NCBI GenBank assembly: GCA_032595675.1
Contig: JAVQMD010000002.1
Location: 930,001-994,000 of the forward strand
Direction of reading: 5' to 3'
Origin: Candidatus Electrothrix rattekaaiensis
GTDB lineage: Bacteria > Desulfobacterota > Desulfobulbia > Desulfobulbales > Desulfobulbaceae
DNA length: 64,000 nt
Shown here: positions 1-64,000 of the stretch, piece after piece
How positions within the stretch are numbered: the stretch's first letter is position 1
Layout: every line of letters begins with the position of its first letter
Notes under the pieces: generated by a model
Databases searched by the model: none
What the model was told of the DNA's origin: nothing
What the model saw: only the letters and a program-made list of their open reading frames with translations
Position numbers and translations under genes: made by a program

Positions 1-313
1 AATCAATATATCGCAGACCAAATATAATTCATAATAGCTGCACGCTGTATCTTGTGCATGCCTATCCACTCAACCACAAGATAGTGCATACTCGAAGGCT
101 TGAATCCTTATGTCGAATATCCAGATCAGAAAGTTATTCTTGACAAAAAAATCATAATTGTCATACTAGTTGGGCCGTAACAGTATGGAAGATGGATTGC
201 GTGAATTGGTTTTTCGGGTTCGTGTTATTCTTTATGTTTTTAGTGAAAAATATGATCTTCTCCTCTTTTCCCCAATCATGCTTTGCGCAACCTGATAAAA
301 CAAAATCAGTTAT
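1..313. other. AT-rich stretch without a gene
   Basis: No convincing coding frame is seen. A perfect 9-bp inverted repeat (TATCTTGTG at 48-56, CACAAGATA at 75-83) with an 18-nt spacer could be the terminator of a gene lying left of the window, although no T-run follows. Confidence 0.4.
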
Positions 314-847
314 ATGGAATTGATATCGATAATTTCTGGTGTTGCATCATTGGTTGCATTTGGGTATGCGATTTGGCCTAATTTTACAAATCGAAAAATA
401 AGGAATCGTCGTTCTGCATGGTATGCACTTTTAATTTTTCTTGTACTATCTGGCTCCATTTTCTTTTTTCAAACTAGCGACCAGCGGACCGACATTAATG
501 ATAAATCATTTTCAGAATCTAAGAATAATCAAACACTGGGAAATCAATCTATTACTAATGAGATCTCTACCTCCTTATTCCTGTCTCAGCTTAACAAATT
601 TGATTTAGATTCAGATAAAATTAAGTACATAAGGGAGTATAAAAAAATTATGAATTCAAAAATCACATTTAATGAATTTAACAATATTTTAAGCGAAATG
701 AATCAATCTTCAAACAAGATAATAGTTGCAACACATTTAATTAGTTACACGATAAAGCCCCAAAAAGATGAATTAGACAAGTATATGAGTCAATTTCATA
801 TGGATTCATACAAGAAGAAAGCATTAGATATCATTTACAAAAAATGA
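314..847 (+). CDS. Hypothetical membrane protein, two transmembrane segments
   Basis: I do not recognise this 177-residue protein. It has two hydrophobic segments near the N-terminus (about residues 4-22 and 36-52), a short basic stretch between them (RKIRNRRSAW), and a polar, Ser/Asn/Lys-rich C-terminal part of about 120 residues. Both ends of the hydrophobic hairpin should lie on the same side of the membrane. The gene is much richer in A+T than the housekeeping genes further right, which suggests foreign origin. The next gene starts 36 bp downstream on the same strand, so the two may be co-transcribed. Function unknown. Confidence 0.6.
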   Translation: MELISIISGVASLVAFGYAIWPNFTNRKIRNRRSAWYALLIFLVLSGSIFFFQTSDQRTDINDKSFSESKNNQTLGNQSITNEISTSLFLSQLNKFDLDSDKIKYIREYKKIMNSKITFNEFNNILSEMNQSSNKIIVATHLISYTIKPQKDELDKYMSQFHMDSYKKKALDIIYKK

Positions 848-883
848 TTAAAATATAAGACTTCAACTTTATATGGTTTATTT

Positions 884-2035
884 ATGAAAGTATATATTGC
901 TATATTATTTTTTTTATTACTTCCTCTAGTAGCTAATGCAGACGACTCTAAAAATGTTGACAAAGCTATTTCTTTTTTACATGCTGCTTGTGTAACAGGT
1001 GGGGAAAAAGTTACCTTTGAAGTTAATGGGGTTAGCGGGATAACACTTCAAAAATGGAAAGAAAATAAAATTGAAGGGGAAGTATCATTTAAAAGAGAAG
1101 AGTTAAAAGGAATAACTGGAGAATTAACAGAATTTAGTTTAATGCAAGCTCAGGATATAAGAGATTGTATGAAACCTCATATCAAAAAGATAATCGATTT
1201 TTTGCTTGATTCGCCAAATATGAGTAAAAAAGACAAACAGGTAAAGAGATATCTCGCTTCGCTAATTAACGAAATTCGCCTTACTGTCCATGTTAACATA
1301 CCGCTTAACGAACCATTTTTTGATAGTATAAAAAAAGATATTATTGCATTTAATGATGAAATGCCTGAGTCTCCATCAATGAAGGTAGGAAGTATACAAT
1401 TTGTTGGTTGGAACACTATAAATCATAAACATAACTATAAATTATATTCAAAACTAGAAAATCTTATAAGACCATTTTTCAACTACGCATTTATTTTCTA
1501 TAAAAATTCTGATACTCCTATCCACTGCTTAGAGGCAAGAGAAGAATGCAAGCCTGATATGTTTTTTCAGTTAATGGCTGAGGAGGATATAGGTAAGGAT
1601 GGTATCCAATATTCAATAAGAATGACAAAAAATGATAATCCATTACTGCAGGTAAGTATAGAAAAGGTTTATCTCAAAAATTTTGCAGCAGGGTTAGAAA
1701 TACAATCATTAGATGATCTCCGAGGTAGCATTATGTATATAACTGGCCCTACTGGATTACGCCCCAGCGCTGACTACTTTAATTTTTTTAATAATTGGAA
1801 TATTAGCAGATTGATTATTTACACAGGCAGAGGGCTGAATCTTCAAGTAAGTGATTCCGATAAGATTAAACATACAGCATATGAAACTGGGATGCCGCGT
1901 GACCAATGGAACGCATGCGTATGGGACTGGAACGACTTCGAAAAAGGAGCAGGGAAAATCAGGATGAGAATCGACAAAATTCAATTTCCCAAAAAATCAG
2001 AAGAGTTTGTGAGTTTAATCAATAGCATGCTGTGA
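884..2035 (+). CDS. Hypothetical secreted protein
   Basis: A 383-residue protein opening with a clear signal peptide: a Lys, a hydrophobic run (residues 3-17) and an AxA-type cleavage site near residue 19 (VANADD). The mature part has about six cysteines, including a HCLEAREEC pair and a WNACVWDWND segment near the C-terminus. It is therefore probably a folded, disulfide-bearing periplasmic or exported protein. I see no family signature. Composition is as AT-rich as the membrane-protein gene just upstream, and the two probably form a transferred pair. The start is the first ATG after the upstream stop and gives the complete signal peptide. Confidence 0.65.
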   Translation: MKVYIAILFFLLLPLVANADDSKNVDKAISFLHAACVTGGEKVTFEVNGVSGITLQKWKENKIEGEVSFKREELKGITGELTEFSLMQAQDIRDCMKPHIKKIIDFLLDSPNMSKKDKQVKRYLASLINEIRLTVHVNIPLNEPFFDSIKKDIIAFNDEMPESPSMKVGSIQFVGWNTINHKHNYKLYSKLENLIRPFFNYAFIFYKNSDTPIHCLEAREECKPDMFFQLMAEEDIGKDGIQYSIRMTKNDNPLLQVSIEKVYLKNFAAGLEIQSLDDLRGSIMYITGPTGLRPSADYFNFFNNWNISRLIIYTGRGLNLQVSDSDKIKHTAYETGMPRDQWNACVWDWNDFEKGAGKIRMRIDKIQFPKKSEEFVSLINSML

Positions 2036-2062
2036 AAATATTGAGTGCCTAGTAAAAAAAGT

Positions 2063-2260
2063 GGGCAGAGCCCGATTAATCAACTCGTTTGTCACCTCCT
2101 CCAATCCCCAATCCCCAACCGCCACCGTAAACATAAAGCTCAGAAATGCAACAAACCCGCCCCTTCCCCCGAAGGGCTGTCCCCCTCCATCCTCTTCAAT
2201 TATCCCCGACAAATACCCAATCCCCCACAACAAGTAAATTAGGGTCAGAGTCTGATTAAT
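2063..2260. repeat. Dispersed repeat, copy 1
   Basis: About 170 bp (2063-2233) recur at 7439-7604 with high identity, including a long identical C-rich stretch. The copy is bounded on the left by GGGCAGAGCCCGATTAA (2063-2079) and on the right by AGGGTCAGAGTCTGATTAA (2241-2259). These are two forms of one boundary motif. Read on the minus strand, both copies encode the same hydrophobic, glycine-rich peptide (WGIGYLSGIIEED, then a Gly-rich turn, then a VAFL-FMFTV stretch). The repeat could be a fragment of a membrane-protein gene carried along as a mobile unit. Confidence 0.65.
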
Positions 2261-2375
2261 TACGCACCCTCACCGGTCAAAGCGTTCCGTCACCTCTGTC
2301 ACGCTTTATTGATTTTCGTAGGATAATCAATTAAGATAGAAGAATATCTTCGGAGAATCAATCACGTTTGACCAT

Positions 2376-2699
2376 ATGATTCTTTCAACAACACGGGGCC
2401 ATGATATGAGGAAATCGACAGCAAAGAAAGAACTCCTGGTTACCAGGGCATTACTGAAGCAGGAAATTGACAGGGTGCGGGAAGAACACTTAACCGCATT
2501 GTACAATATTATTAAAGTATTTGAATTTCCTGCCGGAACCTTGATTTCCGATGCGAAGGACGGTACGGCGGACACAGCTGTGGCATCAGATGGACTGAAT
2601 TGGGAAAAATTTATTCAGAAGACCTACGGATGCTTAAAAGATGATCCGATTAAACGCAGCAGCCAAGGCGAGTTTGAAGTGCGCGAGGGTATAGAATGA
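2376..2699 (+). CDS. Antitoxin of a VapBC-type module
   Basis: A small protein of 107 residues, or 97 if the second ATG at 2406 (MRKSTAKKEL) is the true start. It lies immediately ahead of a PIN-domain toxin and shares the four bases ATGA with it. The sequence is charged and helical (ALLKQEIDRVREEHLTALY), followed by an acidic, less ordered tail that probably wraps the toxin. I do not recognise a named DNA-binding fold, so the antitoxin role rests on size, overlap and the partner. Neither start has a strong ribosome binding site. Confidence 0.65.
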   Translation: MILSTTRGHDMRKSTAKKELLVTRALLKQEIDRVREEHLTALYNIIKVFEFPAGTLISDAKDGTADTAVASDGLNWEKFIQKTYGCLKDDPIKRSSQGEFEVREGIE

Positions 2700-3115
2700 A
2701 GTATCTCCTTGATACCAATGTCTGCATCAGGTATCTGAACGGAAGATCGGAAAATATCCGAAAAAATATAGCGACCAAAAGACCGCAGGATATTTTTCTC
2801 TGCTCAATTGTCAAAGCCGAGTTATTTTACGGGTCCATGAAAAGCGATTTCCCGGATAAGAATCTGGCCCGACAGAAAAACTTTGTCGATCACTTCATTT
2901 CGCTTTCTTTTGACGACAAAGCGGCTGAAATTTATGGTCAAGTTCGTTCTCAGTTGGAAAAAGCAGGTATCCCGATAGGCCCCAATGATCTGCTGATTGC
3001 CGCAATTGCCTTATCCAACGACCTGACCCTTGCAACTGCCAACATACGGGAATTTACACGGGTTGAAAACTTGGTTTGCGAAGACTGGGAAGCTGTCATT
3101 CCTTCAGCTGGTTGA
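2696..3115 (+). CDS. vapC: VapC-family PIN-domain ribonuclease toxin
   Basis: 139 residues, the normal size for VapC. The acidic residues that hold the catalytic metal are all visible: D6 in LLDTN, E42 in VKAELFYG, D98 in GPNDLLIAA. N116 lies in the TANIREF segment that usually closes the active site. The family cleaves RNA, commonly initiator tRNA or rRNA, when not held by its antitoxin. Its ATG overlaps the stop codon of the antitoxin gene, so the pair is translationally coupled. A hairpin terminator follows at 3146. Confidence 0.9.
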   Translation: MKYLLDTNVCIRYLNGRSENIRKNIATKRPQDIFLCSIVKAELFYGSMKSDFPDKNLARQKNFVDHFISLSFDDKAAEIYGQVRSQLEKAGIPIGPNDLLIAAIALSNDLTLATANIREFTRVENLVCEDWEAVIPSAG

Positions 3116-3145
3116 AATCAACAGGTATTGATATGGTATTCCGCC

Positions 3146-3180
3146 GTGCAGGCCTCCTCACCTGCACCCGCTCTCTTTTT
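3146..3180 (+). terminator. Rho-independent terminator after vapC
   Basis: Perfect 7-bp stem GTGCAGG / CCTGCAC (3146-3152, 3161-3167) with an 8-nt loop, followed by a pyrimidine tract ending in five Ts at 3176-3180. It lies 31 bp behind the vapC stop. Confidence 0.65.
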
Positions 3181-3327
3181 CGATCAAGAAAAACGACCTT
3201 GCATCATATTGGATGGTCGCCCTGTTGAGTGTTGCTACAGATAAAGAAGGCAATAATTAACCAGGCATCACCTATCTAGCTGTTTATATGATCATCGCTC
3301 AATTTTACGCCCTTTTCCTTGCCTTTC

Positions 3328-3366
3328 GCGACAAATAACGACATGATGAGTGTCGCAATATGTCGC
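3328..3366. promoter_or_regulatory. Inverted repeat ahead of the Fic gene
   Basis: GCGACA (3328-3333) is mirrored by TGTCGC at 3351-3356 and again at 3361-3366, in the 300-bp gap between vapC and the Fic gene. The repeats sit 50-90 bp ahead of the start codon, where an operator would lie. The Fic protein itself has an N-terminal helix-turn-helix, so self-regulation is a reasonable guess. Confidence 0.35.
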
Positions 3367-3414
3367 TATTTAGTAGGGCAATTCGTCTCCCAACGTTAAA
3401 CGAAGGAAATAAAG

Positions 3415-4812
3415 ATGGCAAAAACTGAGCTGACCCGGCAACAGAAAAAAGTTCTGGGAATTTTAGCCGACAATCCACAGGGTGTCGATGTCAGGCAAAT
3501 TATACAGAGCTTGCAAGCCCCTCCCCACAAACGAACAGTTCAACGCTGGCTAACGGCACTGGCTGCTGAAGGACACATATCCGTTGTCGGTAAGGGCCGA
3601 GCCACGCTCTACAGACTGCCTGCAAACCAGCATGACAAGCTGATAACTCCCACAGATGATACGGCCAGGGAAGATTATGAGCGTTATATTCCCATCTCCA
3701 GAGAAGGCCGGGAAATTATGGCCTATGTTCGACAAAGCCGCACAGGCCGAACTCCGGCAGGCTATGAACGGGGCTTTTTGAGTGATTACATTCCTGGCAC
3801 AACAAGTTATCTGGACGATTCGCTCCGTGCCCATCTCTATCACATTGGTGAAACAGAAGAACAGCAACACCCTGCGGGCACCTATGGCCGCGCGATTTTA
3901 AGCCGATTGCTGATTGACCTGTCCTGGGCCTCCAGCCGCCTGGAGGGGAACACCTACTCCCGGCTCGACACAGAACGCCTCATTGAACTGGGCCAATACG
4001 CTGAAGGCAAGGGTGCCCAGGAAGCACAAATGATCCTCAACCACAAAGCGGCAATCGAACTTCTTATTGATGGCGCTGAGGACATTGGCTTTGACAGGTA
4101 TACCTTTCTCAGTCTCCACGGACTGTTGTCAGAAAACCTGATGCCTGACCCGGAAAGCAGTGGACGATTGCGCTGGCGCCCCGTACATATCGGCGGTTCA
4201 GTGTATGTGCCGCTTGCAATGCCGCAACTCATAGAAGAATGTTTCCGGGAAATCATCGATAAGGCAGCGACAATCAAAGATCCTTTTGAGCAGGCATTTT
4301 TTATTATGGTGCAACTGCCCTATCTACAGCCTTTTGAGGATGTCAACAAAAGAGTATCCCGGCTCGGTGCAAATATCTCACTCATCAAAAACAACCTTTG
4401 TCCACTGACTTTTCTGGATGTGCCTGAACGCGCCTATATTGACGCCCAATTGGGAGTCTATGAAATGAATCGGCATGAACTGCTGCGTGACCTCTTTATA
4501 TGGGCCTACGAACGCTCAGCAAATGAGTACAATGCGGTCAGGAAAAGTTTGGCAGATCCAGACCCGCTCAGGCTGCGTTATAGAAAAGAGATGCACGAAC
4601 TTATAGGTGACATAGTCCGAGATTGTCGCCTGGATGCTGAAGCGGTCATCAGCAGTTATGCTGACAGGCGACTTGCTCAGGCAGACCGGCTGGCTTTTGT
4701 GGAAATGGTAAAAAAAGAAATCAGCTGTCTACATATGGGAATCATTGCCCGTTACCGCATCCGACCTGCGGAGTTTGCTGCCTGGCAGAAGAGTAAAGAA
4801 AGATTGTTCTGA
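3415..4812 (+). CDS. Fic-domain protein with N-terminal winged helix, catalytic His replaced
   Basis: 465 residues. Residues 1-70 form a winged helix-turn-helix. A class II-type inhibitory helix motif follows at residues 173-179 (SSRLEGN, matching [S/T]xxxE[G/N]). The Fic core lies at 305-313 and reads QPFEDVNKR where the family consensus is HPFx[D/E]GN[G/K]R. The histidine that activates the target hydroxyl is glutamine, and the first glycine is valine, while the phosphate-binding N and R remain. Fic proteins normally transfer AMP or another nucleotide to proteins. This one may do other chemistry, be regulatory, or be inactive. A GAAGG ribosome binding site precedes the ATG. It stands alone, not paired with a small antitoxin. 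Confidence 0.85.
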   Translation: MAKTELTRQQKKVLGILADNPQGVDVRQIIQSLQAPPHKRTVQRWLTALAAEGHISVVGKGRATLYRLPANQHDKLITPTDDTAREDYERYIPISREGREIMAYVRQSRTGRTPAGYERGFLSDYIPGTTSYLDDSLRAHLYHIGETEEQQHPAGTYGRAILSRLLIDLSWASSRLEGNTYSRLDTERLIELGQYAEGKGAQEAQMILNHKAAIELLIDGAEDIGFDRYTFLSLHGLLSENLMPDPESSGRLRWRPVHIGGSVYVPLAMPQLIEECFREIIDKAATIKDPFEQAFFIMVQLPYLQPFEDVNKRVSRLGANISLIKNNLCPLTFLDVPERAYIDAQLGVYEMNRHELLRDLFIWAYERSANEYNAVRKSLADPDPLRLRYRKEMHELIGDIVRDCRLDAEAVISSYADRRLAQADRLAFVEMVKKEISCLHMGIIARYRIRPAEFAAWQKSKERLF

Positions 4813-4837
4813 ACGAAATCCCGCACACGAAACAATG

Positions 4838-5049
4838 CAATATCATACAGCCCATCCTTCAGCTTTGTTATGATCTCTCTGTCTAACTGATGATCAGCGA
4901 TGATCAGAAAATCCCGGTCAGAATCCTGCCGGGTTGCATTGGCGGGCACGGGAACCGTGCAGAATGACTTTCGCATCAGGCAGCAGACGATGCGCCTCCC
5001 CCCGCACCTGATGCAGGACCTTGACCTGATTAACCAAATAAGTTACCAT
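4838..5049 (-). pseudogene. Decayed nucleotidyltransferase, copy A
   Basis: Read from 5049 down, the frame gives the start of a MNT-type nucleotidyltransferase (MVTYLVNQVKVLHQVRGE, then LHGSRAR). It then continues in another frame with SDRDFLIIAD and DREIITKLKDGLYDI. The GSxAR and DxD halves of the active site are separated by a frameshift at about 4940. The gene is cut after YDI, close to the end of the Fic gene. 4838-5172 is repeated at about 95% identity at 9138-9474. Confidence 0.7.
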
Positions 5050-5100
5050 GAGAATATGGAAAAATGCCCCACACATGAGATGAAACCGGAGAAGAACGTC

Positions 5101-5184
5101 ATGGTTACAGTGTACAGACAGGAAATCGCGGAATGGCTTCTGATGGAATACCATGTCGCTCTGCATACAGTAGCGAGAAAATGA
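5101..5184 (+). pseudogene. Truncated antitoxin-like gene
   Basis: The first 24 codons (MVTVYRQEIAEWLLMEYH, then ALHTV) match the start of the intact gene at 9403, after which the frame ends at a TGA (5182-5184). It belongs to the 335-bp block shared with 9138-9474. It directly precedes the intact nucleotidyltransferase gene at 5186, so that module seems to have been inserted into, or joined to, this older locus. Confidence 0.65.
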
Positions 5185-5185
5185 A

Positions 5186-5482
5186 ATGAAAACCGATCTT
5201 CCTGCAATCAGAAAAAAATTGGCACAGCGTCTTCCCTTGCTGACAGCGCAATACAAAATTAAATCGCTGGCTCTGTTCGGTTCTTACGTTCGCCACGAGC
5301 AGAATGATGCCAGCGATCTGGATATTCTGATCGAATATCATGAAGTTCCTGACATAATCAGCTATATTGAGCTTGAAAACAGCATGTCCGATCTTCTGGG
5401 CATCAAGGTCGATCTGGTTATGAAAGACGGCCTGAAGCCGAGAATCGCCAAACGCATCTTGGCGGAAGCGGTCCAAGTATGA
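5186..5482 (+). CDS. mntA: MntA-like nucleotidyltransferase antitoxin
   Basis: 98 residues with the minimal nucleotidyltransferase signature GSY (G32-S33), the metal-binding pair SDLDIL (D44, D46) and a third acidic residue in KVDLVM (D76). In the MntA/HepT modules this enzyme attaches AMP to the tyrosine of the HEPN toxin and so silences it. The stop codon overlaps the start of the HEPN gene (ATGA at 5479), which fits tight co-translation. All catalytic residues are present, so it should be active. Confidence 0.88.
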
Positions 5483-5823
5483 AGAAAATCCGGTATTACG
5501 AGGATTACCTTGAAGATATTGTTGAGCAAACAGCCTTAGTCCGCCGTTTCATCAGCGGCATGACTTATGAGCAGTTCAGTGCGGATGAGAAAACTGTCTA
5601 TGCCGTGATTCGGGCTATTGAAATAATCGGCGAGGCGACCAAGAACATCCCGGAGCAGGTCAGAAGAACTCAGCCTGCTGTTCCTTGGCGGGAAATGGCA
5701 GGAATGCGGGACAAGCTCATTCATGATTATTTCGGTGTCAATCTGGCGATTGTCTGGAAAACCGCTACGGAACGGCTGCCGGAGCTGGAACCGATGATTC
5801 GGGAAATGCTGCCTACAGACTGA
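5479..5823 (+). CDS. hepT: HepT-like HEPN ribonuclease toxin (DUF86)
   Basis: 114 residues, all-helical, with the HEPN RNase motif Rx4HxY seen as R77-DKLI-H82-D-Y84. The tyrosine is the residue that MntA AMPylates in characterised pairs. The family acts as a dimer and cleaves RNA, in some cases tRNA ends. It overlaps the upstream mntA-like gene by four bases. The module looks intact, unlike several neighbours. Confidence 0.88.
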
Positions 5824-5900
5824 CAAGTTGACCGCAGCCCGCACCACCGGCTACGGTCAACCCGGTCGCGGATTATGTCCTCCTTGTAGTTCACAACACT

Positions 5901-6139
5901 ACACCCTCTCTCTCCACCGCCTTTCTAAACGGCAAGGCATCGTATTCAGGCGAAGACCACTCCTGCCTGCTCCGTAAGTGCTGCTCACCACCTCATCATT
6001 TTCCAGTTCAATATCATGCAGACTATCCTTCAGCTTTGTTATGATCTCTCTGTCCAACGGATAATCAGCAATGATCAAGAAATCCCAGTCAGAGTCCTGC
6101 CGGGTTGCATTGGCGGACACGGGAACCGTGCAGAATGAT
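5901..6139 (-). pseudogene. Decayed nucleotidyltransferase, copy B
   Basis: On the minus strand the frame reads ANATRQDSDWDFLIIAD, then DREIITKLKDSLHDIELEND and a Ser/Arg-rich tail. This is the DxD half and the C-terminal part of the same nucleotidyltransferase as copies A, C and D. The N-terminal start is missing: similarity ends near 6139 at the GSR segment, which is again out of frame with the DxD half. Confidence 0.65.
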
Positions 6140-6509
6140 TACCCCCAGATCAAGGCGGAACAGTGCATCATCGGTTACGGAACCGCCCATGCAAGGCTCT
6201 TGTAAAATGTGGTGAGAATCAGCTCGAATTGCAGACATGTCCGGGCTGTTATTGTTTTGACAGGGAGCCGATGGGGAGGCTGTTTCTTGACCAAACTAAG
6301 CCAAATAGGTTATCATCTGTCATAGAAAAATGGAAAAACGAGCTCCGCATTGCTGTTTGGCCGCTGTCAAGGCATTGATCGACGCAGGCACAACAGTACG
6401 CACTACGCATTCTGCCCGTGCCGGGGCAGCAGCTCTGGGGTTCGATTATTTTATTCCGTCCGCAAGGACTGGCAGACAGCAGCCGTCTCAAGGTTGCAAG
6501 GAGGATGTC
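6140..6509. other. Remnant DNA without an intact gene
   Basis: A short open stretch next to copy B reads NDYPQIKAEQCIIGYG, then a stop. It may be a trace of another TA gene. The rest up to 6509 has open frames but no start with a ribosome binding site and no recognisable protein. Confidence 0.35.
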
Positions 6510-6779
6510 ATGCAATTGAATATAAATGATATGCTTTTGAAAAGAGCGCAACAAGTCAGCGGTCTGCAATCCGCTCAGGCTGTCATCGAAGCTGCGCTGC
6601 ACGTTTTGATTGCTCAACGATATCAAAGTGCATCCAAATCCAGAAGGCTGGAAAATCCCCTGAAACTGTTGCTGGAGTCGGATTTTATCGGCTGTGCCAA
6701 CAGTGACGAAACCCGCCTTTCACAAACCTATAAAAACGAGCTGACCGGAATTTTAGAGAAAAAATATGGTTATCGCTGA
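6510..6779 (+). CDS. vapB: Antitoxin of the second VapBC module
   Basis: 89 residues from the ATG at 6510, chosen because AAGGAGG lies six bases upstream (6498-6504); a longer reading from 6330 has no such signal. The N-terminus (MQLNINDMLLKRAQQVSG, then a helix LQSAQAVIEAALHVLI) looks like the short ribbon-helix-helix DNA-binding part of VapB antitoxins. The C-terminal half should bind the toxin. It overlaps the following PIN toxin gene by 14 bases. Confidence 0.78.
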   Translation: MQLNINDMLLKRAQQVSGLQSAQAVIEAALHVLIAQRYQSASKSRRLENPLKLLLESDFIGCANSDETRLSQTYKNELTGILEKKYGYR

Positions 6780-7218
6780 TACCGGTTTATGGGTTGCCTT
6801 GGCATATCCGAAAGACAAGCATCACGAATTGGCGAAACAACGTCTTGCCGAATTATCGGAGCAAAATGAACGGATGATTACGACCTGTGCGGTGATGACG
6901 GAAACCTGTCATTTACTGCTGGCAAGAGCCGGGATTTCCGCGCAGCAGAAGTTTATTGAAAAATATCGGCAGGGCGTGTTTTCCGTTTTCGAGTTGAATA
7001 CGGAACATTCAGAGCGGGTTGCCGAACTGATGCGAAAATACGCTGATCTGCCAATGGATCTGGCTGATGCGTCGCTGGTGGTTTTGGCGGAATATCTTGG
7101 TCATGGACGTATTCTATCGACGGATCAACGCGACTTTCATACCTATCGCTGGAAGAACCATCAACCGTTTGAGAATCTGCTGTTGACGGTAAATCCGGGA
7201 GCGGCGCAGCATGAATGA
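6766..7218 (+). CDS. vapC: VapC-family PIN-domain toxin
   Basis: 150 residues with the PIN acidic set: D5 in IADTGLW, the Glu in VMTETCHLL, the Asp in MDLADASLV and the Asp in ILSTDQRDF. It is therefore expected to be an active metal-dependent ribonuclease. It overlaps the antitoxin gene upstream. It differs in sequence from the VapC at 2696 and from the ones near the right end of the window, so these modules were acquired separately. Confidence 0.9.
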   Translation: MVIADTGLWVALAYPKDKHHELAKQRLAELSEQNERMITTCAVMTETCHLLLARAGISAQQKFIEKYRQGVFSVFELNTEHSERVAELMRKYADLPMDLADASLVVLAEYLGHGRILSTDQRDFHTYRWKNHQPFENLLLTVNPGAAQHE

Positions 7219-7261
7219 TGTGCCGAGGCTATCGATAACTTGATGTATAATCTCATAACTC

Positions 7262-7426
7262 TATACCCTCTCTCTCCACCGCCTTTTTGAACGGCAAGGC
7301 ATTGTATTCAGGCGAAGACCACTCCTTCCGCCTCCGTATAATACTGCTCACCACCTCATCATCTTCCAGTTCAATATCATACAGCCCATCCTTCAGCTTT
7401 GTTATGATCTCTCGGTCCAGCGGATG
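7262..7426 (-). pseudogene. Decayed nucleotidyltransferase, copy D
   Basis: Only the C-terminal third remains (LDRE, then IITKLKDGLYDIELEDDEVVSS and a basic tail, read from 7426 down). It stops abruptly at 7426, ten bases before the AGGGTCAGAG boundary motif of the dispersed repeat. The DNA closely matches 5901-6060 and 9027-9190. Confidence 0.6.
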
Positions 7427-7435
7427 TTGGTAATT

Positions 7436-7604
7436 AGGGTCAGAGCCCGATTAAGCAAACTCGTTTGTCACCTCCTCCAATGCCCACCGGTACCGTGAAC
7501 ATAAAGCCCAGGAATGCAACAACCCCGGCCCTTCCCCCGAAGGGCTGTCCCCCTCCATCCTCTTCAATTATCCCCGACAAATACCCAATCCCCCACAAAA
7601 AAGA
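7436..7604. repeat. Dispersed repeat, copy 2
   Basis: Second copy of the element at 2063-2260. It opens with the boundary motif AGGGTCAGAGCCCGATTAA (7436-7454) and runs to about 7604, where similarity stops. The minus-strand peptide is conserved between the copies despite substitutions outside it. Confidence 0.65.
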
Positions 7605-7760
7605 AATAATCGCAACTCGTTCCCCCATCCCACCGTCTGCCGCCCCGCAACCACTTGCATCCCTTGTTCCGTCACAACGGTTGTGCTTCCGGGAGAATTT
7701 GAATATACTGAACATACTAAAGATTTCCAGAACGTTGAAATGCAGGGTCAGGAGATGATT

Positions 7761-8006
7761 ATGAAAGAATTAAACATGGAAATATTACCCGAGGCCGCAA
7801 AAAGAGAGCTGTTCGGCTTCTATGAATATCTCGTTGACAAATATACAAAAAAAAGGGCTGTAAAACAGCCGGATCCAGCAAGGGGCAAGAAGGTTCTGGT
7901 TGCCCTGCAAGAGTTTAAGCGCCTGAGAGAACGATTACATCCTGTTGTAGATCCATCTGTGGATATTGACAAACTCATCAATACAATAAACAATGATATT
8001 TTTTGA
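7761..8006 (+). CDS. Antitoxin with DUF2281-like start
   Basis: 81 residues from the ATG at 7761, with AGGAG six bases upstream. The N-terminal helix (MEILPEAAKRELFGFYEYLV) is typical of the DUF2281/VapB-type antitoxins that precede PIN toxins. The C-terminal part (DIDKLINTINNDIF) is the toxin-binding end. It overlaps the start of a PIN gene by 14 bases, but that gene is broken after 16-18 codons, so the antitoxin has no working partner here. Confidence 0.7.
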   Translation: MKELNMEILPEAAKRELFGFYEYLVDKYTKKRAVKQPDPARGKKVLVALQEFKRLRERLHPVVDPSVDIDKLINTINNDIF

Positions 8007-8048
8007 CACGAATGTACTTGTTTATGCAGCGATAACACAGTGTGAATC
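7993..8048 (+). pseudogene. vapC: Truncated PIN-domain toxin
   Basis: The start MIFFDTNVLVYAAIT is a standard PIN N-terminus with the first catalytic Asp. Similarity to the family ends at about 8048, exactly where another AGGGTCAGA motif begins (8049). The rest of the toxin is missing. Confidence 0.7.
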
Positions 8049-8347
8049 AGGGTCAGACCACCTTTTCGTCCCTTTTCGTCTTGCCGCACACGGCTTTCCA
8101 ATACTCTTTACCCAAGCCATGCACCGACCTCCAGCCCGCTTTCCCGGAAACCTTGTACCAGCCCACAACGTTCATAGCATCAGGTGAATTTTCAATCCGC
8201 TAAACCGTAGCCGTTGAGATTCCGGGAAAAATTGAATATACTGAGAACGATGCGATAGTAAGGGGATAAAACAAAAAAAGAAATTTCCCGCAGAAGGGAA
8301 AACTCAGTCCGACGCCCCCATTACTCATGAAAAAATGTTATAATGAG
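8049..8347. other. Region without a gene between broken modules
   Basis: It begins with AGGGTCAGACCA and contains no recognisable protein. The sequence shortly before the HEPN gene (about 8221-8244, a CCGGGAAAAATTGAATATACTGA-like phrase) resembles 7690-7712, just ahead of the DUF2281-like antitoxin. This suggests a shared promoter segment moved with the modules. Confidence 0.35.
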
Positions 8348-8735
8348 ATGACTGATCAAGTACAATATTGGGTTGAATTGTCAGAATATGATATTGAAAC
8401 AGCCCAAGCTATGCTGAAAAGTAGGCGATATCTTTATGTCGGTTTTATGGCCCACCAGTCTGTTGAAAAGATACTCAAGGCCTGTTACGTGAAAGGGCAA
8501 CGGCAAACCGGCTCCTTTTTCCCACAGTTTGTCTTACCTCGCAAAGAAGGCTGAAATTTATGATGCTTTTTCAGAGGACCAGCAACTTTTCATCGATATG
8601 CTCGAACCGATGAATATTGAGTGCAGATACCCGACGCACAAAGAGCAGCTGATGAGAAGTTTAACGGAAGAACAATGTAAAGCGATACTTGCAAATGCAA
8701 AGGAACTGCAACAATGGATAAAAAAGAGGCTATAG
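8348..8735 (+). pseudogene. HEPN-domain gene with a frameshift
   Basis: From the ATG at 8348 the frame gives a HEPN protein start (MTDQVQYWVELSEYDIETAQ, then MAHQSVEKILKACYVKGQRQT). At about 8508-8514 it shifts to another frame, which continues with PFSHSLSYLAKKAEIYDAF and ends WIKKRL at 8735. One extra base explains the break. It may be a real inactivation or a sequencing error. The 3' end overlaps the nucleotidyltransferase gene by 22 bases, the usual arrangement of a HEPN/MNT pair. Confidence 0.72.
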
Positions 8736-9022
8736 AAAAACTTGTACGATACAAGCATCTCCTGTCACAATATATGTCATTCGATAAAATGATGCTGTTC
8801 GGCTCTTATGCGCGGGGAACTCAACGGGAAGACAGCGATGTGGATGTCGCGATAATAGTTGATGAGATGCAGGGAGATTATTTTTCCACAAGACCGCTGC
8901 TCTGGAGAATCAGGAGAGAAGTGGCCGACAGGATTGAACCGGTTCTTCTCGAAACAAAACATGACCAAGGCGGTTTTCTGAAAGAAATAATGAAAAACGG
9001 AATTCTAATACAGGATTCCTGA
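8714..9022 (+). CDS. MNT-type nucleotidyltransferase of a HEPN/MNT pair
   Basis: 102 residues with GSYARG (G30-S31) and the metal pair SDVDVA (D42, D44); a third acidic residue may be in RIEPVLLE. Here the order is HEPN first, nucleotidyltransferase second, opposite to the MntA/HepT module at 5186. The enzyme looks intact although its partner upstream is frameshifted. Confidence 0.82.
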   Translation: MDKKEAIEKLVRYKHLLSQYMSFDKMMLFGSYARGTQREDSDVDVAIIVDEMQGDYFSTRPLLWRIRREVADRIEPVLLETKHDQGGFLKEIMKNGILIQDS

Positions 9023-9026
9023 ATAC

Positions 9027-9351
9027 GAGATAAAACTCTTTCCACCACCTTTTCGAACAGCAATACATCGTATTCAGGCGAAGACCATTCCTGCCTGCTC
9101 CGTATAATACTGCTCACCACCTCATCATTTTCCAGTTCAATATCATACAGCCCATCCTTCAGCTCTGTTATGATCTCTCGGTCCAGCGGATGATCAGCAA
9201 TGATCAAAAAATCCCACAGTCAGAATCCTGCCGGGTTGCATTGGCGGGCACGGGAACCGTGCAGAATGACTTTCGCATCAGGAAGCAGACGATGCGCCTC
9301 CCCCCGCACCTGATGCAAGATCTTGACCTGATTAACCAAATAAGTTACCAT
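9027..9351 (-). pseudogene. Decayed nucleotidyltransferase, copy C
   Basis: The most complete copy. It starts with the ATG at 9349-9351 (MVTYLVNQVKILHQVRGE), has the same frameshift between GSRAR and the DxD half as the other copies, and has a second two-base insertion next to SDxDF (near 9216). It then runs on through DREIITELKDGLYDIELEND to a C-terminus ending in FEKVVERV. Its 5' half lies in the 337-bp block shared with 4838-5172. Confidence 0.7.
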
Positions 9352-9402
9352 AAGAATATGGAAAAATGCCCCGCATATAAGATGAAACCGGAGAAGAACG
9401 TC

Positions 9403-9669
9403 ATGGTTACAGTGTACAGACAGGAAATCGCGGAATGGCTTCTGATGGAATACCATGCCGCTCTGCATACAGTATGCGAAAAAATACGGCTCTTTGAACA
9501 GAAATACAAGCAACCGTGGAATGAATTCAAAGAGCAGGTTGAACATGCTGAACAGGAAGACTTTTCCCGATGGGACGATTACATTGAATGGAAATCGCAG
9601 GTAAAAATATTTGACGAATTGTCCGTCAAGATTGAAGAGGTCAGGCATGGAAATTTCGAGATTGCTTGA
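9403..9669 (+). CDS. Probable antitoxin of a TumE-like module
   Basis: 88 residues from the ATG at 9403, chosen because GGAG lies nine bases upstream. The protein is helical, with a coiled middle (CEKIRLFEQKYKQPWNEFK) and a conserved-looking DDYIEWKSQ segment. It overlaps the next small gene by 23 bases. I recall similar small proteins paired with DUF6516-type partners, but cannot name the family. A 24-codon remnant of the same gene sits at 5101. The divergent nucleotidyltransferase remnant starts 52 bp upstream. Confidence 0.55.
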   Translation: MVTVYRQEIAEWLLMEYHAALHTVCEKIRLFEQKYKQPWNEFKEQVEHAEQEDFSRWDDYIEWKSQVKIFDELSVKIEEVRHGNFEIA

Positions 9670-9818
9670 CGAGTCAGATTGGATAGAAGGATATGAAATG
9701 CAGGAATACAGAAGATGGTCAGACGGATTTTACCGAAAGATCAAAAAAATCTTTGTTGACAAATCCGTCTTGTTTGCTAGAGAGTATGTGGATGCGTCAG
9801 AGCGCAATTACTCATCGA
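9647..9818 (+). pseudogene. Truncated TumE/DUF6516-like toxin
   Basis: The frame starts MEISRLLDESDWIEGYEM and runs through IKKIFVDKSVLFAREYVDAS to ERNYS, resembling the first half of DUF6516 (TumE-type) proteins, whose conserved part normally continues YSYHW. At about 9816-9818 the resemblance ends, and the sequence runs into a joint that carries a mutS fragment. The toxin has lost its C-terminal half. Confidence 0.5.
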
Positions 9819-9870
9819 GCCGTTTCCTTTTTGACTTGATTGACAACCCAATGATTCCAATGGTGTTCGT

Positions 9871-9942
9871 AAGCTCATCCGGATCAATCTCCTTCAAGCG
9901 ATTCCGCACCGGATCTTCCTTGGGTGGAAACAGGGTGAGCTG
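9871..9942 (-). pseudogene. Stray mutS 3'-end fragment
   Basis: 24 codons read QLTLFPPKEDPVRNRLKEID then PDEL, identical in protein to the C-terminal region of the intact MutS encoded at 10774-13455. By my alignment 15 of the 24 codons differ at synonymous positions and none changes the amino acid. QLTLF is the beta-clamp-binding motif of MutS. On both sides the sequence is unrelated to mutS. Confidence 0.8.
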
Positions 9943-10000
9943 ACTTAGTTCTTCAGTAGGCATGATGCGTGCCCTGCGCACCCTGCCTAGCTGTAGAGTA

Positions 10001-10495
10001 TTATTCTTTACATAGCTGCACGACCGCATGGGCAACCACGTTTACAGAAGCGGTCGTCTGAAAGGAGGTATGTGTGAAGATACTTGCACTGCCCATATTC
10101 TCGGCTTTAGCCGTGTAGCTGCCTGGAGCAAGGTCGGGCGGATCGTCTTCATCAATATAGAGATGCACCTCTTTTAATCCGAAACCTTCATGCATCAGAT
10201 AGATAACCTTGAGTTCTCCTTCGAGGTATCTCACTAAAAGTATACCCACCTCAGTGCCTTGAGTCATATCATTCTGTTCGGCATCGGCAACGAGAGGAAA
10301 GGATAACAACTTGTCACTTTCATTGACGGTAATCTGCCATCCCCCTCGGTGACCTAATGCGTATGCGGTTTCATGGCTGCATTCTGCTCCATCCGGGAAA
10401 TTGACTTGAAGTGCTGCTTGAGAGGCAAACGGAGTAGCGGCAAGTACAAAGGCTGCTGTAATAAAAATTTTTTTGATGGGAGCTGGAGTTTTCAT
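10001..10495 (-). CDS. Hypothetical exported protein under a GEMM-I riboswitch
   Basis: 164 residues with a clear signal peptide (basic start, hydrophobic core, ATPFASQAAL cleavage region near residue 27). The mature part is a predicted beta-rich domain with two cysteines, one near the start (AECSHE) and one at the very end (QLCKE). I do not recognise the family. AGGAGGAG lies a few bases ahead of the ATG, and a GEMM-type riboswitch occupies the leader, so expression should follow a cyclic dinucleotide. Products controlled this way in related bacteria are often surface or extracellular proteins. Confidence 0.75.
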   Translation of the reverse strand: MKTPAPIKKIFITAAFVLAATPFASQAALQVNFPDGAECSHETAYALGHRGGWQITVNESDKLLSFPLVADAEQNDMTQGTEVGILLVRYLEGELKVIYLMHEGFGLKEVHLYIDEDDPPDLAPGSYTAKAENMGSASIFTHTSFQTTASVNVVAHAVVQLCKE

Positions 10496-10529
10496 AACAC
10501 TCCTCCTGACGTTGTAGAAATTGAAAGCA

Positions 10530-10605
10530 GGTAACCCGGCTGTCTCTCTTTTGGGGAGACCCGTGGCTTTCCGACACCGCCTCGCGACGGCTGTGGCTTT
10601 ATCAA
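10530..10605 (-). ncRNA. GEMM-I (cyclic dinucleotide) riboswitch
   Basis: Read on the minus strand, the leader contains a stem GCCGUC / GGCGGU closed by a GCGA tetraloop, then GGAAAGCCACGGGUCU. A second stem GUCUC / GAGAC follows, then AGCCGGGUUACC. This order is the GEMM-I fold: a GNRA-capped P2, the conserved AAAGCC, P3, and the closing GGGUUACC. The 3' end lies about 30 bases ahead of the start codon. The position matching G20 of the Vc2 aptamer appears to be A, as in the cyclic AMP-GMP-sensing variants of Geobacter, but this depends on a hand alignment. Confidence 0.75.
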
Positions 10606-10650
10606 CTTTCCGGTTCTGCTCGTTCCAGAAAGCGTATTATGTAAAATAAC

Positions 10651-10706
10651 CTGCCATATAAATGAAGAGATTAATTCTCAGTTGGCTATAGTTATTTATA
10701 TGGCAG
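10651..10706. repeat. Perfect 13-bp inverted repeat between mutS and the riboswitch
   Basis: CTGCCATATAAAT (10651-10663) is mirrored by ATTTATATGGCAG (10694-10706) with a 30-nt spacer that holds a smaller inverted repeat (GAGA/TCTC). It lies behind mutS and ahead of the riboswitch on the same strand. It could be the mutS terminator, an operator, or the ends of a small decayed mobile unit. Confidence 0.5.
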
Positions 10707-10773
10707 TGAGTGGGAGTTTGTCAATGTTTTTCAAAAAAGACAGTTAAGTAGGGTGCTCCCTGCGCATCCTCGT

Positions 10774-13455
10774 TCATTCGTTCTGGATTAGCCCGGATAA
10801 TTCATAAACCAGCTCCTGCGCCTGTCTCGGGGTCAGTTCATCCGGGTCAATCTCTTTCAGCCGATTGCGCACAGGATCTTCTTTAGGCGGAAACAAAGTC
10901 AGCTGACAGGGCTGCGGTTTTCTCTTCGGCGAAACAGCAATGGTTGGTTCCCCGGTCGCAGTAAACTCCCCCTGTTCAATATTGGTCAAGATTTCCTGTG
11001 CCCGTTCAACCACATGGTCGGGAACGCCTGCCAGGGCCGCCACCTGAATACCATAGCTGCGGCTGGCAGCCCCTTGAACCAGCTTGTGAAGAAAATGAAT
11101 CCGGTTGTCCTGCTCCCGCACGGCAATGGAGAAGTTCTGGATTCGTTCGTGGGTGGTGGCAAGATCGGTCAGCTCATGGTAATGGGTGGCGAACATGGTC
11201 TTGACCCCGCGCCCGTTTTTATCCGCCAGCTCCTCAGCCACGGCCCAGGCAATGGCAAGGCCGTCATAAGTGGAGGTGCCGCGTCCGATCTCATCCAGGA
11301 TCACCAAGCTGTGCTCGGTGGCATTATTGAGGATATTTGCGGTCTCATTCATTTCCACCATAAAAGTAGACTGGCCCCGGCGCAGATCATCCATGGCCCC
11401 GACTCGGGTGAAAATGCGGTCCACAATGCCGATCTCGGCCCAGTCCGCCGGGACAAAGCTGCCGATATGGGCCATAAGCACGATCAGAGCGGTCTGGCGG
11501 AGCACGGTGGACTTACCTGCCATATTGGGGCCGGTGATGATCAAGAGTTCGTTTGCTTCCTGATCCAGATGGACATCATTGGGCACAAAGCTGCCCGGAT
11601 CCAGAGAACGCTCAATCACAGGATGACGACCTTCAGCAATGGAAACGGTGCGCCTTTCCGTGATGACCGGGCGGGTGTACTGGTAACGATCCGCTGCCCG
11701 GGCCAGACTGACCAGAAAGTCGGTGCGGGCGATGCAAAGGGCGGCGGCCAGCAGGCGTTCGCTCTGGCCCGCAATCTTTTCCCGGATTTCCAGAAAGAGG
11801 CTGTATTCCAGGGTCAGCCGCTTTTCCTGAGCCGTGCTGATCTTGTTTTCTAGTTCCTTGAGTTCCGGGGTGATAAAACGCTCCGCATTGACCAGGGTCT
11901 GTTTGCGGATAAAGTCTTCGGGCAGTTCCCCTTTCTGGGCCCGACTGACCTCGAAATAATAGCCGAACACCCTGTTGAAGCCCACCTTGAGCTTGGCAAT
12001 GCCGGTGCGCTCCCGTTCCTTGGCCTCAAGATTGAGGATCAGCTGTTTACCGTCCCGGAGGAGATGGATCAGCTCGTCCAGCTCCTCGTGAAAGCCTTCC
12101 CGGATTAGCCGTCCTTCGCGCAGGGTTATCGGGGCATCATCGCGGATGGCCTTGTAGATCAGCTCGTGGAGATCGAACAGCGGGTCCAGCTCCATGCCGA
12201 TCTCCTGCAACAGGCCACCGGGTGTGTTCATGAGCAGTTTTTTCAGCTCCGGCAATTGTCCCAGAGAAACTTTCAGGGCGGCCATGTCACGAGCGTTGCC
12301 GTGTCCTAGGATGAGTCGACTACAGAGCCGTTCGATATCATAGATACCGACCAGCAGCTCCTGAAGTTCCTGGCGCAGGAGGGCATCATTGAGCAGGATT
12401 TCCACGGCAGTCAGCCGCTGCTCAATCTTATGCGGTGCCTGAAGCGGAAAAAGCAGCCGTTGCCGCAGCAGGCGGGCACCCATAGGCGTTGAGGTCCGAT
12501 CAAGGACAGAGAGCAGGGATCCCTTGCGCTTGCCGCCGATAATGGTTTCAGTCAGCTCCAGGTTACGGCGGGAGGACTCATCAATAATCAGGAAACCTGA
12601 ACGGGTGAGCAGGCTCAGCTGGCGGATAAAAGAAAGGTCGGTCTTCTGGGTCTCCTGAATATAGGTGAGCAGGGCACCGGCAGCGCAGATCCCGGTTTCC
12701 AGCTCCTGGCACCCGAAGCCTGCCAGAGAGCTGGTATTGAAATGCTCGTTCAGGGTGGTCAGGGCTGTGTCATAGGTAAATGACCATGCCTGTCGCTCAG
12801 TCAGGCAGAGTCCCGGAATAAGGGTACACAGCATATCGCTGAGCACGGCAAGGGATTCCGTCTCCTCGTCGGCAAGGAGCAGCTCTGCCGGTTGCATCCG
12901 GGTGATCTCGTCAAGCACCGGATCAAGGTTTTCATCCTGGAGCGGGATTTCGCTGATCAGGAAATTCCCTGTGGAGACATCGAGAAAACTCAGGCCGACC
13001 GTGAGTAGCTTCTGTCCCTTGCGGGTTGCTGTCAGGGCGCAGACAAAGGTGTTGCTCTTCTCATCCAGGAGCTGATCGTCCGTGGTTACGCCGGGGGTGA
13101 CTACCCGGACTACCTCCCGCTTGACAATACCCTTGGCCTCTTTTGGATCTTCGGTCTGCTCGCAAAGAGCCACCCGGTAGCCCGCCTTGACCATCTTGCT
13201 CAGATAGCCGGAAACCGCATGGTAAGGTACCCCGCACATGGGCACTTGGTTTTCATCCCCCTTGTTGCGTGAAGTCAGGGTGATGCCCAGCACCCGCGAG
13301 GCGGTCTCGGCATCCTCGAAGAACATCTCATAAAAGTCGCCCATCCGATAAAAGAGGATCGTGCCTGGATGCTGCTCCTTGATTTCCAGGTACTGGCGGA
13401 GCATGGGGGTGATTTTTGGGCCGGTGGGTTGGGTTGGGTTGGTCTTGGCGGACAC
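10774..13455 (-). CDS. mutS: DNA mismatch repair protein MutS
   Basis: 893 residues, normal for MutS. The N-terminal mismatch-binding domain contains the phenylalanine-glutamate pair in GDFYEMFFEDA. The connector, lever and clamp domains follow. The ATPase domain has the Walker A GPNMAGKST and the signature LVILDEIGRGTSTYDG. Near the C-terminus QLTLF is the beta-clamp-binding peptide. MutS recognises base mismatches and small loops and recruits MutL. No mutL is visible in the window. The gene stands alone; an array of 23-bp palindromes lies upstream of its start. The last part is partly duplicated at 9871-9942. Confidence 0.97.
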   Translation of the reverse strand: MSAKTNPTQPTGPKITPMLRQYLEIKEQHPGTILFYRMGDFYEMFFEDAETASRVLGITLTSRNKGDENQVPMCGVPYHAVSGYLSKMVKAGYRVALCEQTEDPKEAKGIVKREVVRVVTPGVTTDDQLLDEKSNTFVCALTATRKGQKLLTVGLSFLDVSTGNFLISEIPLQDENLDPVLDEITRMQPAELLLADEETESLAVLSDMLCTLIPGLCLTERQAWSFTYDTALTTLNEHFNTSSLAGFGCQELETGICAAGALLTYIQETQKTDLSFIRQLSLLTRSGFLIIDESSRRNLELTETIIGGKRKGSLLSVLDRTSTPMGARLLRQRLLFPLQAPHKIEQRLTAVEILLNDALLRQELQELLVGIYDIERLCSRLILGHGNARDMAALKVSLGQLPELKKLLMNTPGGLLQEIGMELDPLFDLHELIYKAIRDDAPITLREGRLIREGFHEELDELIHLLRDGKQLILNLEAKERERTGIAKLKVGFNRVFGYYFEVSRAQKGELPEDFIRKQTLVNAERFITPELKELENKISTAQEKRLTLEYSLFLEIREKIAGQSERLLAAALCIARTDFLVSLARAADRYQYTRPVITERRTVSIAEGRHPVIERSLDPGSFVPNDVHLDQEANELLIITGPNMAGKSTVLRQTALIVLMAHIGSFVPADWAEIGIVDRIFTRVGAMDDLRRGQSTFMVEMNETANILNNATEHSLVILDEIGRGTSTYDGLAIAWAVAEELADKNGRGVKTMFATHYHELTDLATTHERIQNFSIAVREQDNRIHFLHKLVQGAASRSYGIQVAALAGVPDHVVERAQEILTNIEQGEFTATGEPTIAVSPKRKPQPCQLTLFPPKEDPVRNRLKEIDPDELTPRQAQELVYELSGLIQNE

Positions 13456-13624
13456 GGGCTGTTTTTTTCTGGTTTGGGTTAACTGATCGGAACAGGTTAT
13501 AAAACGCTTTGATCGGGAAGATTAGAAGGCGGCACTGGTTTTGTCAAGAAGATATCCCTGAAAAGGCTGTGATATTGCGAGATGGGCGGTGGGAGAGGCG
13601 GGAGGATCGAAAGAAGATTGAGAG

Positions 13625-13804
13625 AAAGTCCCCAGGGACTTTGTTTTTGAACTCCCCAAGGAGTTGCACCTCAACTACGTAGGGAGTTGGTATTGAACTA
13701 CCCAGGGAGTTCGTATGCAAGTCCCTAGGTAGTTGGATCTCAACTACACAGGTAGTTTGATTTGAACTTCCTTGGGAGTTTGAAATGAACTTACCGTGGA
13801 GTTA
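13625..13804. repeat. Tandem array of eight 18-bp palindromes, 23-bp period
   Basis: Eight units start at 13625, 13649, 13672, 13695, 13718, 13741, 13764 and 13787. Spacing is 23 bp, and 24 for the first step. Each unit is an imperfect palindrome of the type AACTnCCnnGGnAGTT with 5-6 bases between units. Units vary, but left and right arms co-vary in several (for example CAACTAC / GTAGTTG-like arms). The last unit contains the stop codon of the channel gene (13802-13804, minus strand). The array fills the space between that gene and mutS. Confidence 0.9.
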
Positions 13805-14593
13805 GGGAAGCTCCTTACCGCAATGTGGACAAATCTTCTTCAGCTCCTTCTGTTCTTGGATTGCTTCAACGAATCCCGCTCCCAGAATTCCTGTCGGCAA
13901 GGCAAACATCCCTATCCCAAGAATAGCAATCACGCTTGCACAGAGTTTTCCCATGAAAGTGACAGGATACATATCTCCGTATCCAACGGTCGTAAGTGTA
14001 GCAACCGACCACCACATTGTTGCGGGGATGTTTGAAAAGGCATCCGGTTGGACTGTATTTTCACAATAGTACAAAAGAGTTGATGAAATAATTAAGAGAA
14101 TGCCCATCAGTACCGACGTAAGAACGAGTTCTTCCTTTTTCGCCTGAAACACATGCTTGATAAGGTTAAGTGAGGAATAATACCGACCGACCTTGGCTAT
14201 ACGGAGGATTCTAAGGAGGCGCAGGGCTCGGAGCGACCGAAGGTCTATTCCCAGAAATGGCAGGTAGAACGGAAGGATGGCAAGAAGATCGATAATCGGC
14301 ATTGCCCGTAAGGCAAATTGAAGACGGTCACAAATACGACCGATATATCGCGGATGGGCTGTGCATGACCACAAGCGTACCAGATATTCTATGGTGAACA
14401 CGATAACGGATATCACCTCGAATACATTGAAGAACACTTTAAAACGTTCCTGAATAGACTGAACCGAGCCTATGATCACCGCTAGGACATTCAGAAAAAT
14501 CAAGGTGAGGATAAAGATATCGAACACACGGCTTGCCGTATCTCCGGCTTTGGCTACTTCAACAATCTCCCATGTGCGTCTACGAATATTCAT
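13802..14593 (-). CDS. Voltage-gated potassium channel
   Basis: 263 residues with the layout of a single-subunit Kv channel. Six membrane segments are visible, including an S4 with regularly spaced arginines (SLRALRLLRILRIAKVGRY) and the K+ filter TVGYGD before the last segment. It would form a tetramer in the inner membrane and pass potassium on depolarisation. The short cytoplasmic tail ends in CPHCGKEL, half of a zinc-ribbon, which is unusual for the family and could bind metal across subunits. The stop codon lies inside the last unit of the palindrome array. Confidence 0.9.
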   Translation of the reverse strand: MNIRRRTWEIVEVAKAGDTASRVFDIFILTLIFLNVLAVIIGSVQSIQERFKVFFNVFEVISVIVFTIEYLVRLWSCTAHPRYIGRICDRLQFALRAMPIIDLLAILPFYLPFLGIDLRSLRALRLLRILRIAKVGRYYSSLNLIKHVFQAKKEELVLTSVLMGILLIISSTLLYYCENTVQPDAFSNIPATMWWSVATLTTVGYGDMYPVTFMGKLCASVIAILGIGMFALPTGILGAGFVEAIQEQKELKKICPHCGKELP

Positions 14594-14683
14594 TCTCTTG
14601 TTTGCAAGGAACTATGCAAATGCATCTGTCTGTAGGTAATCATGAATATTGCTCTGCCCCGTTTTATGAACCTTTTTTCGTCC

Positions 14684-15193
14684 TCACCCCAACGGCAACT
14701 CATGCAGCGAACCCTTCAACCGCTCACCAGCCTCCAAGATCGCATAACAGCAGGGCATCCCGTACCTGCCGTTTATCTGAAACGCACCGGGATTGATAAT
14801 AAGTTTTCCCTGTTCTCCCGGAGTGCGGTGACAGACCGCATGATGGGTATGTCCGTAAATCATACAGTCCGCTTGGGGAAAGAGATTCCACAGGCCGGCC
14901 TCGATAGTTTCGGCATGTCTGCCCAACCGGTTGCCGTGGGTCACGCCGATGGTAAAGTTGCCGAGCTGAAAGGTCTTCTGGGTAGGCAGGACTGCCAGCG
15001 TGTTTCTGCGGCAACAGTTGCCGTGGACCGCGTGAACGGTTTTGTCCGGGAATGCCTCCAGCAAAGAGATATCGACCAGATCACCGGCATGGATAATCAC
15101 ATCGCAGTCGGCAAAGCATTGTTTGGTCCGTTGGATAAATTCTCGATTTATTGTGGTGAGATGGGTGTCTGAAAGTATGCCTGCCTTGATCAT
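14684..15193 (-). CDS. YfcE/MJ0936-family metallophosphoesterase
   Basis: 169 residues, normal length. Metal ligands are in SDTH (D9, H11), HAGD, HGNC, VTHGN and GHTHH in the standard order, so a two-metal phosphodiesterase site is complete. Family members cleave phosphodiester bonds in small substrates; the physiological substrate is usually unknown. It lies 90 bp behind the channel gene on the same strand and is divergent from efp. Confidence 0.88.
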   Translation of the reverse strand: MIKAGILSDTHLTTINREFIQRTKQCFADCDVIIHAGDLVDISLLEAFPDKTVHAVHGNCCRRNTLAVLPTQKTFQLGNFTIGVTHGNRLGRHAETIEAGLWNLFPQADCMIYGHTHHAVCHRTPGEQGKLIINPGAFQINGRYGMPCCYAILEAGERLKGSLHELPLG

Positions 15194-15423
15194 GAGGTGT
15201 ACATCCTGTTCTATTGTCTTGTACCCCGGTGCGACCCGGAAAATACCCGGTGCATCGAATGTACCTGTTCAAAGAAGTAATCCGCTCACTGTAAAAGAGT
15301 TCCTGCTTCTTGACAAGAAAAGAGAGGGAAAGGTTGCAAATAATAGGGCTATCCCGTAACATTAGCCCTATATTTACTCAGTAATCATTTTCTTATTAAG
15401 ACAACATAATCAGGATAACCAAT

Positions 15424-15990
15424 ATGTATACAGCATCAGATTTGCGCAAAGGACTCAAGGTTCAGATCGACGGAGATCCCTATATTATTATAGACTTTGA
15501 ATTCTCCAAACCGGGTAAGGGTCAGGCCCTGTACCGTACCAAGATGCGCAGCATGATCTCCGGCAACCAATTCACCCAGACGTACCGGTCCAATGATAAA
15601 TTTGAAAAGCCGGATCTGGAAGAACGCACCATGCAGTACCTCTATTCCCAGGACGATGAGTTTCACTTCATGGACACGTCAAATTATGAGCAGATCTTTC
15701 TGACCAGAGAACAGCTCGGCGATAATATTAATTTCTTGAAAGACAATATGGAGGTGCAGGTGCTTTTCTTTGGCGGTGATCGTCCCATTGATATCAGCCT
15801 ACCCATCTTTGTTGACTTGGAAGTCACCCGTGCTGATCCTTGGGTCAAAGGAGATACCTCGGGCACGGATACCAAGCCGGTGACTGTGGAAACCGGGTTT
15901 CAGTTGCAGGTACCGCCTTTTATTAATGAGGGAGATAAAATCCAGATCGACACCCGGTCCGGGGATTATATCACCAGGACAAAGGATTGA
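15424..15990 (+). CDS. efp: Translation elongation factor P
   Basis: 188 residues with the three beta-barrel domains of EF-P. The tip loop reads SKPGKGQA with a lysine at position 32, equivalent to the modified Lys34 of E. coli. This implies a lysine-type modification (EpmAB-like) rather than the arginine type. EF-P enters the ribosomal E site and relieves stalling at consecutive prolines. The C-terminus (GDKIQIDTRSGDYITR) is canonical. Modification enzymes are not in the window. Confidence 0.96.
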   Translation: MYTASDLRKGLKVQIDGDPYIIIDFEFSKPGKGQALYRTKMRSMISGNQFTQTYRSNDKFEKPDLEERTMQYLYSQDDEFHFMDTSNYEQIFLTREQLGDNINFLKDNMEVQVLFFGGDRPIDISLPIFVDLEVTRADPWVKGDTSGTDTKPVTVETGFQLQVPPFINEGDKIQIDTRSGDYITRTKD

Positions 15991-16152
15991 TAATGCTTAT
16001 GGGGTTATTCATGGGTCGGCAGGACATCCGTAGCAGTGCTGGCGCACAGAATCTGCCTTTTTGAGGATTTGATGGATTGAGGAGGAAATTCAGGGAAGAG
16101 TAAACCGTTACCTGGGGAGGGGCGGTGCTGAGATTTTTTTTGAGGTGTATCC

Positions 16153-17532
16153 GTGAAGAAGAAAACGTTCCACAGATTTTTCTTGACCATACTGTCAACA
16201 GGTGTTTTTTTTGCCGCTTTTTTTGCAGTTGTCCCGGATTGCTTACAGCCGTCCGGGACGCTGCGCGATATCCGGCAGCAGCAGAAGCTCCGGGTCATTA
16301 TGACCAATAATGCCAATGTATACTACCGCTACCGGGAAGAGTACATGGGCTTTGAGTATGATCTGGTACGGGCGTTTGCCGAGTACCTCGGAGTTGACTT
16401 GGAAATCATGACACCGGAATGGGATACGATGTTTCAGCTTCTTGATGCTGGCAAGGCGGATCTTGTTGCGGCGGGCCTGACAGTCACCCCGTCGCGGGAG
16501 GCTCTGGCTGATTTTTCTGACGGACATCTGGAAGTACAGCAGCAGGTCATTGTGCATAAAAGTAATGATACTCTCCAGGAGCTTGCCGATCTGGAAGGGA
16601 AAATAATCCATCTCCGTGCAGGAACCTCCTATGCGGAGCGGATTCGTGAATTTAGGGAGGACGGATATGCTTTACAGACTGTCCTGCATAGAAATTTACC
16701 GACAGAGGAATTGATCCGTCAGGTTGCGATCGGAGAAATTGAGGCGACTGTTGCGGATTCAAATATCGCCCTCTTGAATCAACGTTATTATCCTGACATG
16801 CGCATTTCCTTTCCTATAGAAGAAGTGCAGACAGTGGCTTGGGCTGTGCGGACCGGAGAAACGGAACTGCTCAATCAGATCAATACGTTTTTTGAACTGA
16901 TCAAGGAAAATGGCGTGTTCGGCAGAATCTATGAACGATATTATCGCGATGTGAGTATCTTTGACTATGTGGATCTGAAGAAATTTCATAAACGCCTGAA
17001 AACCCGTCTCCCGAAATACAAACATATTATCCGCAAGGAAACGAAAAAATACGGTTTTGACTGGCGCATGATTGTTGCGGTCATGTATCAGGAATCCCAT
17101 TTTGATCCACGAGCGAGAAGTCATACCGGGGTGCGCGGACTCATGCAGGTCACCAAGGCGACAGCGCGTGAAATGGGGATCAGGAACCGGCTTGATCCGG
17201 CCCAGAGTATCCGGGCCGGTGTGGGATATCTTGCCAAACTCTATGCCCGTTTTGCCGATATAAAGGATGCAGATGAACGCCTGCTTTTTGCCTTGGCCAG
17301 CTATAATATCGGGTACGGTCATGTCCGGGATGCCCAGAAGATATGTCGGCGCAAGGGCTGGAATCACAGGCGTTGGGCTGCAATGGAAAAGGCTCTGCCT
17401 CTGCTCCGGCTGAAACGATATTACAAGGATACGGAATACGGTTATGCCAGAGGGACAGAGCCGGTTCGTTACATCAGGCGTATTCTGCTCTATTTTGATA
17501 TTATCAAACAGAAAAGCAGGGAAAAGGGATAA
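16153..17532 (+). CDS. MltF-like membrane-bound lytic transglycosylase
   Basis: 459 residues starting at GTG. A membrane anchor or signal (about residues 7-28) is followed by a periplasmic solute-binding domain of the amino-acid transporter type (about 45-265). An SLT goltransglycosylase domain follows (about 285-440), with the catalytic glutamate at residue 314 in QESHFDP and the later GLMQVT and NIGYGHV motifs. This is the domain order of MltF, which cleaves the MurNAc-GlcNAc bond of peptidoglycan and forms 1,6-anhydroMurNAc. The SBP domain probably regulates the enzyme by binding a muropeptide. Confidence 0.9.
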   Translation: MKKKTFHRFFLTILSTGVFFAAFFAVVPDCLQPSGTLRDIRQQQKLRVIMTNNANVYYRYREEYMGFEYDLVRAFAEYLGVDLEIMTPEWDTMFQLLDAGKADLVAAGLTVTPSREALADFSDGHLEVQQQVIVHKSNDTLQELADLEGKIIHLRAGTSYAERIREFREDGYALQTVLHRNLPTEELIRQVAIGEIEATVADSNIALLNQRYYPDMRISFPIEEVQTVAWAVRTGETELLNQINTFFELIKENGVFGRIYERYYRDVSIFDYVDLKKFHKRLKTRLPKYKHIIRKETKKYGFDWRMIVAVMYQESHFDPRARSHTGVRGLMQVTKATAREMGIRNRLDPAQSIRAGVGYLAKLYARFADIKDADERLLFALASYNIGYGHVRDAQKICRRKGWNHRRWAAMEKALPLLRLKRYYKDTEYGYARGTEPVRYIRRILLYFDIIKQKSREKG

Positions 17533-17575
17533 CGTTGCTTGAAATCGCTGCTTGAAACATCTTGGCTGTTTTAAG

Positions 17576-17613
17576 CTGTATTCTAAAATGGCCTTGACTG
17601 TTTTAGAATGCAG
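17576..17613. promoter_or_regulatory. Inverted repeat ahead of the DUF4143 ATPase gene
   Basis: CTGTATTCTAAAA (17576-17588) and TTTTAGAATGCAG (17601-17613) pair over 13 bp with one mismatch around a 12-nt spacer, ending 14 bp before the start codon. The position suits an operator that blocks the ribosome site or promoter, or an RNA hairpin controlling translation. Confidence 0.5.
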
Positions 17614-17627
17614 TATAAAATAGCCGT

Positions 17628-18767
17628 ATGCGATATATTGAACCGTACATCAGACAGGATCTTGCCAAGAAGATGGTTTTTGTCGGCGGCCCGCGCCAGG
17701 TCGGCAAAACTACGCTGGCCCAGTACATTCTTGCCCGGACAACAGGGCGGTATTTTAACTGGGATTATGATGTTGACCGGCAGGCCGTGCTTAACAGACA
17801 GTGGTCGGATGATGCTCCTCTGCTTGTCTTTGATGAGCTGCATAAATTTCCCCGCTGGAAAAACTGGCTCAAAGGAATCTATGACGTGGAAGGCGACAGG
17901 CACTCTATTCTCGTCACCGGTTCAGCCCGCCTTGACATCTATCGACGCGGCGGGGACTCCATGCTGGGACGATATCATTACTGGCGGCTGCATCCCTACA
18001 CGATTGACGAGCTTCCCGACGGTGTGGAAAAGAAAGAGGGTTTTGAGCGTCTTATGCAGTTGGGAGGGTTCCCTGAACCTTTTCTTGAAAATGATGCGCG
18101 AACTGCCCGACGTTGGCAGCGGGAGCGACTGAACAGAGTGTTGCAGGAAGATATTCGGGATTTGGAACCTGTGCGCGACATAGGTAATCTGGTTCTGCTG
18201 CTCGACCTGCTCCGCACCCGCGTGGGCGGTCTGCTGGTACTGTCGAATCTGGCGCAGGATCTTCAGGTGGCCCCGCAAAGCGTCAAGGCGTGGTTGTCGG
18301 TTTTTGAACGAATGTACCTGTTGTTCACTGTTCGTCCCTATACCCGTTCCCTGCCCCGAGCTGTGCAGAAACCGCCCAAGGTCTACTTCTTTGACAATCA
18401 GGATGTTTCGGGGGATGCAGGTGCTCGTTTTGAGAATCTGGTGGCGACGCATCTTCTCAAGCGATTGCATTTTGAGGAGGATTATGATGGTCGTATCTGT
18501 CAGCTCCACTACATTCGTGATAAAGAAGGGCGGGAGGTTGACTTTGCTATTGTGCGGGACAATGTCTTGGAAGAGCTGATTGAAGTGAAATACAACGATA
18601 CCTCTGTTTCCCGTCATCTTAAATACTATGTTGATAAGCTCAGGCCAGCCAGAGCAACGCAGTTGGTGGCAACTTTGGATACGCCCTTTGATCAGGACGG
18701 TATCCGGGTGACCGGTCCGCTGGATTACTTCGCAAATCCGCCTTGGGCCGAGGCGCTGACAAGCTGA
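17628..18767 (+). CDS. AAA ATPase with DUF4143 domain
   Basis: 379 residues. The Walker A GGPRQVGKTT lies at about residues 20-29 and the Walker B LLVFDELHKF near 66, followed by the sensor region VTGSARLD. A helical linker and the C-terminal DUF4143 domain follow, with a nuclease-like core: FENLVATHLL, EVDFAIV and EELIEVKY (E, D and ExK residues placed as in PD-(D/E)xK folds). Family members are common in genomes rich in mobile DNA; the function is unproven. The next gene follows after 16 bp and the two may form a unit. Confidence 0.82.
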   Translation: MRYIEPYIRQDLAKKMVFVGGPRQVGKTTLAQYILARTTGRYFNWDYDVDRQAVLNRQWSDDAPLLVFDELHKFPRWKNWLKGIYDVEGDRHSILVTGSARLDIYRRGGDSMLGRYHYWRLHPYTIDELPDGVEKKEGFERLMQLGGFPEPFLENDARTARRWQRERLNRVLQEDIRDLEPVRDIGNLVLLLDLLRTRVGGLLVLSNLAQDLQVAPQSVKAWLSVFERMYLLFTVRPYTRSLPRAVQKPPKVYFFDNQDVSGDAGARFENLVATHLLKRLHFEEDYDGRICQLHYIRDKEGREVDFAIVRDNVLEELIEVKYNDTSVSRHLKYYVDKLRPARATQLVATLDTPFDQDGIRVTGPLDYFANPPWAEALTS

Positions 18768-18783
18768 CAACAGAGGAGCTGCT

Positions 18784-19350
18784 ATGAATCGCAATATTCC
18801 CGACCACCATTTGGTCTACGGCACCCTCAAAGATTACCTGACCGGCGAAGAATTACCGGACACGGATGATGAACAACTCCGGCAAGAGCTGGCGCGGATG
18901 ATGGTGGAGGAAAAGGGCTTTGCCAAGGAGGAGTTGGAACCTCGCTTGAGCATTGAGACCCTGTTTAACCACATTTTTGTCCGCTCAATCATTGACCTGA
19001 CCGTGTCCTGCAACGGACAGCGTCTCTTTGTGCTTCGCTACGGCCCCGGCTCTCTCGTGACTCGTGAAAAATCGGCCTTGGCAGCGGCACGGGTGCTGGA
19101 TAGTGCTTACTGTATTCCTCTGGCGGTGGTGACTAACAGTCGTGATGCTGAGCTGCTCGAAAGTCAAAGCGGCAAGGTGTTGGGTACCGGCCTAGAGGCG
19201 ATCCCTGATAGGACACGGGCTGAAAAACTGATGAAGGAATATCCTGCCATTCCTCCCCTGACCGGAGCAGCACGAGAGCGCAATCTGCGGGTGCTTAATG
19301 CCTTTGATCTGGAGGTCTGCTGTAGGAATTATGCGCTGGGATTGTTTTGA
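18784..19350 (+). CDS. HsdR N-terminal-like nuclease-fold protein
   Basis: 188 residues with resemblance to the stand-alone HsdR-N-type domain found in Desulfobacterota. An N-terminal helical part (HHLVYGTLKDYLTGEE) precedes a core with IIDLTVSCNGQRLFVLRYGPGS, in which D then xxxY/G replaces the classic DxxxExK. The E-x-K motif is not clear, so nuclease activity is uncertain. An AGAGGAG ribosome binding site precedes the ATG. It follows the DUF4143 gene closely. Confidence 0.6.
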   Translation: MNRNIPDHHLVYGTLKDYLTGEELPDTDDEQLRQELARMMVEEKGFAKEELEPRLSIETLFNHIFVRSIIDLTVSCNGQRLFVLRYGPGSLVTREKSALAAARVLDSAYCIPLAVVTNSRDAELLESQSGKVLGTGLEAIPDRTRAEKLMKEYPAIPPLTGAARERNLRVLNAFDLEVCCRNYALGLF

Positions 19351-19395
19351 GAGAGAGTTCTTTTTTACGTCGAGGTGCGGAGATCAGTGGTCAAA

Positions 19396-19932
19396 TCAGT
19401 CGTCAAGTGTCTCTCGGCAGGCCGTGCTGAGTCTGCTTTGATTTTGTCCGCAATGCTTGGCTTGAAATAGGCGTATTTCAGCAAGGTTCATTATTGTTTT
19501 GATTGATGATCCAGGTACGGGCCAGAGGCTATGCCCCCCTATGCTGATCGTCACGACTTGGGCTACATCGGATTGCGCATGGGGAATGGCAAGGACGCGC
19601 ACCTCAGTGAGTATTCGATCAGTAATGATGAGTGTTTCATGGGCTTCAGTGTAGGGGAGCAGGATGGCGAATTGATCCCCCTCGTATCGAGCTGCCAGAT
19701 CTGTCGGGCGGCGGAGTGTCGTTTGGAGGCACTCAGCAATCTGCCCGAGGCAGGTATCACCCGCAGAACGACCATAGTGCTCATTGAATGGTTTAAAATA
19801 ATCAACATCGCAGAGCAGGAGAGAGAGCGGGTTTCCTGTTTTTTGCGCATTGAGCCAAGCTCTTTTGAGTTGCCTATCAAAATGACGCCGATTGGCGATG
19901 CCTGTTAAGCTGTCCTGATACTCCGATTTCAC
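19396..19932 (-). CDS. GGDEF-domain protein with degenerate active site
   Basis: 178 residues, only a GGDEF domain, starting at a GTG a few residues before the conserved DSLTGIANRRHFD. The active-site loop reads EGDQF instead of GGDEF/GGEEF. The inhibitory I-site RxxD (RPTD) sits exactly five residues before it and is intact. The substrate-coordinating CDVDYFKPFN segment is also present. It is probably unable, or poorly able, to make c-di-GMP, but may bind it. The absence of a sensor domain and the weak start suggest a 5'-truncated gene. Confidence 0.75.
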   Translation of the reverse strand: MKSEYQDSLTGIANRRHFDRQLKRAWLNAQKTGNPLSLLLCDVDYFKPFNEHYGRSAGDTCLGQIAECLQTTLRRPTDLAARYEGDQFAILLPYTEAHETLIITDRILTEVRVLAIPHAQSDVAQVVTISIGGHSLWPVPGSSIKTIMNLAEIRLFQAKHCGQNQSRLSTACRETLDD

Positions 19933-19949
19933 GTATAATATATCCTCAG

Positions 19950-20195
19950 TTACTCTACGTTTTGTTCTGTGTCAAACCCTAAGATGCTTTGTCCATTCTC
20001 CGGGTTTTGCACAGCATACTGAAACCATTTTCCTTCCAACTCCCGGATGGCTCTGTTCAGGTTTCCGGTTGCTGCGCATTGTTCTCTATGAAACTGCGGG
20101 TGGACATAGCGTCTTGCCAGTAAGGGCTCCAGTTCACTAAAGTGTGCTCCATGGAAATACTTGATCAGAACTTCTGTGCTTGCCTCTGCTGCCAA
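19950..20195 (-). CDS. Small unrecognised protein or gene remnant
   Basis: About 81 residues from a TTG; the frame is open a few codons further upstream to an in-frame stop. The sequence reads AAEASTEVLIKYFHGAHFSE, then LEPLLARRYVHPQFHREQC. It looks like the inner part of a larger helical protein rather than a natural start. It lies between the restriction endonuclease and the GGDEF gene on the same strand. I cannot name a family. Confidence 0.35.
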   Translation of the reverse strand: MAAEASTEVLIKYFHGAHFSELEPLLARRYVHPQFHREQCAATGNLNRAIRELEGKWFQYAVQNPENGQSILGFDTEQNVE

Positions 20196-20255
20196 AATTA
20201 TACAGAGAGAATGGGCCGTTTTCTATTTCAAAGTACTAGCGGGTGAGCACCATCC

Positions 20256-20999
20256 TTATTCGTTAACCCTCACTGCTTCGGCGGCAACATGTCCTGCTAA
20301 CGAGCTGACAAATGTCCTCATGCCGGTCATTATTGATAACTCGGAAAAAGATCCGCTTTCGATGGCAGTACGAGGGGAAGCGATAAGGGTTGCGTTTGTA
20401 TACAGTTGTTCCTTCATCATCTTCTGACATAAGAGATCATATCTTTGAAGATACGATGCCCCCTTGAATTCTTCAAAAAGAGGAAAGTGTGGCGATGTAT
20501 CGCGAATCGGAGAACGTGATTTTTCGGCATCTTCAACCAGCATCAGCCAACCGACAAAAGGGCGGGGCTGGTTGCCAAAAGCTCCTTCCCGATATGCCGT
20601 CCATAAATCGAGAGCTGTACCGATAGCTTCTTCTGTTCTGTTGTTGAAATTATTTCCGAATGAAGGACCGACCTGACTTTTAAGTTCAATAGCGGCGATT
20701 AATTCTCCCCTGTGTGTCACCAACAAATCCCACAGTTTTGTCGGGCGGAAGAAACCCGGCAATGTCAGGACTGAGCGTTTTTGATGTATCTCTACATTGT
20801 TCAGCCCATTTTCATGGATAATGTCAATGAACAGTTCAGTAAAGCCGTCCATGTTCTTTCCGGCTGTTACGCCTGATCGTTCCCCTTGATCTGATTTTCC
20901 CGATTTTTTTTGCTGTTGTTGAGCAGCAGAGCGATTCGCCCAGAAAGATTGCACAGCATTCTTTGTTTTTATTTTGTAATTTGAGAGGGTAAGCACCAC
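20256..20999 (-). CDS. PaeR7I/XhoI-family type II restriction endonuclease
   Basis: 247 residues starting at GTG (20999 or 20996). Recognised from the family-specific segments [35 protein letters not shown] and the EDAEKSRSP stretch. The PD-(D/E)xK site is D in WDLL and ExK in IELKS. Characterised members cut CTCGAG. The gene begins three bases after the methyltransferase stop, so the two enzymes are translated together. The site looks complete, and an active enzyme is expected. Confidence 0.92.
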
Positions 21000-21002
21000 A
21001 GT

Positions 21003-22739
21003 CTATTCTCCGTTACTGTTGAGGGTGATCCTTTCTTCTTTGCTCAAGCCGTAAAGTTTGAAGGCCGCTTGATTGCAGGAGGCAATATTTCTTGTGGAAC
21101 CGGCTGTAATAAGTTCTTTGCGCATTGAGTTGGAAACATTGTTCCAGCAGGGCAGTCGTATACGTCGAAGATATTGAGCTTGAAAACGAAGATAGCCACC
21201 ACGCATTTTTGTTGAATAGGTTGTGATAAAGAATTTTGCTATATCGGAGAGCAATATTGCTTGAAGTGCCTGTAAATCCCATGAATCGGAAATGATATAA
21301 TATAGATTATGGTGAGGGTATAATTTGCCGGATTCAAAGACGATATGGGCTTTTCCTTTTATGTCGGGAATTAAAAGTTTAGGAACATATGTCAGAGAGG
21401 GGGTGATGCGATCAATAGTACGATACCAGTTTGCCGGGGATTTCTTTGCGCAATGCCGGTTGGCTATGGTCGTTTTATGCTTTTGCAGGTATTTTTTTAA
21501 TCGTGGGTAGGTATTAAGATTAACTAGTTTTCCTGTGTTGTCAAACGGGTTGATTATGCCATCACCTTGCCAGATAACCTGACCGGTTTTAATGTCCTTC
21601 GTCCTTACCAAAGGAAGTTTCCTGTCTTGTTCTACATCAAGGGCTTCATAGTTGCCTATGAAAATTTTATCCGCTCCTGTTGCGACCCCGATGCCGACCT
21701 TGCAACCCGCTTCTTCAATGGTAGGGAATTCGAGTTCAAGGCGTTGTAATAACGATTGTGTTTGACCTGTTGGGTCCAGGAGCCAAGGTTCGTTATTTTT
21801 AATTGCATTGCTCATTTCCTGTATCGTCGATCCGTTGGGTAAAGTCGGAGCAAGGATCTCGGATGCCAAAGCAGATAATGTTTTTTTTTCTATTTTCGGC
21901 CTTCGAAGAATTTTTGTTAGGCCGTTTCGGTTTCTATCTATTATTGTTATTGCGGGATAGGCACTGACATTGGAAAGAAAAGCATCTGTGTCCACCATAT
22001 CCACATAAGCCCTCAAATGGTAGGTGTCAGATATGAGCTTGCGTAGCGGCCCGCCGTATTTGTTTTTCATCCAACGATCTGCACAAATAAATCCCAGTAC
22101 TCCCGAGGTTCCCAATACAGACAACGCTTTTTCGAAAAAAGGAACATAGAGATCTGCTCGATCATACATTGTCGTGAAACGGTTCCGGTATTCCTTTAAG
22201 AGCGGTGCTGGAATGAGTTCCTGTTTGACGTATGGTGGGTTTCCTGTAACAAAATCGAACTGTTGGCTTGGGATGTCAAGCAGGAAGTCCCCTTGTATCA
22301 GCCAGGTCTGCGCTATTTCAATTGCTTCATTTTGAGGGATGCCGTGATCAGTCAATCTGCTCACTACGGATCCTTTTGTTTGAGCAAAGCTTTGCCGGTG
22401 CAACTCTACGGCAAGAAGAGCGTTTTTCAGCTCGTTGCTGTCCCTTGATTTTGAATACCGTTTCCATGAGGTAAGTATCCGGTCAATTATTGGAAGCAAG
22501 AAATCTCCGTTTCCGAAGGAAGGCTCCATGATGCGTTTTTGAAAAAGAGGTTTATCCGGTTTGAATTCAATAAGATCTAGTATAAAGGCAACAACTTCAG
22601 GGCGCGTATATACCGCTCCGCGAATCTCTCGATTATTACTGAGTGCAAGCTCTTCAATCGCGTTTTTTGCCTCTTGAGAGACGAGCGGGCCTTCCGGATA
22701 GACAAGCTCAAATAATGTCGATTGAACTAAACCGGACAT
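21003..22739 (-). CDS. Type II N6-adenine DNA methyltransferase (PaeR7I/XhoI type)
   Basis: 578 residues with the SAM-binding motif [12 protein letters not shown] and the catalytic motif IV as [10 protein letters not shown], which marks an N6-adenine methyltransferase of gamma type. The C-terminal half is the target-recognition region. It should protect CTCGAG sites from the endonuclease encoded immediately downstream. No control (C) protein gene is seen. The order methylase first is favourable for establishment after transfer. Confidence 0.92.
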
Positions 22740-22885
22740 TGGTTTTTATTCTCGTATTTATTCTCCGTTTTCACTGTGTCGTCTCTCCTGTGCAATAAGT
22801 AATGAGCTGTTTTTGTAATGTTTCTTCCGCCGTCGGTACCGCAACAGAGCGCACCGGTGGCGGAAGTATCCGCTCTTTCCTGCCG

Positions 22886-23404
22886 TTACTTCTTGAGCTT
22901 TGAAAAATAATAGCTCGGCGTGATGAGACGAAACATATTGGCAATATGCTGAGACTGTTCCGCCTTTTCATTGCTCTCTTGTTTCATTGCCGTCAGATCC
23001 CCGTCAAAAATCCCGGAAAAATACTTTTTGGCCGCCTTGGTTTTTTCTTCTTCGGTTTTGAACTGTCGGCGAATTTTGAACAGCTCTTTGTCATCCAGCC
23101 AGTAGCCGTTACATTTCGGGCATTGATCAACTTCGACTTCTCGTTTGACGCTGTGGAAATGGCGCATCATGACAACATCCCGGCATTTCGGACAATGAAG
23201 CCTTTGCGACGTATCTGTCTTTCTCTGTGATTCTTTGCCGAGTATGTCGAGGAGATGTTCCTCTGTAAACTCATGCGGCTCATCCATTTTTTGCAGCTCA
23301 AAGCGATCAAACCAGATCCCACCGCAGCCGTCTTTGCAGACATCCAATTGGATGTTTTCAATGGTTACTTGAGTGAGTGTGTTGTTGCATACAGGACAAT
23401 TCAT
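22886..23404 (-). CDS. TFIIB-type zinc-ribbon protein
   Basis: 172 residues from the ATG at 23404, preceded by CAGGAG. Two zinc-ribbon modules are visible: CPVC with CKDGCGGIWFDRFEL, and CPKC with CPKCNGYWLDDKEL. These are typical of zf-TFIIB (PF13453) proteins. The C-terminal third is charged and helical (KTEEEKTKAAKKYFSG). The role of the family is not known; nucleic-acid or protein binding is likely. The 296 bp between this gene and the divergent thrC hold no gene. Confidence 0.82.
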   Translation of the reverse strand: MNCPVCNNTLTQVTIENIQLDVCKDGCGGIWFDRFELQKMDEPHEFTEEHLLDILGKESQRKTDTSQRLHCPKCRDVVMMRHFHSVKREVEVDQCPKCNGYWLDDKELFKIRRQFKTEEEKTKAAKKYFSGIFDGDLTAMKQESNEKAEQSQHIANMFRLITPSYYFSKLKK

Positions 23405-23700
23405 GGGGGCTCCTGAGTTAAGGTTGAAGGGCAAAAGAGGTAATGCTCCGTAATCATAGCATAGAGGCGGGCAGGCGGCGATCTTTTTTGTCCTTTCCCC
23501 CTTATTGCCCTATCCGGAAGGGGTTTTGCGTTGAGAATAATATTTGACATCCATTGGATACACTGTAGAATTCCTCCTGCATCAGCAGGATGCTTTCTGT
23601 TGTCCTGTTTTTTCGATATGCATATTTTTGACGTACAACGCCTATACAAGCGGCGTGAACAGCCGCAGCAGATACCCATTTTTTTATTCATTTGATAGTT

Positions 23701-25095
23701 ATGAAATATATAAGCACTAGGGGCGGGATAGAACCCATTGCATTTGATCAGGCAGTTATGATGGGCCTTGCGAGAGACGGGGGCTTGCTGCTCCCGGAAA
23801 TCTTGCCTTCCGTGTCGGCACAGAAGCTGGATGCCTGGAAGAATCTTCATTATCAGGGCCTTGCCCTGGAGGTGTTGGATCTGTTCTCCGGCGATATGCC
23901 GCGCCTGGACCTGGACGATCTGGTTGAGCGGTCTTATAGTACTTTCCGGCATCCTCAGATCACGCCGGTGCGCAAGACCGGTGATCTCTATATCATGGAG
24001 CTTTTTCACGGCCCGACCTTGGCCTTTAAAGACGTGGCCTTGCAGCTGCTCGGCAACCTGTTTGAGTACGAGCTGAAAAAGAGCGGCGGTTTCATGAATA
24101 TCATCGGAGCTACTTCCGGTGATACCGGCAGTGCAGCGATTTACGGGGTTCGGGGAAAAAAGGGAATCAATATTTTTATCCTCCATCCGCACGGACGCAC
24201 CAGCCCGATTCAGGCTCTCCAAATGACCACGGTCACGGATGCCAATGTCTTTAACCTTGCTGTCAACGGCACGTTTGATGATGCCCAAGCCATAGTTAAA
24301 GAGCTATTCAGTGATTTAGAGTTTAAGGATCAGTATCAGCTAGGTGCGATCAACTCCATCAACTGGGCTCGGGTGCTGGCGCAGGTGGTCTACTATGTCT
24401 TTGCTTTTCTCAAATTGCGCAAACAGGGCTTTGACTCGGTGGATTTTTCCGTGCCTACGGGGAATTTCGGCGATATCTTTGCTGGCTATGTGGCCAAGCA
24501 GCTGTTGCCAGAGGGCTGCATTAACCGCTTGATCCTGGCCACCAATTCCAATGATATTCTGACCCGCTTTGTCAAGAACGGCGATTATTCCATTGCTGGG
24601 GATGTGACCCCGACCTACAGCCCGTCTATGGATATCCAGATTGCTTCCAATTTTGAGCGTTACCTCTATTATCTGCATGGTCAGGACGGCAGCAAGGTCA
24701 AGGCGGATATGGAAACCTTTGCCGCCACCGGTCGCGTGGACCTTTCCGCCTTTGGGGAGCAGGCTACCCGTGATTTTGCCTCGCATTCCGTGTCTGAGGA
24801 AGAGACCATTGCCACGATCCGCCAATACTATCAGGAGCATGACTATCTGCTTGATCCTCATACGGCGGTGGGTGTCCGGGCCGCGCAGGAGCTGAAGCAG
24901 GACCGACCTGTAGTCTGCCTTGCCACGGCTCATCCGGCGAAATTCGGCGAGGCTGTACAAAAGGCCATCGGTCAGGAGGTCGAGTTGCCGCCCGCCTTGG
25001 CCGGGTTGGCAGGGAAGGAGAGTCGCTGCGAGATCCTGGATGCGGATATTGCCTTGATTCGGGAGTATGTGGAGGAGAATGCGCTGGAGGGGTGA
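23701..25095 (+). CDS. thrC: Threonine synthase
   Basis: 464 residues from the ATG at 23701 (MKYISTRGG), the usual start for this family; an earlier TTG adds three residues. The PLP lysine is K110 in PTLAFKDVAL. The phosphate-binding region GATSGDTGSAA and the longer C-terminal part place it in the E. coli/yeast-type class of threonine synthases. It converts O-phospho-L-homoserine to threonine. No other threonine genes lie nearby. There is no clear Shine-Dalgarno sequence at this start. Confidence 0.93.
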   Translation: MKYISTRGGIEPIAFDQAVMMGLARDGGLLLPEILPSVSAQKLDAWKNLHYQGLALEVLDLFSGDMPRLDLDDLVERSYSTFRHPQITPVRKTGDLYIMELFHGPTLAFKDVALQLLGNLFEYELKKSGGFMNIIGATSGDTGSAAIYGVRGKKGINIFILHPHGRTSPIQALQMTTVTDANVFNLAVNGTFDDAQAIVKELFSDLEFKDQYQLGAINSINWARVLAQVVYYVFAFLKLRKQGFDSVDFSVPTGNFGDIFAGYVAKQLLPEGCINRLILATNSNDILTRFVKNGDYSIAGDVTPTYSPSMDIQIASNFERYLYYLHGQDGSKVKADMETFAATGRVDLSAFGEQATRDFASHSVSEEETIATIRQYYQEHDYLLDPHTAVGVRAAQELKQDRPVVCLATAHPAKFGEAVQKAIGQEVELPPALAGLAGKESRCEILDADIALIREYVEENALEG

Positions 25096-25168
25096 GGGAT
25101 GGCTATTCCTTTCACTGACTGAGAAAGATGGGATGACCTAGGCGGGATTAAATTAAAGCGAACAATGC

Positions 25169-25190
25169 GGAGTTGCGCAGGCGTAACTCC
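25169..25190. terminator. Hairpin behind thrC
   Basis: GGAGTTGCGC (25169-25178) pairs with GCGTAACTCC (25181-25190) with one mismatch and only two loop bases by strict pairing, so in practice a 4-6 base loop. A modest T-run follows. Probably the thrC terminator. Confidence 0.45.
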
Positions 25191-25246
25191 TCGTTTCGAC
25201 GACGTACAAACAGGCAGGACGAAGCCGAAAAACAGAGGTTGTTGTT

Positions 25247-26404
25247 ATGGAGTTATCGATTGTGATTCCGTGCCTTAATGAATCAGAAACACTTGAAATA
25301 TGTATTCAGAAAGCACTTAATTTTCTCCGCAGGCATAATATCGACGGTGAAGTTATTGTGGCTGACAACGGTTCCATCGACGGCTCTTTGGATATAGCGC
25401 AGCGTAATGGTGCAAAAATAGTATGTGTTGATCAAAAAGGCTACGGCTCAGCATTGATGGGCGGTATAAAGGCGGCGAAGGGAGAGTATGTTATCATGGG
25501 GGATGCTGACGATACTTACGATTTTTCGGCCCTTATGCCCTTTGTCGAAAAACTGCGGGAAGGATTTGAAATGGTCGTGGGTAACCGTTTTCTGGGGGGA
25601 ATTGAAGACGGTGCAATGCCATTTTTGCATAAATATCTTGGTAATCCAGTGCTTACCTCGATCGGTAGGATATTTTTTAAAAGCCCGTGCAAAGATTTTC
25701 ACTGCGGACTTAGAGGATTCTCGCGGGAGGCGGTGTTGCGTCTTGGAGCGAATTGCCCTGGAATGGAATTCGCTTCCGAATTAATCGTCAAAGCACATCT
25801 TAACAATCTGAAAATAACCGAAGTCCCTACAACACTCTCCAAGAGCGGAAGAAGCAGACCGCCGCACCTAAATACTTGGCGAGATGGCTGGCGTCACCTT
25901 CGATTTTTACTGCTTTACTGTCCGCGATGGCTCTTTTTTTATCCGGGAGTACTTTTGATTATGCTGGGTATAGCCCTCGGGGTTCCACTGTTATTTACAG
26001 AGATATCAGTGGGCTTTTTTGTGCTTGATATTCATACATTATTTTTTGCTTCAGTTTTTTTTATTATCGGTTACCAGTCCCTCATTATGTCAGCTATCAG
26101 TCGTGTGTATGCTGCACAGGTCGGTGTTTTACCGGAAATTAGAAAATTTCGTAATATTACTAGCCGATTTGATTTAGAAAAAGTTTTAATTGCTGGCACG
26201 CTTGTTTTTTTTGCCGGGGCCATTTTGAGCTTATATTCCGTGGTTCGCTGGCATCAGTTCTCTGGACTTGGTGATTTTGATCCCCGTATAGGGTTTCGTA
26301 TCCTAATTCCCGCATTCACCCTGATCATTACTGGGGTACAGACAATGCTGACTTCTTTTGTTCTGGAACTTCTCTCTGTGAAAAAAGGTGGCTATTCCAG
26401 TTGA
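25247..26404 (+). CDS. Family 2 glycosyltransferase with membrane tail
   Basis: 385 residues. The GT-A domain (1-230) starts ELSIVIPCLNESETLE, with the nucleotide-sugar residues ADNGSIDGS and the DxD-type GDADDTYDF. About four transmembrane segments follow in the C-terminal 150 residues. This is the layout of bacterial relatives of dolichyl-phosphate sugar synthases, which put a sugar onto a lipid carrier. It is followed 96 bp later by a large polytopic membrane protein that could use the lipid-linked sugar, a common pairing in cell-envelope glycosylation. Confidence 0.85.
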   Translation: MELSIVIPCLNESETLEICIQKALNFLRRHNIDGEVIVADNGSIDGSLDIAQRNGAKIVCVDQKGYGSALMGGIKAAKGEYVIMGDADDTYDFSALMPFVEKLREGFEMVVGNRFLGGIEDGAMPFLHKYLGNPVLTSIGRIFFKSPCKDFHCGLRGFSREAVLRLGANCPGMEFASELIVKAHLNNLKITEVPTTLSKSGRSRPPHLNTWRDGWRHLRFLLLYCPRWLFFYPGVLLIMLGIALGVPLLFTEISVGFFVLDIHTLFFASVFFIIGYQSLIMSAISRVYAAQVGVLPEIRKFRNITSRFDLEKVLIAGTLVFFAGAILSLYSVVRWHQFSGLGDFDPRIGFRILIPAFTLIITGVQTMLTSFVLELLSVKKGGYSS

Positions 26405-26500
26405 AAAAGAAGGATTGACGATTGCTAACATGATGTAGCTGGCACAGTGTCACTTGACGAAAGCGGCTGGGTGTTGGGATAGATGCCTTGAGAGGAGATT

Positions 26501-28237
26501 ATGAAAAGTATTTTGTCTAAAATTATTAATCCAGATGAAAAATATTTATGGCTACTTTTTGTTCTTTTTTCCGCCCTGTATTTCCTGACCTATATTCAGG
26601 GAAACATGGTGTTACGCAGTTATGCCGGTCACGATGATGCGCTGTATTTCACGATGGGGCAAAATATATCCGCCGGGAAATGGCTTGGAGAATATCATTC
26701 GTTAACTCTGGCAAAGGCACCGTCGTATGCTATCTTTATCGCATTGAGCATACTGAGCGGAATACCCTATTTATGGATGATTGCGGCTTGCAATATTTTT
26801 GCTGTTTTTTTTTTGCTGCGGAAGAGCAGATATCTTTTCGACAAGATGAAGTTACTTTCTTTGTTGGCTGGAGTATTGCTGCTGTTTAATCCGATTTTTG
26901 CCCAAACCCTGAGAGTATACCGTTTTCAGCTTCCGGCAGTCTGTTTTCTTGTGTTTATCGGCTCCCTTATCACCATATTTAACCCGGCAGAAAAAAAGTC
27001 GCATAGGGGGGCAGAAGTCATAGACGCTGTCACTGTGTTTGCAGCTTGGGGATTCCTCTGGTTTTCGCGTGAAGAAAGTCTTTTTTATTCTGGATGCCTT
27101 GTTGTCGCACTGACTGCTTTTTTCGCAGTTAAAAAAGTCAGCTCGTACCCGATCAGAAATTTGACCCCTGTGTTGTACGGCCTGTCAGGGGTACTTATCT
27201 TCTGGATTTTTATCTGCGGTATGAATAACACATATTATTCCAGGCCTATTGTCTGCGAAAAAACCTCCTCACCGTATACTGATGTTATAAAAACTTTTCA
27301 TAGTATTGCTGATCCAGATTTTCCACAAAATATTTCCGGTTCAGCCGCTTCCCGTGAAAAAATTCTGAAGATCGTCGAAGTCGTTCCTTTTTTTAAACCT
27401 ATGGCCGGGCATCTTATTAACAGTACTAAACTTTGGAGAGGTACCTATTTTGATAGGCAGACTTTAGAGTTTGTCGGTATACCCCGAACCATGCTGACGG
27501 TTTCACATTTTGAGTGGGCTTGGATTACTGCAGCGAAGACCGGAGGATACTATAAGGACGCATCTACTCTTGCCGAATTTTATACGCAACTTGATAAAGA
27601 ACTTGAAAAAGCAATCCGTGAAGGCAGGCTTTTGACAAGAAAGGATACTCTGGTGCAGGCTGGTCCATATTTCCTCTTGAAAAGAGATCTTGCCACGATA
27701 ATAAGATTGATTCCTAAGTACTACTTTTTCGTTTTTCCAAAGCCGAACGAGATTGCTCTGTGGTACCAAAATCTTTTGGTTCAAATTTCTCCAAATAGTA
27801 TAGGGAATGAAGGTAGTAGAAAGGCCTGGGGGGAGTACTTGAACGTTCATTATATTGCTGAAGGAGACGTTCAGCGTTACGATGAACGCCTTAATTCTTT
27901 TGCAAATCGATTCTGGAATAAAGCGACTGAAATTTATGCGTATACCGCAGTTCCCCTGATGCATCTTGCTACGCCGATAGCATTTATCACGCTAATACTT
28001 TTACTCATCCGCAGGAAATGGGTACCTGCTGCGGTAATTACCGTGCTCTCCTCAATGTATATAGCCCATTATTTGATGCTTATAGGCGTGACAGTCGCTT
28101 CGGGTTATTATGCCGCTCATGTGCGATATTTCCTTCCTTCCTATCATGCTGTTGTTTTAAATGCTTTTGTATCAATAGGGGCACTGTTGAGTCTGTTGAG
28201 CCGTCATAAAAACATCGAATCTGAATCCTGCAGTTAG
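26501..28237 (+). CDS. Polytopic membrane protein, possible GT-C glycosyltransferase
   Basis: 578 residues with roughly ten hydrophobic segments: about seven in the first 240 residues and three at the C-terminus, with a large soluble loop of about 230 residues between. The first loop after segment 1 carries the acidic pair in YAGHDDALYFT, at the place where GT-C enzymes have their catalytic Asp. Coupled with the GT2 gene just upstream, a lipid-sugar-dependent glycosyltransferase is plausible. The assignment is by architecture only. Confidence 0.65.
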   Translation: MKSILSKIINPDEKYLWLLFVLFSALYFLTYIQGNMVLRSYAGHDDALYFTMGQNISAGKWLGEYHSLTLAKAPSYAIFIALSILSGIPYLWMIAACNIFAVFFLLRKSRYLFDKMKLLSLLAGVLLLFNPIFAQTLRVYRFQLPAVCFLVFIGSLITIFNPAEKKSHRGAEVIDAVTVFAAWGFLWFSREESLFYSGCLVVALTAFFAVKKVSSYPIRNLTPVLYGLSGVLIFWIFICGMNNTYYSRPIVCEKTSSPYTDVIKTFHSIADPDFPQNISGSAASREKILKIVEVVPFFKPMAGHLINSTKLWRGTYFDRQTLEFVGIPRTMLTVSHFEWAWITAAKTGGYYKDASTLAEFYTQLDKELEKAIREGRLLTRKDTLVQAGPYFLLKRDLATIIRLIPKYYFFVFPKPNEIALWYQNLLVQISPNSIGNEGSRKAWGEYLNVHYIAEGDVQRYDERLNSFANRFWNKATEIYAYTAVPLMHLATPIAFITLILLLIRRKWVPAAVITVLSSMYIAHYLMLIGVTVASGYYAAHVRYFLPSYHAVVLNAFVSIGALLSLLSRHKNIESESCS

Positions 28238-28297
28238 TTGAGATGAAATTTAAAAATGGTGGTGTCATATAGGGGGCAGGCGGCTCAGAAACAACGG

Positions 28298-29044
28298 TTA
28301 GGGCAAGGTATTGTCTTGGTTTTCTTCAAAGAGCAGCACTCCAAGGGCAACACCACTGATCACAGAATAGGTCGGCCCGATAAACCAGCCAATAATCGGG
28401 ATCATGGTGAGGAGCAGACCGGCAGCACCGAAAAAGAACATCTCTGTTTTTTTGCTCCACAGTAGGGTAACGGTTTGCTTGGGGGTCATGCCGCGACGAT
28501 CCAGGTAGGGATCGACAAAAGCGGCACTGCTCAGAAACATCTGGAAGAAAAAGACCACAGCACCGGAAAGAAGCGCACCTATAACCGGGAGAGCAGACAG
28601 CGCGAACCCGGCAATAACGACCAGCACGGACGCCAGCACTGTGACCAGCAGGATCAGGGACAGCCGCATTAACGAGGCCGGGATGCTTTGTCCGGCAGGA
28701 GCAGGTTTGCCGGTAAGAATGCATTCCGCCTCTTCGGCGAGGAGGTCGAGAAAAGGGGTGAACATCAGCAGCACAAGACTGCGGAAGATGATGTACAGCG
28801 GCCCCGCCGCTACCACGCTTAGGGCTATCCAGACTGCAAAGCCGATCCATTCGGTCCAGGTTTGGTTTGGGAAGAGCAGGTGCTGGAGATAATCGGACAG
28901 TTCCCAGCCCAGCGCAAAAAAGCCTGCTATGGAAAGCGGAACCAGCAGAACGGATAGGGCGATGGGCAGACGGAGCCGTCTCCATTGTCCGTGCTTCCAG
29001 AGGACTTCGTGGCCGACTTTAAAGGCTTTTATGGTGTTTTTCAT
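28298..29044 (-). CDS. EI24/CysZ-like membrane protein
   Basis: 248 residues with four or more long hydrophobic segments and the family features: FKVGHEVLWKHGQWRRLRLP at the start, TPFLDLLAEEAE in the middle and SSAAFVDPYLDRRGMT before a late membrane helix. EI24-domain proteins include CysZ, a sulfate permease of cysteine synthesis; whether this one transports sulfate is not shown. It reads toward the glycosyltransferase genes (convergent). Confidence 0.78.
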   Translation of the reverse strand: MKNTIKAFKVGHEVLWKHGQWRRLRLPIALSVLLVPLSIAGFFALGWELSDYLQHLLFPNQTWTEWIGFAVWIALSVVAAGPLYIIFRSLVLLMFTPFLDLLAEEAECILTGKPAPAGQSIPASLMRLSLILLVTVLASVLVVIAGFALSALPVIGALLSGAVVFFFQMFLSSAAFVDPYLDRRGMTPKQTVTLLWSKKTEMFFFGAAGLLLTMIPIIGWFIGPTYSVISGVALGVLLFEENQDNTLP

Positions 29045-29067
29045 GGTGGATCATGTCCTTCGGTAGC

Positions 29068-29298
29068 CTATCGCTCTTCGTCCCGTGCCGCCAAGACAGC
29101 GGCACTCAGTCCTTGTCCCGGAACTGTAATTGTCCGACGGAATTCTTTCAAGCTCGGCAGACGGCGTTTTTCTCGGGGAGGTACCAGACAGGCCACTTCC
29201 TTCCCCCGTCTGGTCAGGAGAACATGCTGGCCGTGTTCAACCTGCTTGAGCAGTTTTCTCAGTTTTGCGGGAGCTTCTTTTACAGTTACTTCAAGCAT
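29068..29298 (-). CDS. Orphan Phd/YefM-family antitoxin
   Basis: 76 residues with the Phd fold: MLEVTVKEAPAKLRKLLKQV, then GQHVLLTRRGKEVACLVPP, the beta-hairpin that usually ends in an Ala/Pro-rich turn. The C-terminal tail is basic. No PIN or Doc/RelE toxin lies next to it; the gene downstream is the EI24-like protein. It may be a leftover of a lost module or act on a toxin elsewhere. Confidence 0.75.
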   Translation of the reverse strand: MLEVTVKEAPAKLRKLLKQVEHGQHVLLTRRGKEVACLVPPREKRRLPSLKEFRRTITVPGQGLSAAVLAARDEER

Positions 29299-29470
29299 GA
29301 TTTATCTCTCATTTTTTGTATGTTTTTGATGCGTACATTCTACCATCATTCTATTGTCGAATCCATATTTCTGTCAAATGGAGAAATATTTTATGCACCT
29401 AAAGTCGATTGCAAATATGGAGGGGCGGTTCGTGAACCGTCCGTACTTATTTCAGCTTGATGAAAAGTCA

Positions 29471-32400
29471 TCACCAACGATCATGAGCGGACACAATGCT
29501 GTCAACACCGTAGATGTTATGCGAGAGCATCCTGTCTATCACATCAAGTAGCCTCTTTCGTACTTCAGCGTTTTTTTCAGAGGAAGCATACTCCCGTTTC
29601 AGCAGGTCGTTCAGGTAATGAACATCTCTCTCTATCCTTCTGTCGTAATCGCCTTCCTCCTCAATAACCGTGATGAGTCGTTCCGCTGCTCCAATGACCA
29701 GATCAAGCACATCACAGGAGGCATCTTGCAACATATGCAGAAAGCTGAAACTACGCTCTGAAATGGCTGGAGATTGCACAAACTGTTCAGCCAACTCCCG
29801 GCATCGTTCAATTTCTTCGCCCCGGATTTTTCTAAAAACATGAGTGGCTTGCTCGCGAACCTGTTTGTCCTCATCAAAGAAAAATTCCTTGAGTAATTGC
29901 TCCGCCCGCCTTCGGTTCTCCGTCCACGTTAGCACATCAGCGACAACGTCAGCAAGCAGGCGGCGATGATTGACACTGCGGGTGGCAAGCTGTTCCGCCT
30001 GTTCAATATACTCGTCATTTCTGAAACTTTGTCCGAAAATAAGCCATGCGCCGATCAGTTCTTTTGTTTCATCTTCGCTTTTCAGCAATGCTGCTGTAAG
30101 TTCTTTGGCTACGTCCGGCAGCCAGTGGAACATATACGGGAAGAGATTGATTCCGGTATGGGAGATCAGCGGGGAAAGGCGCATATGGTCTGCATTGCAT
30201 GAAGTCGTAACTGGCAGAACTATCAGCTTTTTAATTGCGACGGTAAACCTGTCTTTATTTATGTTGTATAACTGACCAAGAACTCTGATTATAGTGCAAC
30301 GGACACTGACTAACGGTTCTTTCTCAAAAGCTTCTTCCAGAGCTTCCCATATTCGATCTTCTGTTTGAGGGAACTCATGGAGAACTACGCTTAAAGCTTC
30401 CCAAGCCGCTCCGCGCTCTCCGGTAAGATCGCATTGATAAGAAAGAGATCGTTTTCCTATAATGTGTTCTATGCTGTATGTTTCGTTTTTTATCCTTTCT
30501 TCTTCAGCAGTATTGTCTTTAATGACAGTTCCATTCAGAGCATACCAAATCAAAATATCCAGTATTTCCGAGTTGGCAGCAAGAGCAGGATGCTTTTTGA
30601 TCAACGTGGCTATGCTGCTGCCGAAATATCTAAGATGATGATAATGAACAAAAATTATGACTTGAACTATCAGATCATCAGGCAGTTCTTCGGCTTTGGC
30701 AAGACCAAGAATAACGTACTCTATATAAAGGCTATTTGCTTCTTTTGGGATATGAAAACATAGTCTTGCAAACCTGACAGGGTTTTTACTTGCCTCCGCC
30801 TCCAAATTTCTTGCTAATTCATGTATTCGGTACTCTTCTATTTTGTTGTTACTTATGCAGTATTTTTTAATTGCCGACAACCAATGGCTGTCTTTCATGC
30901 GGGCGCATTGATCCGTAGAAATAGGGGCTTTTATCTTCTGCATCTTAAAATTGTTCGGCTCTTCAATTTTCTCATTGCGAAATTTTCGTTGGAGCTGCTC
31001 AAGCAAAGCTGTGGTCTCCAGACTTAGCAGAGATTCTTCTATGTTTTCAAAAATGCACCATTGTTCATACCTTGACCGAGACAAATCATACTTGATTTCA
31101 GGGAAATAATTGGAAATATCTTTTTCAATCTGCAATCGTTCTTTTGACTCCAGAAAAGGAAAGGCTGCCTTGCAGGCATGGGCAAAGGAAAGCCAGTCTG
31201 CGCCATCATAGCCAGCGTTAAAAACCAGCCTATTTCGGGCAAGACTGGGCAGACGGTTACCAAGTTCTTTCGGGTTAGCCTGGATTGCTTCCAGATGCAG
31301 GTGCATCAAGCACTCATGTTTGTACGGATCAAGTTGCTGAAGATATTTTTCCGCCTCAACCGGTTGCTGCTGCGCAACTTTTTTGAGAGCCTTTCGGTAA
31401 ATACTGAGAAATCCATCAGATTTATAATGATGTTCTGATGTTGTCCTGTGTTTAAAATCCCACCATCCTCTACTATTTCTCCCTTCCGTAACCACAATAT
31501 TAACACAGTGGACAAGGAATTCTGTTGCCACTGCGAGAAATTCTACAGGTGCTTTTTCAACAAACTCTGCAAGCGCATGACTGTCGTGACCTTCGATAAT
31601 CTTAAACTCTTTATCACCGAAAGGCAGCTTGCCCGGATAGGCAGCAAACCACGCATTGAAGACAACCTGAAGAATCCTCCCACCTAATTCAGGAAGCTCG
31701 TTTGCCCAATCGTTCAGAATCGAAAAGAGGAAATGATCATCCTGCTGTTGAAAGAGAACTGCCGGATGCGAACGGATAATTTCTTCGCAGAGATCAAGCA
31801 AAGGACCGCAGAATTCAGCAGGCTTTCTCCAATGGGCAAAGCGAAACCAACCCAGAAGTCGTTCAGCTCGTTGCGGATTATCACCCCACCATGAACGCAG
31901 GATTGCTGCAATTTCAGCCGGTCGTTTCTCGGCAATGAACGACAGCCAGGAAAAGATGCTCTCCACCCGCTCCTGATTGTCATGCGCAAGCTGTTGCTCA
32001 ATCCATTTTTTCCTGTTGAGTAGATCAACCCGAGCAGCATGAATGGAGAAAACAGCGTGACGGAACAGGAGAGGAAACGCTCCGTCCTGATCATCAAGGC
32101 GGGAAATAATCTGCCATTCCTCTTCCGTCGGCTCATCAATAGAACCCAACCATTGACAGATGGCCGCTTTCATATGAAAACGGATGCGCTCACTGTGCAG
32201 GAGCGAGGCAAGCTCTTCTACGTACCGCTGATCATCATTTCTCCGCAATGCTTCCAAAATCTGGCGCACTTGTGTTCGGCGGAAAAGATGCTGCTCCGTT
32301 GTGGTCAACCATTCGACCATGCTTTGCTCATTTTTTAAAAATGACCGGGCATAGATGTGGTCAAAGAAACTCTCATGAAAGAAGTTGACCTGACCACGGG

Positions 32401-33982
32401 AAGAAACAATCAGACCTTCATGGGAGAGAATATCCGCCGCACCGGGAAAATCGTCGAGCACAACAACAGACGCACTCAACTTCTGCCGCTTACTCATCCA
32501 TTCACAGATGCTGCTCAATGGCTGCACCAAAGACCATTGCAAACCCTTGGGCAGTTGGCGTTGTTTTTTCTTAATCAGCTCTTCGTGCAGATTTGCGCAG
32601 GAATGAAAGGCAAGCTCCGGTTCATCAATCTCCAGGAAAACGGCAAGATTGACCGGCAGGCAAAGCAGGTCACGTTGCGGCTGGCTGAAACGCGAGGTGT
32701 CAATCTTCTTATTCCGCAGTAGCGGTTCAACCTCGCTTTTCCAATCAAGCAGAGGAACTTCTATCTTTTTGGTTAGTTCCTTTTGTTGCAGCTCTTTGAT
32801 TCGTGCATCGCTGTCAAAATCAAAGGTTCTGCACGCAGCAATAATTTTGATGCCGCCAAAAATATCGGCATCGCGTATCAGGCGAAAGAGAACCTCTTTC
32901 ACCTGCCCGTCACGACCGGAAACATCGCTGACTGCATCCACCTGATCTATGATCAGCACCGAAGTTTCCTCTGGAAAAGTTCCCTTTAAGGTGCTGACCG
33001 GACTTTCTTTCCGGCCTGTCAGCCGTTCGCCCAGCTCTTCTCTGGTGGCGCAATCCAAATGCTGATCAACCCTGAAGGCAAGATACGGAACTTCGGCTTC
33101 GCGCAGGTGCTGAATCACGCTGCGGATGACCCCGGATTTGCCTGAACCGGCAACGCCGGTCAACAGGATCAGTTCCGGGCTGTCGGATTTGCGCAGCTCA
33201 TCAAGAATCTGGTCGGCCTGAGTCCGTGGGATTGTCTCACCGTCCATGCCGAAAGGCGTGTAGGTTCCGAGATATGCTTCTGTCTCTTCCTGTAAACGCT
33301 GCGGAATGGACGGATCAAAGGCCCATTCTTTAAACTGAAGAATGCCCTGCTCTTTGACAGCCTTGCGTAGCCCTTCCGTGGTCAGCTTCTTGTTGAAATG
33401 TCTTTCAAGAAGATCACGCAAATTCGGAAATGCACTCTTGCCGCCTTGGTGAAAATACAGGTCGCCATAGGATTCGGTGAAGGAATCCAGCTCTCTTTCG
33501 GGAATCATTTCAACTTGGCTTCGCTTGAGCCAGTCAAAAGACAGCTCATCAGACGAATTCCATTCTGCCTGTAGTTGCCGAAACAGCTCCTTCTTTTTTT
33601 TAAGGATATCCTGGTATTCCTCACAAGAGTTGGCAAGTTGCGCCTTTTCCGTCAGCGTTCTGAAGTCCTTGGCATTATCCTGCGAGACAAAAAAACAGCG
33701 GGCATGTTCATCCGCTGCTAAACGATCCGCAAAGGCTTTAAGAATACCTTCCTTTTTCAGAGCATTGATTGTCCAGTTGCCTTGCGGGGAGTTAATCTTG
33801 GTCTGATGCCATTCAGTGATTTCTTTCCTGCCAATTGCGAATTCAAAACCTCGGAACGCGGATTCAACCCCTTCAAAGTGCAGCCAGTCTGCTTTGCCGG
33901 CAAGCACTTCCATAGCAATCCGAACCAGCCATTTGGCTTCGTAGCGGTCACCCAGTTTGCCTCCAATGCCTCCTCGTATCAT
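29471..33982 (-). CDS. Large STAND NTPase with N-terminal nuclease-like domain
   Basis: 1,503 residues in three parts. Residues 1-200 start GGIGGKLGDRYEAKWLV and hold GFEFAIGRKEITEWHQTK, where E then x-x-Q-x-K resembles the Cap4/Mrr-type PD-(D/E)xK nucleases of Avs proteins. The NTPase has a Walker A (LLTGVAGSGKSGVIR, about 271) and Walker B (SVLIIDQVD, about 341) plus ACRTFDFD. From about 560 to the end stretches a long helical-repeat region, the usual sensor of STAND proteins. The protein probably oligomerises on sensing a phage component and turns on the nuclease. It starts four bases behind the lepA stop. Sequence-level assignment only. Confidence 0.78.
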   Translation of the reverse strand: MIRGGIGGKLGDRYEAKWLVRIAMEVLAGKADWLHFEGVESAFRGFEFAIGRKEITEWHQTKINSPQGNWTINALKKEGILKAFADRLAADEHARCFFVSQDNAKDFRTLTEKAQLANSCEEYQDILKKKKELFRQLQAEWNSSDELSFDWLKRSQVEMIPERELDSFTESYGDLYFHQGGKSAFPNLRDLLERHFNKKLTTEGLRKAVKEQGILQFKEWAFDPSIPQRLQEETEAYLGTYTPFGMDGETIPRTQADQILDELRKSDSPELILLTGVAGSGKSGVIRSVIQHLREAEVPYLAFRVDQHLDCATREELGERLTGRKESPVSTLKGTFPEETSVLIIDQVDAVSDVSGRDGQVKEVLFRLIRDADIFGGIKIIAACRTFDFDSDARIKELQQKELTKKIEVPLLDWKSEVEPLLRNKKIDTSRFSQPQRDLLCLPVNLAVFLEIDEPELAFHSCANLHEELIKKKQRQLPKGLQWSLVQPLSSICEWMSKRQKLSASVVVLDDFPGAADILSHEGLIVSSRGQVNFFHESFFDHIYARSFLKNEQSMVEWLTTTEQHLFRRTQVRQILEALRRNDDQRYVEELASLLHSERIRFHMKAAICQWLGSIDEPTEEEWQIISRLDDQDGAFPLLFRHAVFSIHAARVDLLNRKKWIEQQLAHDNQERVESIFSWLSFIAEKRPAEIAAILRSWWGDNPQRAERLLGWFRFAHWRKPAEFCGPLLDLCEEIIRSHPAVLFQQQDDHFLFSILNDWANELPELGGRILQVVFNAWFAAYPGKLPFGDKEFKIIEGHDSHALAEFVEKAPVEFLAVATEFLVHCVNIVVTEGRNSRGWWDFKHRTTSEHHYKSDGFLSIYRKALKKVAQQQPVEAEKYLQQLDPYKHECLMHLHLEAIQANPKELGNRLPSLARNRLVFNAGYDGADWLSFAHACKAAFPFLESKERLQIEKDISNYFPEIKYDLSRSRYEQWCIFENIEESLLSLETTALLEQLQRKFRNEKIEEPNNFKMQKIKAPISTDQCARMKDSHWLSAIKKYCISNNKIEEYRIHELARNLEAEASKNPVRFARLCFHIPKEANSLYIEYVILGLAKAEELPDDLIVQVIIFVHYHHLRYFGSSIATLIKKHPALAANSEILDILIWYALNGTVIKDNTAEEERIKNETYSIEHIIGKRSLSYQCDLTGERGAAWEALSVVLHEFPQTEDRIWEALEEAFEKEPLVSVRCTIIRVLGQLYNINKDRFTVAIKKLIVLPVTTSCNADHMRLSPLISHTGINLFPYMFHWLPDVAKELTAALLKSEDETKELIGAWLIFGQSFRNDEYIEQAEQLATRSVNHRRLLADVVADVLTWTENRRRAEQLLKEFFFDEDKQVREQATHVFRKIRGEEIERCRELAEQFVQSPAISERSFSFLHMLQDASCDVLDLVIGAAERLITVIEEEGDYDRRIERDVHYLNDLLKREYASSEKNAEVRKRLLDVIDRMLSHNIYGVDSIVSAHDRW

Positions 33983-33986
33983 CCAG

Positions 33987-35780
33987 TCACTGCTCCGACT
34001 TCAAAACCGACAAAAACGCAGACTGAGGAATATCCACATTACCCACCGTCTTCATCCGCTTCTTGCCCGCCTTCTGTTTCTCCAGCAGCTTCCGCTTACG
34101 AGAAATATCACCACCGTAGCATTTCGCAGTCACATCCTTACGCAAAGCCGCAACATTGGTTCGGGCAACGACGGTGCCACCTATGGCCGCTTGGATAGCG
34201 ATCTTGAACATCTGGCGCGGAATCTCTTCTTTCAGACTTTCACAGGCCTTGAGGCCACGTTCACGGGAACGATCCCGATGGGTGAGCTGGGACAGGGCAT
34301 CCACCCGCTCGCCGTTGACCAGGATATCCAGCTTGACCAGATCACTGGGTCGGTAGTCAATCATTTCGTAGTCAAAGGAGCCGTAGCCCTGGGTCACGGA
34401 TTTCAGCTTATCGTAAAAATCATAGATCACCTCGGCCAGGGGCAGTTCGCAGGTGAATTCGATCCGGCCCGGCATGGGGTAGTGGTAGTTGGTGTTCTCG
34501 CCCCGCCGCTCCATGCAGAGATTCATGACCACGCCCATGTAGCGTTCCGGGATCAGGATGGTCGCCTTGATAAAGGGTTCTTCAATCCTGGCGATAGCAC
34601 CGGGATCAGGAAAATGGGAAGGGTTGTCCACTGTCAATTCTGTACCGTCCTGGAGTTCCATTTGATAGCGGACCGAGGGCACGGTGAGGATCAGGGAGAT
34701 ATCGAACTCCCGTTCCAGTCGCTCCTGGACCACTTCCAGATGGAGCAGGCCGAGAAAGCCGCAACGGAACCCAAAACCTAGGGCCGCAGAGGTATCTTTC
34801 TGAAAAGTCAGGGCTGCATCGTTGAGCTTGAGCTTTTCTAGGGCCGCACCTAGATCCTCGTACTCATCCGTGGAAATTGGGTAGACCGAGGAAAAGACCA
34901 CCTGCTGCACTTCCTGAAAACCGGGCAGCGGGGCAGGGCAGGGTCTGTCCTTATGGGTGATGGTGTCGCCGGGCTTGGTGTCGGAAACCGTTTTTACGCC
35001 AGCAATAATATAGCCGACCTGACCTGCGCTCAGGCTCTTGCGCGGGGTGCGCCGGAGGAGAAACTGGCCCAGCTCTTCCACCCTGTGCTCGGTCTTGTTA
35101 TGCATAAAATAGATCTGGTCGCCGGTACGGAGGGTACCGTTGATGATGCGCACCGAAATGACCGTGCCCCGGTAGGGGTCATAGTTGGCATCAAAGATCA
35201 TGCATTCAAGAGGTTTGTCAGGGTCGCCTTCAGGCGGCGGCAGATGGGTGACAATGGCCTCCAGGATATCTTTCACGCCTACGCCAGTTTTGGCCGAGCA
35301 TTTTTGGATAATCTCACCATCCAGGCCCAAATCCTCCTCAATTTCATCAGCCACCTTTTCCGGTTCCGCAGCTGGCAGGTCAATCTTGTTGATCACCGGG
35401 ATGATTTCCAGATCATTCTCCATAGCCAGATAAAGATTGGCCAGGGTCTGGGCCTCAATGCCCTGGGCCGCATCAACGAGCAAGAGGGCACCCTCGCAGG
35501 CAGCCAAGGCCCTGGAAACCTCGTAGCTGAAATCCACATGGCCCGGAGTGTCGACCAGATTCAGGGCATATTCCTGCCCGTCCGCTGCGGTGTAAGGAAG
35601 GCAGATAGTTTGACTCTTGATGGTGATACCCCGCTCCCGTTCGATGTCCATACTATCGAGAAGCTGGTCTTTGAATTCTCGATCCGTGACCAGTCCGCAA
35701 AGCTGGATCATCCGGTCGGACAGGGTGGACTTGCCGTGGTCAATATGGGCGATTACACTGAAGTTACGTATGTTTTTCAT
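33987..35780 (-). CDS. lepA: Elongation factor 4 (LepA)
   Basis: 597 residues, standard length. G1 is AHIDHGKST, G3 is DTPGH, G4 is NKID. The EF-G-like domains follow, and the LepA-specific C-terminus ends in KRMKTVGNVDIPQSAF. LepA is a ribosome-binding GTPase that affects initiation and elongation under stress. The STAND gene begins four bases after its stop codon, so lepA readthrough or coupling would deliver transcription to that gene. Confidence 0.97.
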   Translation of the reverse strand: MKNIRNFSVIAHIDHGKSTLSDRMIQLCGLVTDREFKDQLLDSMDIERERGITIKSQTICLPYTAADGQEYALNLVDTPGHVDFSYEVSRALAACEGALLLVDAAQGIEAQTLANLYLAMENDLEIIPVINKIDLPAAEPEKVADEIEEDLGLDGEIIQKCSAKTGVGVKDILEAIVTHLPPPEGDPDKPLECMIFDANYDPYRGTVISVRIINGTLRTGDQIYFMHNKTEHRVEELGQFLLRRTPRKSLSAGQVGYIIAGVKTVSDTKPGDTITHKDRPCPAPLPGFQEVQQVVFSSVYPISTDEYEDLGAALEKLKLNDAALTFQKDTSAALGFGFRCGFLGLLHLEVVQERLEREFDISLILTVPSVRYQMELQDGTELTVDNPSHFPDPGAIARIEEPFIKATILIPERYMGVVMNLCMERRGENTNYHYPMPGRIEFTCELPLAEVIYDFYDKLKSVTQGYGSFDYEMIDYRPSDLVKLDILVNGERVDALSQLTHRDRSRERGLKACESLKEEIPRQMFKIAIQAAIGGTVVARTNVAALRKDVTAKCYGGDISRKRKLLEKQKAGKKRMKTVGNVDIPQSAFLSVLKSEQ

Positions 35781-36153
35781 TTCTGTGGTTGTTTGTTATT
35801 TCAGCCCGATCGTGCAGGAGCGGGCGGTTATCGTGTCAGTTATCATATATCCCTGCCGGGACGCTGCTTTTTGCCTGCCGCCCCTCTATTTCTCTGCTAC
35901 TCCTCTTATATAAGGGACGAACGGCGGGAGACCGTCGTTTGGACAGCGGAAACAGACTTCCGGGAAGGTAGCATAAACAGGAGGAAATTTAAACTGCCTT
36001 CAACAGGGGCGGGGCCGCTTTCCTGTGCTTGGGATATTTTTTGCCTTATTGCCGTGAACTTTTACAGGAAATGAGGTAGAATGCTCGATAATTGTCTGCC
36101 CGCAGACTGAATATTGTTCGGAAACGGCTCTCAAGCCTGTTTGTTATAAGATT
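35781..36153. promoter_or_regulatory. Divergent promoter region of lepA and the sigma factor
   Basis: 373 bp between divergent genes with no coding frame I can support. A perfect palindrome GTCTGCCCGCAGAC (36094-36107) lies 46 bp before the sigma-factor start, within its likely leader or promoter. It could be an operator. No convincing heat-shock-type promoter was identified by eye. Confidence 0.4.
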
Positions 36154-37116
36154 ATGAGCGAGGAAAAGAAGGTCAGTCAACAATATAATCCTCTGGTGGT
36201 CACATCCACCGACGAGAATCTGCCGACGGTCAGTAATCCTGCCCTGCATCGTTATCTTCAGGAAATTAGTCAGTACGAACTCCTGAGTCGCGAAGAGACG
36301 GAAGAACTGGCGGTTTATTTCAAGGAAACCGGCGATCCCGATGCGGCCTACCGGTTGGTTTCGTCCAATCTGCGCCTGGTGGTCAAGGTGGCTATGGATT
36401 TCCAGAAATACTGGATGCAGAATTTTATGGATCTGATCCAGGAGGGAAATGTCGGCCTCGTGCAGGCGACCAAGAAGTTTGATCCCTATCGCGGGGTGAA
36501 GTTCTCCTATTATGCCGCCTACTGGATTCGCGCCTATATCCTCAAGTTTATCATGGATAACTGGCGGCTGGTCAAGATCGGCACAACCCAAGCCCAGCGC
36601 AAACTGTTTTTCAGCCTGAATAAAGAAAAAAAGCTGCTTGAGGCCCAGGGCTTTAAGCCTGATGTGAAACTGCTGGCTGAACGGCTGAACGTCAAAGAAA
36701 GTGAAGTCGTTGAGATGGATCAGCGCATGGACGGCTGGGATGTTTCGCTGGAAGCACCGGTGCGCAATGATTCGGACGATGACCAGAAAAGTTTTCTTCC
36801 CCATCAGGGGCCAGGAATAGAAGATATCGTGGCCGGTCATGAAGTCCGGGATCGCATATCCGGTGTGTTGGCTGGCCTGGATGATGACCTGAATGAGAAA
36901 GAAAAGATTATTCTGACAGAGCGCCTACTGAATGATGAACCCGAGACCCTCCAGACCATTGCAGACCGCTTTGGGATCTCACGGGAACGCGTCAGGCAGA
37001 TTGAAGCAAACCTCCTCAAAAAGCTGAAAGGGGTGTTTGAGAAGGAATTACCTGATGTGCAGGATTTTATCAGTTCAGAACGAATCGTTCCCGCAACCGG
37101 TTCCGATGGAATATAA
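36154..37116 (+). CDS. rpoH: RNA polymerase sigma-32-type factor
   Basis: 320 residues. Region 2 contains LVSSNLRLVVKVAMDF, the core-binding DLIQEGNVGLVQA and FSYYAAYWIRAYILKF. The RpoH box is visible as QRKLFFSLNKEKK. Region 4 ends with the helix-turn-helix ETLQTIADRFGISRERVRQI. Region 1.1 is absent, as in group 2/3 factors. It should direct heat-shock-type transcription. The C-terminal extension after the HTH is slightly longer than usual (about 35 residues). Confidence 0.9.
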   Translation: MSEEKKVSQQYNPLVVTSTDENLPTVSNPALHRYLQEISQYELLSREETEELAVYFKETGDPDAAYRLVSSNLRLVVKVAMDFQKYWMQNFMDLIQEGNVGLVQATKKFDPYRGVKFSYYAAYWIRAYILKFIMDNWRLVKIGTTQAQRKLFFSLNKEKKLLEAQGFKPDVKLLAERLNVKESEVVEMDQRMDGWDVSLEAPVRNDSDDDQKSFLPHQGPGIEDIVAGHEVRDRISGVLAGLDDDLNEKEKIILTERLLNDEPETLQTIADRFGISRERVRQIEANLLKKLKGVFEKELPDVQDFISSERIVPATGSDGI

Positions 37117-37140
37117 GGTAGTTGATAAATGGTAAATAAA

Positions 37141-37164
37141 CCCGCTCCTTGCCCTTGGGGCGGG
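37141..37164 (+). terminator. GC-rich hairpin behind rpoH
   Basis: CCCGCTCC (37141-37148) pairs with GGGGCGGG (37157-37164) over 8 bp with one G-T pair. No T-run follows, so it may be a weak or factor-dependent terminator or an RNA-stability hairpin. Confidence 0.4.
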
Positions 37165-37230
37165 GGATAATTAAGAAATTGTTTTGGTGTTACACCGCAG
37201 GTAGCGGGGTAGCAGACCCGGAGCTTTGCA

Positions 37231-38445
37231 ATGAAGGTACCTCTTTTAGATCTGAAGCCGCAGATAGAATTTTTTCGTGAGCAAATCATCAGGGAAATAA
37301 CCGAGGTTGTTGATTCAACCTGTTATATCCTTGGGCCCAAGGTGGCCAAGCTTGAACAGGAGATTGCCGCATACAGCGGTGCTGCCGAGGCAATCGGGGT
37401 TTCCAGCGGTACAGATGCCTTGGTGGCCAGCCTCATGGCCTTGGAGCTTCAGCCAGGTGATCAGGTCCTGACCACGCCCTACACCTTTTTTGCCACCATG
37501 GGATCAATTATCCGGGTGGGGGCTGTGCCGGTCTTCGCTGATGTGGATGCGCGAACCCTAAATCTTGATCCGGCCAAGGCCGCTGATATTTTGGCATCCG
37601 ATGCAGCCGGAGAGCGAAAGATTAAAGCGATCATGCCGGTGCATCTTTTCGGGCAATGCGCGGATATGTCTGCGCTCATGGCACTGGCCCGTCAGTACGA
37701 TATTCCGGTGATTGAGGATGCTGCCCAGGCCATCGGTGCAGAGTATCCTTTTATAGAGTCCGCCGAGTCAGCTGAAGCTGAGAACGGTGGCGAGGTGGTG
37801 TGGAAAAAGGCTGGCTCTATGGGGCTTACAGGCTGTTTTTCCTTTTTTCCCTCCAAGAATCTTGGCTGTATGGGTGACGGCGGTATGATCACCACCTGTG
37901 ACCCAGGCTTTGCCGAGACCCTACGTTGTTATCGCAATCATGGGGCAAAGCCCAAATATTATCATTCAAAGATCGGGGGGAATTTTCGTCTTGATCCTCT
38001 CCAGGCCGCTGTACTCAGCGTTAAGCTGCCCCGTTTGGAAGAATGGCATGGGCAACGGCGGAAAAATAGCGAGCAATACCGTGAACTTTTTGTGCAGGCC
38101 GGGCTGGCCGGAGAGCAGATAGCACTGCCAGAAGCTGTCTACAATAGCGCTCCAGGTGCAGAACAGCATAATATCCATATCTATAACCAGTTTGTTATCC
38201 AGACATCGCGCCGGGACGCTTTGCGGCAGTATTTGCAGGAAAAGTCCATCGGCTGCGAGGTCTATTATCCGGTTTGTCTGCATCAACAGAAATGTCTGGA
38301 GTCATACGGTACCTATAATACCTTGTCGTTTCCCGTGGCTGAGCAGGCGAGCAGGGAATCCTTGGCCCTGCCGATCTATCCAGAACTGAGCATTGAGCAG
38401 CAGGAATATGTGGTCGAGACTATAGCTGATTTTTTTCGTTCGTAG
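37231..38445 (+). CDS. DegT/DnrJ/EryC1/StrS-family aminotransferase
   Basis: 404 residues. The start VPLLDLKPQIEFFREQI and the SSGTDALVASLMAL, PYTFFATMG and VIEDAAQAIGA segments are those of PLP-dependent sugar aminotransferases. The Schiff-base lysine is about residue 208 in FPSKNLGCMGDGG. A short acidic insertion (about residues 174-190, ESAESAEAENGGE) is unusual. The enzyme transfers an amino group to a nucleotide-linked keto-sugar for cell-surface polysaccharide. No other sugar genes are adjacent. It is followed by a strong terminator. Confidence 0.9.
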   Translation: MKVPLLDLKPQIEFFREQIIREITEVVDSTCYILGPKVAKLEQEIAAYSGAAEAIGVSSGTDALVASLMALELQPGDQVLTTPYTFFATMGSIIRVGAVPVFADVDARTLNLDPAKAADILASDAAGERKIKAIMPVHLFGQCADMSALMALARQYDIPVIEDAAQAIGAEYPFIESAESAEAENGGEVVWKKAGSMGLTGCFSFFPSKNLGCMGDGGMITTCDPGFAETLRCYRNHGAKPKYYHSKIGGNFRLDPLQAAVLSVKLPRLEEWHGQRRKNSEQYRELFVQAGLAGEQIALPEAVYNSAPGAEQHNIHIYNQFVIQTSRRDALRQYLQEKSIGCEVYYPVCLHQQKCLESYGTYNTLSFPVAEQASRESLALPIYPELSIEQQEYVVETIADFFRS

Positions 38446-38519
38446 CATTTATTCCCCTGGAGCGAGTTCTTCGCTCGCGCAGTGTATTCTGTATGTATTG
38501 TGAAGTATTTTTCGTTTTG

Positions 38520-38557
38520 CTGCCCCGGTCCACTCTGGACGGGGCAGTTCGTTTTTT
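38520..38557 (+). terminator. Strong rho-independent terminator
   Basis: CTGCCCC-G-GTCCA pairs with TGGAC-GGGGCAG around a CTC loop (38520-38547), followed by TTCGTTTTTT. It ends the aminotransferase transcript ahead of greA. Confidence 0.85.
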
Positions 38558-38600
38558 ATTGAATGGCATAACTTATTAAAAGAAGTAGAGGAACACAAGC

Positions 38601-39086
38601 ATGGTTGAACGTATCCCCATGTCCAAAACCGGACACGTACAGTTGAAAGAGGAGCTTGAGCAGTTGGAGAAGGTGGAGCGCCATGAAATTGTCAAGGCTA
38701 TTGAAACTGCTCGCGCCCACGGAGATCTAAAAGAAAATGCCGAGTACCATGCGGCGAAAGAGCGGCAGGGAATGGTCGAAGGGAGGATCATGGAGCTTAA
38801 AGACAAGCTCGGCAGGGCAGAGGTGATCGACTGCACACGGGTTAGTACGGATCGGGCTGTGTTCGGCACGGTTGTCACCCTGATGGACATGGAAACCGAT
38901 GAAGAGGTGACGTATCAGTTGCTCGGCCCGGAAGAGTCTGACGTGAAAAATGGCTCTATCTCGGTTTTGGCTCCTTTGGGGCGTTCCATACTGGGCAAGG
39001 AAATGGGCGATGAGGTGGTGGCCAAGACACCGGGCGGTGTCCGGGAATTTGAGGTAGTGGAGATTCAACCCGGTTCTCTGTGCTAA
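38601..39086 (+). CDS. greA: Transcription elongation factor GreA
   Basis: 161 residues with the N-terminal coiled coil and the acidic tip in GDLKENAEYHAAKERQ, then the FKBP-like C-terminal domain (LGRSILGKEMGDEV). It reaches the RNA polymerase active site through the secondary channel and stimulates cleavage of backtracked RNA. It is set off by the terminator upstream; rpsF begins 160 bp downstream. Confidence 0.95.
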   Translation: MVERIPMSKTGHVQLKEELEQLEKVERHEIVKAIETARAHGDLKENAEYHAAKERQGMVEGRIMELKDKLGRAEVIDCTRVSTDRAVFGTVVTLMDMETDEEVTYQLLGPEESDVKNGSISVLAPLGRSILGKEMGDEVVAKTPGGVREFEVVEIQPGSLC

Positions 39087-39245
39087 CCCGCTGTTGATTG
39101 CTGCCGATTACTGCGGATCGCGTTGTATTTTTATTGACATCGCCGCAGGCCGGATGGTATATAAAGAGATTTTATTTTTTACTGTTAACCCTTCCCGCTC
39201 TCTCTGAAAAGACAGTGAGGGCCATTATGACCGCGAGGAGGAACT

Positions 39246-39794
39246 ATGCGTCATTACGAAACCACGTACATCCTTCGTCCCAATCTGGGCGAAGAAAAAT
39301 TTACAGAAATTATTGAACGAACCAATGCCATTGTTGAAGGTGATAATGGTTCGGTTATTGATATTGATCGCTGGGGCATTAAGAAGCTGGCCTATGAGAT
39401 CAAAAAAGAAACGCAGGGTTATTATATCTGCATGAACTATGCTGCCCCCGGAAGCACGATCCAGGAGATGGAGCGTATTTTCCGTATTGATGATAACGTC
39501 CTTCGTTATCTGACCATCAAGCTGGACAAAGGGAAAGAGATTGATCAAACAGGGGTAGAGCAAGAGAAAGAGAAGATTGCCGCTATTGCCGCTGCTCTTG
39601 CTGCTGAGGCAGAGGAACTTGCCAGGCAGGATGAGGACGTTGAGGGGGAGAATAAAGAGACGGTTACCAAGACCGCCCCCGAGGAGACCGATACAAAGGT
39701 TGCTCCTGAAGAGACGGATAAAACCGCCGTTTCCGAAGAAAGCGATTCCTCAGAGCAGGTTGAGCAGGTGAAGCAGGACGACTCAGCTGAATAA
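39246..39794 (+). CDS. rpsF: 30S ribosomal protein S6 with long acidic tail
   Basis: 182 residues. The first 100 are ordinary S6 (MRHYETTYILRPNLGEEKFT, RWGIKKLAYEIKKETQGYY, LRYLTIKLDKGKE). Beyond them lies an 80-residue tail: an Ala/Glu-rich helix (AAIAAALAAEAEELA) and a Glu/Thr/Asp-rich disordered part with imperfect PEET-D repeats. E. coli S6 has only a short glutamate tail added by RimK. The tail may mimic or replace that. AGGAGGA precedes the ATG. It is the first gene of the rpsF-rpsR-DUF2232-rplI-dnaB cluster. Confidence 0.95.
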   Translation: MRHYETTYILRPNLGEEKFTEIIERTNAIVEGDNGSVIDIDRWGIKKLAYEIKKETQGYYICMNYAAPGSTIQEMERIFRIDDNVLRYLTIKLDKGKEIDQTGVEQEKEKIAAIAAALAAEAEELARQDEDVEGENKETVTKTAPEETDTKVAPEETDKTAVSEESDSSEQVEQVKQDDSAE

Positions 39795-39846
39795 GGCTCT
39801 CTTCTCTTGCATCGAAAAAAGATAATAACCATAAGGAGAAAATAAT

Positions 39847-40086
39847 ATGGCTCCCCGTAAGAAAGTGTTTTACCGTAGAAAGGTTTGTAGATTCTGTGCT
39901 GATAAAGAGGTGGTTATTGATTATAAGGACGTAAAAGTCCTGAAAGGTTTTGTTACTGAGCGCGGTAAAATTATTCCGAAACGGATTTACGGCACCTGCG
40001 CAGCGCATCAGCGCCAAGTGACCGAGGCTATCAAGCGAGCTCGGCATCTTGCCCTGATGCCCTATACTGGTTCTATTCAGTATTAA
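39847..40086 (+). CDS. rpsR: 30S ribosomal protein S18
   Basis: 79 residues with the conserved [19 protein letters not shown] start and the C-terminal [18 protein letters not shown]. It binds S6 and 16S rRNA in the platform of the small subunit. The Cys pair C14/C17 could carry zinc, as in other zinc-type S18 proteins. AAGGAG lies ahead of the ATG. It follows rpsF by 52 bp. Confidence 0.97.
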
Positions 40087-40198
40087 AAAGAAGAAGAAAA
40101 CTGGTTTTATTTTGTTCAAGAGCTGCGGCAACGAGAAGATATTAGGCTTGGAGTTTACAAGTGCGCCTTTGTTGCGAGACCGTATACAGTAGGTCGTG

Positions 40199-41182
40199 AT
40201 GGGGCGACATGGAAACCGCTTGCAGCATAACGGTCCGTTTTTGAGTGCTCGGCCACTTTTGGTGGCCTTATGCTATTTTTTGCCCATAGCACTTCCAGGA
40301 TTGATCGGCTGGTTGAACGGAATGCTTGCTGTTCCGATTTTTTTGCTGTTGCAAACAGCTACCGATGAAAGGACGGGTGGACAGCAGATCAGAAACGGCT
40401 TGTTGATGGCTGGCCTTGGATCCCTGCTGATGGGACGTTTTTCGATGTTTCTTTTTGCATTGACGATGCTCCCATTAGGGTACAGCCTGCATTTGACCAC
40501 AGTGCGGCAAAGAGATCCTGTACAAGCCGGTGTCACCGGAGTTATGGTGTTGACTATCTCATGGTTGTTTTTTTGGACTGTGTACGGCAACATATCCGGG
40601 ACAAATCCCTATCGCGCCCTGCTTTCAGGTACGGATGCCTTTATGGAGCATATTGTTGTGGTGTATCGGACGAGTGCTGATTTACCTGCGGATGTTCTGT
40701 ATAATCTTGAGCAACTTATAACGGAAGTGCGGGTGCTTCTGCCGAAGATCCTGCCCGGCCTTCTTGCCGGAATGGTTTTGATCACCGTTATCCTGAATAT
40801 GGTAATTGGCAGAGTGCTTTTACACCGGCTTGCACCGAAAAAAGTTTTTTGGCCCCCATACGGTGATTGGCGATTGCCGGACAAGGCTGTGTGGCTTCTT
40901 ATTTCCGCCTTTGCCCTTCTTCTTGTCGGTCAAGGAGGGGTGAAAAATGTTGGCTTAAGCTTGATATTCGTTTCAGGGCTGTTGTATTTTTTTCAGGGCA
41001 CTGCTGTTGTTATTCATGTCCTGAATCACTGGAATCTCCCACGTACTTTTCGTCTTTTTGTTTACGTGATTCTTGCCCTGCAACGCTATGGAATGCTGCT
41101 CGTTGTTCTTGTTGGAATAGCAGATACTTGGGCTGATTTTCGCAAGTTGGACCGTAAAGATCACAAAGATAAACCTGAATAA
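40199..41182 (+). CDS. DUF2232 (YybS-like) membrane protein
   Basis: 327 residues from the ATG at 40199. About eight hydrophobic segments are spread over the whole length, with a VYGNISGTNPYRALLSG periplasmic loop and a LLPKILPGLLAGMVLI segment typical of DUF2232. This family is regularly found between rpsR and rplI in Desulfobacterota and resembles B. subtilis YybS. Its role is unknown; the genomic place suggests a transporter subunit or a membrane factor co-expressed with ribosomal genes. Confidence 0.85.
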   Translation: MGRHGNRLQHNGPFLSARPLLVALCYFLPIALPGLIGWLNGMLAVPIFLLLQTATDERTGGQQIRNGLLMAGLGSLLMGRFSMFLFALTMLPLGYSLHLTTVRQRDPVQAGVTGVMVLTISWLFFWTVYGNISGTNPYRALLSGTDAFMEHIVVVYRTSADLPADVLYNLEQLITEVRVLLPKILPGLLAGMVLITVILNMVIGRVLLHRLAPKKVFWPPYGDWRLPDKAVWLLISAFALLLVGQGGVKNVGLSLIFVSGLLYFFQGTAVVIHVLNHWNLPRTFRLFVYVILALQRYGMLLVVLVGIADTWADFRKLDRKDHKDKPE

Positions 41183-41217
41183 TTAATAATCCTGTACCTG
41201 AGTGAGGATAATATATA

Positions 41218-41673
41218 ATGGAAGTTATACTGAAAAAAACAATTGATACCCTTGGAAGAGAAGGGGACGTTGTTAATGTTAAGCCCGGATATGCACGTAA
41301 TTATCTCATTCCACAAAATATGGCTTCTACTGTGAACAAGGCCAGTTTGGCCCGTTTACAGAGAGAGCAGGAAATAATTGAGAAGCGGCGTGCAGAAGAA
41401 CAGAAGAATGCGGAAAAACTTGCTGCACAGCTTGAGAATATGACCGTTGTCATCACCCGTAAGGTCGGTCGTGAAGGTCGCCTGTTCGGCTCTGTTAATA
41501 CTGGCGATATTGCGGATCAACTTGAGGTTCAGGGGGTGACTCTGGACCGCAGGGCGATCATGCTGGCTGATCCGCTCAAGAGCACCGGTGAAACAAAGAT
41601 TACCGTGAAAATCGGCTATCAGATGACTACCGAGATCACTGTTCAGGTCGCTCCGGAAGTGGAAGAAGTTTGA
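41218..41673 (+). CDS. rplI: 50S ribosomal protein L9
   Basis: 151 residues. The N-terminal rRNA-binding domain contains LGREGDVVNVKPGYARNYLIP. The long connecting helix (LQREQEIIEKRRAEEQKNAE) and the C-terminal domain with GRLFGSVNTGDIADQL follow. L9 bridges ribosomes at the base of the L1 stalk and helps keep the reading frame. It lies directly ahead of dnaB, with a hairpin between. Confidence 0.97.
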   Translation: MEVILKKTIDTLGREGDVVNVKPGYARNYLIPQNMASTVNKASLARLQREQEIIEKRRAEEQKNAEKLAAQLENMTVVITRKVGREGRLFGSVNTGDIADQLEVQGVTLDRRAIMLADPLKSTGETKITVKIGYQMTTEITVQVAPEVEEV

Positions 41674-41694
41674 TTTTTCGACCACAGTTTTTTT

Positions 41695-41729
41695 GAGCGG
41701 CGTGTTGCTCGGTTAAGAGCACGCCGCTC
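41695..41729 (+). terminator. Hairpin between rplI and dnaB
   Basis: Perfect 10-bp stem GAGCGGCGTG / CACGCCGCTC (41695-41704, 41720-41729) without a long T-run behind it; a T-run precedes it. It may attenuate transcription from the ribosomal cluster into dnaB. Confidence 0.55.
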
Positions 41730-41794
41730 ATTGTTGCTTGTACAATACCCACCTGTAAACCGTTTGCAGGTCCCCTCTTCAATGGTCGCCCGTC

Positions 41795-44449
41795 TTGTCT
41801 GATACTCCAGCCTTTTTCGAGAACGGAGGCATCACACCTGCTGCTCCCTCCCCCAAAATGGTTCCCCCACAGAATGTGGAAGCGGAACAGGCCCTTCTTG
41901 GTACCATCCTGATTCAAGATAAGTCCTTGTTAAAAATTGTAGAACTCCTTTCTCCTGATGATTTTTACAGGGATTCCCATAAGGCAATCTTCGAGGTTAT
42001 GGTCAGCCTTTTTGAACGCAGTGAACCGCATGATCTGGTCACAGTAACCAGCTTGCTGCGTGATCAGAATAGACTGGAACATGTCGGCGGTTCTGCTTAT
42101 CTAACATCGTTAACTGATGTTATTCCTTTTACAGGAATGCTCGTTCATCATGCAAGGATTATACGAGAAAAGTCTATTCTTCGGAGGCTGATCGAGACCA
42201 GTAGCGATGTAGCTGCTCGTTGTTACGATGCCCAGGGTGACCTTGAGGCCTTAGTGGATAAGGCTGAGCAGACTATTTTTGAGATAGCCCAGGCCCGTAA
42301 GAAGCAGGGTTTTGAGCCCATGTCCAAGATTGTTCCCAAGGCTTTTGACCGGATTACAAAACTGGCAGAGCGAAAGGAACATATCACCGGAATCTCCACC
42401 GGATATGATGAACTGGATCGGATGACTGCTGGCTTGCAGTCATCGGACATGATTGTATTGGCTGGTCGACCGTCCATGGGAAAGACGGCTATGGCTATGA
42501 ACATAGTTCAACATGCTGCGCTGATCAATAAAGTGCCGGTAGCGGTCTTCAGTCTGGAGATGTCTATGGAGCAGCTTGCCCTGCGCATGCTCTGTTCTGT
42601 GGGTCGGATTGACGCGCAGCGGATTCGTACCGGGCATTTGCAGGATAACGACTGGCCTAAATTGACCAGGGCCACGGGGATGCTTGCGGATTCACCGATC
42701 TATATTGATGATACTGCCGGTATGACTGTCCTGGAGATGCGGGCCAAGGCCAGACGGCTGAAATCAGAGCATGACCTTGGGCTTGTGGTGGTGGATTATC
42801 TCCAGCTCATGCAGGGAAATTCCAGAATTGAAAATCGGACCCAGGAAATCAGTGATATCTCCCGCTCCCTCAAGGCGATGGCGAAGGAATTGGATGTCCC
42901 GGTTATTGCTCTGTCCCAGCTGAACCGGAGTCTGGAGAGTCGGACGGATAAGCGGCCCCAGCTTTCCGATCTTCGTGAATGCGTGACCGGCGATACCCTT
43001 GTTGTACTTACGGACGGTCGTCGCGTTCCTGTCCGTGAGCTGGTTGGTCAGACACCGTCTGTCATATCGGTAACACAGGACGGGCGGCTTGAACCTGCTG
43101 CAACTGAAAAGATTTGGTCTGTTGGGAAAAAAGAAACTATCCATATTAAATTTGCTAGCGGGCGCTGCTTGCGCTGTTCCGGCAAGCACCGTTTACGCGT
43201 TTTATGGAATTGGAAAGCTGCTCGGGAAGTACAGCCGGGTGATCGAATAGCCTTGGCCCGTCATTTCCCGGAACCGATCCAGCCGATTTCATGGCCTGAA
43301 CATCACATTATCCTGTTGGCGCATTTGGTCGGCGACGGCAGCTATGTGAAAAAGCAGCCTTTGCGTTATACTACTGCTAATGAAGAAAATAGCAGGGCGG
43401 TCACCGAGTCTGCACAAGCATTTGGTGCAATTGTTAATCGGCACAAAGGCAGGGGCAATTGGCACCAGCTGGTTATCAGCGGTAATGGCAACCGGTGGCA
43501 CCCGAAAGGTGTTGGCAAGTGGCTCAAGGATTTGGGTATATTCGGACAGCGTTCACATGATAAGTATCTGCCGCCCGGTGTCTTTCAGCTGCCGAATACG
43601 CAACTCGCCCTGTTTCTTCGCCATCTTTGGTCAACAGACGGCAGTATCCATGTCGGTAAAGAAAAACCGCGTATTTATTTTACGACGGCCAGCGAACTGC
43701 TCATTCATGATGTTGCTGCTCTGCTGATGCGTTTCGGTATTATTGCCCGTATCAAACATATCACTACTGCTGAAAGTCCGAGAGGGTGGTTTACAGCTGA
43801 TATTTCCGGTGCGGAACAGCACCGCATTTTTTTCAAAGAAATAGGCGTATTCGGTCCATGTCGAAAATATGCTGACCGTCTTGCGGAGTTTCTTGGAGCT
43901 ACAGTTGGAAATACCAACGTAGATACGTTACCAAAGGAAGTATTTGGCTACATACGTGAGCAGATGCGCCGTAAGGGGATCAGTCATCGCGATATGGCAA
44001 AAAGGCGAGGCACCTCCTACGGCGGTAGTGCCCATTTTAATTTTGCTCCTTCTCGTGCAACAGTGCTCAGTTATGCTGAGATTCTAGATGATGATCGGTT
44101 GCGTACAATTGTTCATGACGATTTTTTTTGGGATACTGTTGTATCGGTTGAGTCGGTAGGTGAAGAAGAAGTGTTTGATTTAACAGTACCTGGCAATGCC
44201 TGTTGGCTGGCGGACGGTATTGTCAGTCATAACTCGGGCGCAATTGAACAAGATGCAGATGTTATTATGTTTATCTACAGGGATGAGGTCTATAATAAGG
44301 CCGAGGATAATCCCAATCGGGGTATTGCCGAGCTGATTGTCGGTAAACAGCGTAATGGGCCTATCGGGACGGTGAAATTGACCTTTCTTGGGCATATCAC
44401 CACCTTTGAAAGTTATACTCATCAGGAGCCGCCTATCGGCTATGAGTAG
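41795..44449 (+). CDS. dnaB: Replicative DNA helicase DnaB with intein
   Basis: 884 residues starting at TTG, of which 466 remain after splicing, the usual DnaB size. The N-terminal domain (PPQNVEAEQALLGTILI) is followed by the RecA-like domain with Walker A LAGRPSMGKTAM (about residue 225) and the H3-type VVVDYLQLM. The protein is interrupted after QLSDLRE by an intein (396-813) and resumes with SGAIEQDADVIMFIYRDE. The mature protein is the hexameric 5'-3' helicase of the replication fork, so splicing must be efficient for viability. Confidence 0.95.
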   Translation: MSDTPAFFENGGITPAAPSPKMVPPQNVEAEQALLGTILIQDKSLLKIVELLSPDDFYRDSHKAIFEVMVSLFERSEPHDLVTVTSLLRDQNRLEHVGGSAYLTSLTDVIPFTGMLVHHARIIREKSILRRLIETSSDVAARCYDAQGDLEALVDKAEQTIFEIAQARKKQGFEPMSKIVPKAFDRITKLAERKEHITGISTGYDELDRMTAGLQSSDMIVLAGRPSMGKTAMAMNIVQHAALINKVPVAVFSLEMSMEQLALRMLCSVGRIDAQRIRTGHLQDNDWPKLTRATGMLADSPIYIDDTAGMTVLEMRAKARRLKSEHDLGLVVVDYLQLMQGNSRIENRTQEISDISRSLKAMAKELDVPVIALSQLNRSLESRTDKRPQLSDLRECVTGDTLVVLTDGRRVPVRELVGQTPSVISVTQDGRLEPAATEKIWSVGKKETIHIKFASGRCLRCSGKHRLRVLWNWKAAREVQPGDRIALARHFPEPIQPISWPEHHIILLAHLVGDGSYVKKQPLRYTTANEENSRAVTESAQAFGAIVNRHKGRGNWHQLVISGNGNRWHPKGVGKWLKDLGIFGQRSHDKYLPPGVFQLPNTQLALFLRHLWSTDGSIHVGKEKPRIYFTTASELLIHDVAALLMRFGIIARIKHITTAESPRGWFTADISGAEQHRIFFKEIGVFGPCRKYADRLAEFLGATVGNTNVDTLPKEVFGYIREQMRRKGISHRDMAKRRGTSYGGSAHFNFAPSRATVLSYAEILDDDRLRTIVHDDFFWDTVVSVESVGEEEVFDLTVPGNACWLADGIVSHNSGAIEQDADVIMFIYRDEVYNKAEDNPNRGIAELIVGKQRNGPIGTVKLTFLGHITTFESYTHQEPPIGYE
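42980..44233 (+). mobile_element. DnaB intein with LAGLIDADG (DOD) homing endonuclease
   Basis: 418 residues (396-813 of the precursor). It begins CVTGDTLVVLTDGRRVPV (splicing block A with catalytic Cys1), has the block B histidine in CSGKHRLRV, and ends GIVSHN with the penultimate His and terminal Asn. The next extein residue is Ser814. Two DOD motifs, LAHLVGDGS and FLRHLWSTDGSI, show an apparently intact homing endonuclease. The insertion point between DLRE and SGAIEQD matches the site used in the Rhodothermus DnaB intein as I recall it. Confidence 0.93.
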
Positions 44450-44574
44450 AGGGGGTGAGTAGGCTGCGGGAAACTTTGATTGACAATATTTTCCAGGCAG
44501 GTAGACTTGAGTTTCTCTGTGAGAATTTTGCTTTCATATGAGTGATCAGATATTGTTGACCGGGATGAGAAATC

Positions 44575-45105
44575 ATGCAGCTGACAGAGCGTGAACTGCC
44601 GCATTACACGTATGAAGACTACAGCAGCTGGGAAGGCCGGTGGAAGTTGATTTAGGGTATTCCCTATGCCATGTCTCTTTCTCCCGGCTATACGCATCAG
44701 CGGATCAGCCAGGAAACCGCTCGCCAGCTGAACGAGGTGCTGGATGTATGTGAACAATGCCAGCCTGTTCTTCCGGTGGATTGGAAAATTGCCGATGACA
44801 CAGTGGTTCAGCCGGACAACATGGTGCTCTGTTATAAGCCGGAGGGTATGTACCTCACCAAGGCTCCGTCCCTGATTTTTGAGATTTTATCACCTTCCAC
44901 CTCAAGCAAAGATCGAATTACCAAATTCAATTTGTATCAGGAAGAAGGGGTTGGCTACTATTGTATCGTTGATTCGGAAACCGCGACAGCCAAGGTCTAT
45001 GTTCTTCGGGAGGGGCGTTATCAAAAATTGTTGGATGCAACAGACGAGACAGTGACTTTTACATTGAAAGAATGCTTTTTTGATTTTTCCAAGATCCGGG
45101 ATTGA
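44575..45105 (+). pseudogene. Uma2-family endonuclease gene with premature stop
   Basis: From the ATG at 44575 (ribosome site GGATGAG) the frame reads MQLTERELPHYTYEDYSSWE, then WKLI, and meets a TAG at 44653-44655, where the family has Glu/Asp. It continues GIPYAMSLSPGYTHQRISQE to the normal end at 45105. One base change separates it from an intact 177-residue Uma2 protein. The D, E and K residues of the PD-(D/E)xK site are downstream of the stop (VVQPDNM, LIFEILSPST, DRITKFNLYQEEG). A shorter product could start at 44671. Confidence 0.8.
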
Positions 45106-45122
45106 AAAAAGAAGAGACAGAT

Positions 45123-47621
45123 ATGAGCGAGACAACGCAGGAACCCCTGAAATACGATTTTAAGGCCATTGAGGCGAAATGGCAACAGCATTGGCAGAAA
45201 GAAAAATCATACAAGGTCAGTGAAGATGCCGATCAGGAGAAGTACTATCTGCTGGAGATGTTTCCCTATCCATCAGGTCGGATTCATATGGGCCATGTCC
45301 GTAATTACTCCATCGGTGATGTAATTGCACGCTATAAACGGATGCGGGGTTTTAATGTGTTGCATCCTATGGGCTGGGATGCCTTCGGTCTGCCTGCGGA
45401 GAACGCCGCTCTTAAACACGGGGTTCATCCTGCCCAATGGACCTACGAGAATATCAGTTATATGCGTGAGCAGCTCAAGGCCATGGGCCTGAGCTATGAC
45501 TGGGATCGGGAGATCGCTACCTGTCATCCAGAGTATTATCGCTGGGAGCAACTGGTTTTTTTGCAACTCCTGGAAAAGGGTCTGGTGTATCGGAAAAAGA
45601 CCACGGTTAATTGGTGCGACGATTGCGCCACGGTTCTGGCCCGTGAGCAGGTCATTGACGGCTGCTGCTGGCGTTGCGATCAACAGGTGATCCCAAAAAA
45701 TATGTATGGCTGGTTCCTTAAAATCACCGATTATGCTGACGAGCTTCTGGATGACCTGGAGCAGCTGGGCGGGTGGCCGGAAAAAGTGGTCACCATGCAG
45801 CGTAACTGGATCGGGAGAAGCCAGGGCCTTGCCTGTGATTTTCAAGTGGAAGGCGAGGACGAAAAGATCACGATTTTCACCACCCGACCGGATACCATCT
45901 ACGGGGTGACCTTCATGTCGCTGGCTGTGGAGCATCCTCTTGTCGATACCCTGATTGCCGGAACAGAGCATGAACAACCGGTTCGTGAGTTTGTCGAACA
46001 GACCCTGGTGGAAAAACAGCGGATGGCTATGGATCAGGAACCGGAGAAGCACGGTGTCTTCACCGGGAAATACTGCGTCAACCCCTTTAACGGCGATCGC
46101 GTGCCTATCTATGTTGCCAATTTTGTGCTTATGGAGTATGGCACTGGTGCGGTTATGGCCGTGCCTGCCCATGATCAACGGGACTTTGATTTTGCCCGTA
46201 AATACGGTTTGCCTGTGCGCCCGGTGGTTCAGCCGGAGGAGAAGCTTGACGGTGACAGCATGGAAGCGGCCTGGGAAGGCGACGGTATTTTAGCTGATTC
46301 GGCGGAGTTTAGCGGTCTGGCTTCGGCGGAGGCAAAAAAGGCCATTATTGGTCATGCGGAACAACAAGGTTGCGGGAAAGTGCATATCACCTATCGCCTG
46401 CGTGACTGGGGGGTCTCACGCCAGCGCTACTGGGGCACGCCTATTCCGGTTATTCATTGCGAGACCTGCGGGGCCTTACCGGTTTCGGCGGACCAGCTGC
46501 CGGTGCTTTTGCCCGGTTCCCAGCCGCCCTACGGCAGCCATGCCCCCCTGCATCAGCAGGAAGATTTTTATAACGTAACCTGTCCGAAATGCGGTCAGGC
46601 GGCAAAACGGGAGACCGATACCATGGATACCTTTATGGAGTCATCTTGGTATTTCGGTCGCTACACCAGCCCGCGCAATGAGGATGCGCCTCTTGACCGG
46701 AAGGTTGCTCAATACTGGCTGGCTGTGGATCAGTATATCGGCGGGGTGGAACACGCAATCCTTCATCTGCTCTATGCCCGTTTTTTTACAAAACTCCTTC
46801 GTGATCTTGGATACCTCAGCATTGATGAGCCGTTTAATAATTTGCTCACCCAGGGAATGGTGATCAAGGACGGATCCAAGATGTCAAAATCCAAGGGGAA
46901 TGTTGTGGATCCCCATGACCTGATAACGCAGTACGGTGCCGACACTGTGCGCCTCTTTTCTCTGTTTGCGGCCCCGCCTGAGAGGGATCTGGAGTGGAAC
47001 GCTCAAGGGGTTGAGGGCAGTTTTCGTTTTTTGAACCGGGTGTTTCGCTTGGTACAGGCAAATCTTGACTGCTTTACGGTGCATGGGCAGGAAATAATTC
47101 AGCCTGATCAGCTGAACCAAACAGATAGGCAGCTGCATCGCAAGACGCACCAGACCATTCAGCGGGTCACGGACAGTATTGAAACGAATTTTCATTTTAA
47201 TACGGCCATTTCAGGGGTCATGGAGCTGGTTAATCAGATTACCGCTGCTACCGGAGACGGGGCAAAGCAGCCTGTTGAACAAGCTGTGCTCAGAGAGGCT
47301 TTGCAGACCGTGCTGATGCTTCTTTTTCCGATGGTACCTCATTTTTGTCAAGAACTCTGGGGGCTCACAGGGAATGATGAACTCTTGGATCATCAACAGT
47401 GGCCTGAGCATGATCCAGAGGCGGTCAAAGAAGACGAGCTGACTATTGTGGTGCAGGTCAACGGCAAGGTACGCTCTCGTTTACAGGTGGCTGCGGATAT
47501 CGGCGAGGAAGATATTAAACAGAAGGCCTTGGATGATGAGAGGGTAATAAATTTTCTTGGAGAGAATCCTGTGAAAAAAATTATTGTGGTTAAGGGGAAA
47601 CTTGTTAATATTGTTATCTAG
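45123..47621 (+). CDS. leuS: Leucyl-tRNA synthetase
   Basis: 832 residues from the ATG at 45123. The class I signature is PYPSGRIHMGHVRNY, the second signature KMSKSKGN. The editing domain contains TTRPDTIYGVTF. Zinc-type cysteine pairs occur (CDDC and CETC/CPKC). The C-terminal domain ends KKIIVVKGKLVNIVI. It charges tRNA-Leu and edits mischarged norvaline or isoleucine. It is followed by lptE, as in E. coli, and preceded by the broken Uma2 gene 17 bp away. Confidence 0.97.
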   Translation: MSETTQEPLKYDFKAIEAKWQQHWQKEKSYKVSEDADQEKYYLLEMFPYPSGRIHMGHVRNYSIGDVIARYKRMRGFNVLHPMGWDAFGLPAENAALKHGVHPAQWTYENISYMREQLKAMGLSYDWDREIATCHPEYYRWEQLVFLQLLEKGLVYRKKTTVNWCDDCATVLAREQVIDGCCWRCDQQVIPKNMYGWFLKITDYADELLDDLEQLGGWPEKVVTMQRNWIGRSQGLACDFQVEGEDEKITIFTTRPDTIYGVTFMSLAVEHPLVDTLIAGTEHEQPVREFVEQTLVEKQRMAMDQEPEKHGVFTGKYCVNPFNGDRVPIYVANFVLMEYGTGAVMAVPAHDQRDFDFARKYGLPVRPVVQPEEKLDGDSMEAAWEGDGILADSAEFSGLASAEAKKAIIGHAEQQGCGKVHITYRLRDWGVSRQRYWGTPIPVIHCETCGALPVSADQLPVLLPGSQPPYGSHAPLHQQEDFYNVTCPKCGQAAKRETDTMDTFMESSWYFGRYTSPRNEDAPLDRKVAQYWLAVDQYIGGVEHAILHLLYARFFTKLLRDLGYLSIDEPFNNLLTQGMVIKDGSKMSKSKGNVVDPHDLITQYGADTVRLFSLFAAPPERDLEWNAQGVEGSFRFLNRVFRLVQANLDCFTVHGQEIIQPDQLNQTDRQLHRKTHQTIQRVTDSIETNFHFNTAISGVMELVNQITAATGDGAKQPVEQAVLREALQTVLMLLFPMVPHFCQELWGLTGNDELLDHQQWPEHDPEAVKEDELTIVVQVNGKVRSRLQVAADIGEEDIKQKALDDERVINFLGENPVKKIIVVKGKLVNIVI

Positions 47622-47734
47622 AGCTCGTGCATAAGAAATGTGCTGCTCCTGACATCTCTCTCAAGCAGAGGAGCCTGCAAGCGTTTGACATGTTGGCATG
47701 GAAGATATAATCTTAATAGATAGGGGACGAGGGC

Positions 47735-48286
47735 GTGACTGGTCGATTTCGAAGCTTGTTGTTTTTTCTCTGTATTTTTGTTTTGCTTGGCGGTTGCGGG
47801 TATTATTTTCCGAATGTTTATACTGGCCCTGAAATGTTGGTGTTCATGCCGAACTGGAAAAACCGTACTGATAAACTCGGTATTGATAATAGTATGTACC
47901 AATCCTTGTCAGCATGGTTTCAGAAGTCGGAAAAAATTAATCTGACTAAGGACAAGGAAGGTGCTGATCTGGTACTTGCCGGAGAAATCGTTTCTATTGA
48001 TCTCCCAGGGATAGGGTGGGATACAGATGCGCAGACAACTGATGTTAAAGTTGAATTGCGTTTGCGCTATGTACTCAAAAACTTGAAGACTGGTAAGATC
48101 CTTTGGGAAGTGCCCAATGATATTTGGACAGAGAATTATAATACCCTGACAGATCGGGCTGACACAGAAGACGAGGCTGTTGAGGAGATCCTTGATGAAG
48201 TTTCAGAAAAAATTTATCTTGGAACTCTGACGAAAATACGGAAGATGAATAGAGCGCAGTTGATTGACGAGGCGAAAGATAAATAA
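47735..48286 (+). CDS. lptE: LptE-like LPS-assembly lipoprotein
   Basis: 183 residues starting at GTG with an AGGGGACGAGGG ribosome region. A lipoprotein signal is present (LLFFLCIFVLLGGC, lipobox LGGC, Cys at about residue 22). The mature part holds the LptE-type core: PEMLVFMPNWKNRT, then KEGADLVLAGEIVSI and a C-terminal helix with DEAVEEILDEVSEKI. LptE plugs the LptD barrel in the outer membrane. The leuS-lptE order supports the call. Followed by a strong terminator. Confidence 0.85.
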   Translation: MTGRFRSLLFFLCIFVLLGGCGYYFPNVYTGPEMLVFMPNWKNRTDKLGIDNSMYQSLSAWFQKSEKINLTKDKEGADLVLAGEIVSIDLPGIGWDTDAQTTDVKVELRLRYVLKNLKTGKILWEVPNDIWTENYNTLTDRADTEDEAVEEILDEVSEKIYLGTLTKIRKMNRAQLIDEAKDK

Positions 48287-48354
48287 TATCTTTGTGTCTT
48301 TCTACCAGTGGCTGTTTTTTGATTTGCGACTGAAAGAAGATACAGGAATACTCG

Positions 48355-48396
48355 CACGGCTCTGTTCAGAACGGATGAACAGAGCCGTGTTTGTTT
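48355..48396 (+). terminator. Strong rho-independent terminator behind lptE
   Basis: Perfect 13-bp stem CACGGCTCTGTTC / GAACAGAGCCGTG (48355-48367, 48377-48389) with a 9-nt loop and TTTGTTTT behind it. It separates the leuS-lptE unit from the mglBA unit. The next 250 bp to 48646 hold a TATAAT (48529-48534) that may belong to the mglB promoter. Confidence 0.9.
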
Positions 48397-48646
48397 TGCC
48401 CTTTTGTCCTCAGTTTTCTCACGTTGCAGGTTATTCTGGAGTTGAAAATCACGGATAAATGCCTTGTTGATGTGCTCAAATTCAGCAGCGTCCCTTTGCT
48501 AGGAGATACGGAAAAAATAAAAAAATAGTATAATCATTAAAAACAGCTTCATATATGTGATTATCTGGCGTATAGTCAAAAAATGGAGAGATGCCGGTCG
48601 GCTCACCCCTGCCGGATAAACAATGCAATGTTAATGAGGAAATCAG

Positions 48647-49045
48647 ATGAATTACGGTGTGGTCAGCCAGGAACAGCTAGAAAAGATTGATGAAATCCTG
48701 TCGGAGCAGCTCATCAAGATAGGAGTAGACTGTGTCATCATTATTGACATGGCAGGGAACATCATTACTGCTAAGGACAACGGCACTTCCAAATATGATG
48801 TGTATTCATTCGCAGCTCTGGCAGCCGGTAATTTTGCCACTGTAGATGCTATGGCGAAATTGGTCGGAGAGCAGGAGTTTTCCTTGCTCTTCCATAAAGG
48901 GACGGATTGTAATATCCACTTTTCGAAAATCGACGAGGAGCTTTTGCTGATCACTATGTTCGGTAAGCATATTTCGCTTGGTTTTCTCAGGCTGAATGTC
49001 GTTAAGGCACTGGAACAGATAAGAAAACTCTGGGCTGGTAAATGA
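48647..49045 (+). CDS. Roadblock/LC7-domain protein (MglB-like)
   Basis: 132 residues, one roadblock domain. A helix (EQLEKIDEILSEQLIKIGV) leads into the beta-strand VDCVIIIDMAGNIITA, then the long helix YDVYSFAALAAGNFATVDAM and the final strands (LLLITMFGKHISLGFLRLNV). Such proteins form dimers that act as GTPase-activating partners of MglA-type GTPases. It lies 68 bp ahead of the GTPase gene, the mglB-mglA order of Myxococcus. It is shorter than M. xanthus MglB and lacks its C-terminal tail. Confidence 0.88.
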   Translation: MNYGVVSQEQLEKIDEILSEQLIKIGVDCVIIIDMAGNIITAKDNGTSKYDVYSFAALAAGNFATVDAMAKLVGEQEFSLLFHKGTDCNIHFSKIDEELLLITMFGKHISLGFLRLNVVKALEQIRKLWAGK

Positions 49046-49113
49046 TTTTTATTATGGCCTTTAGAGAATCGTCTCTTCAACAGCATTAATCCATATACAG
49101 CAGGAGAGAAGCA

Positions 49114-49719
49114 TTGAGCTTTATTAATCTACGCGAGAAAATCGTACAGGTAAAAGTCGTTTATTACGGTCCGGGCAGGGGGGGGAAAACCTCTAACCTT
49201 GAATATATCAATCGTAAATTCAGCAAGCAGATCCAGTCGGAAATGGTCAGCCTGAAGACACACGGTGATCGAACGTTGTTTTTTGATTTTCTTCCTTTTG
49301 ATATGGGAAAGATTAAGGGATACGAGCTGAAAATACAGCTTTATACTGTACCAGGTCAGGTGAAGTATAATGCAACTCGTAAGCTGGTTTTGAAAGGGGT
49401 GGATGGCTTAGTTTTTGTTGCTGACGCACAGGAAGCTATGCGGGAGAAGAATATACGTTCTCTTAATCAGCTGCATGAAAATCTCAAGAGCTATAAGGAA
49501 TCTATTTTTAAGATTCCTCTTGTCATGCAGTACAATAAGGTGGATTTGCGGAATCAAGGAATCCCGGTATTGCCGACTGCTGTTCTAGAAAAGGATCTGA
49601 ACAGCAAACTGAAAGTTCCTTCCTTTGAGGCCAGTGCCCTGACAGGATATAATGTCCCTGAAACGCTGAAAAAGATCATTTCATCCACAGTGGTGTCGGT
49701 GCAGAAGAAACTCTTGTAA
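49114..49719 (+). CDS. mglA: MglA-like Ras-family GTPase
   Basis: 201 residues starting at TTG (AGGAG ten bases upstream). The start SFINLREKIVQVKVVYYG is that of MglA. G1 is GPGRGGKTS (K25). DRTLFFDFLP and LYTVPGQVKYNATRKL are the MglA-specific switch regions. G4 is QYNKVDLRN. MglA cycles between poles in Myxococcus and sets front-rear polarity for gliding and type IV pili; the roadblock partner upstream would be its GAP. The third gene of the run, the giant acidic protein, begins 67 bp downstream. Confidence 0.92.
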   Translation: MSFINLREKIVQVKVVYYGPGRGGKTSNLEYINRKFSKQIQSEMVSLKTHGDRTLFFDFLPFDMGKIKGYELKIQLYTVPGQVKYNATRKLVLKGVDGLVFVADAQEAMREKNIRSLNQLHENLKSYKESIFKIPLVMQYNKVDLRNQGIPVLPTAVLEKDLNSKLKVPSFEASALTGYNVPETLKKIISSTVVSVQKKLL

Positions 49720-49786
49720 CGGGATACAATAACGGTATAGGTACGCTGTTGAGTACTGGCACCTCAGATGAGTCCGGACAAAAATT

Positions 49787-52700
49787 ATGCCCCCAGCAAT
49801 AGACGAATTTGAAGACCTCACACAATTTGCAGATGAGTCGTTTGATAATGATGAAGTTGATTTGTTTGAATTTACTGATGATGAGGAGTCGCCCCTTCTT
49901 CGTCTGAAGTCGATAGTTCTTTCTCTGGATTGGGATATCACCGAGGATACTCTGGCTGAGCTGACCGAAGAGTTATCTGATCTACGTTCTCTCTGGGATG
50001 GAGATAAGGTGGCGCAGATTTATCTTCAAGGAATGGATAATATCGGCAAGTATCTTCAGAAAGAGGGAGCATATGCCCACCCTAATGCCATTAAGCTTCT
50101 GTTAACACTCTTTTATAATTATGAAAAAATAATATCCTCGACAGATCTCAGCAGTGATACCGTAGCTGCCATGCTCAAGGCTGATGTCCGTAAATTTAAA
50201 GTGCTTCAGTACCAAATTGGCACGATAGGTGCCGAGGGGCATGCAGAGGCGCATGTCGAGGCGCATGTCGAGGCTGTAGCACCGCCTGAAGAAATAATTC
50301 AAGAAGACCTCCTTGCAAGCACATCCGTGCTGCGTGAGGAGAAAGACGATCCGTTGACCAGCATGGAAGCCACCATTCTTGGTTTGGAATGGGATGTTAC
50401 CCAGGAGGGGCTGGAGAAATTTCATTCTGAAGCCACGGAGTTGCGAGAGCATTTAACTGGTAATCGTGATGCACAAATTCTTGTGCAGGGATTGCAGGCA
50501 TTAGGATCATATATACGAGAGGAAAAATCAAACGCCCATCCAGACGCGTTTACCATCCTCCATGCGTTTTATGATGCTTTAAAGCTTTTGATTCAAGATA
50601 CGAATTTGACTGCTGAGCAACGGAAGCGGGTCTTGATGGAGCAGATCGGCAGTCTTAACAGCCTGAAAGCAATTATCGCCCAGTCGGCTGTTGAGCGAGC
50701 GGCAGAAAAAAGTTCTGGAGAGCAAGAAAAGACGGAAGCAGCTGAAACCCCTGATGTACCAGTACCGGAGCAAAAATCTGAAGAAGATGAAGAAGATCCC
50801 GAGTTGAGTACTGTCTCTGAGGACGATGCTGAGTTTGGTTCTCCTGTAGCAGATGATGACGAAGACCTGGATTTGTTTTCGGAGGATTTTAATGAGAGCT
50901 CTGACTTTTCAGCAGGCGGAGACGGGGAGGATGAATTTTTTCTTGATGGGGACGATAGCCTATCGGATGACGGCCTAGTAGATGAGGAAAGTATCGCTGG
51001 AGATTTTGACTTTGACGAGGAAGAGAGCGGGCTTGATTTTGAAGTAGAAGGGGGACTTGATGATGACCTGTTTGCCGATGAGGTGGAGGAAGGAGAACAG
51101 GAATTGAGCTTGGGTGATGACGCTTCTGGAGAAGAATCAATTCTTCCAGCTTTGACCGATGCTGATGAGGATGGCGGTTTTAATGAGGAACTTATAGCTG
51201 ACGGAATCGACGAAGAAAAAACTGCAGAACTTGATGAAAAACTGGACTCCTTTTTTGATTTTGACAGTGATGAATTCCAGGATGAACCTATAGAGCAACA
51301 GGAAGAAAAAAACGTTGTCGATGATGAGAGCAGCATAACCAAGGAAGAGCCAACTGCTGTCGAGGAAGAGGGCAAGAGTGAGCCGGGTGAATCAGACGAG
51401 GAACTTGATTCTTTTTTTGATTTTTCCGATGAAGTGGCTGATGATCAGGCCCCGAAAGAAGAAGAAAAGGCGCGTGTTGAGTCGTGGAAAAATGAGATCT
51501 TGAACTCAGATTTTGATGGGCCAGACGGAGAAGAGGAAGGCCTTTTGGAGGGTGAGGAGGATTACGATTCCTTTTTTGATTTTGACAGCGACGAAGATGA
51601 GGACGAAATCCTCCTGGATGAGCAGGCAGCCGTGACGGATAATGATGATACGTTAGCGGCAGGTGATGATGACATTGATATCTCTTTGGACGGTTTGGAC
51701 GACGAGCAGGAGAGTGAAGAACTAACTGTTGCCCTTGCAGATGCTGATGAAGAGGGGGGATTCAACGAAGATGAGATGTCGTCCGGTATTGCTGATGAAA
51801 AGGCGGCTGAGCTTGATGAAAAGCTGAATTTCTTTTTTGAGCTGGATAAGGAAGAGCAGGAAGAGTCGTCTGAAAACCAAATTTCTGGAGCAGAGGAAGA
51901 TGCTCCTGTCGTCACTGAAGCTCAAGCCGAACCGGATTCATTCGATGAGGAGCAGGGTGAATTCAGCTTAGGATTGGATGGCGACAGCTCAGAATTGTTG
52001 TTTGATGACGAAGACGATTTTGATGGAGATATTGCAGGATTTTCTGATACAGCCGATACAGAAGTTGTTAGCGCGACAGCTGGTCAAGACGAGAAATTTG
52101 CTTCGGATTCAGAAGAAGAACTAGACGATTTTGATGGAGATATTGCAGGATTTTCTGATACAGCCGATACAGAAGTTGTTAGCGTGACCGCTGGTCAAGA
52201 CGAGAAATTTGCTTCGGATTCAGAAGAAGAAATTGAGGGATTGGATGCCATCTTCGATTTAGACGATGACGCAGATGGGGGGCCTGAATTTGATAAATCA
52301 AGCGTAGGGGGACCAGAAGAGATACCTGCTTTAGATGACGAATTTGTTGTATCGCTTGATGATGAAGAGGAAAGCGCGGATGAACTCTTTGATTTTTCCT
52401 CTGATAGCGAGGAAGAAGAACAAGATGATATCTCTCTGGATTTAGGCGATGATGTTGAATCTGAGGAGAGCTTCTTTGGCTTGGAAGATGTTGACAAAGA
52501 GGTTGCGTCGGTAGGCGCAGGCTCCTCTTCAGCTGGAGCAGATGATGTTGGGCTTGAAGATGAGTTTACGTTATCGCTTGAAGACGACGACACAAGCGAC
52601 GACGATTTTGCTGATTTTTCTTTTGATAGTGAGGAGGAAGGCGAAAGCGATATCTCTTCAAAGCCAGTTAAGGAAGTGGAAGAAGAACTTGATGAGGAAT

Positions 52701-55700
52701 TCGCTTTATCTTTTGACGATGAAGGATCCGGTGAGGAAACAGAGGATTTTGACAGTTTCTTAGATCTAGAGGAAGACCTTGGCGAATCTCTAGAGTCAGA
52801 AGACCCCAAAGACCCATCTTCATTTGAAGAGCCAGTGGAAGAGATTGAGCTTGAAGATGAGTTTGTGTTGTCACTTGATGATGAATCGAGCGATAACGAT
52901 GAGTTATCTGAATTTTCTTTTGACAGCGATGATGCCGATGAAGGCGCAGTTGTCTCAGAATCCGTTTCAGCGTTAGAATCTGAGGATAGTTTCTTCGGTT
53001 TGGATGAGGAAACAGAGGCCGAAGCTGAGGCGGAGACCGCCGCAGTAGTTGAAGAGGAGGATTCAGAAGACGAGTTTGCCCTATCGTTTGATGATGAAGA
53101 GTCAGGCGAAGATGAGTTTGCGTTGTCACTTGATGAAGAACCGAGCGATCAGGATGAGTTGTCCGAATTTTCTTTTGACAGCGATGATGCCGATGAAGGC
53201 GCAGTTGTCTCAGAATCCGTTTCAGCGTTAGAATCTGAAGATAGTTTCTTCGGTTTGGATGAGGAAACAGAGGCCGAAGCTGAGGCGGAGACCGCCGCAG
53301 TAGTTGAAGAGGAAGATTCAGAAGACGAGTTCGCCCTATCGCTTGATGATGAAGAGTCGGATGAAGACTCAGACGAAGATGAGTTTGCGTTGTCACTTGA
53401 TGATGAACCGAGCGATAAGGATGAGTTGTCTGAATTTTCTTTTGACAGCGATGATGCCGATGAAAGTGCAGTTGTTTCAGAATCCGTTTCAGAGTTAGAA
53501 GAATCTGAGGATAGTTTCTTCGGTTTGGATGAGGAAACAGAGGCCGAAGCTGAGGCGGAGACCGCCGCAGTAGTTGAAGAGGTGGACTCAGAAGACGAGT
53601 TCGCCCTATCGCTTGATGATGAAGAGTCGGACGAAGATGAGTTTGCGTTGTCACTTGATGATGAACCGAGCGATAAGGATGAGTTGTCTGAATTTTCTTT
53701 TGACAGCGATGATGCCGATGAAGGCACAGTTGCCTCAGAATCCGTTTCAGCGTTAGAATCTGAAGATAGTTTCTTCGGTTTGGATGAAGAAGCCGGAGAA
53801 GAGGTTGAGGCGGAGACCGCCGCAGTAGTTGAAGAGGAGGATTCGGAAGACGAGTTCGCCCTATCGTTTGATGATGAAGAGTCAGACGAAGATGAGTTTG
53901 CGTTGTCACTTGATGAGGGGTCGAGCGATCAGGATGAGTTATCCGAATTTTCTTTTGACAACGATGAAGCCGATGAAGGTGCAGTTGTCTCAGAATCCGT
54001 TTCAAAGTTAGAAGAATCTGAGGATAGTTTCTTCGGTCTGGATGAGGAAGTTGAGGACGAGGTTGAGGCCGCAGAAGGAGCCGAAGCGAGTGACTCAGAA
54101 GACGAGTTTGCCCTATCGCTTGATGATGAAGAGTTGGATGAAGAGTCAGACGAAGATGAGTTTGCGTTGTCACTTGATGAAGAATCGAGCGATAATGATG
54201 AGTTTTCCGAATTTTCTTTTGACAACGATGAAGCCGATGAAGGTGCAGTTGTCTCAGAATCCGTTTCAGCGTTAGAATCTGAAGATAGTTTCTTCGGTTT
54301 GGATGAGGAAACAGAGGCCGAAGCTGAGGCGGAGACCGCCGCAGTAGTTGAAGAGGAGGATTCAGAAGACGAGTTCGCCCTATCGCTTGATGATGAAGAG
54401 TCGGATGAAGAGTCAGAAGAAGATGAGTTTGCGTTGTCACTTGATGAAGAACCAAGCGATAAGGATGAGTTATCCGAATTTTCTTTTGACAGCGATGAAG
54501 CCGATGAAAGTGCAGTTGTCTCAGAATCCGTTTCAGCGTTAGAATCTGAGGATAGTTTCTTCGGTCTGGATGAGGAAACAGAGGCCGAAGCTGAGGCGGA
54601 GACCGCCGCAGTAGTTGAAGAGGAGGATTCGGAAGACGAGTTTGCCCTATCGCTTGATGATGAATCGAGCGATAAGGATGAGTTATCCGAATTTTCTTTT
54701 GACAGCGATGATGCCGATGAAGGCGCAGTTGCCTCAGAATCCGTTTCAGCGTTAGAATCTGAGGATAGTTTCTTCGGTTTGGATGAGGAAACAGAGGCCG
54801 CAGAAGGATCTGAAGCGAGTGACTCAGAAGACGAGTTCGCCCTCTCGCTTGATGATGAAGAGTCAGACGAAGACGAGTTTGCGTTGTCACTTGATGAAGA
54901 ATCGAGCGATAATGATGAGTTTTCCAAATTTTCTTTTGACAACGATGAAGCCGATGAAGGTGCAGTTGTCTCAGAATCCGTTTCAAAGTTAGAAGAATCT
55001 GAGGATAGTTTCTTCGGTTTGGATGAGGAAACAGAGGACGAAGCTGAGGCGGAGACCGCCGCAGTAGTTGAAGAGGAGGATTCAGAAGACGAGTTCGCGT
55101 TGTCACTTGATGAAGAATCGAGCGATAATGATGAGTTTTCCGAATTTTCTTTTGACAACGATGAAGCCGATGAAGGTGCAGTTGTCTCAGAACCTGTTTC
55201 AGAGTTAGAAGAATCTGAAGATAGTTTCTTCGGTTTGGATGAGGAAACAGAGGCCGAAGCTGAGGCGGAGACCGCCGCAGTAGTTGAAGAGGAGGATTCA
55301 GAAGACGAGTTCGCCCTATCGTTTGATGATGAAGAGTCAGACGAAGATGAATTTGCGTTGTCACTTGATGAGGAATCGAGCGATAAGGATGAGTTGTCCG
55401 AATTTTCTTTTGACAGCGATGATGCCGATGAAGGCGCAGTTGTCTCAGAATCCGTTTCAGAGTTAGAAGAATCTGAGGATAGTTTCTTCGGTCTGGATGA
55501 GGAAGTTGAGGACGAGGTTGAGGCCGCAGAAGGAGCCGAAGCGAGTGACTCAGAAGACGAGTTTGCCCTATCGCTTGATGATGAAGAGTCGGATGAAGAG
55601 TCAGACGAAGATGAGTTTGCGTTGTCACTTGATGATGAACCGAGCGATAAGGATGAGTTTTCCGAATTTTCTTTTGACAGCGATGATGCCGATGAAGGCG

Positions 55701-57406
55701 CAGTTGTCTCAGAATCCGTTTCAGCGTTAGAATCTGAAGATAGTTTTTTCGGTTTGGATGAGGAAACAGAGGCCGAAGCTGAGGCGGAGACCGCCGCAGT
55801 AGTTGAAGAGGAGGATTCAGAAGACGAGTTTGCCTTATCGCTTGATGATGAAGAGTCGGATGAAGAGTCGGACGAAGATGAGTTTGCGTTGTCACTTGAT
55901 GATGAACCGAGCGATCAGGATGAGTTATCCGAATTTTCTTTTGACAGCGATGAAGCCGATGAAAGTGCAGTTGTTTCAGAATCCGTTTCAGAGTTAGAAG
56001 AATCTGAGGATAGTTTCTTCGGTTTGGATGAGGAAACAGAGGCCGAAGCTGAGGCGGAGACCGCCGCAGTAGTTGAAGAGGAGGATTCGGAAGATGAGTT
56101 TGCGTTGTCACTTGATGAAGAATCGAGCGATAAGGATGAGTTATCCGAATTTTCTTTTGACAGCGATGATGCCGATGAAGGCGCAGTTGTCTCAGAATCC
56201 GTTTCAGCGTTAGAATCTGAGGATAGTTTCTTCGGTTTGGATGAGGAAACAGAGGTCGAAGCTGAGGCGGAGACCGCCGCAGTAGTTGAAGAGGAGGATT
56301 CAGAAGACGAGTTTGCCCTATCGCTTGATGATGAAGAGTCAGACGAAGATGAATTTGCGTTGTCACTTGATGATGAACCAAGCGATAATGATGAGTTGTC
56401 TGAATTTTCTTTTGACAGCGATGATACCGATGAAGGCGCAGTTGCCTCAGAACCTGTTTCAGCGTTAGAATCTGAAGATAGTTTCTTCGGTTTGGATGAG
56501 GAAACAGAGGCCGAAGCTGAGGCGGAGACCGCCGCAGTAGTTGAAGAGGAGGATTTGGAAGATGAGTTTGCGTTATCACTTGATGAAGAATCGAGCGATA
56601 AGGATGAGTTGTCCGAATTTTCTTTTGACAGTGATGAAGCCGATGCAGCTTTAGATCGTGCCGCTGCATTCACCTCGGAAGCAGCCGTTTCTGCTGAAAC
56701 TGCTTCGGACGAGGAAAACGAGTTCTTGCTCGATCAGAAACTTGAGCAGGCGTATGATGTTGAAGAGCAAAGAGAAAGCAGGTTTTTGTCGGCTGAAGAT
56801 GCTGTTAAAGGAGATTCCGAGAAGATTATAGACACGGAATCCGCTTCTTTCTTGGAAAGCGAGGAAGAAGGAAAGCAGCTCGGGGATGATAAAGACACAG
56901 AAGATGTTACACCTTTTTTCGATGTTGCGCCTTTTGTTGCCGCCGCTGCTGCGGTTTCTTCTACACTGTCTGTTGATAATGTACGATCTGTCAATGAACT
57001 GGCAGGAGCTGCTAAGAGGCGCGGAGGAACCCAGCAGCAAATAGTGATTCTCCATCTCTTGGAATCCGCAACCGCTCTTATCGGGCAAAAGTCTGAGCCG
57101 GATAACGATGATCAGGTTGTGGTCCAAGAGCTGGTGGCCGGGCTTGAACTCGCAGCTGAGGATCCCTTTGAGCTCACGGCCTTGGTCCATCATTACACAG
57201 CTTGGCAGCAGGAGTTTTTTCGCTCACTACTGGCCCGTAAAGAAGAGCAGCCGGTTCAGCCAGCAGCAGCTCCTTCACCACCTATTCTTTCGGATAGTAT
57301 CAGCAATATGGACGCAGTCCATCAGGTCCAGGAGGGTTTCTCACAGTTGCGGGAGGCCATGATGGAGGAATTCAACCACCTGAGAAAAGAACTGAAAAAA
57401 GGATAA
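49787..57406 (+). CDS. Giant acidic repeat protein, candidate MglA partner or scaffold
   Basis: 2,539 residues. Two related helical domains lie near the N-terminus (about 40-145 and 195-300), each opening with a short Leu-Asp/Glu-Trp-Asp motif (SLDWDIT and GLEWDVT) and sharing AxxHPxAxxxL. An acidic, degenerate repeat zone (about 330-1020) has recurring LDEKLDSFFDFD phrases. The array of 15 near-identical units (about 1020-2285) carries EDEFALSLDDE, ELSEFSFDSD and SEDSFFGLDEE blocks. The C-terminus is a helical domain ending in QVQEGFSQLREAMMEEF. No signal peptide or membrane segment is seen, so it should be cytoplasmic. Asp, Glu and Ser dominate, so the middle must be disordered and highly negative. 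I know no described protein of this make-up. It sits in the mglBA unit. Confidence 0.85.
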   Translation: MPPAIDEFEDLTQFADESFDNDEVDLFEFTDDEESPLLRLKSIVLSLDWDITEDTLAELTEELSDLRSLWDGDKVAQIYLQGMDNIGKYLQKEGAYAHPNAIKLLLTLFYNYEKIISSTDLSSDTVAAMLKADVRKFKVLQYQIGTIGAEGHAEAHVEAHVEAVAPPEEIIQEDLLASTSVLREEKDDPLTSMEATILGLEWDVTQEGLEKFHSEATELREHLTGNRDAQILVQGLQALGSYIREEKSNAHPDAFTILHAFYDALKLLIQDTNLTAEQRKRVLMEQIGSLNSLKAIIAQSAVERAAEKSSGEQEKTEAAETPDVPVPEQKSEEDEEDPELSTVSEDDAEFGSPVADDDEDLDLFSEDFNESSDFSAGGDGEDEFFLDGDDSLSDDGLVDEESIAGDFDFDEEESGLDFEVEGGLDDDLFADEVEEGEQELSLGDDASGEESILPALTDADEDGGFNEELIADGIDEEKTAELDEKLDSFFDFDSDEFQDEPIEQQEEKNVVDDESSITKEEPTAVEEEGKSEPGESDEELDSFFDFSDEVADDQAPKEEEKARVESWKNEILNSDFDGPDGEEEGLLEGEEDYDSFFDFDSDEDEDEILLDEQAAVTDNDDTLAAGDDDIDISLDGLDDEQESEELTVALADADEEGGFNEDEMSSGIADEKAAELDEKLNFFFELDKEEQEESSENQISGAEEDAPVVTEAQAEPDSFDEEQGEFSLGLDGDSSELLFDDEDDFDGDIAGFSDTADTEVVSATAGQDEKFASDSEEELDDFDGDIAGFSDTADTEVVSVTAGQDEKFASDSEEEIEGLDAIFDLDDDADGGPEFDKSSVGGPEEIPALDDEFVVSLDDEEESADELFDFSSDSEEEEQDDISLDLGDDVESEESFFGLEDVDKEVASVGAGSSSAGADDVGLEDEFTLSLEDDDTSDDDFADFSFDSEEEGESDISSKPVKEVEEELDEEFALSFDDEGSGEETEDFDSFLDLEEDLGESLESEDPKDPSSFEEPVEEIELEDEFVLSLDDESSDNDELSEFSFDSDDADEGAVVSESVSALESEDSFFGLDEETEAEAEAETAAVVEEEDSEDEFALSFDDEESGEDEFALSLDEEPSDQDELSEFSFDSDDADEGAVVSESVSALESEDSFFGLDEETEAEAEAETAAVVEEEDSEDEFALSLDDEESDEDSDEDEFALSLDDEPSDKDELSEFSFDSDDADESAVVSESVSELEESEDSFFGLDEETEAEAEAETAAVVEEVDSEDEFALSLDDEESDEDEFALSLDDEPSDKDELSEFSFDSDDADEGTVASESVSALESEDSFFGLDEEAGEEVEAETAAVVEEEDSEDEFALSFDDEESDEDEFALSLDEGSSDQDELSEFSFDNDEADEGAVVSESVSKLEESEDSFFGLDEEVEDEVEAAEGAEASDSEDEFALSLDDEELDEESDEDEFALSLDEESSDNDEFSEFSFDNDEADEGAVVSESVSALESEDSFFGLDEETEAEAEAETAAVVEEEDSEDEFALSLDDEESDEESEEDEFALSLDEEPSDKDELSEFSFDSDEADESAVVSESVSALESEDSFFGLDEETEAEAEAETAAVVEEEDSEDEFALSLDDESSDKDELSEFSFDSDDADEGAVASESVSALESEDSFFGLDEETEAAEGSEASDSEDEFALSLDDEESDEDEFALSLDEESSDNDEFSKFSFDNDEADEGAVVSESVSKLEESEDSFFGLDEETEDEAEAETAAVVEEEDSEDEFALSLDEESSDNDEFSEFSFDNDEADEGAVVSEPVSELEESEDSFFGLDEETEAEAEAETAAVVEEEDSEDEFALSFDDEESDEDEFALSLDEESSDKDELSEFSFDSDDADEGAVVSESVSELEESEDSFFGLDEEVEDEVEAAEGAEASDSEDEFALSLDDEESDEESDEDEFALSLDDEPSDKDEFSEFSFDSDDADEGAVVSESVSALESEDSFFGLDEETEAEAEAETAAVVEEEDSEDEFALSLDDEESDEESDEDEFALSLDDEPSDQDELSEFSFDSDEADESAVVSESVSELEESEDSFFGLDEETEAEAEAETAAVVEEEDSEDEFALSLDEESSDKDELSEFSFDSDDADEGAVVSESVSALESEDSFFGLDEETEVEAEAETAAVVEEEDSEDEFALSLDDEESDEDEFALSLDDEPSDNDELSEFSFDSDDTDEGAVASEPVSALESEDSFFGLDEETEAEAEAETAAVVEEEDLEDEFALSLDEESSDKDELSEFSFDSDEADAALDRAAAFTSEAAVSAETASDEENEFLLDQKLEQAYDVEEQRESRFLSAEDAVKGDSEKIIDTESASFLESEEEGKQLGDDKDTEDVTPFFDVAPFVAAAAAVSSTLSVDNVRSVNELAGAAKRRGGTQQQIVILHLLESATALIGQKSEPDNDDQVVVQELVAGLELAAEDPFELTALVHHYTAWQQEFFRSLLARKEEQPVQPAAAPSPPILSDSISNMDAVHQVQEGFSQLREAMMEEFNHLRKELKKG
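52850..56640 (+). repeat. 15-copy in-frame DNA repeat inside the giant gene
   Basis: The marker GATAGTTTCTTCGG occurs at 52985, 53240, 53510, 53765, 54023, 54284, 54551, 54764, 55004, 55220, 55478, 55739 (one T for C), 56009, 56222 and 56477. Spacings are 213-270 bp and all are multiples of three. Units differ mainly by gain or loss of a second EDEFALSL block and by small insertions. DNA identity between units is very high, including at third codon positions. Confidence 0.95.
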
Positions 57407-57415
57407 CTCGAGAAT

Positions 57416-58045
57416 ATGTTCGATTTTCTGCAAAGGACGCTCTCGTCACTTGGCAGAAAGTACATCATGGCCGTAACCGGTTTTCTCCTTGGTGTCTTTC
57501 TGCTAATTCACGGAGTAGGCAACAGTTTTATTTTTTTTGGTAAAGCCGCTTTTAATGCCTATGCAGAGCAACTGCATTCGTTAGGCCCGCTGGTTCCTGT
57601 GGCAGAGCTTCTTCTGCTCATAGTCTTTCTGACGCATATTTTTATCGGTATTACCCTCTTCTTCAAGAATCGGGATGCAGCTGGCAGCAGGTACGCTGTA
57701 ACGAGTTCATCAGGGGGAGAAACCTGGGGTTCTCGTACCATGCCGTGGACCGGTCTGATTATTCTCGCCTTCCTCTTGCTTCACCTTTTCAATGTCCGCT
57801 TTGTGGATCAAACTCTGCCTATTGCGGACGTTGTTGATCGGACTTTGGCCAATCCCCTTTACACCCTGTTGTACCTTTTCGGCATCACTGCGTTGACGCT
57901 GCATATCAGTCATGGATTCTGGTCGTTATTGCAGACCAATGGCGTTTATCATCCTCGGTATAACAGCCTGATTCGGAAGGGGGCCTGTTTGCTGACGGCT
58001 TTTATCTGTATGGTCTTTATCGGCGTTGTTGTGGTATTATGGTGA
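57416..58045 (+). CDS. sdhC: Succinate dehydrogenase/fumarate reductase cytochrome b subunit
   Basis: 209 residues with five hydrophobic segments, the B. subtilis-type single anchor subunit. Histidines suitable for two haems lie in the segments: LLIHGVGN, the LHSLG region, LTHIFIG, LLLHLFN and LHISHGFWS. It would carry electrons between menaquinone and the flavoprotein/iron-sulfur head on the membrane. It begins nine bases after the giant gene's stop and ends 128 bp before sdhA. Confidence 0.9.
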   Translation: MFDFLQRTLSSLGRKYIMAVTGFLLGVFLLIHGVGNSFIFFGKAAFNAYAEQLHSLGPLVPVAELLLLIVFLTHIFIGITLFFKNRDAAGSRYAVTSSSGGETWGSRTMPWTGLIILAFLLLHLFNVRFVDQTLPIADVVDRTLANPLYTLLYLFGITALTLHISHGFWSLLQTNGVYHPRYNSLIRKGACLLTAFICMVFIGVVVVLW

Positions 58046-58173
58046 GGGATTCCTTGCCGATCCTTTCTCGATTTTTTGGTACGAATAACAGACCTGAATT
58101 CGTATGATTTGCTGCTAGAAAATTATTAAAGAACGTTCCTTTCCCGTTAAGCCTTTTAACATACAGCACTCCC

Positions 58174-60102
58174 ATGCATCTCAATCCCAATACCCCCTCC
58201 GGCCCCTTACACAAAAAATGGGACAACTGTCGTTTCAGTAATAAATTAGTCAGCCCGGCTAATCGGCGCAAATACGAAGTCATTGTGGTTGGTACCGGCT
58301 TGGCCGGGGCCTCGGCAGCGGCTTCGTTAGGCGAATTGGGCTATAACGTCAAGTCCTTCTGCATTCAGGACAGCCCCCGTCGTGCCCACTCCATTGCGGC
58401 TCAGGGCGGAATCAATGCTGCCAAGAATTATCAGAACGATAGCGACTCTATCCATCGCCTTTTTTACGATACCATCAAGGGCGGCGATTTTCGCTCTCGC
58501 GAGGCAAATGTGTATCGCCTTGCCCAGATTTCCAACGCCATCATTGATCACTGTGCAGCCCAAGGTGTGCCCTTTGCACGCGAATACGGCGGCACCTTGG
58601 CGAATCGTTCCTTTGGTGGATCCCAGGTTTCCCGAACCTTTTACGCCCGTGGGCAGACTGGTCAGCAGCTCTTGCTTGGGGCCTATTCTGCCTTGATGCG
58701 GCAGGTTGCAGCTGGTAAGGTCACTCTCTATTCGCGTCGGGAGATGATGGACGTGGTCGTGATCGACGGGCAGGCACGGGGTATAATTGTCCGTAATCTG
58801 ATCACCGGGGAGTTGGAGCGCTACTCAGCCAATGCGGTTGTACTGGCCACAGGTGGCTACGGTAATGCCTTTTATCTGTCCACCAATGCAATGGCGAGCA
58901 ATGTCACCGCAGCTTGGCGGGCCCATAAGCGGGGTGCCGGATTTGCCAACCCCTGTTTTGTCCAGATCCATCCGACCTGCATCCCGGTACATGGTGATTA
59001 CCAGTCCAAGCTGACCCTGATGAGCGAAAGCCTGCGCAATGATGGCCGGGTCTGGGTGCCTCAGAAGACGAATGATCGTCGTAGCCCTGCTGATATCCCG
59101 GAGGCAGAGCGCGATTATTACCTGGAGCGCAAATATCCCGGCTTTGGTAATCTCGTTCCCCGAGACGTGGCCTCGCGCAATGCCAAGGAGGTCTGCGACC
59201 AAGGGCAGGGCGTGGGCGAGACCGGGCAGGCAGTATATTTGGATTTTGCTGAAGCTATTGAACGGGACGGCTCGAAAACCATTCTGAAGAAGTACGGCAA
59301 CCTTTTTCAGATGTACGAGCGCATCACCGCCTCAGATCCTGTTCAGGAACCGATGATGATCTATCCGGCAGTCCATTATACCATGGGCGGGCTGTGGGTG
59401 GACTACCAGCTCCAGTCTTCCCTGGATGGTCTGTTCGTCATTGGCGAGGCCAACTTTTCTGATCACGGGGCCAATCGGCTCGGGGCCAGTGCTCTTATGC
59501 AGGGGCTGGCAGACGGGTATTTCATCCTGCCTGCGACCTTGGGCAATTATTTGGCAAAAGCTGGCGCGGATCGTCCGGCAGTTGAGTCTCCAGCCTTTGC
59601 TGCGACAGAGGAGGAGGTTACGGCGCGGATTGCTCGGCTCCTCCGTAATCGGGACTGGAAAAAGTCTGGTACTCAGCCGGTGGATTATTATCACCGCAAG
59701 CTTGGTGTGTTGCTTTGGAATCACTGCGGCATGGCCCGTCATGAGGAAGGGTTAAACAAGGCCCTTGCCGAGATCCCGGCTCTTCGGGAAGAGTTCTATA
59801 CAAATGTCTATATTCCCGGAACCGGCCAGGAGCTGAACCAGTCGCTGGAAAGGGCCGGTCGGGTGGCGGACTTCCTGGAATTTGCTGAGGTCATGGTTCT
59901 GGATGCCCTAGAACGGAAGGAGTCTTGCGGTTGTCATCTGCGGGAGGAAAGTCAGACCGAGGAGCATGAGGCCAAGCGGGATGATGCACAGTATTCGCAT
60001 GTGACGGTCTGGGAGCATAGAGGGGTTGGACAGCCTCCTCTCTTCCATCAGGAGCCGCTTGAGTTCAAGGCGGTTACGCTTTCGCAGCGGAGTTATAAGT
60101 AG
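58174..60102 (+). CDS. sdhA: Succinate dehydrogenase/fumarate reductase flavoprotein subunit
   Basis: 642 residues. The FAD-binding start is [21 protein letters not shown]. The histidine that covalently carries FAD is in [16 protein letters not shown]. Substrate-site residues lie in [11 protein letters not shown] and [11 protein letters not shown]. The C-terminal helical domain ends [18 protein letters not shown] and a short tail, all as in the menaquinone-linked enzymes. It oxidises succinate or reduces fumarate. The iron-sulfur subunit gene, normally next, is absent; a TA module occupies the place. Confidence 0.95.
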
Positions 60103-60111
60103 CAGAGAAAA

Positions 60112-60540
60112 TTATTCTTCCGGTGGCATAAAAAGAAGAATGCCGCATTGTTCCGCAGCATTCCGAAGAGCTGCATCCAAAGTGGCCAGCGGCAGTCCTT
60201 TGCGCATGGCAAGATCCAAGTATGAGGCATCATAGGAGGAAAGCTGTTGCTCCCGCGCCAATGCCATGATTTCGCCGGTCATCCTGTGTGGAGATTCCTG
60301 GATAACTTCTATCGGTAATTCATAGAGCAGTTCCAGAAAACGGATACTGTCCGCCTTGCCGAGCCGTTTCCTCCGTTCAGCAACCAACAGCACATTGGTG
60401 ACCTCCAGCGGCCAGATTGCCGGAACCGCCGCTGTTAACGTCTCCAATGCAACTAATACCTTATCCGCATAACCATTCTCCTCGTCCGCAAAGCACCAGG
60501 ACATGACCACTGAATTGTCTACGACAAGCTCTGCTGTCAC
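60112..60540 (-). CDS. vapC: VapC-family PIN-domain toxin
   Basis: 142 residues from the GTG at 60540, chosen because GAGGAGGG lies six bases upstream and the GTGA overlaps the antitoxin stop; a longer frame has no such signal. PIN acidic residues: D8 in VVDNSVV, E46 in WPLEVTN, and the Asp residues in YDASYLDLA and LATLDAALR. It is paired with a Phd-type antitoxin. The gene is convergent with sdhA and only ten bases from its stop. Confidence 0.88.
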   Translation of the reverse strand: MTAELVVDNSVVMSWCFADEENGYADKVLVALETLTAAVPAIWPLEVTNVLLVAERRKRLGKADSIRFLELLYELPIEVIQESPHRMTGEIMALAREQQLSSYDASYLDLAMRKGLPLATLDAALRNAAEQCGILLFMPPEE

Positions 60541-60788
60541 CGTCTGCCCTCCTCGATCATCTCCCGGATGGAGAGGCCGTTGAACTTGTGCCTGCACCGA
60601 AATTTACGTAGTTCGGCGATGATCTTTTTTATTGGCATTTGCTTTTGGCGTGTTGTTGCAGACTCAGGCGGCTGAAGCAAAGCCACCGGCACCCCGTGTT
60701 TGGTGATGATGATTTTTTCTCCCCGGCTGACACGGTTGAGCAGTTTTGGAAGATGGGTTTTAGCCGCATAAGCACCAATTGTTTCCAT
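60537..60788 (-). CDS. Phd/YefM-family antitoxin
   Basis: 83 residues: METIGAYAAKTHLPKLLNRV followed by GEKIIITKHGVPVALLQPP, the Phd DNA-binding fold, and a basic C-terminal part ending in IREMIEEGRR that should hold the PIN toxin. Its stop overlaps the toxin start by four bases. A palindrome GGTCTAAGACC lies 31 bp before the start codon and is a likely site of autoregulation. Confidence 0.88.
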   Translation of the reverse strand: METIGAYAAKTHLPKLLNRVSRGEKIIITKHGVPVALLQPPESATTRQKQMPIKKIIAELRKFRCRHKFNGLSIREMIEEGRR

Positions 60789-60815
60789 AAATTTTCTCCG
60801 CAGAATTAAAATTAA

Positions 60816-60832
60816 ACCGGTCTAAGACCAGT
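60816..60832. promoter_or_regulatory. Probable operator of the Phd-VapC module
   Basis: GGTCTAAGACC (60819-60829) is a perfect 5+1+5 palindrome, with further matching outer bases at 60816/60832 and 60817/60831. It lies just upstream of the antitoxin gene, where Phd-type antitoxins bind. Confidence 0.5.
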
Positions 60833-60937
60833 CTATCTCGATTGTGCATTTCTGTCAACCGCTGCTGCCTGTCTATTTTCTGTTGCGTAGCCTGCATACT
60901 GCCTGTTACGTTGAGATCAGAGGTTAAGGTACTGCCG

Positions 60938-60975
60938 GAAAAAACGAATCATGTCCGAAAAAACGAATCATGTCC
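60938..60975. repeat. 19-bp direct repeat, two copies
   Basis: GAAAAAACGAATCATGTCC occurs twice head to tail (60938-60956, 60957-60975) in the 255-bp gap between the antitoxin gene and the Uma2 gene. The gap holds nothing else that I can support. Confidence 0.8.
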
Positions 60976-61043
60976 GAACAGACGATCATTAGTAGACGCT
61001 CATGCCTTCGTAGCGGAGTTATAAATAAAAAAGAGGATTCAGG

Positions 61044-61460
61044 ATGACCCCATCGTATAATCATTCTTATCTCGCTTACAGAATTGCTAAGGTACTGGAT
61101 CAGGACGAGAAGTATAATCTGCACATTGAAATGACATTGGATATCAGCGGGACGGATTATATTCCTGATATTGTCCTGTACAAAAAGGAACGAATTGATT
61201 TTCTTCATGATAAAGTCAAGGCGGATAAGCCCCCACTTCTGCTGGTCGAGATATTGTCTCCTAAACAGGCGGTTAATGAAATCACTGAAAAGTTCGAAGT
61301 GTATTTGCAGGCCGGAGTGCAATCCTGCTGGCTTGTGATTCCGCCGACCAAGACCATTGTGCTGTTTCAGGATATTCAGCAGCCTCGATCTTATTCAAGT
61401 GGGCGGTTTACTGATCCGGTTGTTGAACTTGAGGTTGCTGTTGAGGATATTTTTTCATGA
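61044..61460 (+). CDS. Uma2-family endonuclease, short type
   Basis: 138 residues from the ATG at 61044 (AGGATTCAGG ahead). The Uma2 fold is visible as MTPSYNHSYLAYRIAKVL, DISGTDYIPDIVLYKKER with the metal-binding Asp, LLLVEILSPKQAVNEITEKFEVY with Glu and Lys, and CWLVIPPTKTI. The protein starts later than many Uma2 proteins but matches a short version of the family. Uma2 genes are widespread in cyanobacteria and cable bacteria, with no settled function. Confidence 0.78.
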   Translation: MTPSYNHSYLAYRIAKVLDQDEKYNLHIEMTLDISGTDYIPDIVLYKKERIDFLHDKVKADKPPLLLVEILSPKQAVNEITEKFEVYLQAGVQSCWLVIPPTKTIVLFQDIQQPRSYSSGRFTDPVVELEVAVEDIFS

Positions 61461-61655
61461 GTCCCGATCAGCCGGGTGGATGCGTTGCTGCGCCAATATT
61501 CCTTCTGCTCTGCCCTCCTGCCGCCCCAGCTCAATGCCTTCGGAGATAAAGTGCTCTACAGCCTTGTTTCAGGCAGCCTCTTCTTTGATCGCGGCCTGTG
61601 TTGCCGGAACAGCACGTCGTTACAACTGCTACCCTTGAGTTATTTCGGTTCGTTA
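61461..61655 (+). other. Unidentified coding-like fragment
   Basis: A frame from 61476 (MDALLRQYSFCSALLPPQLN, then AFGDKVLYSLVSGSLFFDRG) looks protein-like for about 50 residues and then decays. It has no ribosome site and no family I recognise. It may be a remnant between the Uma2 gene and the Rpn-type pseudogene. Confidence 0.3.
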
Positions 61656-62077
61656 TTATCCTTTCTTTTTGCCATGTTTCTGCAAATACAGCTCAATCTC
61701 TTCTGGAGAAATGCCTTTCAGTCGATCATCCGACGAGAAGTGTTGCAACACTTCATCCGGCGAAAGTCCTTTAAGACGATCATCCGGTGAAAATCTGTCC
61801 AGTACCTCATCCGGTGAAAACCTATCAAGCACTTCATCGGGTGAGAGCAGGCTCAGATGATTTTTAACATAATCTCTTTGAAAATCTTTCATTGTGTAGG
61901 ACACGGGGAATCCCTCCAAATTGTAATTATCAAACAGGCTGTTCAGCACTGTGCTGATTTCCTGGGTTTTGCCTCTGTACTGACGGGCTGCGAATTCAAC
62001 TTCTCCTGGGATACCGCTGAACAGATGCCAGATCGCGTTGTGTTTTGCATGTGGGACAACTCCGGCTGTTCAATCAT
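61656..62077 (-). pseudogene. Rpn/YhgA-like transposase-associated nuclease, 3' remnant
   Basis: The minus strand encodes the C-terminal half of a Rpn-type protein: NAIWHLFSGIPGEVEFAARQ, YNLEGFPVSYTMKDFQRDYV and a tail of repeats (SPDEVLDRF twice, DDRLKGLSP, SPEEIELYLQK). The first 14 codons from the ATG at 62077 are in another frame, which joins at about 62035, and the N-terminal nuclease domain is missing. The tail repeats are seen in DNA as TCATCCGGTGAAA phrases at 30-60-bp spacing. Confidence 0.6.
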
Positions 62078-62216
62078 GGATTGAGTATAACGGATTTTTG
62101 AGGTATTCTGCTATATCATAATGTCTGCATGTAAAATGAGGTGCAAGGCACCGCCGCTGTGTCCGACAACGGCTGAGTGCCGGTAAGCAAAGAATGTTCT
62201 TTGGCGGCGCAAGGAA

Positions 62217-62510
62217 AGCATGCGGTATTGCAAACCTGCAACGTAGCATTGTCGATTTGCAATGAGGCGTTGTAAACCGACAATGAGGCAGATGAAGCAT
62301 GCAATGGGGCATAGCAAGCATGAAATACCTCGTTTCACGCTTACAACGGGACGATGTAAGTTTACATTGAGGCATTGTAAGCTTGCAATGAGGCATGTGA
62401 AGCTTACATTAAGGCATTGTAAGCTTACAATACAGCATGTGAAGCATGACATGAGGCAGATGAAGCTTGCTTTGAGGTAAGTCAAGCGTGACATGAGACG
62501 GAGAAAGTGT
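62217..62510. repeat. 21-bp tandem array, about 14 units
   Basis: Units begin every 21 bp exactly from 62217 (or 62196 for a weaker one) through 62238, 62259, 62280 and on to 62490. The core is CAATGAGGCATTGTAAG with GCTT/GCAT at the joint. Joint and arms make overlapping palindromes (CTTACA / TGTAAG). Since 21 bp is seven codons and no unit has a stop, all three minus frames and one plus frame stay open across it. These open frames are by-products of the repeat. The unit differs from the 23-bp array at 13625. Confidence 0.9.
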
Positions 62511-62593
62511 CCTTTGCGGTATCAGAAACCGCTCCGGTCTCAGATGGTAACGCCTTCGCATGGGAATTTAACTAATTAAGATTCCGAAATTAT

Positions 62594-63502
62594 ATGAATG
62601 AAATTCCAAAAAGTGTGGCTGATCATCAGCAGTTACTCCGCACCGCTTTTGATGCTTATCTGAAGCAACTGAACAGGGGAGGATTGGAACCAAAGGAAAG
62701 CTATTTTCCTTATGATTTTGAGGAGGAGATTAATATCCGTCAGTGGAGTTTTCCTTTTGGAATAATTAGTGAAATTGTTAAGGGGGAGCTAAGGGAGCTG
62801 ACGAATGACCTGAACCGGTGGCATGAGTCATTGAAAATATGGTGTGCATGGAACAAAGTTATTCAGCCCTACAACATAGACGAAATGAAAGCGTTGTACT
62901 TACGGCGCGAGTTCCTTGAATCGCTAGTATTTTATTGCCTCTTTCAGCCAGCTTCAAGTCGTGACAGATTCACCTTTGTTGTCACCAATGCAATGCATCA
63001 GGTGCGATTAAAGACAGAGGACAGATATCAGGACTATCTTAAAGGTGATCCTAGAACGCCTGATGAGGTAACAAAGCCAAAATATTTGAGCAGACGTAAG
63101 AAAGAGAACCGTTTGTCCAATCTGATTTCGATCTGGCCGGAAAGAGAAGAGTTCATGGCACTGCTTCGAGCTATAGACGACGAGGCGTATAAAAATGAAA
63201 CCTCGAACTACCGAAACTTGCATAGCCACATTATTGGGCCTCGGCTGGGTCTTGGTCATGTCCAAACCGTTGTTCGTTCCGTTAGGGAGCATACAACGAT
63301 GAAGAAACAGCCCAATGGCACCTATATAAAGACACTAACTGGTAAGGTGGTGCCAAGCTATGGTTTTGGCGGAACGCCACCACTTGATCTGGAAAAAGCA
63401 CATGCCGCAAACCTTGAGCAATATCGGCGTGCGAGAAAATGCTACGAAAGTTACCGTAAGCTTTTGGCTACTGGTATGGAAGCAATGCCATTAGCAAAGT
63501 AA
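62594..63502 (+). CDS. HEPN-like protein, orphan
   Basis: 302 residues, largely helical. A segment SNYRNLHSHIIGPRLGLGH contains R-N-L-H-S-H, matching the HEPN RNase motif Rx4H, and the long N-terminal helices suit the larger HEPN families (Cthe_2314-like is my best guess). Gly/Thr-rich strands follow (KKQPNGTYIKTL, SYGFGGTPPLDL). No nucleotidyltransferase or small antitoxin overlaps it. It may be an RNA-cleaving stress or defence protein. It follows the 21-bp array. Confidence 0.55.
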   Translation: MNEIPKSVADHQQLLRTAFDAYLKQLNRGGLEPKESYFPYDFEEEINIRQWSFPFGIISEIVKGELRELTNDLNRWHESLKIWCAWNKVIQPYNIDEMKALYLRREFLESLVFYCLFQPASSRDRFTFVVTNAMHQVRLKTEDRYQDYLKGDPRTPDEVTKPKYLSRRKKENRLSNLISIWPEREEFMALLRAIDDEAYKNETSNYRNLHSHIIGPRLGLGHVQTVVRSVREHTTMKKQPNGTYIKTLTGKVVPSYGFGGTPPLDLEKAHAANLEQYRRARKCYESYRKLLATGMEAMPLAK

Positions 63503-63560
63503 TCTCAGATAGAACAGGCAAAAGAATGTGCTGATGGGAAAATAACATAAGAGGGAAACT

Positions 63561-63803
63561 GTGAACGCGAAACTGACCTTGAACATGGAGAAACACTTGA
63601 TTGATTCGGCAGAAGAATATGCCGCAAAAAACGGGAAGCCTCTATCTCGCCTTGTGGCGGATTTTTTTCAAATGCTGAAAAATAGCAATGCGGAAAAGGA
63701 GCCACAGCTTCCGCCAACCGTAGCGTCTCTCAAGGGCGTGTTAAAAGGGAGCGGCATACAAGAGGAAGATTATAAACAATATCTGGAAGAGAAGTATTTA
63801 TGA
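63561..63803 (+). CDS. Antitoxin of the right-edge VapBC module
   Basis: 80 residues starting at GTG with GAGGG upstream. The N-terminus (MNAKLTLNMEKHLIDSAEEY, then AKNGKPLSRLVADFFQML) is a ribbon-helix-helix protein of the DUF6364 type. The C-terminal half (GVLKGSGIQEEDYKQYLEEK) should neutralise the toxin. The stop overlaps the toxin start in ATGA. Confidence 0.82.
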   Translation: MNAKLTLNMEKHLIDSAEEYAAKNGKPLSRLVADFFQMLKNSNAEKEPQLPPTVASLKGVLKGSGIQEEDYKQYLEEKYL

Positions 63804-64000
63804 AAGTCCTTTTTGACACCAACGTCATTCTGGATGTGCTGCTGGACAGAGAGCCGTTCTCAAAAAATGCGGCTCTCCTTATGGCAAAAGTGGAGCAATC
63901 GGAAATAGTCGGTTTCGCCTGTGCAACTACAATAACAACCATCCATTATCTCAGCACAAAAATACTTGACCAGGAAGCCGCTTCCCGTCATGTCCAGTCG
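63800..64000 (+). CDS. vapC: VapC-family PIN-domain toxin, cut by the window end
   Basis: The first 67 residues are visible: VLFDTNVILDVLLDREPFSK with the first catalytic Asp at residue 6, and a conserved-looking TTITTIHYLSTKIL where most PIN proteins have a Glu. The rest lies outside the window. It overlaps the antitoxin gene by four bases. Confidence 0.85.
   Translation, partial: MKVLFDTNVILDVLLDREPFSKNAALLMAKVEQSEIVGFACATTITTIHYLSTKILDQEAASRHVQS

Follow-up and report, generated by a model that had tools for sequence, protein, structure and literature searches.

A genuine RNA sensor of the c-di-GMP class lies on the minus strand of the window, by which is meant the whole 64 kb stretch of DNA that was analyzed, and it belongs to a lineage-specific set that has expanded to about 20 copies per genome. 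The reading put forward here, which we hold at a probability of about two in three, is that this element is a c-di-GMP-I riboswitch with a canonical pocket, that it is one of the expanded cable-bacterium set and that it acts as an OFF switch on translation, using a strand of its own leader. The identity of the aptamer, the G at position 20, the copy number and the covariation of the leader strand with the ribosome-binding site and with the hairpin arm are computed results, whereas the ligand, the OFF direction and the physiological role are what we infer. The host, Candidatus Electrothrix, is a cable bacterium, one of the filamentous, multicellular organisms that conduct electrons, which agrees with its earlier description as a relative of electroactive bacteria. 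In the open-licence literature searched, no paper on riboswitches or c-di-GMP regulation in cable bacteria was found. Relative to that literature, an upstream switching strand common to many leaders would be a novel, variant expression platform.

The aptamer, its pocket and its target gene

The element matches RF01051 (c-di-GMP-I, or GEMM-I) in cmscan with a score of 59.2 bits and an E-value of 4.9e-9. The gathering score of the family is 35 bits and the match, which runs from 10607 to 10527, spans the complete model (positions 1–87). It is the sole above-threshold RNA family match in the window. The preliminary description had called a GEMM-I riboswitch from the letters alone and had proposed this Infernal search, and the call is borne out by the score and by the full-length match. 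The strand, which was absent from that description, is the minus strand. P1b, P2 with its GCGA loop, P3 and AGCCGGGUUACC form a complete set in the expected order, and the GNRA-capped P2, P3 and AGCCGGGUUACC named previously are thus confirmed in the cmscan alignment. The coordinates of all features are collected in Table 1.

Table 1. Features of the riboswitch and its target gene, in window positions
Feature	Position	Strand	Basis
c-di-GMP-I (GEMM-I) aptamer	10527..10607	-	RF01051 59.2 bits, full model
Target gene for an exported protein of 164 aa, no known family	10001..10495	-	ORF, profile and homology searches
Shine-Dalgarno region UCAGGAGG	10502..10509	-	sequence
Likely promoter TTGACA-17-ATATAA	10696..10724	-	by eye
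Hairpin in the 5' leader, CUUUCUGG...CCGGAAAG, predicted to form without ligand	10606..10632	-	folding
Switching strand CUUUCUGG, complementary to CCGGAAAG and to the Shine-Dalgarno	10625..10632	-	covariation, shuffled-leader control
P1 5' strand GAAAGUUG; its GAAAG doubles as the leader hairpin's 3' arm	10603..10610	-	pair counts, 56 leaders
P1 3' strand CUGCUUUC	10523..10530	-	structural register; P1 pair counts, 56 leaders
GGCAGGU, possible but weakly supported partner of ACCUGC (10532-10527) when the hairpin is formed	10649..10655	-	hairpin-state fold
Vc2 G20 equivalent: G (c-di-GMP type)	10597	-	CM model position 11; register agrees with PMC6274999 anatomy
P1b 5' strand CC, flipped vs consensus GC; pairs with GG 10571-10572	10595..10596	-	CM alignment

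The aptamer match ends 31 nt before the ATG of the target gene (spacer 10526-10496). The encoded protein has a signal-peptide-like N-terminus and its Shine-Dalgarno (SD) sequence is AGGAGGAGUG, so that the location ahead of an exported protein also stands as previously described. Searches of Pfam and NCBIfam returned no family for the 164 residues. Homologs occur in few relatives, with 3 matches in the same genome, 3 in genome G003, 1 in G006 and 2 in G016. The likely promoter was missed by a consensus scan. Around the gene, a second copy of a 26-residue piece from the 3'-end of mutS (9868-9945, 96% identical protein) lies on the side of the riboswitch gene opposite to mutS itself and may record the insertion of a cassette. 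ORF pairs at 6330-7218 and 8714-9669 read, by eye, as a PIN-domain pair and a nucleotidyltransferase pair of the toxin-antitoxin type.

The pocket is canonical. The equivalents of G20, A47 and C92 of Vc2, the type example of the family, are G at 10597, A at 10570 and C at 10531 (model positions 11, 38 and 83), where the placement of A47 by an offset of 9 from the Vc2 numbering, and that of C92, is our own mapping. Posterior probabilities at the pocket are near 1 in the covariance model (CM) alignment. These residues point to c-di-GMP as the ligand. Relative to Vc2, the aptamer fold, the three-way junction and the pocket are alike, as is the location ahead of an exported protein. The differences are a P1b of CC/GG and not GC/GC in the window copy, an internal loop of ACA/GUC in place of AAA/GAC in the cable set and, in the cable copies, a predicted switching strand upstream of the aptamer.

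The preliminary description placed an A at the position equal to Vc2 G20 and favored the cyclic AMP-GMP type. This position guides selectivity between cyclic dinucleotides (PMC9262584). In the alignment it is G, followed by CC at model positions 12-13, which pairs with GG at 36-37. In the solved cAMP-GMP aptamer, the pair C15-G40 is immediately preceded on its 5' side by A14, and A41 is the base that intercalates in the ligand (PMC6274999). By this anatomy, the specificity base is the one directly 5' of CC, which is G10597 in the window copy. An A at position 20 is ruled out by the alignment and the published anatomy together, and a G there in a proper alignment is the very result that the description itself had named as pointing to c-di-GMP. 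The A was probably obtained by aligning AAAGCC to AAAGC, with the flipped P1b overlooked.

It is very improbable that the window copy senses cyclic AMP-GMP as a member of GEMM-Ib, even though several features lean that way. The C-G pair directly 3' of its specificity base is like that of the Geobacter cAMP-GMP aptamer (PMC6274999). In addition, a Hypr-type GGDEF candidate is encoded in the genome, and G20 has been described as a selectivity factor and not a hard filter (PMC9262584). Against this, the window base is G where Geobacter has A, and G occupies the position in 20 of 21 genomic copies. The flip of P1b was ruled out as a cAMP-GMP mark because CC/GG accompanies G20 across the other Desulfobulbaceae, where the combination is common. 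Finally, one sister copy (L018) does carry A, which places both states of the base in a single genome. Many copies per genome and surface-related targets are general traits shared with the Geobacter riboswitches.

The expanded set and its leader

RF01051 matches number 21 in the genome, with about twenty near-identical copies, 9 to 27 in genomes of the same genus and 0 to 5 in other members of the family, with one exception at 9. The ACA/GUC core with G20 is present in 8/8 Electrothrix genomes and in 0/10 of the other genomes of the sample. Matches to the same-core pattern were found in Ca. Electrothrix aarhusensis, E. marina, E. gigas, Ca. Electronema aureum and Desulfobulbaceae MAGs, and related copies occur in G016, a genome from another genus of the same family. 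Many copies precede genes for exported proteins. The approximately twenty riboswitch-controlled genes, many of them for familyless exported proteins, make up a candidate list of surface functions.

Several copies have unusual surroundings. Those at L002, L009, L012 and L016 are followed by only a short reading frame or no clear one; some of these frames share similar short N-termini (MSSLFHSS, MKALFHSS) and perhaps represent decayed or short targets. In another Electrothrix genome (L154, G004 C1:4928300-4931500), three GEMM-I matches in tandem, separated by terminator-like hairpins, precede an ORF resembling a type VI secretion Hcp protein. A separate expansion, with 24 GEMM-I matches, is seen in a genome from another family of the same order (G030).

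Upstream of almost all cable-type copies lies CUUUCYGG...CCRGAAAG or a closely similar sequence, the GAAAG of which runs into the aptamer. None of the inspected copies from non-cable Desulfobulbaceae showed this leader. CUUUCYGG is also complementary to the SD and its 5' neighbor, CCRGGAGG, with a mean of 8.04 of 9 positions paired in the best ungapped register, wobble allowed. Across all 56 leaders, cognate strand/SD pairing exceeds that of permuted partners with a z of 5.5. Permutation leaves some relatedness in these tests: with redundant sequences retained, a reverse-complement control deviated as well. In 19 non-redundant leaders (<75% identity), z was 4.1 for the strand and the SD (0/5000 permutations) and 2.7 for the strand and the hairpin arm (35/5000).

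The other helices gave less. P1 strands permuted as whole duplexes produced no signal, and the permutation test for the GCAGGU:ACCUGC helix was not significant. RNAalifold on a MAFFT alignment recovered the aptamer helices only, which is expected since the leader helices are mutually exclusive. P1 in 39/56 leaders has G-C, followed in most by a U.U mismatch and in most by U-G (with variants U-A and C-G), then by G-C and A-U. The U.U mismatch inside P1, present in most copies, counts against the switch model. We interpret most of the remaining leaders as having one extra base in the junction, so that the fixed P1 register is displaced.

The predicted switch and its alternatives

In the proposed mechanism, CUUUCUGG would pair with CCGGAAAG when ligand is absent, in a local hairpin that also ties up the P1 5' strand. 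Binding of c-di-GMP would stabilize P1, formed by GAAAGUUG and CUGCUUUC, and thereby break the hairpin. The freed CUUUCUGG could then pair with UCAGGAGG, covering the SD and turning translation off.

Folding was used to model the two states at 56 loci. The bound state was represented by forced P1 and P1b pairs as a stand-in for ligand, with ligand and tertiary contacts excluded. The ligand-free state was represented by a forced hairpin, as blocking the P1 positions apparently blocks the hairpin too. In free ensembles, the hairpin has a mean probability of 0.60 (median 0.72) and P1 a mean of 0.06. When P1 and P1b are forced, pairing of the leader strand with the SD, itself unforced, reaches a median of 0.87 and the median probability that the SD is unpaired drops to 0.03, from 0.34. 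In 46/56 leaders P1 closes the SD more than the hairpin does (Wilcoxon 3e-8), and the P1-forced state lies on average about 5.7 kcal/mol above the hairpin state. Dinucleotide shuffling of the leaders lowers leader/SD pairing from 0.75 to 0.25. Together, the forced-P1 folding and the shuffled-leader control predict that translation is OFF with ligand.

The window copy differs in its energetics. Without ligand, the P1/SD-covered form is calculated at -58.3 kcal/mol and the hairpin form at -56.8, with a P1 probability of 0.84. The two forms are thus nearly balanced in the model, with the covered form slightly favored. As the covered form is the predicted ground state, the dynamic range of this copy could be small or could depend on co-transcriptional folding.

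The level of control is most likely translation for the cable-set copies, as predicted by folding and covariation. The closest aptamer sequences are those of the terminator-coupled c-di-GMP-I riboswitches in other Desulfobulbaceae, which also combine G20 with a CC/GG P1b. By eye, most of the copies inspected there have a U-tract terminator past the aptamer, built on the aptamer 3' strand. The cable set shows no intrinsic terminator and has the leader hairpin: inspection by eye showed none at cable-type copies, and a terminator platform considered for the window copy was rejected, as none was found. The cable set may therefore have changed from a terminator to leader exchange. The reuse of the aptamer 3' strand by these related terminators would read out ON, and this lends some weight to a c-di-GMP ON switch, in which ligand-induced P1 exposes the ribosome site or prevents another closed form. 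Several copies also have limited SD accessibility in the hairpin state. We regard an ON switch as unlikely, for the closing of the SD runs the other way in most leaders, as given above, and needs the real leader sequence.

Less probable still is that a real aptamer is accompanied by incidental leader pairing, with control exerted by P1 occlusion or RNA stability alone. The near balance of the window copy fits such a view and any pyrimidine-rich strand would pair somewhat with an SD. Nevertheless, the pairing extends beyond the SD core, covaries in non-redundant leaders and is three-fold above that of shuffled leaders, all of which argue against it.

A sister A20 riboswitch and a candidate Hypr enzyme

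The single copy with A at model position 11 is L018 / L102 (G000 C2:1008362-1008439, minus strand). The exact A20 pattern has one match each in 4/8 Electrothrix genomes, every time with the same 124-aa exported protein after it. Residues held in common, NDCFKA and RCTI among them, set this protein apart from its G20 paralog group, to which the paralogous copy L008 belongs.

The published signature of Hypr enzymes combines a GGDEF motif with Ser or Thr at the PleD D344 position (PMC9140294, PMC6456294). A search of the genome for such an enzyme, as suggested by the preliminary description, returned one candidate. Among 13 GGDEF domains, only L098 (G000 C1:268769-269236, minus strand) has Thr at this position, in GHHAGTMLI ... 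ARFGGDEF, with the GGDEF motif intact, and the Thr is kept in 8/8 Electrothrix genomes. L098 is thus, by its signature residues, a candidate cAMP-GMP synthase. Its likeness to the Hypr enzymes GacA and Bd0367 (PMC6456294, PMC9140294) includes the lack of the usual NRR arginines, with NMK where most other GGDEF domains of the genome have NRR or NR; it differs in having Thr where these characterized enzymes have Ser. A further GGDEF domain, in the window at 19438-19920 on the minus strand, has the degenerate motif YEGDQF and is probably not a cyclase.

It is possible, at odds somewhat worse than even, that two messengers are served by one riboswitch design. Here, the approximately 20 G20 copies would respond to c-di-GMP and the L018 group to cAMP-GMP made by the Thr-type Hypr GGDEF protein. 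If true, both kinds of riboswitch would exchange a leader strand between the P1 side of the aptamer and the ribosome-binding site. Through the conserved A20 copy and the Hypr candidate, cAMP-GMP signaling in cable bacteria is open to direct testing. A GEMM-I copy with A at the G20 position is also present at L026 in G008, a genome from another genus of the same family, and may be of the cAMP-GMP type.

Follow-up and report, generated by a model that had tools for sequence, protein, structure and literature searches.

We propose that one gene in the window, the whole stretch of 64,000 nucleotides analysed here, most likely encodes, by itself, an antiphage receptor of the antiviral-STAND kind. 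Structure models and fold searches show the layout of antiviral STAND proteins, with an N-terminal effector, a central NTPase and a large C-terminal sensor combined on one chain. Besides this anatomy, the comparisons show that the predicted catalytic residues and those of the ATPase are conserved, that the frame evolves under purifying selection, that the gene is mobile and patchily spread, and that its relatives often have defence genes nearby. The features concerned are the following:

29471..33982, minus strand: gene of the nuclease-STAND-HEAT protein, stop codon included (1503 aa, ATG start, single intact ORF)
33987..35780, minus strand: lepA, the co-directional upstream neighbour
28298..29044, minus strand: CysZ/EI24-family gene (Pfam EI24, 1.2e-18), which bounds the variable slot on its far side from lepA
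33323..33952, minus strand: predicted PD-(D/E)xK-like nuclease domain, residues 11-220 (AlphaFold mean pLDDT 81.7; Hachiman chain match)
33842-33844, minus strand: E47, putative acidic partner of Q60-x-K62 (E or D in 12/12 aligned proteins)
33797..33805, minus strand: Q60-x-K62, predicted catalytic motif (Q and K in 12/12)
32063..33316, minus strand: residues 223-640, a NACHT-type STAND NTPase that includes a winged helix (NLRP9 fold, AAA/STAND Pfam models, PDC-M54A)
33134..33160, minus strand: Walker A TGVAGSGKS, residues 275-283 (K282 in 12/12)
32936..32962, minus strand: Walker B, residues 341-349 (D346 and D349, both in 12/12)
32375..32377, minus strand: putative winged-helix histidine H536, within the FFHESFFDHIYA stretch (12/12)
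29474..32185, minus strand: predicted HEAT-repeat solenoid sensor, residues 600-1503 (AlphaFold pLDDT 73.9, pTM 0.46)

Judged from its model, the N-terminal domain is most likely a nuclease that would cut DNA. The modelled core follows the order alpha-beta-beta-beta-alpha-beta (helix 14-27, strands 33-37, 46-52 and 55-62, helix 80-90, strand 94-100) and carries the acidic residue E47 on strand 2 and the (E/Q)xK residues Q60 and K62 on strand 3, as expected of a PD-(D/E)xK core. The earlier note had staked its reading on such a fold, and the best solved match is indeed the N-terminal half of the Hachiman chain 8zue_A (Z 14.5, rmsd 3.6, 189 residues). Its E-x-x-Q-x-K motif is equally present as E57-x-x-Q60-x-K62, with Q60 and K62 invariant and E at position 57 in seven of the 12 aligned proteins. 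E47 stands where D is more usual. The proposed profile comparison with nuclease families gave a different outcome: no Pfam nuclease family (DUF4297, Mrr and others) matched any of 13 N-terminal domains at E<=1, and an Mrr or DUF4297 identity was rejected on these Pfam searches. The LmuA model matches the N-termini of two distant relatives, L027 (5.8e-10) and L024 (1.1e-6); such an LmuA-like N-terminus was recognised in L024 and not in the window protein.

The central module superposes well on the switch of animal NLRs, its nearest folds being NLRP9, NLRP3 and NOD2 (Z 21-24), with NLRP9 7wbt_A at Z 23.6, rmsd 4.0 and 381 residues. The residues typical of the NACHT class, K282, D346, D349, H536 and R385, a conserved arginine past Walker B, are each present in all 12 aligned proteins. 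H536 we take to hold ADP, a role known from NLR structures. The P-loop and Walker B read earlier from the sequence lie in a stretch matched by AAA and STAND models (AAA_16 2e-6, nSTAND5 5e-6, AAA PF00004 above its gathering score); the Pfam NACHT model scored 19.4 bits against a cut-off of 26.7. Weak matches to DUF3134, Viral_helicase1 and CPT in Pfam, and to T4 lysozyme in the PDB sequence search, were taken as chance.

Residues 600-1503 are nearly all helical in the model, in agreement with the 900-residue helical sensor described beforehand, and the Foldseek matches listed for them are mostly HEAT-solenoid proteins such as importins, CAND1 and SF3B1. At the pLDDT and pTM given above, the sensor tentatively models as HEAT where TPR was the feature of comparison. 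The HEAT_2 Pfam model is found in five of 11 aligned members and is absent from the window protein. Residues 901-1200 share 44% identity with relative L002, compared to 66-67% for nuclease and NTPase; by this measure the sensor diverges faster than the other two domains.

The lepA stop codon occupies 33987-33989, leaving four bases before the start of the nuclease-STAND gene, and the single gene that had been placed directly behind lepA is confirmed. Comparison with an 85% identical copy from a sister genome (dN 0.080, dS 0.430, ratio 0.19) indicates that the frame is under purifying selection over its whole length. Because of this selection and the existence of full-length homologues of 1504-1574 aa, the ORF is not a chance frame. 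A promoter scan found six promoter-like sites versus 6.8 expected from shuffles, and a terminator scan 12 terminator-like sites versus 8.4 in shuffles; a promoter borrowed from lepA is plausible. Around the gene, the window carries housekeeping genes plus an orphan antitoxin and no defence island, which speaks against the receptor reading; the lepA slot is an example of such genes settling outside an island.

Within the genus, the gene is present in two of eight genomes, at different sites: the copy of genome G401 lies at 849879, far from its lepA at 1443859. Homologues at any similarity occur in nine of 395 genomes of the phylum, the own genome included, while full-length relatives with 39-57% identity are found in other phyla and on plasmids. 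The dS of the nuclease-STAND gene is 0.43, compared to 0.95 for lepA, 1.00 for the cysZ-like gene and 1.11 for edd, and the homology to the G401 copy spans 29469-33983, corresponding to the ORF and nothing beyond. Its presence in two of eight genus genomes marks the gene as accessory, the different site of the G401 copy and a dS under half that of three host genes mark it as mobile, and homology confined to the ORF indicates that it moves as a bare ORF. Full-length lepA was found in eight of nine related genomes searched, and a CysZ/EI24-family gene lies 1.8-5.3 kb from lepA in five sister genomes. The sister genomes carry other DNA past the lepA stop, which supports the view that the gene was inserted there. 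A viral origin was rejected: 50,697 phage records yielded no match, and viral contigs none that could be confirmed. The viral fold library returned mostly generic AAA proteins, with a phage-encoded NLR-like entry on top (E 4e-9).

Restriction, abortive-infection or nuclease-effector genes flank six of 13 relatives (raw count), and the earlier note had let its reading hinge on such proximity as well:

L020: type IIG RM
L051: Lit
L003: HNH nuclease
L022: type I RM and AbiEi
L025: type I RM
L055: type I methylase

The examined flanks of the other seven relatives lack a strongly supported defence gene. A different target of the same protein, namely plasmids or other incoming DNA, or a host process that it watches instead of binding a phage protein, appears rather unlikely. 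Restriction systems as found near relatives act on any incoming DNA, relatives themselves reside on plasmids, and bNACHT25 is activated through host DnaJ according to an excerpt of PMC12169576; yet those antiviral STAND proteins that have been characterised by experiment bind, for the most part, proteins of the phage, as far as the excerpt of PMC10907252 covers them.

We consider it improbable that the gene is a selfish or toxin-like mobile element that has itself expressed from resident operons and contributes to defence incidentally or not at all. Such an element would fit the transfer as a bare ORF with homology ending at the ORF borders, the fact that each of the two sites known in the genus lies immediately after a resident gene of the same direction (lepA; abrB-mazF), and the toxin-antitoxin genes near both sites (Phd, MazF). 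A simple toxin, however, would have no need of a full NACHT switch and a long sensor that are maintained in different phyla and under purifying selection along the entire protein. A host regulatory STAND ATPase of MalT-like type with an inactive nuclease-like domain is highly improbable, since the NTPase does resemble many STAND proteins, including the maltose-system structure 8bob_C (Z 15.9), but a DNA-binding output domain was not seen, QxK and the acidic residue are kept in 12/12 proteins and the gene is missing from six of eight genus genomes.

For the antiphage receptor that we favour, we infer nuclease activity, ATP-driven assembly, a sensed trigger and protection against phages. At rest, ADP would sit in the NACHT module, in a pocket closed by the winged-helix histidine. 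Upon infection, the C-terminal HEAT solenoid would be engaged either by something the phage makes or by a resulting change in the host; ADP would then be exchanged for ATP and protomers would assemble. The clustered N-terminal PD-(D/E)xK domains would then become active and cut DNA, and infection would be ended by DNA loss or cell death. The solved structure of a distant relative (see below) together with the clear catalytic residues makes trigger and mechanism directly testable. More tentatively, the protein may represent an unnamed antiviral STAND lineage in which a compact nuclease is fused to a NACHT switch like that of NLRs and to a solenoid sensor of HEAT instead of TPR type, encoded by a promoterless bare gene that is captured directly behind resident operons and has spread between phyla and plasmids, with a trigger unlike the phage proteins known for Avs.

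Among known systems, Avs4 is the top Foldseek match for residues 1-640 (E 2.9e-13, 582 columns), with a loose superposition over the full length (rmsd 17.2). Avs4 (8dgf) and antiviral STAND proteins likewise consist of a nuclease, a STAND module and a long C-terminal sensor. The full protein matched seven PADLOC families at E<=1, none of them an Avs model (by name, the comparison covers Avs2 and Avs4), residues 1-640 matched Avs4 unconvincingly at 0.0041 only, and the PDB sequence search returned no Avs chain at E<=1. Avs membership by PADLOC was rejected for want of a convincing match: the earlier assignment to nuclease-STAND NTPases of the Avs/Cap4 kind is supported in architecture and in closeness to Avs4 in fold, with the caveat that PADLOC gives no convincing match to an Avs type. 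The sensor may also differ, being HEAT in our model versus, for example, TPR in the sensors described in the excerpt of PMC10907252, and a literature search for HEAT repeats combined with bacterial STAND, antiphage or NLR proteins found none.

The nearest named PADLOC model is the uncharacterised candidate PDC-M54A (8e-15, residues 203-554), which covers the NTPase and leaves the nuclease end and the sensor unmatched. Its partner PDC-M54B had no match in six genomes, in which the controls were equally silent, and the name PDC-M54 was not found in a literature search. In genome G000, one further ORF weakly matches PDC-M54A (7e-4). By sequence, PDB 9n00 is a distant full-length relative with a solved structure: 9n00/9n01/9yix ('AAA family ATPase', 1523 aa) are matched end to end (positions 1-1524) by a family profile that includes one close relative of 9n00, while the profile of the N-terminal domain alone matches at 1e-44 and the window protein alone at 4e-16 over 270-633. 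9n00 is absent among the fold-library matches listed (the library ends April 2026), and literature searches by entry code or topic found neither its publication nor its function. L024, the closest genome relative of 9n00 used, shares 12-23% identity with the window protein, depending on the domain; the acidic position is D there, compared to E in the window protein, and a DNA search found no E. coli homologues of L024.

According to the excerpt of PMC12169576, bNACHT25/32 (clade 6) also combine a PD-(D/E)XK DNase with NACHT and need D48 of the DNase, a catalytic acidic residue at 48 versus 47 in the window protein. Compared by description, their C-terminal domain is NCH1, whereas the window protein carries a 900-residue HEAT-like sensor. 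The effectors of Hachiman, Lamassu (LmuA) and CBASS (Cap4) belong to the same nuclease fold class, but these nucleases are separate effector subunits or nucleotide-gated, while that of the window protein is fused to a STAND switch. The protein is built like known systems, yet belongs to a branch without described function, and if it acts as we propose, the bacterial NLR-like receptors would gain a branch whose sensor is built on another scaffold.

The gene encoding P0001 is an intact open reading frame whose immediate surroundings are as follows.

29471-33982, minus strand: intact ORF of 1503 codons, the gene under study
33987-33989: lepA stop codon
29068-29298, minus strand: small ORF for a Phd-family (Phd/YefM) antitoxin (Pfam 1.1e-8), between the gene under study and the next entry
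28298-29044: CysZ/EI24-family gene, the other neighbour

The earlier note had placed the gene four bases behind lepA, and this spacing is confirmed by the ATG at 33982; a GGAG lies about 10 bases 5' of this ATG, within the end of lepA. The Phd/YefM ORF is an orphan, with no toxin seen adjoining. Elsewhere in the window, a 2539-codon ORF (49787-57406) has a 1333-codon ORF (52668-56669) antisense to it.

The stretch from lepA to the cysZ-like gene (window 29044-33987) is a variable slot within the genus. In five sister genomes for which a single stretch includes both borders (L041, L042, L043, L044 and L045), 1.8 to 5.3 kb of other DNA fills this interval, with Roc-COR/LRR proteins, PD-(D/E)XK transposase-family genes and an FG-GAP protein. 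The sister genome G396 has a caspase-domain gene on the downstream side of lepA, and the six genomes compared all differ in the sequence after the lepA stop codon. The gene itself is found in two of eight genus genomes (one of the eight only 69% complete), namely the window's own genome and G401. The G401 copy, full-length and 85% identical, lies 0.59 Mb from lepA, between an abrB-mazF pair upstream and edd downstream; at this site a third genome (G398) carries other genes over about 3.7 kb, between flanks that are both 94-95% identical. Nucleotide homology between the two copies spans 29469-33983, which is the ORF alone. Since dS between the two genomes is 0.43 for this gene versus 0.95 for lepA, 1.00 for the cysZ-like gene and 1.11 for edd, one or both genomes probably acquired the gene after their lineages had split. 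It may be expressed from resident transcription, given the four-base gap after lepA and the co-directional gene that precedes it at each of its two known sites; this stays a suggestion because the promoter scan was uninformative. Near the G401 site, the corresponding region of another genome (G395) has a HigB-like/HTH pair, recognized by eye, adjoining edd (L068:2377-3013); L068:2685-2814 matches 130 bases 3' of the G401 gene.

Pfam matches in P0001 are confined to the NTPase (AAA_16, 2.2e-6; nSTAND5, 4.7e-6); AAA (PF00004) exceeds its cut-off and NACHT, with an E-value of 0.001, stays under its own. Among PADLOC models the candidate PDC-M54A matches residues 203-554 at 8.3e-15, and no Avs model matches the full protein; Avs4 appears at 0.0041 when residues 1-640 are searched alone. 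An NCBIfam search of the protein gave nothing useful. The LmuA model recognizes the N-terminus of more distant relatives (L027, 5.8e-10; L024, 1.1e-6), and the HEAT_2 Pfam model matches five of 11 aligned members, P0001 being without a match.

Residues 1-640 were modeled from an 11-row alignment (mean pLDDT 81.7). Foldseek against the PDB ranks Avs4 first (E 2.9e-13, 582 columns), followed by NLRP9, NOD2 and NLRP3. In VIA-align the NTPase superposes on NLRP9 over 381 residues (model 223-640; Z 23.6, rmsd 4.0). Avs4 covers both domains over 489 residues (Z 17.6), yet at an rmsd of 17.2, and the domains are therefore arranged differently in Avs4 than in our model. The N-terminal domain (model 11-220) aligns over 189 residues with 8zue_A, entitled 'Hachiman defense system from Escherichia coli' (Z 14.5, rmsd 3.6; chain 14-246 of 531). 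An AbpA-type effector, as described in an excerpt of PMC12278908, has a Cap4-like domain at its N-terminus and a HamA-like domain after it. The entry 8zue_A would fit such an effector, its length and matched N-terminal half being consistent with this.

Residue conservation was read from a 12-row alignment (A1), in which Q60, K62, K282, D346, D349, R385 and H536 are present in all rows; we take H536, by analogy with NLR structures, to be the ADP-contacting winged-helix histidine. Position 47 is split evenly between E and D (six rows each), and at position 15 nine rows have E and three have Q. Since E57 is E in only 7/12 rows, the E-x-x-Q-x-K motif proposed previously is narrowed to Q-x-K preceded by an acidic residue. 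With model strands at 46-52 and 55-62, the narrowed motif fits a predicted PD-(D/E)xK layout.

Residues 600-1503 are predicted to form a helical solenoid (pLDDT 73.9, pTM 0.46), whose best Foldseek rows are mostly HEAT-type proteins (importins, CAND1, SF3B1, mTOR). PP2A scaffold and importin-alpha rows reach Z 11-15 in VIA, a level easily reached by helical repeats. Over the whole gene dN/dS is 0.19, with separate values of 0.13 in the nuclease, 0.15 in the NTPase and 0.19-0.26 in three sensor parts. Among the closest relatives, divergence is greatest in residues 901-1200, which have 44% identity to L002 versus 66-67% for the nuclease and NTPase domains. Faster divergence would be expected of a sensor under shifting pressure, and equally of a less constrained scaffold.

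Beyond the genus, full-length relatives occur in MAGs of Aminicenantes (57%) and Deltaproteobacteria (56%) and on plasmids of Sinorhizobium numidicum and Rhizobium phaseoli (39%). With the own genome and more distant relatives counted, 7/257 genomes of the class (by profile search) and 9/395 of the phylum carry a member. Nine further plasmid records share 22-26% identity, some of their proteins being annotated as caspase or SEFIR. L021:3055-8226 (minus strand), L023:8301-12695 and plasmid hits H7-H12 share the NTPase and have other N-termini, some annotated as caspase or SEFIR; they would represent effector swapping on one NTPase-sensor chassis. A 50-residue piece in another genome of the phylum (L010), 58% identical to P0001 and containing a stop codon, is likely the remnant of a close relative. 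P0001 matches PDB entry 9n00 at 4e-16, the family profile aligns with this entry end to end, and L024 resembles 9n00 very closely, at 2194 bits over 1523 aa. A cousin has thus very likely been studied already, as a solved structure exists for a relative of the same design; a literature search by entry code did not find the paper.

Flanks of varying length were examined for 13 relatives besides the window (L002, L003, L014, L015, L016, L020, L022, L024, L025, L026, L027, L051 and L050/L055), with PADLOC run only on ORFs picked by eye. L055 and L050, on two contigs of the same genome, are inferred to be one split gene; the count excludes distant proteins that share the NTPase alone (L021, L023, L028, L053), as well as the fragments L010 and L011. 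A restriction, abortive-infection or nuclease-effector gene is strongly supported in the flanks of six of the 13 (raw count).

L020: type IIG restriction-modification
L051: Lit
L003: HNH endonuclease
L022: type I specificity and restriction subunits, AbiEi
L025: type I methylase and specificity subunits
L055: type I methylase

Annotations in the L014 flank include a multiubiquitin-ThiF-DUF6527 group and an integrase, ThiF reaching just 1.6e-7 to an E1-E2 model. No gene of the three kinds is found among the neighbours in the window. The relative inside a type I restriction operon (L025:9851-13996, minus strand) is interrupted by an in-frame TGA, reflecting decay or sequencing error.

By analogy, the C-terminal solenoid would be the part to which a trigger binds, and binding would release the ADP-bound NACHT module; the released module would permit ATP-driven assembly, which in turn would activate the predicted nuclease. 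The presence of the parts aside, each of these steps is borrowed from other systems. The original Avs and bNACHT papers provide a further parallel. Excerpts of other sources provide parallels in described antiviral STAND proteins (PMC10907252), Avs5 (PMC12931631) and bNACHT25 (PMC12169576). Nuclease-STAND receptors are a kind already known; the lineage of P0001 is set apart by being unmatched by the PADLOC Avs models, by an uncharacterized candidate as its nearest model and by a sensor that is predicted to be of HEAT type.

Follow-up and report, generated by a model that had tools for sequence, protein, structure and literature searches.

A candidate CheA-like adaptor encoded with MglA and MglB in a cable bacterium

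MglA modules and the Electrothrix locus

In Myxococcus xanthus, the GTPase MglA and its roadblock partner MglB work with SgmX, FrzS and SopA, and MglA recruits the ATPase PilB together with the TPR protein SgmX (PMC11580455). The route by which MglA effectors deliver PilB to the machine has been stated to be open in Myxococcus, and SopA has been reported in Myxococcales only (PMC11580455). A survey of prokaryotic small GTPases described gene neighbourhoods that vary widely among the large MglA groups 1, 4 and 5 (PMC4316618). Actinobacterial conservons (CvnA-D) likewise hold MglB- and MglA-type genes and an extra protein in a conserved operon. Cable bacteria glide and respond to oxygen by means of an engine that is not known, and no literature on MglA in these organisms was found. 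The mglB-mglA-X unit analysed here, in which X denotes the giant acidic repeat protein encoded 3' of mglA, is a candidate module for this gliding or oxygen response.

The unit lies in a window of 64,000 nt from the cable bacterium Candidatus Electrothrix rattekaaiensis (Bacteria; Desulfobacterota; Desulfobulbia; Desulfobulbales; Desulfobulbaceae; GCA_032595675.1, contig JAVQMD010000002.1, positions 930,001 to 994,000 of the forward strand), and coordinates refer to this window. ORF coordinates confirmed the layout given in the original prediction: mglB (48647..49045, 132 aa), mglA (49114..49719, 201 aa) and X (49787..57406, 2,539 aa) are all encoded on the + strand, separated by 68 and 67 bp. 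The unit is flanked by lptE and sdhC/sdhA. Consensus scans placed a terminator-like hairpin of 15 pairs after lptE (48354..48390, +), a putative upstream boundary, and a sigma-70-like promoter match (9/12) before mglB (48548..48576, +). A functional partnership of X with the downstream sdhC/sdhA was rejected because it is in Electrothrix alone that sdhC stands behind X, and Electronema lacks this order. Compared with the conservons, the locus differs in gene content, order and neighbours, and X is by Pfam neither a histidine kinase nor a CvnC-type protein.

The identities of the first two genes were upheld. The roadblock/LC7 protein matches Pfam Robl_LC7 with 28.6 bits (cut-off 23), Myxococcus MglB with 64 bits and solved MglB structures with 36-64 bits; its match to the NCBIfam MglB model, which is built on Thermus-type proteins, falls below the cut-off of that model. 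By sequence it belongs to the MglB family, with a putative GAP activity on MglA. The GTPase matches Pfam Ras with 38.6 bits (cut-off 21.6) and Myxococcus MglA with 168 bits, and the alignment of the two MglA proteins shows GPG..GKT, DRTLFFDFLP and LYTVPGQ in common. A Ras-like G domain with a P-loop, together with the MglA switch sequences that had been noticed originally, assigns it to the MglA family at the sequence level. Its start codon is TTG, and its length of 201 aa matches nearly all orthologues.

Linkage of X to mglA and to a pilus ATPase gene

Across the phylum, X lies directly downstream of mglA in 167 of 176 distinct X genes (163 within 700 bp by ORF calls, and four more by tblastn). 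The gap in the 163 ORF-called cases has a median of 13 bp, and 19 pairs overlap. Within the order, X was found in every genome whose MglA is at least 65% identical (78/78, genomes not being independent samples). X occurs without a close MglA in two genomes only, and a few MglA loci in the phylum lack any X. On the MglA tree, the presence of X changes 7 times, compared to 22.9 times after shuffling. The link between X and MglA is thus well supported, and the co-occurrence with mglBA, on which the prediction had made its case depend beforehand, was found. Because it accompanies particular MglA lineages phylum-wide, encodes CheA-like parts and has a pilus ATPase gene as a neighbour, this third gene is a concrete candidate for an MglA partner and offers a testable route from sensing to control of the pilus.

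The near one-to-one pairing is also what would be expected of a direct regulator of the GTPase cycle, such as an exchange factor or a GAP co-factor acting with MglB, in the manner of RomR/RomX or RomY. In Myxococcus, RomR is reported to connect chemosensory signals with MglA/MglB (PMC3441718). We regard such a role as quite improbable for X: Pfam finds no receiver domain in it, and a PilB-type ATPase as genetic neighbour speaks rather for a function on the output side.

This neighbourhood was seen in 34 loci, where the gene immediately 3' of X encodes a TPR-MshEN-T2SSE ATPase, a PilB-type enzyme fused to TPRs. In a diverged MglA class the TPR-PilB gene adjoins X in 17 of 18 loci, the remaining locus being cut by a contig end. 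In close relatives within the host's order, a PilB gene is usually not found beside X. Overall, the evidence for a link between X and the pilus is good. In Myxococcus, PilB is directed by a TPR protein together with partners that are disordered or modular; similarly, X operons of several classes have a neighbouring gene in which TPRs and PilB are naturally fused. Lying next to mglA-X, this fusion gives a direct hint of how MglA effectors bring PilB. The Electrothrix genome encodes PilM, four PilB/GspE-type and four PilT-like ATPases, together with CheW genes and CheA-size genes; FliM was not found in it. The prediction of filament gliding has to be modified in that the gene evidence favours type IV pili over some other gliding engine, and the suggested role in cell-cell organisation gained no support.

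CheA-like bundles and CheW domains

A predicted five-helix unit of 110 residues is present in X in more than one copy. A VDLFEF segment (aa 24-29; 49856..49873, +), near-invariant in the alignment of the order's two-domain X proteins, directly precedes domain 1 (aa 38-144; 49898..50218, +; HMM 126 bits). AlphaFold2 predicted this domain as an HPt/CheA-P1-like bundle with pLDDT mostly above 90 and a VIA Z of about 11 to CheA P1. Domain 2 (aa 190-297; 50354..50677, +; HMM 114 bits) has the same fold according to AlphaFold2 and VIA. A third five-helix bundle, domain 3 (aa 2381-2487; 56927..57247, +; VIA Z 11.1 to CheA P1), was modelled by AlphaFold2 and gives a clear HMM match in relatives only. 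It is followed by a long C-terminal helix (aa 2507-2538; 57305..57400, +; AlphaFold2) with the conserved tail LRxxxxxEFxxLRxEL. The two related N-terminal domains and the helical C-terminus noticed originally were therefore recovered, the former as conserved HMM matches and the latter in the AlphaFold2 model.

Among the best VIA matches were CheA P1 entries with Z of 10.4-11.8 for domains 1-2 and 9.7-11.1 for domain 3 (separate model), over 108-120 residues, although helical bundles can reach a Z near 11 through an arrangement that many of them share. A designed repeat protein reached an equally high Z, and Foldseek E-values were above 0.1. In X, whose predicted fold is closest to CheA P1 (HPt), the phosphorylated histidine has been lost: no such histidine is conserved in helix 2 among 65 sequences, and of 192 X proteins only 3 have HxxKG, in no fixed position. 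An HATPase kinase domain was not matched by Pfam in the window X or in 15 X-domain proteins from relatives. Pfam gave no match to the whole window X and NCBIfam none to its ends, and the domain profile found chance matches only in Pfam, NCBIfam and PDB sequences. X apparently represents an undescribed family that has no Pfam or NCBIfam model. We rejected a classification with TPR proteins, with kinases or with RomR, Pfam having found no such domains in the window X or in X of relatives.

The X proteins of other classes have a true CheW domain at their C-terminus (Pfam E = 1.6e-17, 1e-14, 1.7e-13 and 1.7e-11). Iterative search reached CheW in 46 of 192 X proteins, and the CheW-bearing regions match CheA/CheW structures. 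CheW is present neither in the window X (Pfam; the C-terminal end is a helical bundle) nor in close relatives of its order. The alternative raised originally, that the N-terminal domains have an unrelated function, was not borne out, since a CheA P1-like fold and CheW in relatives point to signalling. Like CheA/ChpA kinases, X has at its N-terminus bundles predicted to be P1-like and, in many relatives, a C-terminal CheW; unlike them, it lacks an HATPase and a conserved phosphorylated histidine, and its linker is acidic and bears LDx[LF]F.

These features set X apart from the Myxococcus partners, as does its position within the mgl operon. SgmX has TPRs, whereas in X Pfam finds none and the TPRs reside in the neighbouring PilB fusion. 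X might still act directly under MglA, as its effector or as a scaffold, and put the pilus ATPase in place; it would then be a functional counterpart of SgmX, FrzS or SopA in which the CheA-like parts are recycled helical bundles without chemosensory role. The gene order mglA-X-TPR-PilB and the lack of CheW in most X proteins of the host's order would agree with this. SopA, which acts on PilB, likewise has two folded ends and a disordered linker (PMC11580455), a likeness of architecture compared by description only. We consider such an effector unlikely, as the genuine CheW domains in X of several classes would be difficult to account for if X had no connection to CheA or receptor arrays.

We favour, with a probability of about 0.55, the reading of X as a CheA-like adaptor that lacks a kinase and is devoted to the MglA/MglB switch, tied to the type IV pilus extension ATPase and receiving chemosensory input. 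The chemosensory link is probable. X most likely serves as a docking hub and not as a phosphotransfer enzyme, because its HPt/P1-like bundles lack the phosphorylated histidine and CheW is retained in many lineages. Its proposed role resembles, by role alone, that of FimV and FimL, the non-enzymatic localisers of pilus regulators in the Pseudomonas Pil-Chp system (PMC12632253), which unlike the X loci has no MglA homologue. The family points to a missing link among sensing, cell polarity and surface movement.

The acidic linker of X

X carries a net charge of -892, and aa 1041-2330 hold only 14 K+R. An acidic tandem array (52853..56590, +; TRF and motif counts) with units of 213-267 bp contains 16 DSFFGL, 16 (S/K)EFSFD (as in SEFSFD) and 27 DEFALS motifs. 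Consecutive DSFFGL motifs are 71-90 aa apart, and TRF reported a period of about 255 bp with 87% match. Counts and spacing indicate about 15-16 units, in line with the 15 units predicted; the claim of three equal motifs per unit did not hold, as many units have two DEFALS copies. A long antisense ORF (52668-56669, -) was dismissed as a by-product of the repeats.

The same locus was found in independent Electrothrix species, with X of 2,549 aa (L033), 1,920 aa (L034) and 1,421 aa (L073). The giant X is not an assembly artefact, because these congeners share the locus with differing array lengths. The array is a lineage-specific expansion of the acidic linker peculiar to Electrothrix and no general feature of the family. 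Since most homologues have 200-1,300 aa, the conserved function of X cannot depend on 15 repeats, and the giant array has to be abandoned as the basis of that function.

Outside the array, motif search located two LDSFF motifs (aa 486-490, 51242..51256, +; aa 540-544, 51404..51418, +) and one LNFFF motif (aa 680-684; 51824..51838, +). LDx[LF]F, a motif defined after the sequences had been inspected, recurs in disordered X linkers and was observed 298 times compared to 8.9 expected. Its density is 2.00 per 1,000 aa in X versus 0.04 in neighbouring genes. The strict motif is present in 121 of 140 mglA-adjacent X proteins and in none of five stand-alone X proteins, a small sample in which one protein has the loose linker form LDDFF. 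The absence of the strict motif from stand-alone X is suggestive.

The array itself could be charged filler, grown by neutral tandem duplication of a disordered linker and devoid of multivalent function, which would be compatible with any of the readings of X as a whole. Homologues function at the much shorter lengths given above, and array length and motif composition shift fast among Electrothrix species (1,421 to 2,549 aa). We hold this to be possible but rather doubtful, given that the aromatic-acidic motifs are retained despite DNA divergence, that 7.6 kb run without any stop codon and that LDx[LF]F is enriched in linkers family-wide.

What was found here is the linkage of the genes, the domains of X, the enrichment of its motif and the missing histidine and kinase domain. 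If X is an MglA-dedicated adaptor, its presumed binding partners, signalling direction, multivalency and pilus output in Electrothrix would be as follows. The operon mglB-mglA-X-(TPR-PilB) of many classes would place X between the GTPase module and the pilus extension ATPase. MglB would set the GTP state of MglA, which in turn would decide where X gathers. There, X would recruit a partner through its LDx[LF]F motifs and, with chemosensory input received via its CheA-like parts, license pilus extension. X of the cable bacterium lacks the CheW part and retains two N-terminal bundles and one C-terminal bundle, and amplification may have turned its acidic linker into a multivalent array able to hold more partners per molecule. 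The multivalent cytoplasmic scaffold originally proposed for the GTPase remains reasonable when read as a disordered adaptor, and the MglA link held; dependence on 15 repeats did not. We class the system with the MglA/MglB module, as a variant of it, and not as the wholly new polarity or motility system suggested at first. More tentatively, a widespread and undescribed third MglA/MglB component might physically join chemosensory arrays, the Ras-like switch and the pilus motor. Its cable-bacterial form might then be a giant, highly negative and multivalent scaffold, possibly a condensate, that brings pilus ATPases or partners of receiver type together at one site and coordinates movement of the multicellular filament.

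A similarity of LDx[LF]F to CheY-binding peptides was not adopted and is kept as a lead only. FliM N-termini in the same order read SQDEVDALLKG and have VDxL(L/F) in common with motifs such as AVDDLFG, but the hydrophobic residue ahead of it is spaced differently.

The mglB-mglA-X locus and its conservation

In the window (G000:C2:930001-994000 of a 4.48 Mb source genome in five contigs), the ORFs of mglB (48647-49045), mglA (49114-49719) and the giant acidic repeat protein, here termed X (49787-57406; 2,539 codons), follow one another on the forward strand. In alignments to the Myxococcus proteins, MglA scored 168 bits, with the P-loop, DRTLFFDFLP and LYTVPGQ all kept, and MglB scored 64 bits; judged by sequence, both are ordinary. 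The likely start of the mglB-mglA-X unit is marked by a terminator-like hairpin 3' of lptE (48354-48390) together with a site resembling a promoter (48548-48576). Downstream, sdhC follows X at a distance of 10 bp (57406-57416), with sdhA further on (58174-60102, forward strand). The X-sdhC order is common to two other genomes of the genus Electrothrix but not to Electronema, and this neighbourhood was therefore treated as local.

The original prediction had joined the three genes into one MglA scaffold or effector unit. This link to mglBA held among the homologues, which do not usually occur without mglBA: 163 of 176 distinct X genes lie on the same strand at most 700 bp downstream of mglA (median gap 13 bp), and a tblastn recheck of the exceptions placed four more next to mglA (loci L080, L209, L253 and L186). 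Three others (L176, L210, L212) belong to the gene run of mglA but start a few genes further downstream; the remaining exceptions are one gene truncated by a contig end and five standing alone. Every one of the 78 Desulfobulbales genomes whose MglA is at least 65% identical carries X, and X occurs without such an MglA in only two genomes; as the genomes are related, the Fisher value obtained is no true probability. When 173 MglA proteins were placed in a tree, the X label required 7 changes, compared to a mean of 22.9 after shuffling. Since other MglA types of the Desulfobacterota lack X (e.g. loci L265-L275 and the TPR-MglA pairs), X is tied to particular MglA lineages and not to every MglA. 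In the TPR-MglA pairs (L249, L250, L252, L280-L282), a second MglA type of the phylum, a separate TPR protein of ~300-375 aa is encoded upstream. X might also be a regulator of the GTPase cycle, a reading we regard as quite improbable.

Architecture of X and its tandem array

With the first 311 residues as query, X homologues were found in 80 of 146 Desulfobulbales genomes. The nearest named relative of domain 1 is from Candidatus Electrothrix aarhusensis (96% identity), followed by other Electrothrix and Electronema, which makes the source organism a cable bacterium. In the loci read, homologues measure 225-2,549 aa; contig ends truncate the shortest. Near the N-terminus, every homologue bears one or two copies of a ~110-aa domain (consensus LKxIILSLDWEITD ... 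YLQxLxxLGxYI ... AHPxAIKLLxxVYxxLEKI), which had no match in Pfam, NCBIfam or PDB sequences. An acidic linker follows and, in most, a diverged extra copy and then a C-terminal helix.

The short motif LDx[LF]F recurs in the disordered linker. Its loose form, [LIVM]Dx[LF]F (typically E-[IL]-E-x-K-[LI]-D-x-[LF]-F-[GA]-[ED]), was counted 298 times across 145 X proteins, versus 8.9 expected from shuffled linkers. Among 140 complete X proteins encoded beside mglA, 132 have this loose form. A stricter form reaches 2.00 per 1,000 aa in X versus 0.04 in neighbouring proteins; these counts describe rather than test, because the motif was noticed in the sequences before counting. A stand-alone relative of 237 aa (L193:6104-6817, reverse strand, contig C1 of the same genome as the window) has a C-terminal tail similar to X, lacks LDx[LF]F and adjoins a receiver-PAS-histidine kinase gene with no mglBA nearby. 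In a genome of the same family, X (L225:6758-8593, reverse strand) is kept at a locus from which mglBA is gone and has lost clear linker motifs; no MglA was seen in that genome.

X of the window carries LDSFF twice (aa 486 and aa 540), LNFFF once (aa 680) and, in the array, 16 copies of DSFFGL, which looks like a decayed, amplified relative. The array is built from 15-16 units, each 71-90 aa long; it contains no Cys, His or Trp, and 14 of its 1,290 residues are Lys or Arg. Electrothrix species vary in how long the array is and in which motifs compose it. Neutral expansion of the array is conceivable, if on the unlikely side, and would be compatible with any other reading of X. An antisense ORF of 1,333 aa (52668-56669, reverse strand) is a product of the repeats and has no gene-like signs.

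CheA-like outline without a kinase

AlphaFold2 with 65 sequences predicted two five-helix bundles (pLDDT mostly >90) separated by a disordered stretch. CheA P1 (HPt) chains were among the best VIA-align matches of this model, over 111-120 residues (Z: 1i5n 11.8, 2lp4 11.7, 3kyj 11.2, 3kyi 11.0, 8c5v 10.9, 2ld6 10.4). A second, independent model of the C-terminal part (28 sequences) showed a further five-helix bundle and a long helix, and CheA P1 was again the top match (1i5n, Z 11.1). For helical bundles, Z scores below ~13 may reflect a mere common arrangement, so that these values alone are no proof. Support comes from other classes, where the C-terminus of X is a CheW domain (Pfam E = 1.6e-17, 1e-14, 1.7e-13 and 1.7e-11); profile searches matched CheA and CheW structures, and iterative searching reached 46 of 192 X proteins. 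X of these classes thus has the outline of CheA minus the kinase, starting P1-like and finishing with CheW. CheA carries its histidine in helix 2; in the X domain no histidine is conserved there, the conserved ones sitting elsewhere, so the modelled domain probably serves for docking. That X is a plain MglA effector or scaffold with no chemosensory role appears unlikely to us.

Pilus ATPase neighbours and a candidate role

In several classes X is followed by the gene for a TPR-MshEN-T2SSE protein, an extension ATPase of the PilB type whose N-terminus bears TPR repeats. This gene lies directly downstream of X at 34 loci. In a diverged MglA class (48-56% identity) it adjoins the X position in 17 of 18 fetched loci, the 18th stopping at a contig edge. 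At loci L245 and L248, a TPR-PilB fusion directly follows mglA with no X between. In Myxococcus, PilB is brought to the pole by MglA and the TPR protein SgmX (PMC11580455). The cable-bacterium genome encodes PilM, four PilB/GspE-type and four PilT-like ATPases and several CheW-containing ORFs, three of CheA size; FliM, looked for there, is absent. Cable bacteria have been reported to glide and to show behaviour that depends on oxygen (PMC12449579), and pilus involvement was proposed as possible (PMC10580974).

We favour, at a probability of roughly 0.55, a reading in which X serves the MglA/MglB switch as an adaptor that resembles CheA but has no kinase: it would hand on the state of the switch, together with chemosensory signals, to the ATPase that extends type IV pili, and X of the cable bacterium would be a multivalent giant form. 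The gene linkage, the domain content, the motif enrichment and the absence of kinase and histidine are shown by the data, and we infer from them the partners, direction and output. None of MglA, MglB, CheW, HPt-like bundles and PilB is new. Their conserved combination with X was not described in the open-licence literature searched, on MglA with cable bacteria and on MglA with CheW and PilB. A survey calls the gene neighbourhoods of large MglA groups variable (PMC4316618).

Elsewhere in the window, a DnaB helicase ORF of 884 aa (41795-44449, forward strand) contains an apparent intein, inserted between ..DLREC and SGAIEQD.. and with VSHN at its end, and a short ORF (61656-61949, reverse strand) carries tandem LSPDEVLDRFSPDD-type repeats.
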